NCBI GenBank assembly: GCA_005239725.1
Contig: SBBM01000028.1
Coordinates: 1 to 56,527, forward strand
Length of the DNA: 56,527 nt
Direction of reading: 5' to 3'
Origin: Planctomycetales bacterium
GTDB taxonomy: Bacteria > Omnitrophota > Gorgyraeia > Gygaellales > Profunditerraquicolaceae
The number at the start of each line of letters is the position of its first letter. The first letter of the stretch is position 1. The notes under the pieces were generated by a model. That model had not been told where the DNA came from, searched no databases, and saw only the letters and a list, made by a program, of their open reading frames with translations. Positions 1-56,527 of the stretch are shown piece after piece. The translations under genes were made by a program, and so were the position numbers.

Positions 1-6
1 CGTCCC

Positions 7-789
7 CTATTTAAGGGTTCGGACGAAATTACTTATTCGTCTGACTAAATCCCGTCTGCCTATATTTTCCTTTATTTTTTTGACAATCGCGCTACCTATG
101 ATTACGCCGTCGGCGAACCTGTGAACCTGTCTTACCTGATAAGGATTAGATACCCCAAAACCCACGCATACAGGTTTATCGGTATGCCTCTTTATTATTC
201 TTATATTATCCGCGATATCCGCGGGTAATTTCTGCCGGGGCCCGGTAACGCCGGTCAAAGAAACGTAATAAATAAAACCTCTGGACGCCTTTGATATTAA
301 TTTTATGCGCTGCCTGGTGCTTGTGGGCGCCAGGAAGAAGATAGTGTCCAGTTTAAATTTATTTGCCGCACGCACAAACGCCTTTCCCTCTTCAGGCGGC
401 ATGTCCGGGATTATTATACCGTCCACGCCTGCCTCCGCTGCCTTTCTGGCAAATTTATCTTCCCCGAAACAAAACACAGGGTTGTAATACGTCATCAGGC
501 ATAAAGGCATCTGCGTATGCTTGCGCACATCTTTTACTAATCCCAATATATTATCCAGGTTCACTTTATTTCTTAAAGCTGCCTGCGATGCCTCCTGGAT
601 TACCGGGCCATCAGCCATGGGGTCGGAAAAGGGGACGCCTAATTCCAGGATATCAACTCCGATGTTGGCAAATTCTATCGCCAGTTTTTGGGTGGTGTTC
701 AAGTCCGGATATCCGGCAGTTATAAAGGCAATAAAAGCCTTTCTCTTCTGCCTTTTTAATTCTTTAAATTTACGGCCTATTCTATTCAC
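7..789 (-). CDS. trpA: tryptophan synthase alpha subunit
   Basis: 260 aa; typical TrpA motifs ([26 protein letters not shown]); 4-bp overlap with trpB. Confidence 0.97.
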
Positions 790-1967
790 AACTTTAGTTT
801 TTCCGCCACTGTTTGAGTATCCTTATCCCCTCTCCCAGAGAGGCAAAGAATAACAATGGAATTCTTATTTATTTTTTTCTTTAGCTTGGTCAAATAAAAA
901 ACCGCATGCGCCGGCTCTAATGCCGGTAGTATACCTTCCAGCTCTGATAAGAGTTTAAATCCTTCCAGGGCCTCTTTATCGCTTACGGCAACATAAGAGG
1001 CCCGGCCTATTTTTTTATAATAGGCGTGCTCCGGACCTACGCCGGGATAGTCCAGCCCTGCGGCAATAGAATGGGCAATTTTTACCTGGCCGAATTTATC
1101 TTCCAGCAATCCGGACTTTGAGCCATGCAATACCCCCGTGCTTCCGGACACAAGTGTCGCCGCGTGCCTTCCTGAAAAAAGCCCGAAACCCGCTGCTTCA
1201 ACGCCGATGAATTTTACTTCTCTGTCGTTAAAGAATGGATAAAATAAACCCATAGCATTGCTTCCGCCGCCTACGCAGGCAACCAGGCAATCTGGCAACC
1301 GCTTTTCTTTTACCAGAATCTGTCTCCTTGCCTCACGGCCGATCACCGCCTGGAATTCTCTGACTATCAAAGGATAAGGATGCGGTCCGGCAACAGAACC
1401 AATAATATAATGCGTGGTGCGCACATTGGTCACCCAATCCCTTAAGCCTTCGGTCATAGCATCTTTTAATGTCTTTGAGCCGGTCTTAACCGGAATAACA
1501 CGCGCGCCTAATAATTTCATCCGGAAGACATTGAGTTTCTGCCTTTCAATGTCTTCTTCGCCCATATAGATATCGCATTTAAGGCCGAACATCGCGGAGA
1601 CAGTGGCAGTGGCAACGCCGTGCTGGCCAGCGCCAGTTTCGGCAATAATGCGTTTTTTCTTCATTCTTAAAGCCAGAAGAACCTGTCCCAGCGTATTATT
1701 TATTTTATGCGCGCCCGTATGCAAGAGGTCCTCTCTCTTCAGATAAACCTTTACTATGCCTAAATACCTGCTTAAATTTTTCGCCAAATACAAAGGCGTA
1801 GGTCTGCCCGCATATTCCTTTAAATAATAATCTAATTCTCCCTGAAAGACTTTATCGCGCTTTGCCTTTTTATATTCCCTCCCCAGCTCATCCAGGGCGT
1901 AGATAAGAGTTTCCGGAACAAATCTGCCGCCAAATTCCCCAAAATAACCTCTCTTATCCGGTAGCAT
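786..1967 (-). CDS. trpB: tryptophan synthase beta subunit
   Basis: 393 aa; [16 protein letters not shown]-lysine motif, [20 protein letters not shown]. Confidence 0.97.
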
Positions 1968-2039
1968 ATAACTCCGTCCTTCGTAGGGGAGGGTTCTCTC
2001 CGAGAACCGTCCCGTTTTTTTAACGTTTTTTAAACTTAC

Positions 2040-2402
2040 TTAAAAAGTAATCCGGTTATAATCCTTCGGGCAAAAATTAAAAAAATCCCTGAATTTATCC
2101 CCGAATTGCCTGAAACCCTCAAAGAAATCCCGCAATATCCCTTCTAGGCCCTGGCCAAACTGGGGATAATAATGCGGGCGTAAATATGGCTTCCAACAAA
2201 ATGCATTGTTAAAAGCCCATTTGAAGAAAAAAAGGCTTAAATACGCAAATAAATTTACCAATATTATCGCTACAACAAAAACAATAAGACAGCCGATAAG
2301 ACAACGTTGCCATTTCTTCTTCTTTTTAAGGAACTCTCCGCAAAAACGGCACTTTAGTGCTCTATCCTGTATCTCTTCAGCGCAATAAGGGCATTTTTTC
2401 AT
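2040..2402 (-). CDS. small zinc-ribbon membrane protein
   Basis: 120 aa; N-terminal CPYC...CRFC zinc ribbon followed by a hydrophobic helix. Confidence 0.75.
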   Translation of the reverse strand: MKKCPYCAEEIQDRALKCRFCGEFLKKKKKWQRCLIGCLIVFVVAIILVNLFAYLSLFFFKWAFNNAFCWKPYLRPHYYPQFGQGLEGILRDFFEGFRQFGDKFRDFFNFCPKDYNRITF

Positions 2403-2407
2403 TCTAT

Positions 2408-3028
2408 TTACCTTTTCCTTTTTGCCGCAGCGATAAATTCCTTTACTTTTTTGTGGTCTTTTTTACCGGGGCGCTTCTCTACCGAGCTGCACACATCCAC
2501 CCAATCCGGCCTTACGCATTCTACTGCTCGCCTGACATTGTGTGCGCTTAAACCGCCGGATAAAAATATGGGCCGCTTTAAACCGCCCACATGAAGAATA
2601 ATCTTCCAGTTAAATTTCTTGCCTGTACCGCCTGCCTTTTTCTCTGCAAACGTATCAAAGAGATAAGCAAACGAATTATATTTTAGCATATTCTTTAAAT
2701 CTATCTTATCTTTTATTTTAAAAGCCTTGATTACCTTATAATCTTTAAATCTTCTGCAAAATTCCGGAGATTCATCGCCGTGGAATTGCAGCATATCAAG
2801 CCCGCACATCCCGGCTATCCTGCGGATTTCCTTTTCCCGTTCATTCACAAATACGCCGATCTTTATGAGCCTATCAGGCAACCCTTTTATTATATCCTTC
2901 GCTTCTTCAGGGGCAATATAACGCGGGCTCTTTTTATAGAATACAAACCCCAAGGCATCGCATCCGGCATCGGTCGATGCAAGCGCATCATCAAGGTTAC
3001 TTATTCCGCATATTTTAACCTTTACCAA
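2408..3028 (-). CDS. trpF: phosphoribosylanthranilate isomerase
   Basis: 206 aa; VKICGI, QFHGDESPEFC, FLSGGLSAHNV, VDVCSSVE motifs. Confidence 0.96.
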   Translation of the reverse strand: MVKVKICGISNLDDALASTDAGCDALGFVFYKKSPRYIAPEEAKDIIKGLPDRLIKIGVFVNEREKEIRRIAGMCGLDMLQFHGDESPEFCRRFKDYKVIKAFKIKDKIDLKNMLKYNSFAYLFDTFAEKKAGGTGKKFNWKIILHVGGLKRPIFLSGGLSAHNVRRAVECVRPDWVDVCSSVEKRPGKKDHKKVKEFIAAAKRKR

Positions 3029-3807
3029 CCCATTACCTCTTCTATTTTCTTTTTTATATCCCCGGCCTCCATAAATGCAGTGCCGATCAAAACCGCTTTT
3101 GCCCCGAGGATCTTTAAGAACAATGTATCCTGGCGCGTTTTTATGCCACTCTCTACAACCACAGGTTTATCCTTAGGAATTAAGGGGAAAAGTTTCTCGG
3201 TAATCCTAAAATCCACTTCCAGAGTATGCAAATCCCGGTTGTTTATCCCGATGAGCGTAACCTCTTTCATGCCGAGCACCTTCTTTAGTTCTTTCTCGTT
3301 ATGGACTTCTACCAAAGAATCAAGGCCGAGGGTATTCGTCAGGTTGATTAATTCGGATAATTTATCCTTGCTTAATAAATCCGCAATCAGCAATATCGCG
3401 TCTGCCCCGAAAAAACGCGATTCATAAACCTGGTACGGTTCTAATATAAAGTCTTTTCTTAGGACCGGCAAGTTTACGGTGTTTTTAATTTCGTTAATAT
3501 GAGAAAGGTTCCCCTGAAAAAAATCTTCTTCTGTCAATACGGAAATAGCCTGGGCGCCGGCATCCTGATAAACCCTGGCTATCTCCTGAGGGTTAAAGTC
3601 CTGGCGGATGACCCCCCCTGACGGAGACGCCCTTTTAATCTCGGCAATAAGAGAAATCTCATTTTTCTTATTTATGGCTTCAATAAACGGCCGCGCCGGG
3701 CCAAGCGCCTGCGCCTTTGCCTTTAAATCTTCTTCCGGAAAACTCTGCCTGGCTAAAAGTATTCTTGCCTTTTTCTTTGCGGTTATCTCTTTTAGCGCGT
3801 CTTTCAC
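3022..3807 (-). CDS. trpC: indole-3-glycerol phosphate synthase
   Basis: 261 aa; SLIAEIKRASPSGG, LRKDFI, GINNRDL, VVESGI motifs. Confidence 0.97.
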   Translation of the reverse strand: MKDALKEITAKKKARILLARQSFPEEDLKAKAQALGPARPFIEAINKKNEISLIAEIKRASPSGGVIRQDFNPQEIARVYQDAGAQAISVLTEEDFFQGNLSHINEIKNTVNLPVLRKDFILEPYQVYESRFFGADAILLIADLLSKDKLSELINLTNTLGLDSLVEVHNEKELKKVLGMKEVTLIGINNRDLHTLEVDFRITEKLFPLIPKDKPVVVESGIKTRQDTLFLKILGAKAVLIGTAFMEAGDIKKKIEEVMGW

Positions 3808-4814
3808 TTTTTAGAATACCCCTTCAATAACTCCAACTCCTTCAGGGCCGCCCCTGAATCTATGGATTCAACGGCCAATTTTATTCCATCTTTTATAGAA
3901 CTTGCCTTGTCCGCCGCGTATATTGCTGCTGCAGCATTCAAAATAACTATATCCCTCTTGGGCCCGTCTTCGCCCTTCAAGATACTCATAATAATACCGG
4001 CATTTTCAGAAATTGTACCGCCCATAAGGTCTTTTAACTCCGCCCTTTTAAATCCGAACTCTTCAGGGGTTATTTCGTAATTTTTTAATTTTCCCTGCCT
4101 GGCTTCGCCGACAAATGTCTTGGCAGTCGTGGTTATTTCATCCAGCCCGTCTTCTCCGTGGACTACGAGGGCGCAGGATGAGCCCAGGTTATTCAACACC
4201 TCGGCAAGGACAGCAGTCCATTTTTTATCGTATACGCCCACCAGCTGATGAGTGGCGCCGGCAGGGTTGCTTAAAGGGCCTAAAATATTAAATATGGTCT
4301 TTCTGCCGATCTCTTTTCTTGCCGGCATGGCATGTTTCATTGCCGGATGCAGGTTCTGGGCGAATAAAAAGGCGATGCCGATTTCATCCAGGCATTTTTC
4401 CACTTTTTCTTTAGGCATATTTATATCCACGCCCAGGGCCTCAAGGACATCCGCGCTCCCGCAGCAACTGGAAACCGAACGGTTGCCATGCTTGGCCACG
4501 GTAATCCCGCACCCGGAAACAACAAAGGCTACGGCAGTGGAAATATTAAAAGTCCCTTTTTTGTCTCCGCCTGTGCCGCAGGTATCCAAAATATCCTTTT
4601 TGGAAACTGAAATTGGAGTGGCCTGCCGGCGCATTACTTCTACGGCTGCGGTTAATTCCTGAACAGTCTCCCCTTTCTCTTCCAGGGCAAGCAGAAAAAA
4701 AACTATCTCCTCCGTATGCGCCTTGCCCGACATAATCTCCTGCATAACTAAACGCATATCCTGAGCCGAAAGGTTTTTTTTCTTTAATAGTTTCTGGGTC
4801 GCTTCAATAATCAT
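3804..4814 (-). CDS. trpD: anthranilate phosphoribosyltransferase
   Basis: 336 aa; DTCGTGGDKKGTFNIST, KHGNRSVSS, NILGPLSNPA motifs. Confidence 0.97.
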   Translation of the reverse strand: MIIEATQKLLKKKNLSAQDMRLVMQEIMSGKAHTEEIVFFLLALEEKGETVQELTAAVEVMRRQATPISVSKKDILDTCGTGGDKKGTFNISTAVAFVVSGCGITVAKHGNRSVSSCCGSADVLEALGVDINMPKEKVEKCLDEIGIAFLFAQNLHPAMKHAMPARKEIGRKTIFNILGPLSNPAGATHQLVGVYDKKWTAVLAEVLNNLGSSCALVVHGEDGLDEITTTAKTFVGEARQGKLKNYEITPEEFGFKRAELKDLMGGTISENAGIIMSILKGEDGPKRDIVILNAAAAIYAADKASSIKDGIKLAVESIDSGAALKELELLKGYSKK

Positions 4815-5383
4815 TTCAGGTTAATGAAATTTTTTAAAATATCCTTCCCCGCCTTTGTCAAAATAGATTCCGGATGAAACTGCACACCCCACAACGGATA
4901 CTTCTTGTGCTTTAAACCCATAATTTCTTTTTCCTTTGTCCAGGCGATTACTTTAAGGGCAGCCGGCAGGCTTTTCTTTTCCACAAGCAAAGAATGATAC
5001 CTCGTGCCTTGAAAAGGGCTGGGTATACCTTTAAAAATTCCCTCTCTGTCATGGTATATCAAAGAGGTTTTGCCGTGCATAATCCTTTTACCGATTATAA
5101 TCTTTCCGCCGTAAACATACCCTATGGCCTGATGCCCGAGACAGACCCCCAGCATCGGAATCCTGCCTGCGAATTCCTTGATTACATCGCAGGAAATACC
5201 GGCGTCTTCCGGCCTCCCCGGGCCGGGAGAAATAACTATTTTTTCCGGCTTCATGCGCTTAATCTGGCTTAAGTTTATTTTATCGTTCCGGAATACCTTG
5301 ATATCCTTGCCGAGTTCACCCAGATACTGCACGAGGTTATAAGTAAACGAATCATAATTATCAATCATCAATATCATAGTCAA
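4811..5383 (-). CDS. trpG: anthranilate/aminodeoxychorismate synthase glutamine amidotransferase component
   Basis: 190 aa; DNYDSFTYNLVQYLGELG, GVCLGHQAIG, HPESI; TTG start at 5383 or ATG at 5377, with GAGGG upstream. Confidence 0.93.
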   Translation of the reverse strand: MTMILMIDNYDSFTYNLVQYLGELGKDIKVFRNDKINLSQIKRMKPEKIVISPGPGRPEDAGISCDVIKEFAGRIPMLGVCLGHQAIGYVYGGKIIIGKRIMHGKTSLIYHDREGIFKGIPSPFQGTRYHSLLVEKKSLPAALKVIAWTKEKEIMGLKHKKYPLWGVQFHPESILTKAGKDILKNFINLK

Positions 5384-5392
5384 CCCTCGAAG

Positions 5393-5509
5393 TTTTAGCG
5401 TTTAGCGGATAGCGTTTTCCCGCTCAGAGTTTTCGTTTCGGCGGGAACCCGCATAGCGGGAAGCGTATAGTTTTTTCTATCCGCTATACGCTCTACGCTA
5501 TGCGCTATT
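5393..5509. repeat. Palindromic intergenic repeat, family R1 (AGCGTTTAGCGGATAGCGTTTTCCCGCTCAGAGTTTTCGTTTCGGCGGGAxCCCGCATAGCGGGAAGCG)
   Basis: Near-identical core at 41292-41413 and 46583-46684; outer arms AGCGGATAGCG / CTATCCGCTATACGCT inverted. Confidence 0.9.
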
Positions 5510-6767
5510 CTTTCTCCCTCCAGATCCTGGCGCCCAACGCTTCTAATTTTTTATCCAGGTTTTCATAGCCCCGCTCAAGGTGATAAATCCTGGATATCGA
5601 AGTTTTACCGCGCGCTGCCAGCCCCGCCAATACCAGTGAGGCGGAAGCGCGTAAGTCAGAAGCCATAACCGGAGCACCCGACAAACCCTTTACGCCCTCT
5701 ATAATAGCATGGGGGCCTTCTCTTTGAATGCGGGCACCCATACGGTTAAGTTCGGCTACATGCATAAACCTGTCGGGATAAATCTTTTCGGTAATTACGC
5801 TTATGCCGGGCACCAAGCACATCAGGCTCATTATCTGCGCCTGCATATCGGTGGGAAACCCCGGATAGGGAAGGGTATTGACATTCACAGGCTTTAGGCG
5901 GCGTTTAGGTCTGACGCGCATAGAACCATTATTGCCGATTAGGGAAACCCCTGCCTCATCCAGCTTATCAATCACCGCGCCTAAATGCTGAGGCAATATA
6001 TTTTTTATGACTATGTCCCCGCCGGTAATAAGCGAGGCAATCATGAATGTGCCTGCTTCAATACGGTCGGGTATTACCGTATATTCCGCGCCGTGCAGAT
6101 GTTTTACCCCTTCTATTTCTATAATAGGAGTGCCGTGGCCTTTTATCTTTGCGCCCATTTTAATCAAAAACTCCGCTAAGTCCGCAACTTCCGGCTCGCA
6201 GGCCGCGGACTCAATCACGGTTTTACCGTGGGCAAGAGTTGCCGCCATCATCACATTGTCGGTCGCCAGGACTGAAGAGCCGTAGACACCGCCTAAATAC
6301 ATATGATTACCTTTAAGTTTACGCGCCTTAGCCACTACATACCCGGATTCAATATTAACATCAGCCCCCAATGCCTTAATGCCTTTAATATGCAAATCCA
6401 CCGGCCTTATGCCGATAACGCAGCCCCCGGGCAGGGAGACTTTAGCCTTTTTAAACCTGGCTAAAAGAGGGCCTAAAACGCAGAATGAAGCGCGCATAGT
6501 CGAAACGAGCCTGTAGTCGGCAACGTAATTCTTATTGCCGCTGGCCCCAACGATCACCCTTCCTTTGTCGTATTCCACACCCTTACCTAAAGAACGCAGT
6601 ATCTTTAGCATTGTATTGATATCCCGCAGGGAAGGCACCCCCTTGATCAGACAGGAATCATCGGTCAACAACGTTGCCGCCAGTATCGGTAACGTCGAAT
6701 TTTTTGAACCGGAGACAGAAACCCCTCCTTTAAGTCGTTGGCCGCCTTCGATAACTAATTTATCCAT
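5505..6767 (-). CDS. murA: UDP-N-acetylglucosamine 1-carboxyvinyltransferase
   Basis: 420 aa; SGSKNSTLPILAA, GGCVIGIRPVDLH (catalytic Cys present), PDRIEAGTF. Confidence 0.97.
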   Translation of the reverse strand: MDKLVIEGGQRLKGGVSVSGSKNSTLPILAATLLTDDSCLIKGVPSLRDINTMLKILRSLGKGVEYDKGRVIVGASGNKNYVADYRLVSTMRASFCVLGPLLARFKKAKVSLPGGCVIGIRPVDLHIKGIKALGADVNIESGYVVAKARKLKGNHMYLGGVYGSSVLATDNVMMAATLAHGKTVIESAACEPEVADLAEFLIKMGAKIKGHGTPIIEIEGVKHLHGAEYTVIPDRIEAGTFMIASLITGGDIVIKNILPQHLGAVIDKLDEAGVSLIGNNGSMRVRPKRRLKPVNVNTLPYPGFPTDMQAQIMSLMCLVPGISVITEKIYPDRFMHVAELNRMGARIQREGPHAIIEGVKGLSGAPVMASDLRASASLVLAGLAARGKTSISRIYHLERGYENLDKKLEALGARIWREKE

Positions 6768-6768
6768 T

Positions 6769-7593
6769 TTAGCTCATCCCTTTTTGCGCTGCTACAAACC
6801 TGCTTATATTGCTATAATCCTTTATAACCTCTATTATATTAAAATATCCGCTTTCTTGAAGCAAATTTTGGATATCTTTCCCTTGATTAAAACCCATTTC
6901 CATGATTAAAAAACCGTTGCCTTTCAAATAAGGCGGTGACTCCTTTATTATGCGTCTGTAAAAATCAAGGCCATCCGGCCCGCCGTCTAAAGCAACCGCC
7001 GGTTCAGACTGCACCTCCCTGGATAAGCCTTTTATATCCCCCCTTGCAACATATGGGGGGTTAGAAACAATTACATCGTAACTTATAACTCCTAACTCCT
7101 GCCTGCCGGCAGGCAGGACGTAACTAGCAAATAAGTCACTCTGGATAAACCTGATTTTATCACTGACATTATTTAATCTGGCGTTCTCCCTGGCCAGGTG
7201 CAATGCGCCTTCGGAGATATCAATTGCGTCAATCTTTACCCCGGATAACAATTTTGCCAAAGATACGGCGATGCAACCTGAGCCTGTGCCGGCATCCAGG
7301 ATATTAACACTTGATACTTGACACTTGATACCTGACACAATCTTTAAAGCTGTCTCTACCAAAATTTCCGTTTCCGGCCGCGGTATTAATACATCTTTAT
7401 TGACTTTAAATTCCAACCCCATGAATTCAGTCTTGCCCAATATATATTCCAATGGTTCGCCGGAAATCCTTCTTTTTAATACGCCTGCCGCCGCATTCCT
7501 GGTATTTGTGTCTAACGTCGCATTTTTATTCAAATATAAAGACAACCTGTCGCAATTTAATAATTCGGCAAATAAAACTTCAGCCTCATTCAT
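6769..7593 (-). CDS. prmC: peptide chain release factor N5-glutamine methyltransferase
   Basis: 274 aa; [27 protein letters not shown]; contains two repeat-derived segments. Confidence 0.95.
7081..7127. repeat. Repeat-like palindromic segment inside prmC (CCTGCCTGCCGGCAGGCAGG core, family R5)
   Basis: Perfect palindrome core; related GCCTGACGGCAGGC cores at 47966-47990 and 51668-51690; encodes [15 protein letters not shown]. Confidence 0.8.
7306..7338. repeat. Tandem-like repeat inside prmC (ACACTTGATACTTGACACTTGATACCTGACAC)
   Basis: Repeated ACTTGATAC/TTGACAC units; encodes CQVSSVN-type segment between RPETE and DAGTGSG motifs. Confidence 0.75.
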
Positions 7594-8653
7594 TCTCTTG
7601 TGTTCTCTCTCGGGCGGCCTTTATCAGGGCATCGGATATTTCATCCAAATCCCCTTCCAATACAGATTCTAGCTGGTGGGTTGTAAAATTTATACGGTGG
7701 TCGGTAACCCTGCGGTCAGGAAAATTGTAAGTGCGGATTTTTTCACTCCTGTCGCCGGTGCCTATCTGCGACTTCCTGGCTGCGGAAATCTTTTTAAAAT
7801 CCTCCTGCCTCTTCATATCCAGAAGCCTTGCGCGCAAAATTCTCATAGCCTTTGTCTTGTTCTTTATCTGCGAACGCTCATCCTGACAGGCAACCACAAC
7901 ACCCGAGGGTATATGCGTAATCCTTACTGCGGAATCCGTCTTCTGCATATGTTGCCCCCCGGGGCCGGAAGAACGGTAAGTATCTATCCGCAGGTCAGCG
8001 GGCGAAATTTCAAATTCGACTTCTTCCGGTTCAACCAGCACCGCAACTGTCGCTGTTGAAGTATGGATTCTGCCCTGGGCCTCAGTATCCGGCACGCGCT
8101 GCACCCGGTGCACGCCGCTTTCAAACTTAAGCCGTTTATAGGCATCCCTGCCTTTTACGCCGAAGACCACTTCTTTAAACCCGCCCATCTCGGTTTCACT
8201 GGCAGACAAAATTTGCACGCTCCAGCCTTTTTGCGCGGCATATTTGGTATACATACGGTAAAGGTCGGTGGCAAATAAAGCCGCCTCTAATCCGCCTGTT
8301 CCCTGGCGTATTTCCACAATTATATCTTTTCCCGCGTCTTCATCCTCGCCTGCCAGGGCAACGTTTATTTTTTCTTCTATACCGGCTTGTTTTGCCTTTA
8401 AGTCCGCAAGTTCCCTTTTAGCCAACTCCAGGAAATCGGAATCATGCTTTTCCTTAAACACGCCTGCCAGGGTATCTATCTCTGCGGATATGTTTTTATA
8501 CTCCTTAAACATGGAGACCAGATCCCGCAAATCCGCAAACTCCCTGGCCAATTTATTGCGCTGTTCAATGTTTGCAATAACTTCGCTTGAAGCCAAAAGC
8601 CCTTCAATCTCATGATAGCGCGCCTCTAATTTTTCCAATTGCTTAATATCCAT
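7586..8653 (-). CDS. prfA: peptide chain release factor 1
   Basis: 355 aa; [26 protein letters not shown] (GGQ motif). Confidence 0.97.
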
Positions 8654-8658
8654 ACAAC

Positions 8659-8859
8659 TTATTTTTTCCCATATTTTTTCATAAATTTATCAACCCGACC
8701 TGCGGAATCCACAAATTTCTGCTTTCCCGTAAAAAATGGGTGGCACTTTGAGCATATCTCAACCCTGATATTCGGGCGGGTCGAGCGGGTGTGGATTGTC
8801 TCGCCACAGGCGCAGACTATTGTCGCATCTTTGTAATTAGGGTGAATTTTATCCTTCAT
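8659..8859 (-). CDS. rpmE: 50S ribosomal protein L31
   Basis: 66 aa; [64 protein letters not shown] Shine-Dalgarno upstream. Confidence 0.98.
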
Positions 8860-8886
8860 CTCTATCCTCCCTCGTTTGATTTTGTT

Positions 8887-8925
8887 TTAATTACTAGTTA
8901 CTCGTTACCAGTTTGCTCGTCACTG
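8887..8925. repeat. Partial copy of repeat family R2 (TTACTAGTTACTCGTTACCAGTTTGCTCGTCACTG)
   Basis: Matches right arm of R2 elements at 21626, 22835 and 31098. Confidence 0.75.
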
Positions 8926-8927
8926 CT

Positions 8928-10211
8928 TTATTGATTCATGCTGTTTAAGAAATCTTCGTTATTCTTTGTCTTTAACAGTTTTTCAATCAGTAACTCCATT
9001 GCCTCCACGTTATTTAATTCATTTAAAACCTTGCGCAATATCCAAACCTTCTGCAATTCATTCTGCTCCAAAAGTAATTCTTCATGGCGGGTATTGGAAC
9101 GCTTTATGTCTATTGCCGGATAAATCCTGCGCTGGAAGAGGTTCCTGTCAAGCTGCAATTCCATGTTGCCCGTGCCTTTAAATTCCTCGAAGATAACTTC
9201 ATCCATACGGCTCCCCGTATCAACGAGGGCGGTAGCGATAATAGTAAGGCTCCCCCCTTCTTCGATTGCCCTTGCCGCGCCGAAGAAACGTTTCGGTTTT
9301 TGTAAGGCATTTGAATCAATGCCTCCGGAGAGAACCTTGCCGCTATGCGGCATAACCGCGTTGTAGGCCCTGGCCAAACGGGTTATACTGTCCAAAAGGA
9401 TTACCACATCTTTTTTGTGTTCGACCAGACGTTTGGCCTTTTCCAGGACTATTTCGGCAACCTGGATGTGCCTTTCCGGCGGTTCATCGAAAGTCGAAGA
9501 TATTACTTCTCCCTTAACGTGCCTCTGCATATCGGTAACTTCTTCCGGGCGCTCGTCTATCAAAAGCACAATCAGGATGACATCGGGGTTATTTGCGGTT
9601 ATGCCGTTGGCTATCTTCTGCAGTAAGACCGTCTTTCCGCTGTAAGGCTGGGCAACAATAAGCCCGCGCTGCCCTTTTCCCAAAGGAGTAAGCAGGCTCA
9701 TAATGCGCATGGATATCTCATCCGGCTTGGTCTCCAGGTTAAACCGGTCATGAGGGTATATCGGAGTGAGATTATCAAAAAGGACTTTCTCTTTAGCCTC
9801 CTCCGGATTTTCAAAATTCACCGCCTCAACTTTCAAAAGGGCAAAATATTTCTCCCCCTCTTTCGGCGGCCGGATCTGTCCGCTTACCGTATCCCCGGTG
9901 CGCAGATCAAACTTCCTTATCTGGGAAGGAGAAATGTATATGTCATCCGGGCAGGGTAGGTAATTATAGTTCGGAGACCTCAGGAAACCGAAACCCTCAG
10001 GCAATATTTCCAAGATACCTTCCCCAAACATAAGACCCTCTTTTTCCGCCTGGGCGGAAAGCAGTTTAAAAATAAGCTCCTGTTTTTTAAGCCCGCTTAA
10101 CCCGTTAACATTCAGCTCTCTGGCAATTTTATTTAGTTCCGCAATTTTCATATCCTTCAATTTGCTAATGTCTAATTTCTCCACAACATCCTCCTTGCCC
10201 AGAAAGGGCAT
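8928..10211 (-). CDS. rho: transcription termination factor Rho
   Basis: 427 aa; [50 protein letters not shown]. Confidence 0.98.
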
Positions 10212-10217
10212 ACCGGC

Positions 10218-10826
10218 CTATCTAATAAGGCGGGGTATTAGTTTGGTTACTTGCTTCTTTGTGTTTTTTAGCGTTCCGTTATTATCTATTACAAAATCCG
10301 CTAACCTCGCCTTTTCTTTCAAGGGTATCTGGTATCTGATCCTTTTTAATATTACCTCCTTGCTAAGGCCGGTCTTGCGCTGAAGTCTTTTTATTTGAGT
10401 ATCTTTCTTTACTGTCACCAAAATTATTTTGTCTACCGATTTCGCTAACCCTGCCTCAACGAGCAACGGCGCATCCAGGACAATTATCTTTGCGCGGCTT
10501 GCGCCGGCTTCTCCCTTCATAACTTTAATTATCGCAGGGTGCATAATCTTATTTAATTTTCCAAGCAGGCCCGGATTGTTAAAAACAACCGTGGCTAATT
10601 TACTCCTTTCGATATCCTTATCTTTATTTAGTATGCCCCTGCCGAAAACCCTGAGTATTTTTTTATAAACAAGGCCCTTGCGGCTAATCAACCTGTGGGC
10701 AATCTCATCCGCGTCAACTATCTTTGCCCCGAAGGACCTGAATATCCCCGCCACAGTGCTCTTGCCGCTGCCGAAACTACCGGTAAGCCCGAGTATCAAC
10801 TTCTTACTGCCTGCACGCCTTCGCAT
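10218..10826 (-). CDS. coaE: dephospho-CoA kinase
   Basis: 202 aa; GLTGSFGSGKSTVA, VDADEIAH, DAPLLVEAGL. Confidence 0.93.
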   Translation of the reverse strand: MRRRAGSKKLILGLTGSFGSGKSTVAGIFRSFGAKIVDADEIAHRLISRKGLVYKKILRVFGRGILNKDKDIERSKLATVVFNNPGLLGKLNKIMHPAIIKVMKGEAGASRAKIIVLDAPLLVEAGLAKSVDKIILVTVKKDTQIKRLQRKTGLSKEVILKRIRYQIPLKEKARLADFVIDNNGTLKNTKKQVTKLIPRLIR

Positions 10827-12195
10827 ATAGTTTTATGTATTTTTTGGCGGATTCCTTCCAGGAAAAATCATAGCCCATTGCCCGACGCACCAGGGCATCC
10901 CACTTCTTCTTTGAAACGTATGCCTTTAAGGCACCTTTTATGGCATTGACTAATCCTTCTTTATCGTAATTATCAAACACGAAACCGTTGCTTTTATCTA
11001 CGGTATCGGCCAGGCCGCCGGTCCTAAACACAACCGGTATGGTGCCGTATTTTAAACTGATAAGCTGGCCTAAGCCGCACGGTTCATATTTAGACGGCAT
11101 AAGGAAAATATCCGAGCCTGCATATATCCTGTGCGCCAGCCTATCGTCAAATTTTAAATGCAAAGAAAAGATTTTGGGGTATTTTTTGGCGATATCCTCC
11201 AGAAGACGGTGGTATTTTAAATCCCCGATGCCCAGGATAACCATCTGGATTTTCAGGTTTACGATTTCCTCAATACCTTCAACCAGGATATCAAACCCTT
11301 TAGGCTGGGCAAGTCTTGATACCATGCCTATTAGCGGGACATCCACAGCCTGCGGCAAATTGCAGAGTTTTTGCAATTCCAGCTTATTTTCGTATTTATC
11401 TTGCGTTGTTTTTAGCGAAAACTTCTTAAAAATGAATTTATCCGTTGCCGGGTCCCATATAGAATAATCCACGCCGTTTAATATCCCGAAAAGGGAATCC
11501 TTGCGCTTGGCAAGTATACCTTCCATGCCGAAACCGAATTCCGGACCCTGTATTTCTTTGCTGTAAGTATCGCTTACCGTAGTAATGACATCGGAAAAGA
11601 TAATGCCACCCTTTAAGATATTTACCCTGTCGTAAAACTCCAGCATCTCCATATTAAAAAGGCCCCAGTCCAGTCCAAGCTTAGGAAATTCTTCTTTAGG
11701 GAATAATCCTTGATACCCTATATTATGGATAGTGAACATCGTCTTTATTCCGCCGTAGAAAGAGTCATTGGCATATAAATTTTTAAGGTATAGCGGTATA
11801 AATGCCGCCTGCCAGTCATGACAATGGATAATATCTGCTTTCAGATTTATTTCCTTTAATAATTCAAGTGCCCTTTTGCAGTAATATGAGAACCGCTCAA
11901 GGTTATCCGGGTAATCGCCTGACTTGTCTCCGTAGAGTGAATCGCGGCCAAAATATTGTTCATTATCAATAAAATAAACCTTTATTTTTTTGCCGGTTTT
12001 AGAATATGAAATGCCTCCTTTTAATTTCTTTAATTTTAGCTGCTTGTTCTCATGTATGCACTTATACCCCGGCATAATCATCGCAATTTCCTGGCCCTCT
12101 TTCTCCAATGCCAGAGGCAGCGCCCCGCTCACGTCAGCCAAACCTCCGGTTTTAGCAAACGGCACCGCTTCACTCGCGCAAAAAACAATCTTCAT
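10804..12195 (-). CDS. glgA: glycogen (starch) synthase, GT5
   Basis: 463 aa; KTGGLADVSGALP, HCHDWQA, PSKYEPCGLGQL, TGGLADTV. Confidence 0.96.
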   Translation of the reverse strand: MKIVFCASEAVPFAKTGGLADVSGALPLALEKEGQEIAMIMPGYKCIHENKQLKLKKLKGGISYSKTGKKIKVYFIDNEQYFGRDSLYGDKSGDYPDNLERFSYYCKRALELLKEINLKADIIHCHDWQAAFIPLYLKNLYANDSFYGGIKTMFTIHNIGYQGLFPKEEFPKLGLDWGLFNMEMLEFYDRVNILKGGIIFSDVITTVSDTYSKEIQGPEFGFGMEGILAKRKDSLFGILNGVDYSIWDPATDKFIFKKFSLKTTQDKYENKLELQKLCNLPQAVDVPLIGMVSRLAQPKGFDILVEGIEEIVNLKIQMVILGIGDLKYHRLLEDIAKKYPKIFSLHLKFDDRLAHRIYAGSDIFLMPSKYEPCGLGQLISLKYGTIPVVFRTGGLADTVDKSNGFVFDNYDKEGLVNAIKGALKAYVSKKKWDALVRRAMGYDFSWKESAKKYIKLYAKACRQ

Positions 12196-12422
12196 CTTAC
12201 ATCCTCCATATAAAATCTAACTTTTCATTGTCTAATTTTAGGCTCTCTTTCCGCGCACTGAATTTTTTCGCCGCCTGCTACGGTTTACTGCGTCGCTCCA
12301 GATAGCCTGTATCGAATTAGCGCCCTCTGCTCCTCGTAAATCCTTGCAGGCTTTTGCCGAAAAAATTCTTATGTGCGCTCCAACAGAAGCCTGAAATTCA
12401 ATCGAGCTAAATGAACTATTAT

Positions 12423-12479
12423 AAATGAACCTAACGTGGGGTAAAATCGACCTGAACGAGAAAACCGGCAGGTTCATTT
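12423..12479. repeat. Short R3 element with AAATGAACC...GGTTCATTT terminal inverted repeats
   Basis: Perfect 9-bp terminal inverted repeats; right end GGGGTAAAATCGACCTGAACGAGAAAACCGGCAGGTTCA closely matches 19197-19235. Confidence 0.75.
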
Positions 12480-15017
12480 GACCTCTTCCATTTCAAGCCA
12501 GTTATTGCCTATCTTCATATCTACTTTTATCGGGACATCTAATTTTAAGACATTCTCCATCCTGTCTTTAACTAATGCGATGAATTCATTTTTCTCTTCG
12601 CGCCTAACATTAAACACCAGCTCATCGTGTATCTGCATAATCATCCTTGACCTGAATCCCCGCCCTTTTATCCGGTTGTGTATATGCACCATTGCCAGCT
12701 TTATCAGGTCGCTGGCTGAACCCTGGATAGGGGTGTTAACTGCCTGCCTCTGGGCAAAAGAGCGTATAGCCTGGTTTTTATTATTGATATCAGGTATATA
12801 GCGGCGCCTGCCCAGGATAGTAGTAACAAAGCCTTCTTTCTCCGCCTTCTTAATCTGTCCCTGGATATAATCTTTTACCCCCGGATACCTTAAAAAATAA
12901 GAATCAATAAATTTTTGAGCCTCGTCCGGGGAAATCCCCAGATCCCGACTTAAGCCGTAAGCGCTTAGCCCGTAAATAATGCCGAAGTTTATCCTCTTGG
13001 CAACGTCGCGCATATTATTATCAACATCTTTTTCATCCAGGCCATAGATTAAAGATGAGGTTATTTTATGCACGTCTTTACCGGATTTAAATGCGCCTAG
13101 TAGATTCTCATCCTTTGAAATATGCGCCAGTATCCTTAATTCTATTTGAGAATAATCGCAGGATAAAAGGCGGCTCTGGCTATCAAAAGCAATAATTGCC
13201 TTTCTTATATTCCTACCCAAGTCCGTCTTGACCGGTATATTCTGCAGATTAGGGTTACTGGAACTTAGCCTGCCTGTTTCTGTGCCTGTCTGATTAAAAG
13301 AAGTATGAATCCTGCCTGTTCCAGGGTCAACCAGCTCCGGGAGGACATCAATGTATGTGGTCTTAAGCTTCATCAACTGCCTGTATTCAAGCAGCAATGC
13401 CGGCAGTTCGTGGTTCGCGGAAAGCGCCTTTAAAACCTCATCATCCGTAGATGGCCCTGTCTTGCCCCTTTTAACAACAGGCAGTTTTAATTTTTCAAAC
13501 AGTATCTCCCTTAATTGCTTGGGAGAATTTATATTAAACTGGGCGCCGCTCTTATCGTAAATATCCTCAACCAATCGGATTAACCTTTTCTCTAAATCCC
13601 GCGAGAGGGATTTCAATACATTTAAATCCAATTTTATCCCGCTTAGTTCCATTTCAGACAAAACTTCAACTAAAGGCATTTCAATCTCGGAAAAAAGCGC
13701 AAAAAGCGATTTGTCCCTTAAATCTTGCTCTAATTTAGGCTTTAATTCCTTAATAAGAAAAACGGCATTAAAACTATCCGCCTGGGCTCGCCGGACATTC
13801 CTGGATAAATAATCCCAGGCAAGGGCCTCCAGATTGTATTCGGATTTCGAAGGATTAATAAGATAAGCCGCAAGCATCGTATCGAAATATAGGCCCTCCA
13901 TGACAATACCCTCTTTTGCCAATGATACCTTCATTTTTTTTAAATCATGGCTTATCTTTCTTATTTTTGGGTCGGCAAGTATGCCTTTTATGTTTCGGCC
14001 GAAGGCTCCCAATCTAAAAAACTTATCAGCCACAGAGAATAAAAAGCTGCCCGCGCTATCCACGTATAAGAGAAGCTCATCTCTGCCTGTCATCAAGTCT
14101 TTTAACTGGCTATCCTCTATTTTAGCCGTCTCCGGCAGGAGGAGTTCTCTTTCCTCGGCAAGAGGCAAATCCTTTAAAAAGGCCTTAAACTCAAGGCGCT
14201 TAAATATCCTGAATAATTCTTTATAATCCGGCCGGGCAATTTTAAATTCTTCGGGGTCAAAATCTAAATCAATCTCCTTGTCCAGAAGCGCAAGCTCCCT
14301 GTTGAGTTTTATTTTTTCGATGCCCGCCCTTAGCGCGCTCCTTATCTTTTCCTGCTTTATGCTGCCAATGTTATTCAATACGTTGTCCAGCGAACCGAAA
14401 TCCCTGATTAATCCTGCCGCGGTCTTTTCCCCTACGCCCGGCACCCCGGGAATATTATCGACATCATCCCCCATAAGGGCGATGATGTCGGTTATCTTAT
14501 CGGGGGTCACGCCAAAACGCTCCCTGACTCTCCTGACATCGTAAGTTACGTCTTCACTTTTGAAAGGGCTAAAAACCAGGGTATTATCATCCACAAGCTG
14601 CAATATGTCTTTATCGGAACTGATGACTGTTACGCCCATCCCTTTTTTCTTCGCCCGCGCACAAACCGTGGCAATGATATCATCGGCTTCAAAACCCTCT
14701 TTCTCCAGCAGCATTATGCCGTAGGCAGAGATTATCTCTTTAATCAGGGGCATCTGGCTGGACAGCTCATCAGGCATGGGAGGGCGCTGTATTTTATATT
14801 CCGCAAATTTTTTCAAACGGAAAGTATCCCTTGAAACGTCAAAACAAGCCGCCATAAATTCGGGCCTATTTTCTTTCATAATTTTATTCAACATATTTAT
14901 AAACCCGTAAACCGCGCCGGTAGGCTGCCCGAAAGAAGTAGAAAATTTCGGCAGGGCATAATATGCCCGATAGCAAAAGGCAGTAGCATCTACTAAAAAT
15001 AGCCTGGATTTATGCAT
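12474..15017 (-). CDS. polA: DNA polymerase I
   Basis: 847 aa; N-terminal 5'-3' exonuclease domain, C-terminal family A motifs (SCDYSQIELRILAH, RDVAKRINFGIIYGLSAYGLS, MIMQIHDELVFNV). Confidence 0.97.
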   Translation of the reverse strand: MHKSRLFLVDATAFCYRAYYALPKFSTSFGQPTGAVYGFINMLNKIMKENRPEFMAACFDVSRDTFRLKKFAEYKIQRPPMPDELSSQMPLIKEIISAYGIMLLEKEGFEADDIIATVCARAKKKGMGVTVISSDKDILQLVDDNTLVFSPFKSEDVTYDVRRVRERFGVTPDKITDIIALMGDDVDNIPGVPGVGEKTAAGLIRDFGSLDNVLNNIGSIKQEKIRSALRAGIEKIKLNRELALLDKEIDLDFDPEEFKIARPDYKELFRIFKRLEFKAFLKDLPLAEERELLLPETAKIEDSQLKDLMTGRDELLLYVDSAGSFLFSVADKFFRLGAFGRNIKGILADPKIRKISHDLKKMKVSLAKEGIVMEGLYFDTMLAAYLINPSKSEYNLEALAWDYLSRNVRRAQADSFNAVFLIKELKPKLEQDLRDKSLFALFSEIEMPLVEVLSEMELSGIKLDLNVLKSLSRDLEKRLIRLVEDIYDKSGAQFNINSPKQLREILFEKLKLPVVKRGKTGPSTDDEVLKALSANHELPALLLEYRQLMKLKTTYIDVLPELVDPGTGRIHTSFNQTGTETGRLSSSNPNLQNIPVKTDLGRNIRKAIIAFDSQSRLLSCDYSQIELRILAHISKDENLLGAFKSGKDVHKITSSLIYGLDEKDVDNNMRDVAKRINFGIIYGLSAYGLSRDLGISPDEAQKFIDSYFLRYPGVKDYIQGQIKKAEKEGFVTTILGRRRYIPDINNKNQAIRSFAQRQAVNTPIQGSASDLIKLAMVHIHNRIKGRGFRSRMIMQIHDELVFNVRREEKNEFIALVKDRMENVLKLDVPIKVDMKIGNNWLEMEEVK

Positions 15018-15091
15018 CGGGAAACTGCATAGACAGAAATAAAACCGTTAGCGCAATAACATTAAGTTATAGACAGGGATTATAATTATAG

Positions 15092-15943
15092 TTATTTCTC
15101 TCGAGGTGATGCGGTAAGTTCTAATATTTTATTAAATTCAGATTTAGCTAATCTGGAGTTATCCTGCTGGTAAAGCCTTACCCCTTCCTGGAAATGCTGT
15201 TGCATGCGCTGGATAGTAGCGAGCCTTTCTTTCTCCCTCAATTTGGCGCTGACCATCTCGAACATCTCTGCGCCGCCGGGCGCCCTGGGGTCTAATAACA
15301 ATACGACTTCCATCTCCTGCATGGCTTTCTCATATTCGCCGCCCATATAAAATTTCTTGGCTGTCTTGAGATGCTCCTGGGCCTTCTTTGCGTCCTGCTC
15401 CTTTTTAACCAGCAGCTCTTTATTAAGCCGGACGGCATCTTCTTCCAGAAACCGCGCTTTCAGGCTGGGGATTACCTCTGCCAGGTCACGCAGCCGTTTT
15501 TCAGCCTTTTCTCTCCAGGGGTCATCCGGAAGGCCCAGTTTCATCCTTTTATCCCAGTAATGAGCCGCCTTTTCAAAATCACGCTTGCCTTCATACAAGA
15601 AGGCCAGGTTCGAATATACGTTGGGGTAATCGGGATTGAGTTTTATGGAATTCAGGTAACACGCCTCTGCCTGGTCAATAAACCCCTTTGCTTCATAAAC
15701 TATGCCCAGGTCATTATAAGCTACGACATAAAAGGGATCCGTTATTATCGCCTTCTGATAAAAGGCCATTGCCTCGTCAAGGTTACCCAGGCGCTGCTCC
15801 TCTAAGCCTTCCTCACGGTAATCCCTGGCTTGTTTCTGGAGCATTGAAAGGTCCTGGTTAGGCGCCTGTTGTCCTTGGGCAAATAGGCAAGAAAATACGC
15901 TGAAATTTAAGACCGCTAATATTAAGGGTATATTCCTTTTCAT
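15092..15943 (-). CDS. exported TPR-repeat protein
   Basis: Signal-peptide-like N-terminus (MKRNIPLILAVLNFSVFSCLFAQG) then TPR units (DEAMAFYQKAIITDPFYVVAYNDLG). Confidence 0.8.
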   Translation of the reverse strand: MKRNIPLILAVLNFSVFSCLFAQGQQAPNQDLSMLQKQARDYREEGLEEQRLGNLDEAMAFYQKAIITDPFYVVAYNDLGIVYEAKGFIDQAEACYLNSIKLNPDYPNVYSNLAFLYEGKRDFEKAAHYWDKRMKLGLPDDPWREKAEKRLRDLAEVIPSLKARFLEEDAVRLNKELLVKKEQDAKKAQEHLKTAKKFYMGGEYEKAMQEMEVVLLLDPRAPGGAEMFEMVSAKLREKERLATIQRMQQHFQEGVRLYQQDNSRLAKSEFNKILELTASPREK

Positions 15944-16015
15944 TAAGGTGGGCATGTTATATTTTCATGATATATAAAATAAAGGAAATGTCAAGAAAAT
16001 ATTTTTGCCCCCTAA

Positions 16016-16903
16016 CTATATTACTTTAACCAGGTTATCAACAAGAAGCAGGCTTTCGTTTATTGCCTCATTCCAGCTTTTCATCCTTCCGGCCGAATCC
16101 TTGCTCAAGCATACTGCGCCGGCTGCAAAAACATTGCCTAAATTCGTGCGCATGCAGCCATCCACGGATACAAAATCCCCTTTTACTTCTATGCCGGAGC
16201 CTTTTAAAAATTCAATGTTACTTTTAGTATCTTCAATAAAACACACCGCTGATGTGCCGATTATCTTTCCCTCTTTAAGCCTTATGCCTAACACTTCGGA
16301 TTCGCCGATTATCTCCGTCACCTGGCTATTGACAGCCTCTACCCCTTCAGGCGCCGAGAGAGCGCTGAGAGTGCCGGGACTTATTAATCTTACTTCTTTC
16401 TGCCTTGAAGCGATAACCCCGGCTATCTTAAGTGCGAGTTCATTTGAACCTATCAAGCAAACCTCGGCAGCCAAATTCAGGCGGCCGGAAAATCTCCTGG
16501 CGTCCTCAAACGAATAAAATTTAAAAACTCCTTCTTTTCTTATGCCGGGTATCTCCGGAAGGACAAACCTCCTGCCCGAGCAGATAACCAGGAAATCATA
16601 TTCCAGGGCCTCCTTAGCCGGCCTGTCCTTAAAGCTGACTGTCTTTTTTTCCGTATTTATCAAAGACGCCTTTCTCTCTTTTAAAAACGAAATGTCCCTA
16701 TCGTTATAAAAATTTTCGCCGGCAAGAAAAATGTCTTTTCCCCCGCTGTTACCTGCCAATATCTCAAAGAGCCGCCGCTTATCGTATAAAGGGCAATTTT
16801 CCTCGCTTATTAAGGTAATCGCGCAATCTTTATTTTTTTCCCTTAAACTTACCGCTACCGTATGCCCGGCAATTGAGGCGCCGATTATTACTACCCGCGA
16901 CAT
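16016..16903 (-). CDS. FAD/NAD(P)-dependent oxidoreductase (pyridine nucleotide-disulfide family)
   Basis: MSRVVIIGASIAGHTVAVSLRE Rossmann motif, YDFLVICSGRR, NVFAAGAV; start chosen at the MSRVV Met. Confidence 0.8.
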   Translation of the reverse strand: MSRVVIIGASIAGHTVAVSLREKNKDCAITLISEENCPLYDKRRLFEILAGNSGGKDIFLAGENFYNDRDISFLKERKASLINTEKKTVSFKDRPAKEALEYDFLVICSGRRFVLPEIPGIRKEGVFKFYSFEDARRFSGRLNLAAEVCLIGSNELALKIAGVIASRQKEVRLISPGTLSALSAPEGVEAVNSQVTEIIGESEVLGIRLKEGKIIGTSAVCFIEDTKSNIEFLKGSGIEVKGDFVSVDGCMRTNLGNVFAAGAVCLSKDSAGRMKSWNEAINESLLLVDNLVKVI

Positions 16904-16907
16904 TATC

Positions 16908-17780
16908 TCAGTATAATCCGGCCGCATCCAAAACCTGCGGCACAATATTATTCCAGCCGATAGGCATAAGGTGTATGCCTCGGCACATTGGCTTTAACTC
17001 TTTTATTAACCTTGCGGAAATCTCTATTGACTTGGCTGTTTTATCTTTTGCCCCTTCCATCTCTTTAACCAGGCCCTCCGGGACAAAAACTCCTGCCACA
17101 TTCTTATTCATATACCTTGCCATGCCGGCGGATTTTAGAAAAACAATCCCCGCCAGGATGGGGGCCTTCAGGTGTTTTATCTTTGAGAGGAAATTTTCAA
17201 AAGTTTTAATATCGTATACTGCCTGGGTCTGAAAAAATTCCGCGCCCTCCGCAATCTTTTTCTCCATCTTAATAACCTGGGGCTCTATGGGGTCTGCCCC
17301 GGGGTTAACTACAGCGCCTACACAAAACTTAGGCGCCCTTCCTTCAAGTTTATTCCCGTTCATGTCAAAGCCTTCCTGAAGTTTCTTCACTACGCGCAAT
17401 AACTGCACCGAATCCAGGTCAAAAACCGGTTTCGCCTCCGGATGGTCGCCTAAAGTAGTGTAGTCTCCGGTCAGGATAAGCAAATTCTCGATGCCGAAGC
17501 TGGCAGCTGAAAGAATATCCGACTGCAAGGCCAGGCGGTTCCTGTCACGGCAGGTTACCTGGAATACAGGCTCAAAACCCTTCTGCTTCAAGATAACGGA
17601 GACTGCCAGGGAACTTAACCGCATCACTGAACTCTGCAAGTCGGTAACGTTTATGGCGTCAACCCGGTTACGGATAGGCTCAATTTCTTCCAGGATTTTT
17701 GCGGTTTCAATGCCTTTCGGCGGTCCGACCTCCGAAGTCAGCAAAAACTTCCCCGCGTATAATTTCTCTTTAAAGGTCAT
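16908..17780 (-). CDS. metF: methylenetetrahydrofolate reductase
   Basis: 290 aa; TSEVGPPKG, CRDRNRLALQSDILSAASFGIENLLILTGDY motifs. Confidence 0.93.
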   Translation of the reverse strand: MTFKEKLYAGKFLLTSEVGPPKGIETAKILEEIEPIRNRVDAINVTDLQSSVMRLSSLAVSVILKQKGFEPVFQVTCRDRNRLALQSDILSAASFGIENLLILTGDYTTLGDHPEAKPVFDLDSVQLLRVVKKLQEGFDMNGNKLEGRAPKFCVGAVVNPGADPIEPQVIKMEKKIAEGAEFFQTQAVYDIKTFENFLSKIKHLKAPILAGIVFLKSAGMARYMNKNVAGVFVPEGLVKEMEGAKDKTAKSIEISARLIKELKPMCRGIHLMPIGWNNIVPQVLDAAGLY

Positions 17781-18167
17781 TTAATTTCCGTTGGCTAGCG
17801 GCTGCCTTGTTTTGCTTCTCACAGGGACGCTTATTTTGCCTAAAGCGATGGCGGTTGCTTTGCTATCGTTAACAATAACCTGATGGCTGCTTGTATTTAT
17901 CGCATGCGCTTTAAAATCCCAGGGAATATTTTTAAATCCATCAAATTCGACATTGTTATATTTAGGTCCCGGCATCTTTACAATACCAGAAAGATATTTT
18001 TGACATAGAAATTGAAAATAAAAACCTATCCATTCCATCTGCTTCCAATGGGCGAAAGATGATTTTTTCATTTCTAAGATAGAACCTCTGCCATCCCATT
18101 TCTTGGGAATCTTATTTGATAATATTTTCGCAATCCCTTTGGAGCTTGTTAAAAATTCCATTTTCAT
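17781..18167 (-). CDS. type II restriction endonuclease-like protein, probably a truncated fragment
   Basis: 128 aa; translationally adjacent to a site-specific DNA methylase; FDGFKNIPWDFKAHA...NTSSHQVIVNDS segment; ORF ends directly at the metF start codon. Confidence 0.5.
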   Translation of the reverse strand: MKMEFLTSSKGIAKILSNKIPKKWDGRGSILEMKKSSFAHWKQMEWIGFYFQFLCQKYLSGIVKMPGPKYNNVEFDGFKNIPWDFKAHAINTSSHQVIVNDSKATAIALGKISVPVRSKTRQPLANGN

Positions 18168-18982
18168 CCTTTCAGATTACAGAATAAATCCCCCTCTTCA
18201 AAATAATTCTTTTTCTTCTCCTTAATTCTGTAAGTATTTTTTTCTAACCTCTCTTTTGCAAATTCATAATATTCTTTAACTACTTCAAAGCCTATATAAC
18301 GCCTATGCATCATCCTGCTGACTACCGCCACTTGCCCAGAACCAAGAAATGGATCTAAAACGGCATCGTTTTCCTTACTTGAATACGTTAATATTTTTCT
18401 TATCAACTCAGCAGGAAGTTTTGTGGGCGTCTTTTGATCACCATTCCAATATTCTCTCTTTATATACCAAACGTCTTCTTTATCTTCGTAATGCAGGCTT
18501 CTGCCGCATACATCCCTTAAATTCTTTTCAAACCTCTCATAGGGAAAAAATTTTCTTTTTTCATCATTCTTACACACATAAAGACAATGATAGTGCGAAG
18601 TAACAAATTTTCTCTTTGTTACAACGCCAAATTGATATTTCCAGATAATATGATTAACGGTGATGAACCCTAATTCGTCAATTGCAACTAGGATATCTTT
18701 GAGATTATTCCAACCAGAAAATATATACATGCTTCCTGAATCATTTAAAATCCTGTAAACTTGCTTCATCCATTGAACTGTAAAATCATAATATTGTTTT
18801 TTAGGAATTTCGCGATAACCTTCTAAAACATTTGCCTCTGTCCGATTATAATTGCTTCTCTTTGCTTTAAATTCTATTGCAAAGGGGGGGTCGGTTATGA
18901 CTAAATCTATTGTGTTATCAGGTATGAATTTCATGCCCTCTACACAACCCATGTTGTAAATTTTATTTAATTCCGCTTTCAT
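18164..18982 (-). CDS. site-specific DNA methyltransferase (adenine-specific or N4-cytosine type)
   Basis: 272 aa; DLVITDPPFAIEF catalytic motif near N-terminus and C-terminal DPFLGSGQVAVVSRMMHRRYIGFEV SAM-binding motif. Confidence 0.93.
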   Translation of the reverse strand: MKAELNKIYNMGCVEGMKFIPDNTIDLVITDPPFAIEFKAKRSNYNRTEANVLEGYREIPKKQYYDFTVQWMKQVYRILNDSGSMYIFSGWNNLKDILVAIDELGFITVNHIIWKYQFGVVTKRKFVTSHYHCLYVCKNDEKRKFFPYERFEKNLRDVCGRSLHYEDKEDVWYIKREYWNGDQKTPTKLPAELIRKILTYSSKENDAVLDPFLGSGQVAVVSRMMHRRYIGFEVVKEYYEFAKERLEKNTYRIKEKKKNYFEEGDLFCNLKG

Positions 18983-19004
18983 TTATTAATTCCGCCTATT
19001 CTAA

Positions 19005-19236
19005 ATGAACCTGGCGGTTTTCGCAGCGAATATCGATTTTAGGCAATGCAGCTTGAATATTTCCGGGAATCCCGGGACCGGCCGGATGGCTGGTAATCTC
19101 GGGATGGCGATGCTGTCCGAGCGCCGTCTCCGCTAGAGCGGGACGGCCGAGTTCAGCAGCCACCGAAAATATGAAAGAACATTGCCGCACCCGTTAGGGC
19201 AAAATCGACCTGAGCGAGAAAACTGGCAGGTTCATT
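19005..19236. repeat. MITE-like R3 element with about 40-bp imperfect terminal inverted repeats
   Basis: Left AAATGAACCTGGCGGTTTTCGCAGCGAATATCGATTTTAGGC; reverse complement of right end AATGAACCTGCCAGTTTTCTCGCTCAGGTCGATTTTGCCC. Confidence 0.75.
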
Positions 19237-19241
19237 AAAGT

Positions 19242-20105
19242 TCATATTAAACCATACTGTAATTTTGTTGCCTCAACCAGGTTCTTCATCAACATAACTA
19301 CGGTCAAAGGCCCTACTCCGCCGGGAACCGGCGTAATCCAGGAGGCGCGCTTCTCTGCCCCGTTAAATTCCACATCGCCTACAATTTTGTTACCCGCGCG
19401 GTTTATGCCTACATCAATAACTATGGCGCCCTTCTTAATCCATTCACCCTTGATTAAACCGGGCTTACCTACTGCCACAACTAAAACATCAGCACGTCTT
19501 ACATAATCCGCTAACTTTCCGGCCTTACTTGTTCCGATATGGCAGACTGATACCGTGGCGAATTTATCCAGCAATAACAAACTTACGGGCTTACCTACAA
19601 TTTCGCTGTGGCCCACGACAACCGCATTCTTGCCGTATAAATCAATTCCCGTAGCCGCAATCAGCTCCATTACCGCCCCGGCAGTGCAAGGCACAATTTT
19701 CGCCTGGCCAAAAACAAGCCTGCCCATATTAGCCGGATGCATGCCTTCTACATCTTTATCCACGGTTATGTAACTGCTGATTTTGCGGTAATCAATATGT
19801 TTAGGCAAAGGTAACTGCAGGATAATCCCGTTTACGGACTTATCCCTGTTTAATTTCTGTATAAATTCAGCGAGCCGGCGTTCCGATGTGCCTACTTTTA
19901 ACCGGCAAGGCCTGTAATCCAGGCCTAAGCCGCTTGCGGATTTCTTCTGGGAAGCAGCATAAATCTTCGCGGATTCATTATCGCCTAACCCGATACTGGC
20001 TAAAAGCGGGGCATGGCCGGCTTTCTTTTTTAACCGCCCGGCTTCTTGTAATAACCCGCGCTTTATTTTATCCGCTATAGCCTTACCTTCCAATAATCTT
20101 GCCAA
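19242..20105 (-). CDS. folD: methylenetetrahydrofolate dehydrogenase (FolD family; cyclohydrolase Lys position is Gln)
   Basis: 287 aa; NGIILQLPLPKHID, VVVGHSEIVGKPVSLLLL, ITPVPGGVGPLTVVMLMKN. Confidence 0.96.
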   Translation of the reverse strand: MARLLEGKAIADKIKRGLLQEAGRLKKKAGHAPLLASIGLGDNESAKIYAASQKKSASGLGLDYRPCRLKVGTSERRLAEFIQKLNRDKSVNGIILQLPLPKHIDYRKISSYITVDKDVEGMHPANMGRLVFGQAKIVPCTAGAVMELIAATGIDLYGKNAVVVGHSEIVGKPVSLLLLDKFATVSVCHIGTSKAGKLADYVRRADVLVVAVGKPGLIKGEWIKKGAIVIDVGINRAGNKIVGDVEFNGAEKRASWITPVPGGVGPLTVVMLMKNLVEATKLQYGLI

Positions 20106-20646
20106 TTCCGGCCTCCGCCTGCCGTCTGATAGTCCTTATTGCTTTAGCTTCTGCATCTAATTCTCTATTTAGTTTCTTTGCATATACATTATCGCCCAGG
20201 CATTTAAAGTTTATTTTTACATTGAAATGCGCTCCGGTAAAAGCAGCTTCCAATAAAGCAGCAGCCACTGCGATATCGCTTGCCAGATTTACATTCCCCT
20301 TCTTAACCAATTCCGCACAAAGCCTTATCCCTTCCAGGCATAAACCGGCAACCCTGCGCGGGACTTCTATTGCCTTTTTTATATTTTTACTTTGATAAGC
20401 CAGGATATCCCGGTCGGTTAAGTTTAAAAAATCTTTGCCTAATTTTTCCGACTGAGATAATATTATCTTAAGCCGCTTTTCGTACTTTTTATATTTCGGG
20501 TTACCGATGGTAAAATTCACTACCATGCTTATCAAAGACATCCCCAGGGCAGCCGCCAATGCGCACGCCGAACCCCCTCCCGGAACAGACCTTCTCGCCG
20601 CCAGATCATCCAGGTATTTTTTTATAGTCCCGTTTGCATATAGCAC
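20083..20646 (-). CDS. fchA: methenyltetrahydrofolate cyclohydrolase / cyclodeaminase family protein
   Basis: 187 aa; LAARRSVPGGGSACALAAALGMSLISMV signature of the FTCD_C family. Confidence 0.9.
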   Translation of the reverse strand: MLYANGTIKKYLDDLAARRSVPGGGSACALAAALGMSLISMVVNFTIGNPKYKKYEKRLKIILSQSEKLGKDFLNLTDRDILAYQSKNIKKAIEVPRRVAGLCLEGIRLCAELVKKGNVNLASDIAVAAALLEAAFTGAHFNVKINFKCLGDNVYAKKLNRELDAEAKAIRTIRRQAEAGIGKIIGR

Positions 20647-21027
20647 TTAATAAATAGTCCTTTCGTCCAATTCGAAGGCATTCCTGATTAAATTCTGTTT
20701 TATGCCGTTATCCGAATATACAAAAGAGACAACGTCAAACCGCGCCCTCTCATCCAGAAGTTTATTTTCCTTCAGGAAATTAACCGCAACCCGGGAAATT
20801 TTTCTCTGTTTTGACTTTAATACGGCTTCCTGAGGCGCCCCGAACCTGCCGGTCCGGCGGGTTTTTACTTCAATAAAACAGACTGTATCTTTGTCTTTTG
20901 CGATTATGTCTATTTCGCCGAATTTCGATTTATAATTCCTGGCCAGGATCTTATAGCCGTTGTCCTTTAAGAAAACAATTGCACTTTCTTCGCCGGCTTT
21001 ACCCAGGCACAGATTACTTTTCGACAT
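20647..21027 (-). CDS. yraN: YraN family (UPF0102) putative endonuclease
   Basis: 126 aa; GKAGEESAIVFLKDNGYKILARNYKSKFGEIDIIAKDKDTVCFIEVKTR. Confidence 0.93.
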   Translation of the reverse strand: MSKSNLCLGKAGEESAIVFLKDNGYKILARNYKSKFGEIDIIAKDKDTVCFIEVKTRRTGRFGAPQEAVLKSKQRKISRVAVNFLKENKLLDERARFDVVSFVYSDNGIKQNLIRNAFELDERTIY

Positions 21028-21623
21028 TACAGGAAACTCCGCCTGTGAATCGCAGATGGCCCATATTGCGCAAGAAGCTCCATATGCAGACCTGTCCCAT
21101 AACCTTTATGTTTTAAAAAATTATATTCCGGATAAGCCCTGTCATAAACCGACATTATACGGTCCCTGGTGACTTTAGCCAGGATTGAAGCCGAGGCAAT
21201 ACTCTTGGATTTTGCGTCGCCCTTTATGATGTTAAAAAAAGGAAAACCGATGTCCAGTTTTACGTTGCCGTCTACGATAAAACAAACCTGCTTATTCCCG
21301 AGCCGTTTTATTTTCGCAATAAGCCTTAGCGCCGCCTGTTCCATTGCTATCTGGGTTGCAACCAGAATGTTCAGGCGGTCAACTATCTTTTCGTTCACTA
21401 CGCCTACGCCGAATACCGAGTTTTTTACAATTTCAAAGAAGGCCCTCTCCCTCTGGATAAGGGTTAACTTCTTGGAATCGTCTATGCGGCTTTTAAAACG
21501 CGTTTGCCTTAATAATACTGCCGCCGCAACTACCGGCCCCGCCAGAGGCCCCCTACCTGCCTCATCAATCCCTGCGACTAAATCAAAACCCTTACCTTTA
21601 AACTTTTTCTCGTAATACAGCAT
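21027..21623 (-). CDS. rnhB: ribonuclease HII
   Basis: 198 aa; AGIDEAGRGPLAGPVVAAAV, DSKKLT, KVTRDR. Confidence 0.96.
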   Translation of the reverse strand: MLYYEKKFKGKGFDLVAGIDEAGRGPLAGPVVAAAVLLRQTRFKSRIDDSKKLTLIQRERAFFEIVKNSVFGVGVVNEKIVDRLNILVATQIAMEQAALRLIAKIKRLGNKQVCFIVDGNVKLDIGFPFFNIIKGDAKSKSIASASILAKVTRDRIMSVYDRAYPEYNFLKHKGYGTGLHMELLAQYGPSAIHRRSFL

Positions 21624-21625
21624 TT

Positions 21626-21741
21626 ATCACTAACTAGTACGCTAGTAATGAGTAACTAGTAATTTTTGCTTTTTTAAAAAATTTGCTTTATGTTTTTGCT
21701 TTAATTACCAGTTACTAGTTACTGGCATCACTGATTACTAA
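21626..21741. repeat. Palindromic repeat family R2 (AGTAACTAGTA...TACTAGTTACT arms)
   Basis: Inverted AGTAACTAGTAAT / ATTACCAGTTACTAGTTACT arms around an AT-rich loop; copies at 22835-22953 and 31098-31222. Confidence 0.9.
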
Positions 21742-22090
21742 CTTTTTCTTCGTCGCTCGCAATTTTTGTAGCATGCTTTCCTATCTTGCCCCGCAAGTAG
21801 TAAAGCTTTGCCCGTTTTACCTTCCCGCGTTTTACTACCTCTATCCGCTCAATGACGGGAGAACATAAAGGAAAAACGCGCTCAATGCCTTCGCCGTAAG
21901 AGATTTTTCTTACCGTAAAGATGGTATGCAACCCCGAACCTTTCTTGGCAATAACTACGCCCTCAAAAGGATGCAGTCTTATCTTGTCCCCTTCGGGGAT
22001 CTTAGTCAGGACTTTCAGGGTATCGCCTACTCTGAAATCGGGATATTCCTTTTTCGTATAATCCTTTTCAATAATTTTTAACTTATCCAT
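21728..22090 (-). CDS. rplS: 50S ribosomal protein L19
   Basis: [43 protein letters not shown]; start taken at internal Met ([11 protein letters not shown]) because the longer ORF overlaps trmD. Confidence 0.95.
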
Positions 22091-22107
22091 TTGCTCTCCT
22101 CTCGGAC

Positions 22108-22830
22108 TTAAAGGACGGCTCTCAAAAGGTCCGGCCTTCTTTTCTTTGTCTTCAACAATGCCTCCTGCTTCCTCCACTTTTCTATCTTCTTATGGTCGCC
22201 TGACAGCAATATCTCCGGCACCTTCATCCCGCGAAAAGTAGCGGGCCTGGTGTAATGGGAATATTCTAATAGATTACCTTCAAATGACTCAAAATTCAAG
22301 GAATTTTTATCGCCGAGCACCCCGGGAATAAGCCGCACAAGGCTATCAACCAGGACCATTGCCGGGAGTTCCCCGCCGGTAAGGACATAGTCGCCGATAG
22401 AAATCTCCTCATCTACAAGACGCTGCCTGACTCTTTCATCCACCCCTTCGTAATGCCCGCAGATTAAAATCAAATGATTGTATTTTGAGATTTTTTTGGC
22501 TAATTTCTGCGTTAAGGTTTTGCCTTGCGGTGTAAGTAATATAATTTTTGGCTTTCCGGTTTTAAGTTTTGAATTGCAGTTTTCTGTTTTTCGTTTTTCG
22601 TTTTTCGTTATCCATTCTATCGCCCGGAATATCGGTTCCGGCCGCATAACCATGCCCGAACCTCCGCCAAAAGGTCTGTCATCAACCTTGCGGTGCTTAT
22701 CTGCCGTGTAATCGCGCAAATCGTGTATGAATATCTCAACCTTGCCCTTGGCTTGCGCCCGCTTGACTATGGACTCACCCAAAACCGGGGCAAACATTTT
22801 TGGGAATATAGTCAAAATATCTATGCGCAT
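22108..22830 (-). CDS. trmD: tRNA (guanine37-N1)-methyltransferase
   Basis: 240 aa; [52 protein letters not shown]. Confidence 0.97.
22570..22612. repeat. AACGAAA-type tandem repeat inside trmD
   Basis: Plus strand TTTTCTGTTTTTCGTTTTTCGTTTTTCGTTATCC; encodes [11 protein letters not shown]. Confidence 0.75.
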
Positions 22831-22834
22831 ATTT

Positions 22835-25465
<2,631 letters not shown>

Positions 25466-25467
25466 GT

Positions 25468-26460
25468 TTAGATAATGAGCATGGCATCGCCGTAACTGTA
25501 AAACCTATATTTCTTATCCACTGCTTCCTGGTATGCCTTTTTGGCAAGTTTCTCTCCGCAAAACGCACAAACCAGCATAAAAAGGGTGGTGCAGGGAAGA
25601 TGAAAATTGGTTAGTAATGAATCAACTATCTTAAATTCATATCCCGGATAAATAAATAAGTCCGTATACCCTTCTTTTTTCCCGGCAGCATAAGATTCTA
25701 AGGCGCGCAGGGAAGTTGTGCCTACGGCAAATATGCGTTTCTTGTTCACGCGCGTATCCCGGATTAATCCCGCTGCCCTATCAGGGACCTTAAAATACTC
25801 CGGCTCCATTTTGTGTTCGGTAATATTTTTGCATTTTACCGGCTTAAACGTCCCGATACCGACATGCAAAGTAAGATAAGCGATATTTACTCCTGAAACA
25901 CCCATATTCTCAAGCAATCTTTTTGTAAAATGCAGGCCGGCGGTAGGCGAGGCAACTGCCCCCTCCTTATCCGCGTACACGGTCTGGTAATAAATATTAT
26001 CTAAACTCTCGGCTTCCCTTTTTATATAAGGAGGCAAAGGCATAACCCCTAAATTATAGACGGCTTCTATATCCTTAAGGTTAAAAGTGATTTCGTTTTT
26101 CGCGCTCATTATGCCTGAAGCCGTTCCGCCGTTAAAAATTATCTTTTCTCCTGGTTTTACCCTGGCCGGCTTGATTAAGGCATTAAAAGTTAAACCCTCT
26201 TTGCGGTTTAAAAGTAAAACTTCAACTTTTCCGCCTGTAATCCTTGAGCCTTTTATGCGGCTGGGCAGGACTTTGGTATCGTTTAAGACGACGAGGTCGC
26301 CCCTGTTAAAATAATCCCCGATATCCTTAAAGATGCGGTGTTCTATCTTGGCATTCTTACGCTCTAAAACCAGAAGCCTTGCCTCATCGCGTTCTTTTAA
26401 AGGATACTGAGCAATCAACTCCCTGGGAAGGTGGTAATCAAAATCTGAGAGTTTCAACAT
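25468..26460 (-). CDS. queA: S-adenosylmethionine:tRNA ribosyltransferase-isomerase
   Basis: 330 aa; DFDYHLPRELIAQYPL, PTAGLHFTKRLL, LTNFHLPCTTLFMLVCAF. Confidence 0.97.
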   Translation of the reverse strand: MLKLSDFDYHLPRELIAQYPLKERDEARLLVLERKNAKIEHRIFKDIGDYFNRGDLVVLNDTKVLPSRIKGSRITGGKVEVLLLNRKEGLTFNALIKPARVKPGEKIIFNGGTASGIMSAKNEITFNLKDIEAVYNLGVMPLPPYIKREAESLDNIYYQTVYADKEGAVASPTAGLHFTKRLLENMGVSGVNIAYLTLHVGIGTFKPVKCKNITEHKMEPEYFKVPDRAAGLIRDTRVNKKRIFAVGTTSLRALESYAAGKKEGYTDLFIYPGYEFKIVDSLLTNFHLPCTTLFMLVCAFCGEKLAKKAYQEAVDKKYRFYSYGDAMLII

Positions 26461-27574
26461 CTGAGCCCGGATAGTAATGTTTGAGGATTTCTTTATAACT
26501 GCGGCCTTCTTTTGCCATAAAATAAGCGCCCCACTGGCATAATCCTACGCCGTGGCCCCAGCCAAAACCTTCAAATGCCACGCCGTCTTTATTCACATCC
26601 ACGCTAAAATTCGTGCTCCTGATAATATCAGGGCCCATTATATTCCTGAAATCTTTTGCCGGAATATTCAACTCCTCTTTATTGCCGGATATTTTTAAGC
26701 TTGTAATCCTTGCACTTCCATCCCTGCCGTTTATCGCGATATCTTTTACCGCATCAATCTTATAGCCTGCCTGGGACAATTTCTCTTTTATCGCAGATTG
26801 CGAAAAAGCAGCATGCCAGCTAAAATGCGGCGAATCCTTGCAGAATCCGCATACCACCCCTTTTAAGGGCAGCGAACGCACATCCCAGAGCAAAGATACA
26901 TCCTCGGTGTGCCCGGCGCAGGTAGCGTGAAAATAAGCAGGGAGTATCTTTCCCTGATAGGTAAGCACCAAATTTTGCGTATCATCAACTGCCTTATTGG
27001 TGCGGTAGCGTTCGGAAATTTTTCCTCCGTAAATCTGGGAATACACGTCGCTTGTTACGTCATAATTTAAGGCAGAATTTACCTGCATCTGGTGGAGAGC
27101 AAAAGTCCGGCTGATTACTGCCTGCGCCTTTAATGCCTCAGGCGGCCAGTAGTGCGATACCTCATGGTATAAAACACCCTTTATATAATCCTCAAGGTTG
27201 ATGTAATTTATGGCGGCGATGTGGTTGTTTTGCTTTTTTATAAACTGCATCCCGCCATTAAATTTACGCTCATCTATTGCGACATCGCCGTCAACAGGCA
27301 CAATAATAATCTTAGGGAGGTTAAAACTTATTTTTCCGATTAATATGCCTCCCCCATAAGCGGCTATTGTGGCATTTAATCTCTTCCCCCGGTAAAGAAT
27401 TTTATGGTTTCCGTCACGCACCTCATAACGCCCGTTAACCCTAAGACTTAAAGATTCCGCATCCTTTACAACCTCAACCCGCACCTCATGCGCGTATGCC
27501 GCATGCCAACCGGGAAAAATAACCGCACCGGATATAGCCAATAAAATTATTTCTTTGCTTATCGCCTTGACCAT
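26438..27574 (-). CDS. SpoIID/LytB domain protein
   Basis: 378 aa; NYINLEDYIKGVLYHEVSHYWPPEALKAQAVISRTFAL, GWGHGVGLCQWGAYFMAKEGRSYKEILKHYYPG. Confidence 0.9.
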   Translation of the reverse strand: MVKAISKEIILLAISGAVIFPGWHAAYAHEVRVEVVKDAESLSLRVNGRYEVRDGNHKILYRGKRLNATIAAYGGGILIGKISFNLPKIIIVPVDGDVAIDERKFNGGMQFIKKQNNHIAAINYINLEDYIKGVLYHEVSHYWPPEALKAQAVISRTFALHQMQVNSALNYDVTSDVYSQIYGGKISERYRTNKAVDDTQNLVLTYQGKILPAYFHATCAGHTEDVSLLWDVRSLPLKGVVCGFCKDSPHFSWHAAFSQSAIKEKLSQAGYKIDAVKDIAINGRDGSARITSLKISGNKEELNIPAKDFRNIMGPDIIRSTNFSVDVNKDGVAFEGFGWGHGVGLCQWGAYFMAKEGRSYKEILKHYYPGSDVETLRF

Positions 27575-27765
27575 AGCCAGAATATTAAAGAGAGGACAAT
27601 ACTTATCAAAATAGAAGTCGCTAAAGGAAAATAAAAAGTAAAGTTTTTCCTTTGAATATAAATATCCCCGGGTAGCTTCCCCAAAAGAGGTATCTTATTG
27701 ATAAAGGTAAGCAGCAACCCTATCATAATCAACACCATACCGAAAATTATAAACGTTTTTCCCAA
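27559..27765 (-). CDS. DUF2905-like small membrane protein
   Basis: GKTFIIFGMVLIMIGLLLTFINKIPLLGKLPGDIYIQRKNFTFYFPLATSILISI; TTG start with GGAGGTGTGA Shine-Dalgarno; longer ORF start rejected. Confidence 0.85.
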   Translation of the reverse strand: MGKTFIIFGMVLIMIGLLLTFINKIPLLGKLPGDIYIQRKNFTFYFPLATSILISIVLSLIFWLWSRR

Positions 27766-27901
27766 ATCACACCTCCCAACCTTGCCCCTTACACTGCACA
27801 GCTCATAAGTTGAATTTCCGGTGTTTTTGTTGTTTTTGTTCTTTCCAGCCTTCAATAATCCTGCAGCGAAGAGGCAAAATCTAACAAATTTTTAACGCTT
27901 T

Positions 27902-28312
27902 AATGAACCCGCCGGTTTTCTCGCTCATGATTTTTTCCGTTCTTTAGCTTTTTGCTCGGAAACGCATAACTAATAAATTTTGCGGGGGGCTTGGCTGTGG
28001 TTGAGCGGGGCCTCCGAGGATGCCGAGCGGGCATGGCTCGCCAGCCATCACAGAGTCAGCGAGAGCGAGGCACCGCAGGGGAGCGAAACCCTGCGTTTAA
28101 CTTTCAGGTTTCGTCCTGAGCGGAAGCGAAGGACGAAATTTGCCACGCTGGGGCAAAATGAACGTCCCCGCGAAAACACAGGCAAGACACACGCAAACTG
28201 TAAAATAAACCTTGCGGGACAGTCCCCTTTTACTTTTTGTGGGGACAGGCCTCTTCTAATTCTTTGGTATAGCCAAGACGCGGTCTGTCCCCAATTAATA
28301 ACAGTCCCTGTC
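27902..28312. repeat. Composite repeat-rich intergenic region (R3-like left end plus GGGGACAG/CTGTCCCC hairpin)
   Basis: 27902 AATGAACCCGCCGGTTTTCTCGCTCA matches R3; 28213-28312 carries GGGGACAG ... CTGTCCCC inverted repeats. Confidence 0.65.
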
Positions 28313-28317
28313 AGTTG

Positions 28318-29367
28318 CTAAAACATCTCCTCTTGTTTCTCTTTATTATAATGAATCCCGAAATGGTCGAATGCAAGTTTGGTGGCGAGCCTGCCGCGGG
28401 AAGTCCGCTTCAAGTATCTTGCTTTAAGTAAATAGGGTTCAACGGAGTCAACTAAGGTGTCTATCTCTTCATTAAGGCTGGCGGCCAGGGACTCAACCCC
28501 TACCGGCCCGCCGTTATAAAACTCAATAATCAACTTCAAGAACCTGCGGTCAATATCGTCTAAGCCTGCCTTATCAATACCCATATCATCCAGAGTCTTT
28601 GCCGCAACCAGGGCAGTTACCTTTTCTATCTTGGCGACCTGGGCATAATCGCGCACCCGGCGCAGCAACCTGTTTGCGATCCTGGGAGTGCCGCGCGCCC
28701 TGCGGCTTATCTCCATTGCCCCCTCATTATCCACGTCAATACCTATAATCTCTGCCGAACGTTTGATTATCTCTGCCAAATCCTCTATTTGATAAAAATC
28801 CAGGTGGTGCAAGATGCCGAAACGCGAACGCAAAGGCCCGGTCAATAAACCCACGCGCGTAGTCGCACCTACCAGAGTAAAAGGCTTCAGGTGGAATTTT
28901 ATTGTTTTTGCATACGGGCCTTTATCAATCACAAAGTCAATCTCAAAACTCTCCATTGCCGGATAAAGGAACTCCTCGACGACCTTGGAAAGCCTGTGTA
29001 TCTCGTCAATAAAAAGTATATCCCCCTTTTCCAGATTAGTAAGTATCCCGATTAAATCCCCGGCCTTTTCTATCGCCGGGCCCGAGGTCGCGGTGATTTT
29101 CCCGTGCATCTCATGGGCAATGATATGGGCAAGGCAGGTCTTGCCTAAACCAGGAGGGCCGGAGAAAAGTATGTGCTCCAGAGGCTCTTTTCGTTGTTTT
29201 GCGGCAGTGAGGCAGACTTTCAAGTTTTCGACCATCTCTTTCTGGCCGATAAATTCCGATAACTTATGCGGCCTTAAAGAGATATTTAAAACAATATCCT
29301 CTTCGTTCTCCTGCGCCCCTTCAATAATGCGGCTTTCTAAAATTTCATCCTTGTTCTCTTTTGGCAT
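28318..29367 (-). CDS. ruvB: Holliday junction branch migration helicase RuvB
   Basis: 349 aa; LRPHKLSEFIGQ, FSGPPGLGKTCLAHIIA, FIDEIHRL, GATTRVGLLTGPLRSRFGI. Confidence 0.98.
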   Translation of the reverse strand: MPKENKDEILESRIIEGAQENEEDIVLNISLRPHKLSEFIGQKEMVENLKVCLTAAKQRKEPLEHILFSGPPGLGKTCLAHIIAHEMHGKITATSGPAIEKAGDLIGILTNLEKGDILFIDEIHRLSKVVEEFLYPAMESFEIDFVIDKGPYAKTIKFHLKPFTLVGATTRVGLLTGPLRSRFGILHHLDFYQIEDLAEIIKRSAEIIGIDVDNEGAMEISRRARGTPRIANRLLRRVRDYAQVAKIEKVTALVAAKTLDDMGIDKAGLDDIDRRFLKLIIEFYNGGPVGVESLAASLNEEIDTLVDSVEPYLLKARYLKRTSRGRLATKLAFDHFGIHYNKEKQEEMF

Positions 29368-30106
29368 AGGGTATTATATTGGCTTCATTCCTGACAATCG
29401 CAATTTCTCCGAATAATTCTTTCTGTATTATAACGATTTCTTTCATCTTGATTAATTCCAGGATACTTAAGAAAATTACGATTACCTCTATTTTGTCCTT
29501 GGCCCTGGAAAATAGCTCCGAAACATTCACGGTCTTATTTAGCATCATAAGGTGCAGTAATTGATGCGTCTTTTCGGCAACCGTAAACTCGTCCTTGATA
29601 ACCTGGTAGAATAATTCTCTGGGCGCGTCTTTAAGGGCTTTGGAAAAGGCGTCAATCAAATCAAATATACTTGCCTCAAAATATTGGGGTTTTTCTTCAT
29701 CAGCAACCATATCTTTTTCATCAAGGCCTGTTTTCTGGCGCCTAAAGAGTTCTTTTTGGCTGGCTTCCCTTTCGCGCAACTCCCGGGCTATCTCCTTAAA
29801 CCTTTCATATTCCAGCAATTTTCTGACTAATTCTGCCCTGGGATCTTCCCCTTCTTCCTCAACAACATCCGTTTCCTGGGCAGGAAGCAGCATTTTGGAT
29901 TTAATCTGCATAAGTGTCGCCGCCATTACCAGGAATTCCCCGGCTAAATTTAAATCCAGGGATTTCATCAATTCTAAATACTGAATGTACTGCTCGGTGA
30001 CCTGGGCAATCGGTATATCGTAAATATTCAGCTGGTCTTTTTTGACAAGGTAGAGGAGTAAATCCAGGGGACCCTCAAAAAGTTGCAGTTTTATTTTATA
30101 AGTCAT
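29345..30106 (-). CDS. scpA: segregation and condensation protein A
   Basis: 253 aa; FEGPLDLLLYLVKKDQLNIYDIPIAQVTEQYIQYL. Confidence 0.96.
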   Translation of the reverse strand: MTYKIKLQLFEGPLDLLLYLVKKDQLNIYDIPIAQVTEQYIQYLELMKSLDLNLAGEFLVMAATLMQIKSKMLLPAQETDVVEEEGEDPRAELVRKLLEYERFKEIARELREREASQKELFRRQKTGLDEKDMVADEEKPQYFEASIFDLIDAFSKALKDAPRELFYQVIKDEFTVAEKTHQLLHLMMLNKTVNVSELFSRAKDKIEVIVIFLSILELIKMKEIVIIQKELFGEIAIVRNEANIIPYAKREQG

Positions 30107-30109
30107 AAG

Positions 30110-31090
30110 TTATGCTAAATTAATTATTTTTTTTACTTCCGAAATAGTGCCGCGCGCAACGCCCGCCGCCTTCTTTTCCCCTTCTTCCAATATTTCAAAG
30201 ACACGGCTTTTAGCCTTAAGAAGTTCGTGCCTCTTTTCCTGGATGGGCTTTAGGAATTTAACCAGGATTTCGGCTAATTCCTTTTTACAGTTAGTGCAGC
30301 CTACGTGCGCCTTACGGCACTGTTCATCTATTTCTTTTTTCCTCTCTGGAGCAAATACCGCGTAATAACTGTGCACATTGCATTTTTCTGGATGTCCCGG
30401 GTCAGACACCTTAATCCTTGCCGGGTCGGTAAACATGCTCTGGACCTTCTTACGGATTACATCCGGCTCTTCGGAGAGGGCAATATAATTATTGTAACTC
30501 TTACTCATCTTACGGCCGTCCAGGCCCAAAAGCCTGTTGGCCTTTGTGAGAAGTGCCCTGGGGTCAGGAAAAATTTCTTTTTTATAGAGTTTATTAAATT
30601 TCCTGGCGATCTCCCGGGTCAACTCCAGGTGCGGAAGCTGGTCTTCACCCACCGGAATACTTTCTGCTTTATAAAGCAATATATCCGCAGCCTGTAATAC
30701 CGGATAGCCCAGGAAACCGTAAGTACTCAAATCCCGGTTTGTCATCTCTCGTAGTTGCTCTTTATACGTCGGGCAGCGCTCAAGCATGCCCAAGGGAGTG
30801 ATTATCGAAAGTATTATATATAATTCCAGGTGCTCTTTGATATGCGACTGGATAAAGATATGGGATTTTTTGGGGTTGATGCCACAGGCAAGCCAGTCAA
30901 TAACATTATCTACGATATTTTCTTTTAAGTTTTCCGGATTTTCATACTCGCTCATCAGGGCATGCCAGTCGGCAACCATAAAAAGACATTCGTATTCATC
31001 CTGCAGGCTTTTCCAATTATCTAATGCGCCGACAAGATGGCCCAGGTGAAGCTTCCCCGTAGGCCGCATGCCGCTCAATATTCTCTTCAT
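30110..31090 (-). CDS. trpS: tryptophanyl-tRNA synthetase
   Basis: 326 aa; SGMRPTGKLHLGHLVGAL, GLDGRKMSKSYNN. Confidence 0.97.
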   Translation of the reverse strand: MKRILSGMRPTGKLHLGHLVGALDNWKSLQDEYECLFMVADWHALMSEYENPENLKENIVDNVIDWLACGINPKKSHIFIQSHIKEHLELYIILSIITPLGMLERCPTYKEQLREMTNRDLSTYGFLGYPVLQAADILLYKAESIPVGEDQLPHLELTREIARKFNKLYKKEIFPDPRALLTKANRLLGLDGRKMSKSYNNYIALSEEPDVIRKKVQSMFTDPARIKVSDPGHPEKCNVHSYYAVFAPERKKEIDEQCRKAHVGCTNCKKELAEILVKFLKPIQEKRHELLKAKSRVFEILEEGEKKAAGVARGTISEVKKIINLA

Positions 31091-31097
31091 AGCATGT

Positions 31098-31222
31098 ACA
31101 GTAACTAGTACGCTAGTAGCGAGTAACCAGTAATTTTCAAAACATTAAACCAAAAGATATAAATTTTTGGCATTTTTGGTTTTATTACCAGTTACTAGTT
31201 ACTAAATTACTAGTTACTGTTT
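31098..31222. repeat. Palindromic repeat family R2
   Basis: CAGTAACTAGTACGCTAGTAGCGAGTAACCAGTAATTTT ... TTATTACCAGTTACTAGTTACTAAATTACTAGTTACTG. Confidence 0.9.
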
Positions 31223-33409
31223 TTATAATGTCCTTGCAATCTTTTGAATTTCGTAGGCCTCTATTATATCGCCTTCCTGCACGTCGGCAAAACCCTTTAA
31301 GGTCAGGCCGCATTCAAATCCTTCTTCGACTTCCCGCACGTCATCCTTAAAACGTTTCAGGGAAGAAAGCTGGCCTTCATATACAACTTGCCCGCTTCTC
31401 ACCAGGGTAACCGAGGCGCCGCGGTTAATTCTGCCTTTCATAACAAAGGAACCGGCAACTATGCCCGCCTTGGTTAATTTCATGACTTTTCTTATTTCTA
31501 CCTTGCCCAGGAATACCTTTTTAAGCTTTGGCTCAAGCATACCTTCCAAAGCTGTTTTAATATCATTAGCGAGTTCGTAAATAACATTGTATAGCCTTAC
31601 ATCCTGGCCTTCTTTGGCGATTAATTCCCTGGCCTGTTCATCAACGACCACGTTAAAACCCAGGATAAGCGCATTGGACGCCAATGCCAGGACCACATCG
31701 GAGTTATTCACATTACCTATGCCTTCGTGGATTATATCCAGCCTTACTTCGGAAATATTCAACTTACCGATAGTGTCTTTTATTGCTTCAAGAGAGCCAC
31801 GCATATCCGCCTTTAGTATCAGTTTCAATTCTTTAAGTTTGCCTTCTTTTATCTGCGAATATAAATCTTCCAGCCCCATCCTCTTTACCGGCTTTAATTG
31901 AAGCTCTTTTTCCTTCTCTTGCCTCTTTGCCGCCAGCTCCTTGGCGGTTTTTTCATCAGCAATAACAAAAAACTGCTCTCCTGCCTGAGGAACGTCACTT
32001 ATGCCCAAAACTTCAACCGGGCAAGATGGCGGGGCTTCGCTTACGTTACGGCCGAGGTGGTCAAACATTGCCTTTACCTTGCCGTAGCATTTACCGACGA
32101 TTATATTGTCGTTTAAACGTAATGTGCCTTTCTGCACAAGAAGAGTGGCCATCGGGCCTTTACTCTTTACAAGTTTTCCCTCCAGGACTACCCCTGCCGC
32201 AAGCCTATTAGGATTGGCTTTTAATTCCAGCATCTGCGCTTCTAATAAAATCATCTCCAATAAATTATCAATACCTTCGCCGGTTTTAGCCGAAACCGGA
32301 GCGGTTATAGTCTTTCCGCCCCAGTCTTCCGCGGTAAGGCCAAGCCCGGCAAGCTGTTTCTTTACTCTGTCTATATCCGCCCCGGGTTTATCAATCTTAT
32401 TTACAGCCACGATTATACTTACCCCTGCGGCGCGGGCATGGTCTATTGCCTCCTGGGTCTGAGGCATTATCCCGTCATCAGCCGCAACCACCAGGACCAC
32501 TATATCCGTAACGCTTGCCCCGCGGGCGCGCATAGCCGTAAATGCCTCGTGGCCCGGGGTATCCAAAAATGTAATTTCGCCGTGCGGCAAATTAACCCGG
32601 TAGGCGCCGATGTGCTGGGTAATCCCGCCGTGCTCCGCTTCAGCCACTTTACTTTTCTTGATTGCGTCCAATAACGAGGTTTTGCCGTGGTCAACATGGC
32701 CCATAAAAGTGACTATCGGCGAGCGCGGTTTTAAAGATTCGGGCAAATCCTTTTCTGTATGGATACTTAAAGCTGCTTGCTCCTCATCAAGGGCGTGTTT
32801 TATTTTAAAACCGTATTTTTGGCATACCGTTATAACATCCGCCTCGGTAAGCGCGTTATTCATCCCTGCCATTAAGCCCATACCCATTAAAATCTTAATC
32901 AGATTTGACGGTTTGTCCTGTAATTTAATCGCCAAATCTTTTACGGTGATAGGCAACTTTAATTCCAGTTCCTTTTCTGCCGCCGGGGGCGCTTTAATTT
33001 CGGGCCTGGGAATTTCCGGTTTAGGCACTACGGGCCTTGGGGCTTCGGGCTTAGGGATTACAGGTTCAGGGATTTCAACTTTCGCGACTTCCGGTTTTTT
33101 GACTTCCACCTTGGGAACTATGGGCTTAAGGACCTCCGGAGGCAACAATGGAAATCTTGATGCCGTAATTTTCTTATGCGCTACATGCGGCTTCGGCGCA
33201 TGCCCGGCAGCCGGTGCCGCAGGAAGAACACGTTTAGCCCGCACTGTCTTTTTTACGGCCCTGGCCTCGCTTTTAACTGTCGGTTTTTTAACCGCCTTAG
33301 GCTTAGCCGCTGCCTTAACAGCAGGCGCCCTGGGGGTTTTTTCTTTTGCTCTTTTTACAACTTTAGTTTTCTCTTTTTTTATTTCTGACATAATTTTCTC
33401 TGTCCTCAT
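31223..33409 (-). CDS. infB: translation initiation factor IF-2
   Basis: 728 aa; [38 protein letters not shown]; Pro/Lys/Ala-rich N-terminal linker. Confidence 0.98.
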
Positions 33410-34611
33410 TTTCTAGTTTGCTTCAAAGCCTTTCTGGCCTCTGCCCATAATTTCCGTGCCTTCTTTTCGCCTATACCCTTTACTTTCATCATATCTTCAA
33501 CATTCGCTTTCACCAAATCCTGCACCGTATTAAAACCTGCATCTTTTAAGTTGGCTAATGTCTTCTCGCCCACTCCGGATAAATCTTCCAGGGAAACCGC
33601 TTCTTCCTTTTCCCCCTTTTCCTCTTCTTTCGGTTCTTCTTTCTTTACCCCCGCCAGCGCCGCTTCCGCAATCTGGGTCCTGGTGCGTATATCAAGCTCC
33701 CATCCGATAAGCCGCGAGGCAAGCCTTACGTTCTGGCCGTGTTTTCCGATGCTAAGCGACAGCTGGTCATCAGCCACGATGACCTCTGCCCGCTTCTCTT
33801 CTTTATTTAATTTTATCTCGGAAATCTCCGCCGGCGAAAGCGAAGCCTTTATATATTCCCGTATATCTTCGTTATAGCGGACGATATCAATCCTCTCCCC
33901 GCCTAACTCCTGGACAATATTTTTGACCCGGCTTCCGCGCATGCCCACGCAGGCGCCTACCGAATCCACCTTTTCGTCTTTAGACCAGACCGAAATTTTA
34001 GTGCGCTCGCCCGGCTGGCGGGATATGGATTTTATCTCCACTATCCCATCATATATCTCCGGGACTTCCAGTTCAAATAATTTCTTCACAAAATTAGGGT
34101 GCCGGCGGGATAAAATAATCTGCAGGCCCTTTGTTTCCCTTTTTACCTCCATGACATAAGCGCGGATACGCTGGCCCTGCCTGAATTCCTCCTTGGGAGA
34201 CTGTTCGCTTTTAAGGAGTATGGCCTCGGCCTTCCCCAGGAGGTCAACGATAATATTGCCTTTTTCAAACCTGTACACCGTGCCGCTGATAATCTCCCCG
34301 ACCTTACCCTGGAATTCGTCGAAAACTACCTCTTTTTCCGCCTCACGTATCTTTTGTATAATCACCTGCCTTGCGGCTGAAGCGGCAATACGGCCGAAAT
34401 CCACGGAAGTAATCTTTTCTTCGTTGCGGAAGGCTGTAATGTCGCCGCTAGAGCGGTCAAGTTCCACCCTGAGCTCTTCGTCAGGCTTGACATCAATAAC
34501 CTTGCGCACCGCGCTTAACACTGCACTCTCTACCGCCTGGACGAGAATATCCTTTTTAATGCCCTTCTCACGCTCTATCTGCTCAATTATCGCTATTAAT
34601 TCTTTGCTCAT
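33406..34611 (-). CDS. nusA: transcription termination/antitermination protein NusA
   Basis: 401 aa; [31 protein letters not shown] motif; C-terminal Hh[17 protein letters not shown]. Confidence 0.97.
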
Positions 34612-34636
34612 ATTATTTTCTCCGTATATTCGAATT

Positions 34637-35101
34637 TTATTCTACTATCTGTTTTGCCTTGGATATTTTTGATAGAGGTATTTCTATAACCTCCCCTTTA
34701 TCCGTTTCTATACTCAGGGAATCATCCTTTACTTCCTTTATCGCTCCTTGAAATTCCCACTTCGCGTTTACCGGTTCCCTCAGGAATACCGTAACTTTCC
34801 TATTCAGATTGCGCAAAAAATCACTCCTGGTTTTCAGCGGCCTGCCTAAGCCAGGTGAAGAGACTTCCAGGGTATAACTCTCCTTTATAATATCTTTTCC
34901 ATCCAGTATTCCGCTTATCTGAGTGTTTAGCCTGGCGCATTCCCCCAGGCTTATCCCACCGGAAGAATTGTCTACCAGAATTCTTAAAACACGGCCCGCG
35001 CCTTCACGCCTGTAAATAAACTCAACCAACTCCAGCCCCTGTTCTTTCAGGTACTGGCTGATTATACTCTCCAATTCTCCGGCTATTTCTTCCCTATCCA
35101 T
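34637..35101 (-). CDS. rimP: ribosome maturation factor RimP
   Basis: 154 aa; YTLEVSSPGLGRPLKTRSDF signature. Confidence 0.95.
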   Translation of the reverse strand: MDREEIAGELESIISQYLKEQGLELVEFIYRREGAGRVLRILVDNSSGGISLGECARLNTQISGILDGKDIIKESYTLEVSSPGLGRPLKTRSDFLRNLNRKVTVFLREPVNAKWEFQGAIKEVKDDSLSIETDKGEVIEIPLSKISKAKQIVE

Positions 35102-36344
35102 TTAAAGCCCCTTTTATTTGAGAGAGGATATTTTCCGGCGTATCGCTTATTTTTTTATTATCTCTGCGTATTTTTAGCTCCAGCATATCTTTATTTAAAT
35201 ATTCCTTGCCGATAACTATCTGAAGCGGAATGCCGATTAAATCCGCATCTTTAAATTTTATCCCCGGGCGCTCATCGCGGTCATCTAAAAGCGCATCAAT
35301 CCCCGTATCCGCAAGCTCGTTAGAAATCTTCTCTGCCAATGCCATAATCTTTTCATTAACTATATCCAGAGGTAAAATAACAATCCTGTAGGGGGCTATT
35401 TCATCAGGCCAGATAATCCCGTCTTTATCGTAGTTCTGCTCGATTATGGTCGGGATAAGCCTGGATACGCCTATGCCGTAACAACCCATAATAACCGGAC
35501 GCTGTTTTCCTTCTGAATCAAGGAAATTCGCACCCAGGGTAGAGCTGTATTTTGTGCCTAATTTAAAGATATGACCTATCTCAATGGTATTTATTTTTTC
35601 AAGCTCAGTGTTACATTCAGGGCAGGACCCATCTTTTCCTTCGGCGAATGTCTTAGTGAATTTGCACTCCGGGCACGATGAAACCAGGTCTTCCCCGCTT
35701 GCCGCAGGCGCCATAAATTCATGCGAAACCTTGCCGCCCATCACCCCGGGGTCAGCCTCAACAACCAAAATATCCAGGCCACATCTTTCGAAGATCTTCT
35801 TGTAAGCGCCGAGCATAGCCTGGTAATTTAAATCCAACCCGGCCTCATCCCGGTCAAAACTATAGGCATCTTTCATAATAAATTCGCAGGCCCGGATAAG
35901 GCCGAAACGCGGACGTATCTCATCCCGGAATTTCGTCTGTATCTGATATAATATGAGCGGTAACTGCCGGTAGGAAGAGATATAATTCTTAGCCAGGTCG
36001 GTAATTACCTCCTCGTGTGTAGGCCCCAGGCACATATGCCGGCCTTTACGGTCGGTAAACCTGATCATTACCGTACCGATATCCTTATCCCTGCCGGATT
36101 TTATCCATAACTCCTGGGATTGTAATGCCGGAAGTAGCAGTTCATTCCCACCCGCGGCATTCATCTCCTGCCGGATTATCCTTTCAATATTATCAAGAGC
36201 CTTCAGGCCCAGAGGCAGGTATGAATATACCCCTGCCACGAGCATGCGGATTAACCCTGCGCGCAGCATAAGCTTGTGACTGACTGACTCTGCCTCCTGG
36301 GGAGTTTCCCTTAATGTCGGTATGAATGATTTTGTCCAGAGCAT
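35094..36344 (-). CDS. proS: prolyl-tRNA synthetase, short form lacking the large INS editing domain
   Basis: 416 aa; LRAGLIRMLVAGVYSYLPLG, LGPTHEEVITDL, FRDEIRPRFGLIRACEFIMKDAYSFD; CPEC-x13-CPEC in place of INS. Confidence 0.95.
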   Translation of the reverse strand: MLWTKSFIPTLRETPQEAESVSHKLMLRAGLIRMLVAGVYSYLPLGLKALDNIERIIRQEMNAAGGNELLLPALQSQELWIKSGRDKDIGTVMIRFTDRKGRHMCLGPTHEEVITDLAKNYISSYRQLPLILYQIQTKFRDEIRPRFGLIRACEFIMKDAYSFDRDEAGLDLNYQAMLGAYKKIFERCGLDILVVEADPGVMGGKVSHEFMAPAASGEDLVSSCPECKFTKTFAEGKDGSCPECNTELEKINTIEIGHIFKLGTKYSSTLGANFLDSEGKQRPVIMGCYGIGVSRLIPTIIEQNYDKDGIIWPDEIAPYRIVILPLDIVNEKIMALAEKISNELADTGIDALLDDRDERPGIKFKDADLIGIPLQIVIGKEYLNKDMLELKIRRDNKKISDTPENILSQIKGALNG

Positions 36345-37402
36345 TTCTTAATTTCCTTTACTAATGATTCCACGCATTTATCCGCAGACACTTTCTTGAT
36401 TGCCTTGCCGTTTCTAAAAAATAACCCCTCCTTTTTTCCAAAAGCAATTCCCAAATCCGCATGCCTTGCCTCTCCGGGGCCGTTAACCACGCAACCCATT
36501 ACCGCCACCTTTGGCGTCCGAGCGGATAGCGGATAGCGGATAGCGGATAGTTTGCTTTCCAAATCTTTCACTATGTTTACCAGATCCACATCGCACCTGC
36601 CGCAAGTGGGACAGCTGATAATCTGCGGCCCGAAATTACGCAGGCCCAAAGATTCCAATATACGTTGAGCCGCCTTAATCTCCTCCCCGGGTCTATCCGT
36701 AAGGGAAACCCTTATTGTATCACCGATACCCTCCATCAATAAACTCCCGATGGCAATAGCCGATTTTATCGCGCCCTCCGCCGGAAACCCGGTTGCCGTA
36801 ACACCTAAATGAAAAGGATAATCGCAAAGTTTACTCATCCGGCGGTACGCCTCTACGGTAGCGATAATATCGGAGCATTTCAGAGAAACTACAATATCAT
36901 AAAACCCGCACCCCTCTAAAATTCCGATATAATCCCGGGCGCTCTTCACCATTTTTTTTACCTGGTCGGGAGTATCCCCTATTGAGCCTGAATTTAATCC
37001 TACCCTGATAGGTATGCCGGCCCGTTTTGCCGCCTTAGCGATTTCTTTGACCTCGGCCTTCTTCGAGATATTTCCGGGATTAAGCCTGATTTTATCCACT
37101 CCGTTATCTATAGCCTCCAGGGCAAACCGCCAGTTAAAATGGATATCCGCGACTACCGGCAGCACTGCCTTTTGCTTAATCTTTTTTAACGCCCTGACGT
37201 CCTCGTTGTCCTTTACCGCCAGACGCACAATCTCGCATCCAGACTTAGCCAATTCATTAATCTGGCGTATGGTTTCAAAGCTGTCCTTTGTCCTGGTTTT
37301 TGCCATAGATTGTATGGCAATAGGATTATTCCCGCCTATGGCAATGTTTCCGATTTTTATAACCTTAGTTTTGCGCCTTATAATCATTTTTAATGAGCGC
37401 AT
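36311..37402 (-). CDS. ispG: 4-hydroxy-3-methylbut-2-enyl diphosphate synthase
   Basis: IspG motifs IQSMAKTRTKD, VADIHFNWR, CPTCGRC, VAVMGCVVNGPGEA. Confidence 0.96.
   Translation of the reverse strand: MRSLKMIIRRKTKVIKIGNIAIGGNNPIAIQSMAKTRTKDSFETIRQINELAKSGCEIVRLAVKDNEDVRALKKIKQKAVLPVVADIHFNWRFALEAIDNGVDKIRLNPGNISKKAEVKEIAKAAKRAGIPIRVGLNSGSIGDTPDQVKKMVKSARDYIGILEGCGFYDIVVSLKCSDIIATVEAYRRMSKLCDYPFHLGVTATGFPAEGAIKSAIAIGSLLMEGIGDTIRVSLTDRPGEEIKAAQRILESLGLRNFGPQIISCPTCGRCDVDLVNIVKDLESKLSAIRYPLSARTPKVAVMGCVVNGPGEARHADLGIAFGKKEGLFFRNGKAIKKVSADKCVESLVKEIKKCSGQNHSYRH
36521..36550. repeat. (GCGGATA)x4 tandem heptamer inside ispG
   Basis: Direct reading AGCGGATAGCGGATAGCGGATAGCGGATAG; encodes LSAIRYPLSA; heptamer also present in R1 arms. 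Confidence 0.95.
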
Positions 37403-37555
37403 AACTTAGGGAAGTCCGCCGTAGGCGGATGACGTAAGTTATTTGCGCGAGTTAACCCCACACCCAGCAGGCATGCTAGAAAGCTATGGCTTTCTGGGTG
37501 TGGGGCAAGTTCGGACGGATAAGTTATGTAGGTTTCACCTCCATAACTTATGTCC
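37403..37555. repeat. Structured intergenic element R6
   Basis: Nested inverted repeats: TCCGCC-gta-GGCGGA, CCCCACACCCAG/CTGGGTGTGGGG, AGAAAGC/GCTTTCT, CATAACTTA units. Confidence 0.8.
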
Positions 37556-38680
37556 TCACTTAAAAAACCCAATTACTTTCTCAACATACCCGAACTTAAC
37601 CAGGTCATTCAGCGATACCAGGACCGCCAGCGTTATAATTAAACTTAACCCGATGTGAACTATGACCCTTTCGGCCTTTTCACCCAAAGACCTTCCCCTT
37701 ATCTTTTCGATAGCCAGAAATAAGATGTGCCCGCCATCCAGCACCGGAAGCGGCAATAAATTAAAAATACACAAAGATACGCTTAATAAAGCTACCAAAT
37801 GTATAACCGCGATCATCCCCATGCCTGCTGCCTGCGAGGTTATATAAAAAATTCCCAAAGGCCCGGTTACAGACTCGCGCATCGAAAGCCTGCCTGTAAT
37901 CATGCGCCAAAGCGCTTTATAAGTCATAACAGTCAAATCATAGGTTTTATTTAAGGCCAGGAGGAATGATTTTACAGGCCCATGCCTTACTTTTAAAATC
38001 TCATCCGAGGGCATAACGCCTATCATCCCGGCGGTGCGCTTTTGACCCAGGATATCCTCGAAACTATTCTCCCTAATTTTAATCTCTAAATTTTTCTCCT
38101 CGTTATTCCTAATAAAAGAAATCCTGACCGTGCCGGAATGCGCCTTCTCCCGAATAGCCTCCTGCAACTCCTCCCAGTACGTTACTTTCTTGCCGTCTAC
38201 AGCAATAATCCTGTCCCCGGCCTCTATACCCGCCTTTTTAGCGCCGTATCCTTCGACTAAACCCCCGACCTTAGTCGTGAGCGTGGGGTAACCCGCAAAA
38301 AATATGAGCCAGAAACATAAAAATCCTAATATATAATTAAGGAGGGGGCCAAAAAATATTATCTTGAAACGTTTGCCGGGGGCTTGGGCAAGGTATTCGT
38401 CGGGATTCCCTTTAAATTCATCATAAGTATCGCCGGCCAATTTTACGTAACCGCCAAGCGGTATGGCGCAGATACTGTATTCCGTGCCCCTATTTTTTCT
38501 GTAAATAAGCCTGGGGCCAAACCCTAAAGAAAATTTTTCCACTCTCACGCCGAGCCTCTTCGACATAATAAAATGCCCCAATTCATGGACGATTATCAAT
38601 ACGCCCAGTATTGCAAAAAATATAAATAACGAAATCACCCCATCCTCCTGATTAAACCTTTTGTTTCCTGCCTTGCCCAA
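37556..38680 (-). CDS. rseP: RIP metalloprotease RseP (site-2 protease)
   Basis: 374 aa; VHELGHFIMSKRLGVRVEKFSLGFGP HExxH, PDZ, LLPLPVLDGGHILFLAIEKIRGR. Confidence 0.96.
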   Translation of the reverse strand: MGKAGNKRFNQEDGVISLFIFFAILGVLIIVHELGHFIMSKRLGVRVEKFSLGFGPRLIYRKNRGTEYSICAIPLGGYVKLAGDTYDEFKGNPDEYLAQAPGKRFKIIFFGPLLNYILGFLCFWLIFFAGYPTLTTKVGGLVEGYGAKKAGIEAGDRIIAVDGKKVTYWEELQEAIREKAHSGTVRISFIRNNEEKNLEIKIRENSFEDILGQKRTAGMIGVMPSDEILKVRHGPVKSFLLALNKTYDLTVMTYKALWRMITGRLSMRESVTGPLGIFYITSQAAGMGMIAVIHLVALLSVSLCIFNLLPLPVLDGGHILFLAIEKIRGRSLGEKAERVIVHIGLSLIITLAVLVSLNDLVKFGYVEKVIGFFK

Positions 38681-39789
38681 CCGTCAGCGTGATATATATC
38701 ATTTATGCCCGGCTTACCGGTATTCTTATGCCTTTCTAAAACCCTCTCGATAATTCCCGGCAAAGAAATAAAATTTATCCCGCCTCTTAAGAATTCTTCC
38801 ACGCAAACCTCGTTTGCGGCATTTAAAACGCAAGGCGCGGTCCCCCCGTCATACGCTGCCTGATAAGCAAGGCGCAGGCAGGGGAACCTTTTTAAATCCG
38901 GCTCCTGGAAACTGAGCCTCTGTAATTTATAAAAATCCACTCTGGCAAGCTTATTGGCAAGCCTTTCCGGGTAAGAGAGTGCATATTGTATAGGTATGCG
39001 CATATCGGTAGCGGATAACTGCGCGATAATTGTGCCGTCCATAAATTCGACCATGGAATGGATTATCGCCTCCGGGTGTATGACTACTTTTATTTTTTCC
39101 GGGCCCACGCCGAATAAATACATCGCCTCCAAAACTTCCAGGCCCTTATTCATCAGGGTTGCGGAATCAACGCTAATCTTTTTGCCCATCTTCCAGCGCG
39201 GATGCTTCATAACTTCTTTCAGCGAAATACTCTTTAACCTGTTTTTATCTAACTCCCTCAGCGGCCCTCCTGATGCAGTCAGGTGTATCACTCTCAGCGC
39301 ATTTTTATCTTCTCCAGCCAGGCACTGCCATATCGCCGACTGTTCGCTGTCAATAGGGATAATCTTTGCCTTTTTTTTAAAAGCCCTGGACATAACTATT
39401 GAGCCTGCGATTACCAGCGCTTCCTTATTTGCCAGGGCAACTTCCTTACCGCTGTCTATCGCACTCAATAGAGGTCTAAGCGCATCTGCGCCGCTTATAG
39501 CCAATACAACCTTGTCTATTCCCTTATCTTTAACTATCTGGCCTAACCCGGACTCGCCGGTAAACAGTTTTATTTTACTGCCTACCCTGCGCTTTAAGCT
39601 AATGCCTGCTTCCTTGTCCGCAACGCAGACAAAGACCGGATGGAACTCCTTTATCTGCTTAAATAAAACCTCAATATTGGAGTGCGCCGCCAGTGCCGTG
39701 ATTTTGAATTTCCCGGGAAAGTGCCTTACAACATCCAATGTATTCCGGCCTATGGAGCCGGTTGAGCCTAATATTGCTATATTTTTCAC
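38635..39789 (-). CDS. dxr: 1-deoxy-D-xylulose-5-phosphate reductoisomerase
   Basis: 384 aa; ILGSTGSIGRNTLDVV, LANKEALV, IPIDSEQSAIWQCL, HPRWKMGKKISVDSATLMNKGLE. Confidence 0.98.
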   Translation of the reverse strand: MKNIAILGSTGSIGRNTLDVVRHFPGKFKITALAAHSNIEVLFKQIKEFHPVFVCVADKEAGISLKRRVGSKIKLFTGESGLGQIVKDKGIDKVVLAISGADALRPLLSAIDSGKEVALANKEALVIAGSIVMSRAFKKKAKIIPIDSEQSAIWQCLAGEDKNALRVIHLTASGGPLRELDKNRLKSISLKEVMKHPRWKMGKKISVDSATLMNKGLEVLEAMYLFGVGPEKIKVVIHPEAIIHSMVEFMDGTIIAQLSATDMRIPIQYALSYPERLANKLARVDFYKLQRLSFQEPDLKRFPCLRLAYQAAYDGGTAPCVLNAANEVCVEEFLRGGINFISLPGIIERVLERHKNTGKPGINDIYHADGWARQETKGLIRRMG

Positions 39790-40580
39790 TTTACGAATAT
39801 ACTCAAGTAAAAATAAAATACCGGGGCGGTAAACAAAAGGCTGTCAATTAAATCCAGGATTCCCCCTATCCCGGGTATAATTCGTGCCGAGTCCTTAATC
39901 TGACAGTCGCGCTTCATCAGAGACTCCGAAAGGTCGCCCAGCTGTGCCAAAACCCCCAAAAGCATGCCGATTAAAAGAAGGTGTAAATTCGACAGCGGCA
40001 GAAACGATTTGCACGCCAGGGCGCTAAGCACGCTAAAAATAAAGCCTCCTATCGCGCCTTCCACGGATTTTTTTGGGCTTACGCGCGGCATTAAAGGCGT
40101 CTTTCCGAAACGGCTGCCGATAAGATAAGCGCCTATATCGTTTAATTTCGTAATCATTATAACGCTCCCCAATAACCCTATGCCGTCCGGCAGATACCTT
40201 ATTTTAATCAGAAAACTGAAAAACCAGGCAACATAAAGTATGCCGAATATCGTTACGGAGATGCCTATAATGGTGCCGGAACTCTCTCTCCTCCGGAACT
40301 GCATAATAATCAAAAATAATAATGCCAGCAGGATAAAAAGCAGCTCCCATTTATCGGTTAGCTCAAAGCGGTAAAGTATGGATAAGGGGATAATCGTGCC
40401 CATGCCTATGCCGAAATATTTGTATATATTTATGCCTTTGTTCTGCACCATAGTGAAGAATTCATAAAGCCCGGTCACAATAAAAAAGAGTATTGTCGGG
40501 CCGAACAGCCAGTCAGTAAATACGGCCAAAGTTGCAAAGCTAATAAGCACAACCGAGCTAACTATTCTTTTTAACAGCAT
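39786..40580 (-). CDS. cdsA: phosphatidate cytidylyltransferase
   Basis: 264 aa; SPKKSVEGAIGG, GDLSESLMKRDCQIKDSARIIPGIGGILDLIDSLLFTAPVFY. Confidence 0.95.
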   Translation of the reverse strand: MLLKRIVSSVVLISFATLAVFTDWLFGPTILFFIVTGLYEFFTMVQNKGINIYKYFGIGMGTIIPLSILYRFELTDKWELLFILLALLFLIIMQFRRRESSGTIIGISVTIFGILYVAWFFSFLIKIRYLPDGIGLLGSVIMITKLNDIGAYLIGSRFGKTPLMPRVSPKKSVEGAIGGFIFSVLSALACKSFLPLSNLHLLLIGMLLGVLAQLGDLSESLMKRDCQIKDSARIIPGIGGILDLIDSLLFTAPVFYFYLSIFVK

Positions 40581-41289
40581 TTATGCCGCCGAACCTCCTT
40601 TCCCGCCTGTCATATTCTTCTATCGCCGTCTGGAGGTCCTTTTTTCCGAAATCCGGCCAGTATTTCTTAATGAAATAAAATTCCGCGTAAGACAACTGCC
40701 AGAGCAGGAAATTACTGATGCGCATCTCTCCGCTTGTGCGTATGAGAAGGTCGGGGTCAGGGAGCCCTGCGGTATAAAGGTATTTTTCAAATTTATCTTC
40801 ATTGAGCATTTCGGGGCTCTCTTTGCCGGAGGCGACCGCCTCGGCAAACCTCCTTGCCGCATCAATTATCTCTGCTCTTCCGCCATAATTTAAAGCTAAG
40901 ACAAAAGTAAGCCCCGTGTTGTTTTCCGTCTTTTTTTCCGCACTGTCAATCTTATTTAAAATATAATCCGGGATGGGCTTATCCCTCCCGATAACCCTGA
41001 TTCTAATGTTGTTCTTGTGTAATTCCGCAATCCGCTTCTCCAGGAAATTATCCAGAAGGCTCATCAGCATATTTACTTCTTTTTTCGGTCTTGTCCAGTT
41101 TTCGCTTGAGAAAGCAAATACGGTAAGCACCTTAACTCCCACCTCGGCTGCCGCCCGGATAATCTCTTCAACCCTCTCAACCCCTCTCTTATGCCCGGCT
41201 GTCCTGGGCAGGCCCCTCTCCTTAGCCCAACGGCCGTTGCCATCCATTATTATAGCTATGTGCCTCGGTATGTTATTTTTATCTATCAA
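40558..41289 (-). CDS. uppS: isoprenyl (undecaprenyl) diphosphate synthase
   Basis: 243 aa; HIAIIMDGNGRWAKERGLPRTAGHKRGVE; TTG start. Confidence 0.97.
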   Translation of the reverse strand: MIDKNNIPRHIAIIMDGNGRWAKERGLPRTAGHKRGVERVEEIIRAAAEVGVKVLTVFAFSSENWTRPKKEVNMLMSLLDNFLEKRIAELHKNNIRIRVIGRDKPIPDYILNKIDSAEKKTENNTGLTFVLALNYGGRAEIIDAARRFAEAVASGKESPEMLNEDKFEKYLYTAGLPDPDLLIRTSGEMRISNFLLWQLSYAEFYFIKKYWPDFGKKDLQTAIEEYDRRERRFGGINAVKKNS

Positions 41290-41291
41290 GG

Positions 41292-41413
41292 TTTTTAGCG
41301 TTTAGCGGATAGCGTTTTCCCGCTTAGAGTTTTCGTTTCAGCGGGATCCCGCATAGCGGGAAGCGCACAGGGATTCTACTATTATCCACTATCCGCTCTA
41401 CGCTCCGCGCTAG
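41292..41413. repeat. Palindromic intergenic repeat, family R1
   Basis: Near-identical core to 5393-5509 and 46583-46684, same orientation. Confidence 0.9.
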
Positions 41414-41415
41414 AA

Positions 41416-42996
41416 TTACTGATGAACTCGGTAATCTATGTTCGGGAATATGTTGTCTTTGTATTCGATGTCGGAAAGCCATGCCTCGTCAAGGGAGTTT
41501 GACTTTATGTCTTCGTATAGACGTGTGAACCGGAGGAGATGGTCTTTAGTCCTGCGTACGGCGTAACTAGTGTGCGTGCCTGTGCCCATAATAAATGCCC
41601 AGTCAGAGCTCTGAGCAAGAAGCAATTCCCGCAAGGCCTGGTTTAAAGCCCTCCTGTGCAAGCCGTTGGTATCCGGGAAACTCTTTGCCAATTCCGTCAT
41701 CCTTTCCGAAGCGCTGTGCAAATGCCGGTAAATCCAGTCCGTAGAGCCCTGCAGCCACATCTCGCTGTAACCCTTCCAGCCCCAGCTGGACATCGAAGGA
41801 GTAATCACCTGGTTGCGCGGGTTCTCGGCGAGGTATTCCGAAGGAGTAATCATACGTATTTCCTTCTGGTCAAAAGCAATCTTGCGGATAAGAAAATCCA
41901 GCCACATCGGGCCCTCATACCACCAGTGGCCGTACAATTCCGCGTCATATGGAGAAACTATTATGGGCTTCTTATGCAGGAAGTCATGGAGGTATTCTAC
42001 CTGCTTCTGGCGGTTAAACATAAAGTTTCCGGCGTGCTCTGCTGCCCGGGCCTTAGCCCATTCCGGATTATACGGCTCTTTATGGTCGCCTGTGCCGGTT
42101 ATGCGGTAATATTTTATCCCGGTATTTATCCTTACGCCGTCAGGGTGGATATAGGGTTTTATGTAATCATATTCCAGGTCAAAGCCGATATCCCGGTAAA
42201 ATTCGCGGTAATTATAATCCCCGGGATAACCTTCAATAGAAGACCAGACCTGCTTGGAAGATTCCAGGTCCCTGGCAAAGCAGGCCACACCCGTACCCTT
42301 GCAATAAACAGGGGCAAACGTCCCGTATTTAGGCCTGGGTGTGCCGTGTAATACTCCGTGCGCATCGCTAAAGAAAAACTTGATGCCTGTTTCTTTCAGG
42401 ATTTCATCGTGCCCGGGATAATAACCGCACTCGGGAAGCCATATCCCCCTGGGCCTCCTGCCGAATACGTTTTCATAATGGCTTGCCGCCACCCGCACCT
42501 GCGCTTTTATGGAATCGCGACATACATCCATAAGCGGAAAATACCCGTGGGTTGCCCCGCAGGTAATTATTTCTATTTTTCCCGCATCCTGAAGGTTCTT
42601 AAAACCTGCAACCAGGTTACGGTTGTATTTTTCAAAGGTTTGCCGGGCTTTGCAAAAATGGTTCAGGTACATTATTGCCAGGTGCTGGAATTGCGGCTGC
42701 CAGGCGGTGCGCTCTATTTCTTTGTGCGCAAGCTCAATCAGCCGGTTTATGTGCTTTAAGTAACGTTCCTGGAGAAGCTGGTCGGAAAGCATCGAGATTA
42801 AGCTGGGTGTCAAGGACACGGTAACCCTGAAATCCACCCCGTCTTCGGCCAATTTTTCAAAAACCCCCAACAAAGGAATGTAGGTTTCGGTTATGGCTTC
42901 GTAAAGCCAGTCCTCTTCCAGGAAATCATCATGTTCGGGGTGTCTGACAAACGGAAGATGGGTATGTAAAACTAAACAGAGGTATCCTTTATGCAT
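41416..42996 (-). CDS. GH57 family 1,4-alpha-glucan branching enzyme-like protein
   Basis: 526 aa; LVLHTHLPFVRHPE, GIWLPECGYYPG, SPYDAELYGHWWYEGPMWLDFL. Confidence 0.9.
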   Translation of the reverse strand: MHKGYLCLVLHTHLPFVRHPEHDDFLEEDWLYEAITETYIPLLGVFEKLAEDGVDFRVTVSLTPSLISMLSDQLLQERYLKHINRLIELAHKEIERTAWQPQFQHLAIMYLNHFCKARQTFEKYNRNLVAGFKNLQDAGKIEIITCGATHGYFPLMDVCRDSIKAQVRVAASHYENVFGRRPRGIWLPECGYYPGHDEILKETGIKFFFSDAHGVLHGTPRPKYGTFAPVYCKGTGVACFARDLESSKQVWSSIEGYPGDYNYREFYRDIGFDLEYDYIKPYIHPDGVRINTGIKYYRITGTGDHKEPYNPEWAKARAAEHAGNFMFNRQKQVEYLHDFLHKKPIIVSPYDAELYGHWWYEGPMWLDFLIRKIAFDQKEIRMITPSEYLAENPRNQVITPSMSSWGWKGYSEMWLQGSTDWIYRHLHSASERMTELAKSFPDTNGLHRRALNQALRELLLAQSSDWAFIMGTGTHTSYAVRRTKDHLLRFTRLYEDIKSNSLDEAWLSDIEYKDNIFPNIDYRVHQ

Positions 42997-42999
42997 AGT

Positions 43000-44064
43000 T
43001 TATTCGCTCTTCTGCACAGCCTCTTTAAGCAAACTTGCGGTTTTAGTTTCCCTGGTTACTATTGGGGTTATTGTGCGCTCTTCCAGTTCATCGGAAGAAA
43101 CAGCCTTTACGGGTATGACCTGCTCGCCGTTAGGGAGAGCAAACCGCAGGGTAAAGGTGCCGTCCGGACGCAGTTTTATTTCCCTGTTCTGGACAGTTAC
43201 TTTTGCATCGGGCTCGGTTGCCCCGTAAACAATTAATTCGCAATCAACCACCAGCCAGAACTTCCTTTCCTTGGGCACTTTCTTTACGGGGCTGGCCATA
43301 GAAGCCATTCCCGGTGAAGCCAGAGCCCCTGAAAACAAGAGTTTCTTGACTCTTTCCTGCCAGGCTTTCCCCAGGGGAGAAGTCTGGCCTAAGCCAAACC
43401 CTAACCCATAAAGCCTGCCGAACATCTCTTCGGGGATCATCCATTCCTCATCGGTAATCCAGGACGGGCCCTCCAGGGGAGTGCACACGGTATTTGAACG
43501 GACAATGGTTATGAATTCGCCGTTAGGTAATTTTAACCCTAAATCCACGCACCAGAACCTGCCCGGGCCGTTGGTATCAATATACCAGTTATTTGCGCCG
43601 TAGCTGAGCTCAATGTCGAAAAAACTATTGGCATTTGCGCCGTTAAAGACAATATTGGTCACATCATAAACCCTGAGCGTCATCTTGGCGCCGTTAAATT
43701 TACCCTGCAGGTCCCTCTTAAATCTATCCCAGGTATTATTGGTAACTTCCCAGTAAGCGTGCAGCCAGCGCGGGTCGCGCACCTGTAAAACTATCTTATC
43801 CTTACCGTATCCCCAGGGCAAATCATGAGACATTATCCTTAGGCTCGGCCGGGGGATTTCCGGATGGGAAAATTTTGTCTTTTCTACCGCTACCTCTTCC
43901 TGTCCCAATATTTCCTGCTCTTTTCTTAGAGGCTCTTTTTTTATTATTTGCTTAATAATACTCTTCTTTTTTATTTTCGCGGAGGATGCTTTTGCCACCT
44001 TTATTTTTTTCTTCTTTTCGATGACCTTCTTTATTTTATCTTTTATTCTTCGCAGTGCCGCCAT
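43000..44064 (-). CDS. DUF4912 domain-containing protein
   Basis: 354 aa; WGYGKDKIVLQVRDPRWLHAYWEVTNNTW; Lys-rich N-terminus. Confidence 0.8.
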   Translation of the reverse strand: MAALRRIKDKIKKVIEKKKKIKVAKASSAKIKKKSIIKQIIKKEPLRKEQEILGQEEVAVEKTKFSHPEIPRPSLRIMSHDLPWGYGKDKIVLQVRDPRWLHAYWEVTNNTWDRFKRDLQGKFNGAKMTLRVYDVTNIVFNGANANSFFDIELSYGANNWYIDTNGPGRFWCVDLGLKLPNGEFITIVRSNTVCTPLEGPSWITDEEWMIPEEMFGRLYGLGFGLGQTSPLGKAWQERVKKLLFSGALASPGMASMASPVKKVPKERKFWLVVDCELIVYGATEPDAKVTVQNREIKLRPDGTFTLRFALPNGEQVIPVKAVSSDELEERTITPIVTRETKTASLLKEAVQKSE

Positions 44065-44086
44065 TTTCCACCTCCTTGCGCTCTAA

Positions 44087-44117
44087 TAAAAAAAGGGATA
44101 TTCTCCCCTTTTTTTGT
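44087..44117 (-). terminator. Rho-independent terminator-like hairpin
   Basis: Plus strand TAAAAAAAGGGATATTCTCCCCTTTTTTT; on minus strand GGGGAGAATATCCC followed by TTTTTTTA, downstream of 44151-44540. Confidence 0.7.
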
Positions 44118-44150
44118 AGAGATGTTCTCCTACATATATTCTTCGCTATT

Positions 44151-44540
44151 TCATCTCTTTAACCTGCCTGACTTACCGGTTATTAAAGCCTCTTTAAGGT
44201 CCTCTTCCAGGGCCTCTTTTAATTTTGTAACTTTTCCCAGTTCTTCTTTTATGCTCTTATTTACCATCTGTTCCTGCGTTAATGCCTTCTTCGTAACCTC
44301 ATGCGCGGACTTTTCCTCTGATAGTTCCTGCTCTTTTTTATTTAATTTATCCTTCAGGGATGTTATCTGCTCTGCGGATTTATCCGCCTTCTCCTCAAAA
44401 TCCAGCCTCTTCGCCATTTCCTTATCCCTGGCAATCTTTTGTATGCGCGCGTTGCTACAAGAGCCTGCTGCCGTAATAAATAATATTACAGTCAGCATAG
44501 CTAATATCAGAATTACCCTATCTTTAATACCTGCCTCCAT
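44151..44540 (-). CDS. small membrane/coiled-coil protein
   Basis: 129 aa; hydrophobic N-terminal segment then Lys/Glu-rich coiled coil. Confidence 0.7.
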   Translation of the reverse strand: MEAGIKDRVILILAMLTVILFITAAGSCSNARIQKIARDKEMAKRLDFEEKADKSAEQITSLKDKLNKKEQELSEEKSAHEVTKKALTQEQMVNKSIKEELGKVTKLKEALEEDLKEALITGKSGRLKR

Positions 44541-44558
44541 AACCCCTCCGTAATATAC

Positions 44559-45233
44559 TTATTTAAGGTTTTCTTTCGGCCCTTCCACGGCAGCCTGCGC
44601 AGCCCTGGCCTTTTTTACTTTCGTGACCCTGGGCATAATAACCACTTCAACCCTGCGGTTTAATTGACGGCCCTCAACCGTATCATTAGGGGCTACAGGA
44701 TGATATTCGCCGTAACCGATTGCCGATAAGCGTTCCGGCGATATCCCCCTGTTGTCAATCAGGTAATGCAATACGTTTAATGCACGGGAAGTGGATAACT
44801 CCCAGTTTGATTTCCAGCCCGAATGCTTAATGGGTTCATTATCCGTATGGCCCTCTATGCCGACCTTTAATTCCGGCACATTTTCTTTTAATACCTCGGC
44901 TACCTTGTCCAGGATGGGCATTGCCTCCTGTTTTATCTTGGCTTTGCCGGAATCAAATAAAACATCAGCCACAAAGGTAATAACCAGGCCCTTTTCCATC
45001 ATTTTCAAGCGCACCTGCTTATCTTTGATTTCCTGGCCGAGCTTATCCACAAGGATCCCCTTTGCGCGATTTAACTCCTCTAATTCCTGGGATAATTCTT
45101 CGATTTTCTGGATATCCGAACGCCTTCCCTTCTGGAAAATAACCGTGCATCCTGCCAGAAATATACTTAAAAATATTAATGATAACGTTTTAAAAAACAC
45201 CTTCGCCTTCATTTTTTGCTCCTTTTTGAGCAC
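44559..45233 (-). CDS. OmpA/MotB C-terminal domain lipoprotein
   Basis: Lipobox-like LSIFLAGC; FDSGKAKIKQEAMPILDKVAEVLKE, GIEGHTDNEPI, NWELSTSRALNVLHYLI, LNRRVEVVIMP. Confidence 0.9.
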   Translation of the reverse strand: MLKKEQKMKAKVFFKTLSLIFLSIFLAGCTVIFQKGRRSDIQKIEELSQELEELNRAKGILVDKLGQEIKDKQVRLKMMEKGLVITFVADVLFDSGKAKIKQEAMPILDKVAEVLKENVPELKVGIEGHTDNEPIKHSGWKSNWELSTSRALNVLHYLIDNRGISPERLSAIGYGEYHPVAPNDTVEGRQLNRRVEVVIMPRVTKVKKARAAQAAVEGPKENLK

Positions 45234-45254
45234 AACAATTTTTATTTAGCGAAA

Positions 45255-45274
45255 CCCCGCTCTTTTTAGCGGGG
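45255..45274 (-). terminator. Putative terminator hairpin after purA
   Basis: CCCCGCT-CTTTTT-AGCGGGG perfect 7-bp stem, 37 bp past the purA stop codon; weak T tract on minus strand. Confidence 0.5.
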
Positions 45275-45310
45275 CAACCAGGAATTTTCAATATACCACA
45301 AGCCTTAAAG

Positions 45311-46684
<1,374 letters not shown>

Positions 46685-46688
46685 ATCT

Positions 46689-47927
46689 TTATACCGCCAT
46701 TGTAAATATTTTTCGTGCAATATCCGGGTATTTGGCGATGAATTTCAGCTCATCGTCCACCAGCGGCTTCTGGTTATGCACATTGGCATAACGCGCCAAT
46801 TCCAGGATTTCCGCTGCTTCTTTATCGTCATGGAAGACAATTTCCAGTTTATCGTAGACATTCCTGAAACCCTTGATCCCGGAATATTCTCCCACAGTAA
46901 TCTTACGCCCGGTCTCGATTATTTCAGGCTCCCCTCTGCCCAATTCTTCATAATCGTAAAGCTCATAATTACGCCTGTCCTTAAGCGCTCCATCGGCGTG
47001 GATGCCGGACTCATGGGCAAAGGCATTCGAGCCTACGCCGGGCTGGTTTATAGGTATCGGGATGCCGAAGGCGTAAGATGCGTATTTGCAAATCTTCCAG
47101 GCAATTTTTAAATCTACCCGTTCATCAAGGATGTATTTATCCTTGATTCCGTTTGCGTATTTTATGGCCAGGATTACCGCCACAAGGTCGGCATTTCCTG
47201 CGCGCTCCCCCATCCCGTTCAGGCAGGTATTAATATAGGCATCTACTCCGGCGTCGTTGGCTGCCATTGCCCCGCACACCGAAATGCCCACTACCATCCC
47301 TAAATCATTATGACAGTGTATTTCAATGGGTAATTGGACCGCCTCAGCGAGTTCTTTAATCCTTTCGTAAATACTGAACGGCGAATCACAACCGAGCGTA
47401 TCGCAATACCTTATCCGGTCCGCCCCGGCCCTCTTGGCCGCCTGGGCAAACTCAATCAAATAACCTATGCTGGTGCGCGAGGCATCTTCGGCATTTACGC
47501 CTACGGACTTTGCCCCTGACTTTAAGGCTTCCTTTACCGCCTCCGTCATCTCTCCTATTATCGAGGCATGGTCGAGCTTGCCCTTAAATTTATGGATTAT
47601 CATCTGGTCGGAAGTAGAAATCGAAAGGTTAAGGTGCTCTAGACCCGGGACAAGTTTAAAAGCAAGTTTTACATCTTCCTTTGTCGCCCTCAGCCAACCG
47701 CCCAGCCTTATAGATGAAAGCGCGCCTTTCTTAACCAATTCCAGGTTCGCATTCAGGTAATTTGTCTCATGATGCGTAATCGGGAAACCGAATTCTGACT
47801 GGAATACGCCCATCTCATTAAGGTATAAGTTTATCATCGTCTTTTGCAGCTTAGAAAGGCATATCCGTGAAGTCTGGACCCCGTCGCGGTTGGTAACATC
47901 AATAAGATAAATTTTTGGTTTTGCCAT
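46689..47927 (-). CDS. homocitrate synthase-like / DRE-TIM metallolyase (candidate Re-type citrate synthase)
   Basis: 412 aa; LIDVTNRDGVQTSR variant of DxTLRDGEQ, IEIHCHNDLGMVV, GMGERAGNADL, GVGSNAFAHESGIHADG. Confidence 0.85.
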   Translation of the reverse strand: MAKPKIYLIDVTNRDGVQTSRICLSKLQKTMINLYLNEMGVFQSEFGFPITHHETNYLNANLELVKKGALSSIRLGGWLRATKEDVKLAFKLVPGLEHLNLSISTSDQMIIHKFKGKLDHASIIGEMTEAVKEALKSGAKSVGVNAEDASRTSIGYLIEFAQAAKRAGADRIRYCDTLGCDSPFSIYERIKELAEAVQLPIEIHCHNDLGMVVGISVCGAMAANDAGVDAYINTCLNGMGERAGNADLVAVILAIKYANGIKDKYILDERVDLKIAWKICKYASYAFGIPIPINQPGVGSNAFAHESGIHADGALKDRRNYELYDYEELGRGEPEIIETGRKITVGEYSGIKGFRNVYDKLEIVFHDDKEAAEILELARYANVHNQKPLVDDELKFIAKYPDIARKIFTMAV

Positions 47928-47946
47928 ATTGAACTCCTTAAGTTTT

Positions 47947-47996
47947 TATTTAGCGAAATCCCGCCCCTGCCTGACGGCAGGCAGGGCAGGCGGAAA
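47947..47996. repeat. Palindromic element (family R5) flanked by 15-bp near-identical direct repeats
   Basis: CCCGCCCCTGCCTGACGGCAGGCAGGGCAGGCGG; flanks AACTCCTTAAGTTTT (47932-47946) and AACTCCTCAAGTTTT (47997-48011). Confidence 0.8.
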
Positions 47997-48013
47997 AACT
48001 CCTCAAGTTTTAA

Positions 48014-49747
48014 TTAATCTCTTCCGAGTGTTTTTTTAAGTTCTTCCCTGGAAGGAACACCCGAAGTGCCAAATACCTCCTGATTATCCATAAGATACGC
48101 CGGTCCGAACATAATCTGCAGTTCTCTTGTCAAGCCGGTATTCTCCAGTAAAAGCGCTTTGCCTTCCTGGCCTTTAGCGCAGGCCATTATTTTTTCCCTG
48201 TCTTGCTCTTGCTTGCCGAGGCAATCCTCCCACCATGTGCTCTGGATATTTTCCGCCCGGCAGGCAATATAATCATAAAAATTTTCCGGGTAATATTTAT
48301 AAACGCAAAGGCTGCGCATATCCTCTTCTACCTCGGGTTTTCCTTTCGCAGCCTCAATTTCGCCGTTTTTCTCAAGCGCCAAGAAATGCACCGCCGGTTT
48401 AAAATCTCTGATCGCCCCGATGACTCCAGACATATTTTTGTCATATAAACTTATAAATACATCGAATTTACCCTTTATTTTTTCTCTTCCCAGAAAATAA
48501 GAAATACCTGTAAAAGAAGGCCTGAGTATGTAATACCCGCCCTCTTTATTCAATAAATCCTTATTTAACTCGTTAAAGTTTTTTTCTCCTTCTATCGTTT
48601 TATCCAAAATATAAGCCGGTAATCCCTTTATTTTAAGGTTATCAACCATCTGTTTTGCCTTGTCATCCGGGTAATGCAAGTAAGAAACATTTAAGCCGGG
48701 CAATTTATTTTTCAGGAATTTGATTATATCTGCTGTATCGCAGACTTTACAAATTTTAGGAACAATAATAGTCAGGGGTATTTCTGTGGCTCTGGTAAAT
48801 ACGCACCGGCTTTTATTTGTCCCCCGGTCCTGGCAGGTTCCCATCGAGCCTTCCTGCCTGCAATTGGCATCGGAGAAACACTCCGGCAATATAGAAAGTA
48901 TGGCGCGGTCATCGGGGATTTCGCTGGATAAACGTATGTTTTCTACTTTAAAATCTGCGATTTTTTTATCCTTTATAACCAGCTTTGCCTTGCCCAGGCG
49001 CCTCCCCTGCCAGGCCGGCCTTAAAACTAAGACAGGGCCTACCTTAGAATAAATCTCTTCCTTTGCCCGGCTATGGCCGCTGATAAGTATGTCAATCCCC
49101 GACACCTTACTAATCAATGCCGTATCATCGGTCTCGCCAAGATGGCTTAAAAGGATGATAATATCTGCGCTTTTCTTTTTTAACTCGGCTACTATAGAGC
49201 TGACCTCGGCTTCAGGGCTAAACACATCAAGCCCTCCGGTTTTTTCCTTTTTTAAAGGCGTGCTTACGCCGATTATCCCAACCTTTAGGCCCGCAACTTC
49301 CTTAATAATATACGCCGATGTTTTCTTCAATTTTATATTGCAAGAAAGGAAATCCATCTTGGCCTTCTCTATTATCTCCTCCAAGAATTCCCTGCCGAAG
49401 CTAAATTCGTCATCTCCGATTGCCGCAGCATCATAGCCCATTAATTCCATGCCTTTCACATTTACCCGGGTACGCGCCTTATCCAGTTCGGTATTCTGGC
49501 TGTTGGCATCCATTATGCCGCCGGCAAAAAAGGCCCCTGAGTCCAAAAGCAGCGTATTGGGGTTTTCCCCCCTCAACTTTCTAACCAGGGCCGCCCTGCG
49601 GGCAATGCCCCCGTCAGGCTCTGCGGGACAATCACAGTGATAGAGCGCTCCGTGTGTTTCTCCGGTGTATAAAAGCGTGATTTCTTCGGCAAATAAAGGG
49701 CCGCTCCCGAGCAACAAATACCAAATCAGAAACAATGATTTTCTCAT
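48014..49747 (-). CDS. exported 5'-nucleotidase-like metallophosphatase fused to a thioredoxin-like C-terminal region
   Basis: 577 aa; signal peptide; TGETHGALYHCDCPAEPDGGIARRAALV, LLSHLGETDD, ILISGHSR; C-terminal CKVCDTADIIKFLKNK...IKGLPAYILDKT. Confidence 0.75.
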   Translation of the reverse strand: MRKSLFLIWYLLLGSGPLFAEEITLLYTGETHGALYHCDCPAEPDGGIARRAALVRKLRGENPNTLLLDSGAFFAGGIMDANSQNTELDKARTRVNVKGMELMGYDAAAIGDDEFSFGREFLEEIIEKAKMDFLSCNIKLKKTSAYIIKEVAGLKVGIIGVSTPLKKEKTGGLDVFSPEAEVSSIVAELKKKSADIIILLSHLGETDDTALISKVSGIDILISGHSRAKEEIYSKVGPVLVLRPAWQGRRLGKAKLVIKDKKIADFKVENIRLSSEIPDDRAILSILPECFSDANCRQEGSMGTCQDRGTNKSRCVFTRATEIPLTIIVPKICKVCDTADIIKFLKNKLPGLNVSYLHYPDDKAKQMVDNLKIKGLPAYILDKTIEGEKNFNELNKDLLNKEGGYYILRPSFTGISYFLGREKIKGKFDVFISLYDKNMSGVIGAIRDFKPAVHFLALEKNGEIEAAKGKPEVEEDMRSLCVYKYYPENFYDYIACRAENIQSTWWEDCLGKQEQDREKIMACAKGQEGKALLLENTGLTRELQIMFGPAYLMDNQEVFGTSGVPSREELKKTLGRD

Positions 49748-51327
49748 AACTTTATCAACTTTACGTAGAGAATATTCTCCAGCTTCCTTATCTGCTCCAG
49801 GACTTGGGGCGAAACAGGATTGTCAATATTTAATATGCTCACAGCCACATCCCCGGCTTCCTTGCGGCCTAAAGTAATCCCGGCAATATTTATTTTGTGC
49901 CTGGCAAGCAGAGTCCCGATATTCCCGATAATGCCCGGCTTATCCCAGTTTTTCATCGTAAGCAGATAACCTGAAGGCGAGGCCTCAACGTAGAATCCGT
50001 CAATTTTGACAATCCTGGGCTCCCTCTTTGGCGAGAGGGTCGCGGCAAATTCCCTTGTTTCTTTATCCGAAGAAACTTTTATGGAAATAAGGTTTACAAA
50101 TTCCTCATCTACGGATACCTTTGTTTCCCTTACCTGTATCCCCCGGCTCTTTGCCAGGGGAATGGCATTTACAAAGTTAATCGCCTCTTTCAGTATAGGG
50201 GTAAGCAGGCCTTTGACTATGGCCATAGTAATAGAGGCAGCGTCATATTTCGTGATATCTCCTGAGTATTGGATATCCACGCCGGTTATCCCGCCCTCAA
50301 TTATCTGGCTGGAAAAATTCCCCAGTTTTTCGCCCATTAAAATATAAGGCTGTAATATCTTATACAATTCCGAATCAATGCGCGGGTAATTAGCCGCGTT
50401 ACGGATGCCTTTACCTAATAAATAGTCGCGCACACACTCCGCAACTTCTATCGCCACGTTTACCTGGGCCTCTTCGGTAGAAGCGCCCAGGTGGCAGGTA
50501 GTAATGATATTATCAAGTTTAAAGATTTCTGAATTCGGGTCAGGCGGCTCCTGCTCAAAGACATCAAGTGCTGCCCCGGCAATCCTGCCTTCTTTCATTG
50601 CCCTGATTAATGCCGCTTCATCAATAATCCCGCCGCGGGCGCAGTTTAGAATACGCGCGGTCTTTTTCATAACAGCAAATTCCTTATCAGAAATCATGTG
50701 TCTGGTATCGTCGGTCAAAGGCACATGCACGGTAATAAAATCCGCATTTTTAAGAATTCCGTCTAAATCCGAGGCTTCTACGCCGATTTCCCTGGCTGCC
50801 TCTTTAGAAAGATATGGGTCGTAAGTCAACACTTTCATCCCGAAAGAAAGGGCACGCTTTGCTACCTCTGTACCTATCCTGCCTAATCCTATAATGCCTA
50901 ATGTCTTCTGGTAAAGCTCAACGCCCATAAATTTTGCGCGCTTCCACTCGCCCTTTTTCACGGAATTATGCGCCTGGGGTATACTCCTAGCAAGGCTTAA
51001 TAAGAGACTCATAGTGTGCTCGCAGGTGGAAATGGTATTCCCGGCAGGGGTATTCATGACAACGATGCCTCTGTCGGTAGCAGCAGCCAAATCCACATTA
51101 TCCAAACCCACTCCTGCCCGTCCGATGACCTTTAACTTCTCCGCCGCACTGATTAAATCCTTATTAACTTTGGTTGCGCTCCTGACAATGAGCGCGTCAT
51201 AATTTTTGATTATCTCTTTTAGCTCTTCTGGCTTTAAACCGTCCTTTGCATCCACCTGGAAACCCGGGGCATCCTTTAAAATCTCCAAACCTTCTTCCGA
51301 CAATTTGTCACTGACAAGTATTTTCAT
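49744..51327 (-). CDS. serA: D-3-phosphoglycerate dehydrogenase
   Basis: 527 aa; GRAGVGLDNVDLAAATDRGIVVMNTPAGNT, LGIIGLGRIGTEVA, NCARGGIIDEAAL, C-terminal ACT. Confidence 0.97.
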   Translation of the reverse strand: MKILVSDKLSEEGLEILKDAPGFQVDAKDGLKPEELKEIIKNYDALIVRSATKVNKDLISAAEKLKVIGRAGVGLDNVDLAAATDRGIVVMNTPAGNTISTCEHTMSLLLSLARSIPQAHNSVKKGEWKRAKFMGVELYQKTLGIIGLGRIGTEVAKRALSFGMKVLTYDPYLSKEAAREIGVEASDLDGILKNADFITVHVPLTDDTRHMISDKEFAVMKKTARILNCARGGIIDEAALIRAMKEGRIAGAALDVFEQEPPDPNSEIFKLDNIITTCHLGASTEEAQVNVAIEVAECVRDYLLGKGIRNAANYPRIDSELYKILQPYILMGEKLGNFSSQIIEGGITGVDIQYSGDITKYDAASITMAIVKGLLTPILKEAINFVNAIPLAKSRGIQVRETKVSVDEEFVNLISIKVSSDKETREFAATLSPKREPRIVKIDGFYVEASPSGYLLTMKNWDKPGIIGNIGTLLARHKINIAGITLGRKEAGDVAVSILNIDNPVSPQVLEQIRKLENILYVKLIKL

Positions 51328-51373
51328 TTCATACCCCTTGTTCTAAAAAAATAATTACGCCTCTTTTACGCTT

Positions 51374-51544
51374 TCAGACGAAAAGGCACACCCGCAAAAG
51401 CACCTTCTTCCAGTCTCTGCTTGTTTTTTTGTCTATCGTATATTTAAAATTAAAATTGACAAATTCCAAGTATTCATCCATTGACAGAGTTTTGCGTTTG
51501 AAATCAACCGGCAGCTTGGCTTTAGGCAAGTTAAGTTTTTCCAT
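51374..51544 (-). CDS. small hypothetical protein
   Basis: MEKLNLPKAKLPVDFKRKTLSMDEYLEFVNFNFKYTIDKKT...; ATG 4 nt after the stop of an upstream 34-aa ORF. Confidence 0.5.
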   Translation of the reverse strand: MEKLNLPKAKLPVDFKRKTLSMDEYLEFVNFNFKYTIDKKTSRDWKKVLLRVCLFV

Positions 51545-51548
51545 ATTT

Positions 51549-51653
51549 CTAAATTCCTTCCAGAATCTTCTCATAAAGTCCCTCTGTGCCGTATTTCAGG
51601 CAAATCTCTTTAAATTTTGTGCCCCGAGCATCCACTTCATTCATCTTTACCAT
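51549..51653 (-). CDS. small hypothetical protein (34 aa)
   Basis: MVKMNEVDARGTKFKEICLKYGTEGLYEKILEGI; tightly coupled to 51374-51544; found by manual translation. Confidence 0.4.
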   Translation of the reverse strand: MVKMNEVDARGTKFKEICLKYGTEGLYEKILEGI

Positions 51654-51711
51654 GCCTTCATTCCAAACCCTGCCTGACGGCAGGCAAACACATTGAAACG
51701 CAGTTTACTTC

Positions 51712-52848
51712 TTAGGCATTAAAGACTTCTTCCGCGGCTTTGACGCCGGCCCCTAACTGGAATTTATAACCCATCTGATGCAAAACCTTTTCCAGACAGG
51801 AAATAGCGGTAATAATATCGAATTCGGTAATGTAGCCCATATGTGCGATGCGGACGAGCTTTCCCTTCATCTCGTCCTGGCCGCCGGCGATAGTTACGCC
51901 GTAGGTATCGCGCATGGCCTTGACTAACTTTTCGCCATCTATGCCCTGGGGGACTTTTGCTGCCGTGACTACGTCGGAAGCAGCTCCGGGAGCAAATAAT
52001 TCTAATCCCAGCGCTTTGACTGCCGCGCGCGTGGCATCTGCCATTTTTTTATGGCGGCTGAAAACGTTCTCCAGGCCGTCAGCCTTCATTAAATTTAACG
52101 CTTCCTTTAAGGCGATAATCAAGGTTATCGCCGGGGTAAACGGCGTATCCACTTTGTCATATGCCTTTTTTGCCTTACTTAAATCAAAATAATATTTGGG
52201 GCATTTTGAATTTTCTGCCACTTTCCATGCCTTCGGGCTCATCGAAATAAAACCTAAGCCCGGAGGAAGCATCAGGCCCTTCTGGGAACCCGAAACTACA
52301 ACATCGCAATGCCAGGCATCCACCTGCAAATCAATCGCGCCCAGGCCGCTTATGGCGTCAACAACTAACACCGCTTCCGTATCTTTTACAATTTCGCCTA
52401 TTGCCCTGATATCGGTAGCCACGCCTGTGGAAGTTTCGCATAATGTAGCGAATACTGCTTTAATTTTGGGATTGCTTTTAAGCTTATCTTTTATTGCGGA
52501 AGGCTCGACCGCCCTTCCCCATTCCACCTTGATGACGTCGCAGTTTATTCCGTAGGCTCTGGCTATCTCTGTCCAGCGTTCCCCGAATTTTCCGCCCTCA
52601 ACCGTGATAACCGTATCGCCGGGAGAACATAAATTTGCTGCTGCCGCCTCCATTGCCCCGCTGCCGGATGAGGCCAGCATAAAGACTTCATTTTTTGTCT
52701 GGTATATGTATTTCAGGCCCTCATGGACTTCCTTTATAACCTCCTGGAACTGCGGGGTGCGGTGATGGATAATCGGCCGCGACATCGCCGCGCAGATTTC
52801 CGGCGGCAAAGGCGTCGGCCCCGGCGTCAACAAATAATTCTTGCGCAT
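51712..52848 (-). CDS. class V aminotransferase (alanine-glyoxylate / serine-pyruvate aminotransferase-like)
   Basis: 378 aa; LLTPGPTPLPPEICAAMSRPIIHHRTPQF, VVDAISGLGAIDLQVDAWHCDVVVSGSQKGLMLPPGL. Confidence 0.92.
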   Translation of the reverse strand: MRKNYLLTPGPTPLPPEICAAMSRPIIHHRTPQFQEVIKEVHEGLKYIYQTKNEVFMLASSGSGAMEAAAANLCSPGDTVITVEGGKFGERWTEIARAYGINCDVIKVEWGRAVEPSAIKDKLKSNPKIKAVFATLCETSTGVATDIRAIGEIVKDTEAVLVVDAISGLGAIDLQVDAWHCDVVVSGSQKGLMLPPGLGFISMSPKAWKVAENSKCPKYYFDLSKAKKAYDKVDTPFTPAITLIIALKEALNLMKADGLENVFSRHKKMADATRAAVKALGLELFAPGAASDVVTAAKVPQGIDGEKLVKAMRDTYGVTIAGGQDEMKGKLVRIAHMGYITEFDIITAISCLEKVLHQMGYKFQLGAGVKAAEEVFNA

Positions 52849-52866
52849 TTTCTAACCTCCTAAAAA

Positions 52867-53475
52867 TTACTTCTTTTTCCCTGTAATCACTTCGTCCACT
52901 AATCCGTAATCTTTTGATTCCTCGGCGGACATAAAATAATCCCTGTCGCTGTCTTTCTGAATTTTATCCAGGGATTGGCCGGTATGGAAAGCCAGTATCT
53001 CATTTATCCTGTCGCGCATTTTTAAAATTTCCTTTGCGTGGCGCGAGATATCTTCTGCCGCTCCCTGCACTCCTCCCCAGGGCTGATGGATCATTATCCG
53101 GGAATTGGGAAGGGCAAAACGTTTTCCTTTGGTGCCGGCGCATAGGAGAACCGCGCCCATGCTTGCTGCCTGTCCCACGCAATAGGTAGCGATATCGGGC
53201 TTAATAAACTGCATGGTGTCATAAATCGCCAGGCCTGCGGTAACCGAACCGCCAGGAGAATTAATGTAAAGGCTTATCTCTTTATGCACATCCTCCATCT
53301 GCAAAAAAAGCATCTGGGCAATAACCAGATTTGCCACAGTATCGTCAATAGCCGTGCCTATGAATACTATGCGGTCCTTTAAAAGCCTGGAATATATATC
53401 ATAAGCCCGTTCGTAACCCCGCGAAGTCTGCTCTACAACCATGGGAACCAACGTCTGCATTCTTGTTGTCATCAT
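52867..53475 (-). CDS. clpP: ATP-dependent Clp protease proteolytic subunit
   Basis: 202 aa; [43 protein letters not shown]. Confidence 0.98.
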
Positions 53476-53527
53476 TCACCTCCGTTAAATTTTACCCCTT
53501 AAATTCCGATGCGGGTTTGGAATAAGG

Positions 53528-54406
53528 TCATTTCTGCTCTACCCAATTTGCCTCTTTTAACAGAAATTCTATCACCTTGCGCGGCATATGCTCGTCCTGC
53601 GCGATGTCTTCTTTTTTGGCGACTGCAGACAGGATAAGGTAAACCTTGACCTGCTTTTTTGCCTCGGGCTCCAGTTGCTTAATGAGCCTGGGCTCATCTT
53701 CGGCAATGGTCTCTTTAGGCACGCCCTTTAGCGCCAGATCAAGTTTTGCTTGCCGGAGTAAATCCTGCAGTTGCCTCTCAACCAGGGCGCCAGGGACTTT
53801 AAAGTCCAAATCCCTGCTTAACTCCTCGATAATCTGGTTTTCTATTTTCTGCCGCTGGGCATTATCCTTCTGGATGAAAACCTGCGTCTCTATGGCTTTT
53901 TCAAAATCCGCCAGCGTCGGATAACACAGCTCTTTGGCAAAACTATCGCTCAGCGCTGGCGCCTTCCTGGATTCCTTTATTGAATCAATGTGGCGTTTCA
54001 CTTCATCAGCCCCAACGGTTATTTTTTGGTACTCGACTCTTAAGCCTTTATAATTTTTAACGCTAACCTCCGGCATTACTTCGACAGACGCCTTATATGA
54101 AAGCGTATTCCTGTCTAATTTGACATCCGATATACGCGGCAATTCCACGACTTCCAGGCCTTCTTTTTTAATCGCCTCCTCGTAAGTATCCGGGATTAAT
54201 TCCTTAAGCACATTCTCATGGGCAAGGGAGGCGTAATTTTTTTCGATTATGTCGCGGGGCGCATGGCCAGGCCGGAAACCCTTTACTTTCGCATCCTTTG
54301 TTATCCGCGCAAAAACATCCTCAAATTTATTTTTTACGGTATCACCCATTACCGCAATATTAAGCTCCCTTATTGTCCCTTCTAATTTCTTAACCTCTAC
54401 TTTCAC
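53528..54406 (-). CDS. tig: trigger factor-like chaperone lacking the FKBP-type PPIase domain
   Basis: 292 aa; ribosome-binding GFRPGHAP, N-terminal and C-terminal trigger factor domains. Confidence 0.9.
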   Translation of the reverse strand: MKVEVKKLEGTIRELNIAVMGDTVKNKFEDVFARITKDAKVKGFRPGHAPRDIIEKNYASLAHENVLKELIPDTYEEAIKKEGLEVVELPRISDVKLDRNTLSYKASVEVMPEVSVKNYKGLRVEYQKITVGADEVKRHIDSIKESRKAPALSDSFAKELCYPTLADFEKAIETQVFIQKDNAQRQKIENQIIEELSRDLDFKVPGALVERQLQDLLRQAKLDLALKGVPKETIAEDEPRLIKQLEPEAKKQVKVYLILSAVAKKEDIAQDEHMPRKVIEFLLKEANWVEQK

Positions 54407-54429
54407 TCCATCCTTCCTTTCATTTTGAA

Positions 54430-54465
54430 ATGGGGACGGTTCTCGCGGAGACCCGTCCTCCTCTT
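54430..54465. repeat. Hairpin repeat family R4 (GGGGACGGTTCTCGCGGAGACCCGTCCTCC)
   Basis: GGGACGGTTCTC also present (inverted) around 1990-2015. Confidence 0.65.
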
Positions 54466-54467
54466 CT

Positions 54468-55190
54468 CTACATCCTGAACTTCTCGCCTAAATATACTTC
54501 TTTCGCCCTGGGATTATTAATCAAATCCTCTGCCGTACCGGAAATAAGTATCTGACCCTCGGCAATCAGGTAGGCCCGGTCAGTTATGGAAAGGGTCTCC
54601 CTGACGTTGTGGTCAGTAAGCAATATCCCTAAGCCCTTCCTCTTCAATTCCTTGATTATCTCCTGCGCCTCATTGACAATAATCGGGTCTATGCCCGAAA
54701 ACGGCTCATCCAGAAGGATAAAAGAAGGGTTGGTAACCAATGCCCGGGTAATCTCAAGCCTCCTCCTTTCCCCTCCGGAAAGGGTGAATGCTTTACTCTT
54801 CCTTAAGTGCGCAATCTTTAATTCTTCAAGCAGGCTATCCAGCCTTTCTCTCCTCTGCCTTTTGCTCAAAGGCAGTGTCTCTAAGATCGCCATGATATTT
54901 TCTTCTACAGTCAACTTCCGGAAAATAGAAGGCTCCTGGGCAAGGTAGCCGATGCCGCAGCGCGCGCGCTCGTGAATAGCAAGCCTTGTTATATCCTGGT
55001 TGTCAAATATGATAGAGCCTGCGTTGGGAGGAATAATGCCTACGACCATATAAAAAGTAGTAGTCTTGCCTGCGCCGTTAGGCCCTAAAAGCCCGACTAT
55101 TTCCCCGCGCTTGACAAGTATGTCAACTTCCTTAACCACTTCCCTGCCGTCATAGGATTTGGATAAGCCTTTAATTTCCAGCAGGTGCAC
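54468..55190 (-). CDS. lptB: LPS export ABC transporter ATP-binding protein
   Basis: 240 aa; GLLGPNGAGKTTTFYMVVGI, LSGGERRRLEITRAL, ILLDEPFSGIDPI. Confidence 0.96.
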   Translation of the reverse strand: MHLLEIKGLSKSYDGREVVKEVDILVKRGEIVGLLGPNGAGKTTTFYMVVGIIPPNAGSIIFDNQDITRLAIHERARCGIGYLAQEPSIFRKLTVEENIMAILETLPLSKRQRRERLDSLLEELKIAHLRKSKAFTLSGGERRRLEITRALVTNPSFILLDEPFSGIDPIIVNEAQEIIKELKRKGLGILLTDHNVRETLSITDRAYLIAEGQILISGTAEDLINNPRAKEVYLGEKFRM

Positions 55191-56082
55191 TCAAACCCTC
55201 CGTTGTATATACCACTAGCTTCGGGCTACCTAAAAGGGTAACCTGCTTATCGCGCGCGGTATAAATTGCCTCATCGCTATAAGAAGTATTTTCGCCCTTT
55301 GTAATCCTGACATTACCGTGGGAGAGAATCTTTTCTATTTGCATGCCCATTAGAGCGGTATCGCCTAAACCCTCCGCAGCACTACCGCCTCCCGAAGGCA
55401 GGAAATATACATTCATCACGTCGCTATACATGACGATATCCTTGGTATCCACTTTGACATTATTATTGAATGTGGCGATATTCTTTGCATAATCTACCTG
55501 GAGAGGCCCGTCGCAGGTGATAATAATTTTATCTTTTACCGGCTTTTGCCCGCCCTTTTCCTGTGCAGGCTTTATTTCTACCTGGACATCCTTACCCAGG
55601 CTTATCTGGCTTAAATTAGGAAAGCCCTGCGCGCCGCAGGCGGTAGTAACCATATTTTCTTTTTCTATGTTAACCATATCTGTGGTCATAACTATCTGCC
55701 TCTTTCTGTCCCAATCCAAAGAGTTGGTAGTCAACTTTGCGCCCTGTGAAGTTGTAATTACTACGTTCTCTTCCAGGTGCACCAAACCTTGCGCCTTATT
55801 AAAATTCCCCTTGTCCGCGGTGAGCCTGACATCCTCTTTCTCGCCGTAAAGGTTGCCGGTTATATTATTCAGTTTTATTATGTCCGTTGACATGTCAGCG
55901 GATTTGCCGGCCAGGTCCCAGCTCTTTTTGCCCTTCTCGCCAAAGCCGGAAATAGAGAAATCGTCAATCTGCTGCTTAGGCTCTTCTTCTACCTTCTTTT
56001 GCCTATGGGCGCAAAGGGCCGGGCTTACGGATAATAATAGAAAGATTAAAAATGCAGCATATTTCTTAAACATCATAAACAC
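55171..56082 (-). CDS. lptA: LPS transport periplasmic protein, apparent LptC-like plus LptA/OstA-like regions in one polypeptide
   Basis: 303 aa; signal peptide; GKSADMSTDIIKLNNITGNLYGEKEDVRLTADKGNFNKAQGLVHLEENVVITT then ITCDGPLQVDYAKNIATFNNNVKVDTKDIVMYSDVMNVYF. Confidence 0.8.
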   Translation of the reverse strand: MFMMFKKYAAFLIFLLLSVSPALCAHRQKKVEEEPKQQIDDFSISGFGEKGKKSWDLAGKSADMSTDIIKLNNITGNLYGEKEDVRLTADKGNFNKAQGLVHLEENVVITTSQGAKLTTNSLDWDRKRQIVMTTDMVNIEKENMVTTACGAQGFPNLSQISLGKDVQVEIKPAQEKGGQKPVKDKIIITCDGPLQVDYAKNIATFNNNVKVDTKDIVMYSDVMNVYFLPSGGGSAAEGLGDTALMGMQIEKILSHGNVRITKGENTSYSDEAIYTARDKQVTLLGSPKLVVYTTEGLSAPAGN

Positions 56083-56527
56083 CCGCCAGACTCCCCCATT
56101 TCCCCTGGCTTTTAAGAATCAGCTCCGCAACTTCGCGCACAGCGCCCCTGCCGCCTTCTTTAGAAGTAATATAGTGGCTTGCCTGTTTGATTTCAGGGCA
56201 TGCGCCGGGCACAGCCACGGCAAAACCTACCCGCTTCATAAGGCATAAATCCACCAGGTCATCTCCCATAAAAGAGACCTCATCCAGGCCGACTTTATAT
56301 CTTGCTAAAATCTTATCCAGGACACTCGATTTCGGGGAAATATTTTCGAATACCGCCTCAACCCGCATGTCCCTGGCGCGGGGCCTTATCGCCCGCGAAC
56401 TTTTAGCGGTAATAAGTATGGTGGGTATGCCTGCCTTCTTTAATAAATAAACCCCTAAACCGTCATGGACATCAAATAATTTTAAATCCCTGCCTTTGGA
56501 ATCGTAGATTATCCTGCCGTCGGTTAA
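56066..56527 (-). CDS. kdsC: 3-deoxy-D-manno-octulosonate 8-phosphate phosphatase (5'-truncated by window edge)
   Basis: Manual translation continues past the ORF-track Met to the window end: LTDGRIIYDSKGRDLKLFDVHDGLGVYLLKKAGIPTILITAKSSRAI...VSFMGDDLVDLCLMKRVGFAVAVPGA. Confidence 0.92.
   Translation of the reverse strand, partial: LTDGRIIYDSKGRDLKLFDVHDGLGVYLLKKAGIPTILITAKSSRAIRPRARDMRVEAVFENISPKSSVLDKILARYKVGLDEVSFMGDDLVDLCLMKRVGFAVAVPGACPEIKQASHYITSKEGGRGAVREVAELILKSQGKWGSLAGVYDV

Follow-up and report, generated by a model that had tools for sequence, protein, structure and literature searches.

We propose that an uncultured bacterium of the phylum Omnitrophota encodes a periplasmic (secreted) protein for thiol/disulfide electron transfer, in which a metallophosphatase fold has lost its activity and which is fed by the membrane carrier CcdA, a reading to which we assign a probability of about 0.55. 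The protein, 577 amino acids long from an ATG start, is encoded at positions 48014..49747 on the minus strand of the window, by which we mean the whole stretch of 56,527 nucleotides that was analysed (assembly GCA_005239725.1, a metagenome-assembled genome; contig SBBM01000028.1, positions 1 to 56,527). In it, an UshA-like domain is followed by a linker with four Cys residues and by two domains of thioredoxin-like fold (Trx1 and Trx2). The architecture is new, within a known family of which the protein is a strongly degenerate variant; it is a new kind of system only if redox activity of the UshA-like domain is shown, and otherwise it is not. The proposal draws on the domain anatomy, the loss of the metal site, the conservation of a Cys pair, and the linkage to and co-occurrence with CcdA, as they appear in sequences and predicted structures. 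An original prediction, made from the window alone, had already placed an open reading frame at these positions and suggested that its product, instead of being a nucleotidase, may be secreted and serve redox chemistry or metal handling; the frame and every motif quoted are present, and the suggestion is supported, with thioredoxin folds found and metal ligands lost. Not foreseen were the second thioredoxin-like domain, the CxC/CxxC pair of the N-domain, the kinship to (seleno)proteins, and the link to CcdA and DUF1573.

Domain architecture

The protein begins with a Sec-type signal peptide (residues 1-20, 49688..49747; all features given here are on the minus strand), read from the sequence as RK, a hydrophobic stretch and LFA, with no lipobox, and modelled as a helix over residues 2-14. 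The UshA/5'-nucleotidase-fold domain that follows (residues 21-280, 48908..49687) was recognised by NCBIfam profiles, by phmmer against the PDB, where solved 5'-nucleotidases were matched at E 6e-17, and by Foldseek, whose matches included CD73 (E 5e-22, about 27% identity), UshA, and SoxB. A Pfam search of the 577 residues returned no match above cut-offs; there was thus no Pfam match to the 5'-nucleotidase C-terminal domain (PF02872), and the C-terminal half is thioredoxin-like instead. AlphaFold2 modelled the whole protein with a pLDDT of 93, using 75 family sequences as input, and the separately modelled C-half (residues 318-577) reached 95, with mouse GILT and DsbA as its best Foldseek matches and ScsC also matched, which bears out the predicted thioredoxin-like half with a CKVC motif. 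The original prediction would have been given up for a C-terminus lacking a thioredoxin fold or a fully active nucleotidase with canonical metal ligands; the C-terminus has thioredoxin folds and those ligands are absent.

Between the two halves lie four Cys residues (C290-x5-C296-x8-C305-x9-C315, 48803..48880), invariant in 75/75 family sequences and forming a small linker. In Trx1 (48473..48796, pLDDT 95), sequence and model reveal a thioredoxin fold, the redox-type CKVC motif (C333-KV-C336, 48740..48751), and LP377 at the putative cis-Pro position, along with a weak profile match to PDO/thioredoxins. C333 and C336 occur in 68/75 sequences and, when lost, are always lost together (alignment A2, which includes a lineage with the CcdA gene next door). 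Trx2 (48017..48472) is GILT/DsbA-like by Foldseek and a GILT profile, and shares with DsbA, GILT, and ScsC its fold and a GILT-like signature region, but unlike them it lacks a CxxC: neither the sequence nor the alignment shows one beyond strand E428-432, and the only CxxC of the C-half is that of the separate Trx1. Its four nearly invariant Cys residues (C481, C496, C509, and C523) are jointly absent from a group of distant relatives, which suggests that they form structural disulfides; Trx2 itself is a degenerate GILT/DsbA-like domain that probably serves for docking.

Loss of the metallophosphatase site

Site positions were set by alignment to the Thermus 5'-nucleotidase 2z1a with the numbering of E. 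coli UshA, whose metal ligands are D41, H43, D84, N116, H217, H252, and Q254, and whose catalytic residues are H117 and D120. At eight site positions the window protein has E30, H32, A72, D112, D113, H202, H225, and R227. The predicted change of GNHEFD to GDDEFSFG aligns with GNHEFDLG of 2z1a (GDDEF replacing GNHEF, residues 111-115, 49403..49417), and the Asn ligand and catalytic His are indeed lost. The Asn was called metal-bridging, a point to be corrected, as the Asn of GNHE ligates a single metal and the bridging ligand is the Asp of LDxGD (Asp84 in E. coli). The loss also goes deeper than was claimed, as the bridging Asp is gone (LDSGA, Ala72, 49532..49534) and the first ligand Asp of TNDxH has become Glu30, while at the catalytic dyad H117 is replaced by Asp113 and D120 by Ser116.

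These losses are shared by the family, as seen in a set of 79 aligned rows, two of them duplicating others. The bridging Asp is found in none (0/79), D/E mostly stands in place of the Asn/His pair of GNHE, the position of D120 is Asn in 74/79, the Gln/His position and both His ligands vary freely, and each row keeps between none and three of the eight metallophosphatase residues. True UshA paralogues of other Omnitrophota, in the same alignment, have 8/8. Of the eight, 3-4 are kept by variants fused to cytochrome and by those of one lineage (f14), which a tree of the N-domain groups together (96/82), with branches so long that rooting is unsafe. The window protein thus has the metallophosphoesterase fold in common with UshA and CD73, yet lacks their di-metal site with its ligand motifs DxH, GD, GNH, H and GHxQ/H, as well as their catalytic His-Asp dyad and nucleotide-binding C-domain, and has gained a CxC motif. 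An active nucleotidase was rejected on the lost ligands and the absent C-terminal domain, and a nucleotidase or phosphatase label given to such genes by automated annotation is probably mistaken.

A conserved Cys pair and its selenoprotein kin

Beside the former metal site lies a redox-type CxC motif, Cys38-Asp-Cys40 (49628..49636). The original prediction quoted the surrounding YHCDCPAE, which is present, and overlooked the CxC within it, the most conserved feature: both positions are Cys in 79/79 rows, better than the 68/75 of CKVC, and a lineage that has lost CKVC (f6) keeps CxC. Of 75 family sequences, 73 have CxC and two CxxC, and wider relatives carry either CxC or CxxC (CGHC, CGSC, CGKC, CPSC), with a shift between the two in several lineages, the behaviour that a dithiol redox site should show. 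One relative (L191) has lost the pair (PGDS) and kept CKVC. In two very divergent proteins with a reduced nucleotidase-like part (L040:3066-4718 and L157:2167-3969, both on the reverse strand), the pair reads CLPC or CILC.

The best NCBIfam match of the N-half was NF041198, 'UshA-like (seleno)protein' (PCGU; COG0737 CxU selenoprotein), with E 2e-40 and a score of 138.8 bits, short of the 275-bit cut-off, followed by SoxB (E 2e-29) and cyclic-nucleotide phosphodiesterases; NF049981, UshA-like selenoprotein family 2, scored 64.9 bits, below its cut-off of 140. The likeness to NF041198 comprises the UshA-like fold and the Cys-x-Cys/Sec motif after beta-strand 1. The match is confined to the N-domain, however, and NF041198-type relatives (L155) carry a cytochrome c554 region at the C-terminus, where the window protein has two thioredoxin domains. 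The NF041198 cut-off was passed by none of 285 Omnitrophota genomes (0/285). Selenocysteine occupies the corresponding spot as CxU in UshA-like/NF041198 proteins and as CxxU in family 2 (PMC2398784, PMC13188914), its position in NF041198 being taken here from PMC13188914 and the family name; from the name PCGU and the PCGC of relative L155 we infer that Cys40 aligns with selenocysteine. The N-domain matches listed from Omnitrophota contain no in-frame stop, by which a selenocysteine form is excluded among them and which sets them apart from NF041198.

Bioinformatic surveys list UshA-like bacterial selenoproteins without a reason for selenocysteine in a nucleotidase, and one names UshA-like as an exception among families with Cys redox motifs (PMC2398784). 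The lost metal site, the kept Cys pair, and the linkage to thioredoxin and CcdA offer a testable answer, that the UshA-like domain is an electron-transfer module, and a redox role of this fold may explain selenocysteine in related proteins elsewhere. Literature searches on UshA with thioredoxin, CcdA, and selenocysteine, or on SoxB/UshA pseudoenzymes, found nothing, and the terms tried do not appear in the main Omnitrophota paper.

Locus and occurrence

The gene stands in a conserved slot: of 80 loci, nearly all have the order class-V aminotransferase / serA / UshA-like–Trx gene / HMGL / purA / OmpA. In the window, serA (D-3-phosphoglycerate dehydrogenase, 49744..51327) lies upstream with a 4-nt overlap and an HMGL/homocitrate-synthase-like gene (46689..47927) downstream, both also on the minus strand. 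Among loci with serA and the UshA-like–Trx gene side by side, about two thirds show this 4-nt overlap, and co-transcription is therefore probable. A chance open reading frame or a misassembly is excluded by the 80 loci, fetched from named Omnitrophota genomes with the same gene order. The original prediction had advised a search for the same fusion in other genomes, and matches, nearly all full-length, were found in 50/51 genomes sampled from the GTDB family to which the window belongs (Profunditerraquicolaceae). At least part of the protein occurs in 46/58 genomes of near relatives and in 102/285 across the phylum, and relatives of full or nearly full length are present in the majority of genomes from the window's family, as well as in other orders.

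Linkage to CcdA, DUF1573 and cytochromes

CcdA/DsbD carriers move reducing equivalents out of the cytoplasm, as established for DsbD. The membrane domain that we take to be CcdA was named by eye from its motifs (NPCAFT...CTGQ) and topology, and had no Pfam match to DsbD/CcdA. In 12/80 loci, a gene that combines DUF1573 (with CxC) and this CcdA-like domain lies between serA and the UshA-like–Trx gene. Elsewhere the parts are fused: UshA-like domain (CHC), thioredoxin (CxxC), and CcdA form one polypeptide in the f14 genomes, as do DUF1573, CcdA, and Trx1-Trx2 in another (G038), and in a third case (G069) an UshA-like domain with PCGC forms a fusion with cytochrome c554, next to a DUF1573 gene. 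DUF1573 is likewise listed among selenoprotein families, with the motif UGC (PMC9312934). Altogether, the module is adjacent or fused to CcdA in 23 genomes. CcdA (E <=1e-30) was found in 92/101 genomes with the module versus 25/184 without it and, leaving aside the window's own family, in 44/51 versus 24/183, counts that ignore shared ancestry. In the window genome, CcdA is not adjacent to the UshA-like–Trx gene: contig 15 carries a Trx(CHAC)-CcdA gene and, after it, one for a DUF1573 lipoprotein with CGC.

A membrane carrier that is adjacent, fused, or in the same genome recalls CcdA/DsbD and their thioredoxin partners such as ResA, CcmG, and SoxW; to our knowledge, no described partner of this kind contains a nucleotidase fold. 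A parallel is the Sox system, where the UshA-like fold of SoxB stands beside a CcdA-fed thioredoxin, SoxV and SoxW. SoxB, by contrast, needs the di-metal site that is lost here, and its profile scores the window protein at 102.1 bits against a cut-off of 550.

Proposed function and its alternatives

In the mechanism that we favor, a CcdA/DsbD-type carrier, helped by a thioredoxin or a DUF1573 CxC domain, would take reducing equivalents from the cytoplasm across the inner membrane, and these would pass to the CKVC of Trx1 and from there to Cys38-x-Cys40 in the UshA-like domain. This site would then reduce or isomerise a disulfide, or a persulfide, in a putative periplasmic client bound where the nucleotide cleft used to be. 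The direction and order of electron flow, and the step from Trx1 to CxC, we infer; the CcdA-fed transfer as a whole is consistent with the metal-site loss, the Cys pair, the thioredoxin folds, the CcdA link, DUF1573, and the cytochrome fusion. Against it stand the loss of CKVC in 7/75 sequences and the PGDS of L191, so that neither pair is strictly essential everywhere, as well as lineages that lack the UshA-like domain and the position of CcdA apart from our gene in the window genome. More tentatively, at a little under even odds, the UshA-like CxC/CxxC/CxU domain could represent a new thiol-disulfide or thiol-selenol oxidoreductase, in which a redox Cys pair replaces the metal centre and which plugs into various electron suppliers (Trx-CcdA, tandem Trx with DUF1573-CcdA, cytochrome c554). 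If true, this would give the orphan UshA-like selenoprotein families a function.

The lineages without the UshA-like domain lend themselves to another, rather unlikely explanation, a pseudo-enzyme scaffold in which that domain only binds a ligand or client, CxC is structural, and the thiol chemistry falls entirely to Trx1, acting on a client that the dead fold presents. Several loci (L158-L164) carry a Trx1-Trx2 module without the UshA-like domain, several of them clearly in the serA-to-purA slot, so the Trx module has a role of its own and can work alone; the genomes of two of these lineages (f20 and f44) are also without an orthologous CcdA. Loss of the N-terminal pair with retention of CKVC in L191 points the same way. 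A scaffold accords poorly, though, with an N-terminal pair that is more strictly conserved than CKVC and outlasts it in the f6 lineage, and neither the shifts from CxC to CxxC nor selenocysteine at this position in related families resembles a structural disulfide.

CxC and CxxC motifs also bind metals, and CcdA-fed thioredoxins serve the metallation of copper and haem proteins. A slightly less probable alternative is metal handling, with CxC, joined in many cases by His32, binding a soft metal (Cu, Zn or Hg) and Trx/CcdA keeping the thiols reduced, as in periplasmic copper insertion. Retention of His32 in 68/79 rows would suit it, but in many relatives this residue is Tyr, Phe, Ser, or Arg with the Cys pair unaffected, and the conserved slot holds no metal transporter or cupro-enzyme; the redox reading is the better supported. 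Finally, a hydrolase still active through a rearranged metal site, be it a nucleotidase or a SoxB-like remover of sulfonate from a protein thiol, is most improbable with the bridging Asp in no row of the family, the Gln/His ligand and two His ligands free to vary, and the C-terminal substrate domain undetected by Pfam, despite the SoxB profile and Foldseek matches, the 3-4 ligands kept by f14 and cytochrome relatives, and the parallel of SoxV/SoxW/SoxB, where SoxV is a CcdA orthologue reducing SoxW according to the title of Appia-Ayme and Berks 2002, as cited in PMC2147049.

Variants of the module and locus

Some relatives (L041, L042, L166, and the 1115-aa frames of G078/G149) have doubled GILT/DsbA-like and Trx modules around the four-Cys linker, and some of these proteins are fused to CcdA. 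In L030 (1453-4227, reverse strand, genome G002), the UshA-Trx gene continues in frame into the downstream HMGL gene, giving 925 aa; at the joint the ends of both genes are missing, and the fusion may be a product of assembly or deletion. The otherwise rigid gene order is interrupted in three loci (L071, L091, and L128) by a PilT-like ATPase gene that separates the aminotransferase gene from serA and in two cases encodes a PilZ-like N-terminus, and in five (L106, L109, L111, L115, and L116) purA is followed by a gene for a 698-aa membrane protein resembling a proton-pumping pyrophosphatase. Further along the window, a DUF4912 protein (43000-44064) and then a GH57 branching enzyme (41416-42996) are encoded, an order kept in most loci of the family.
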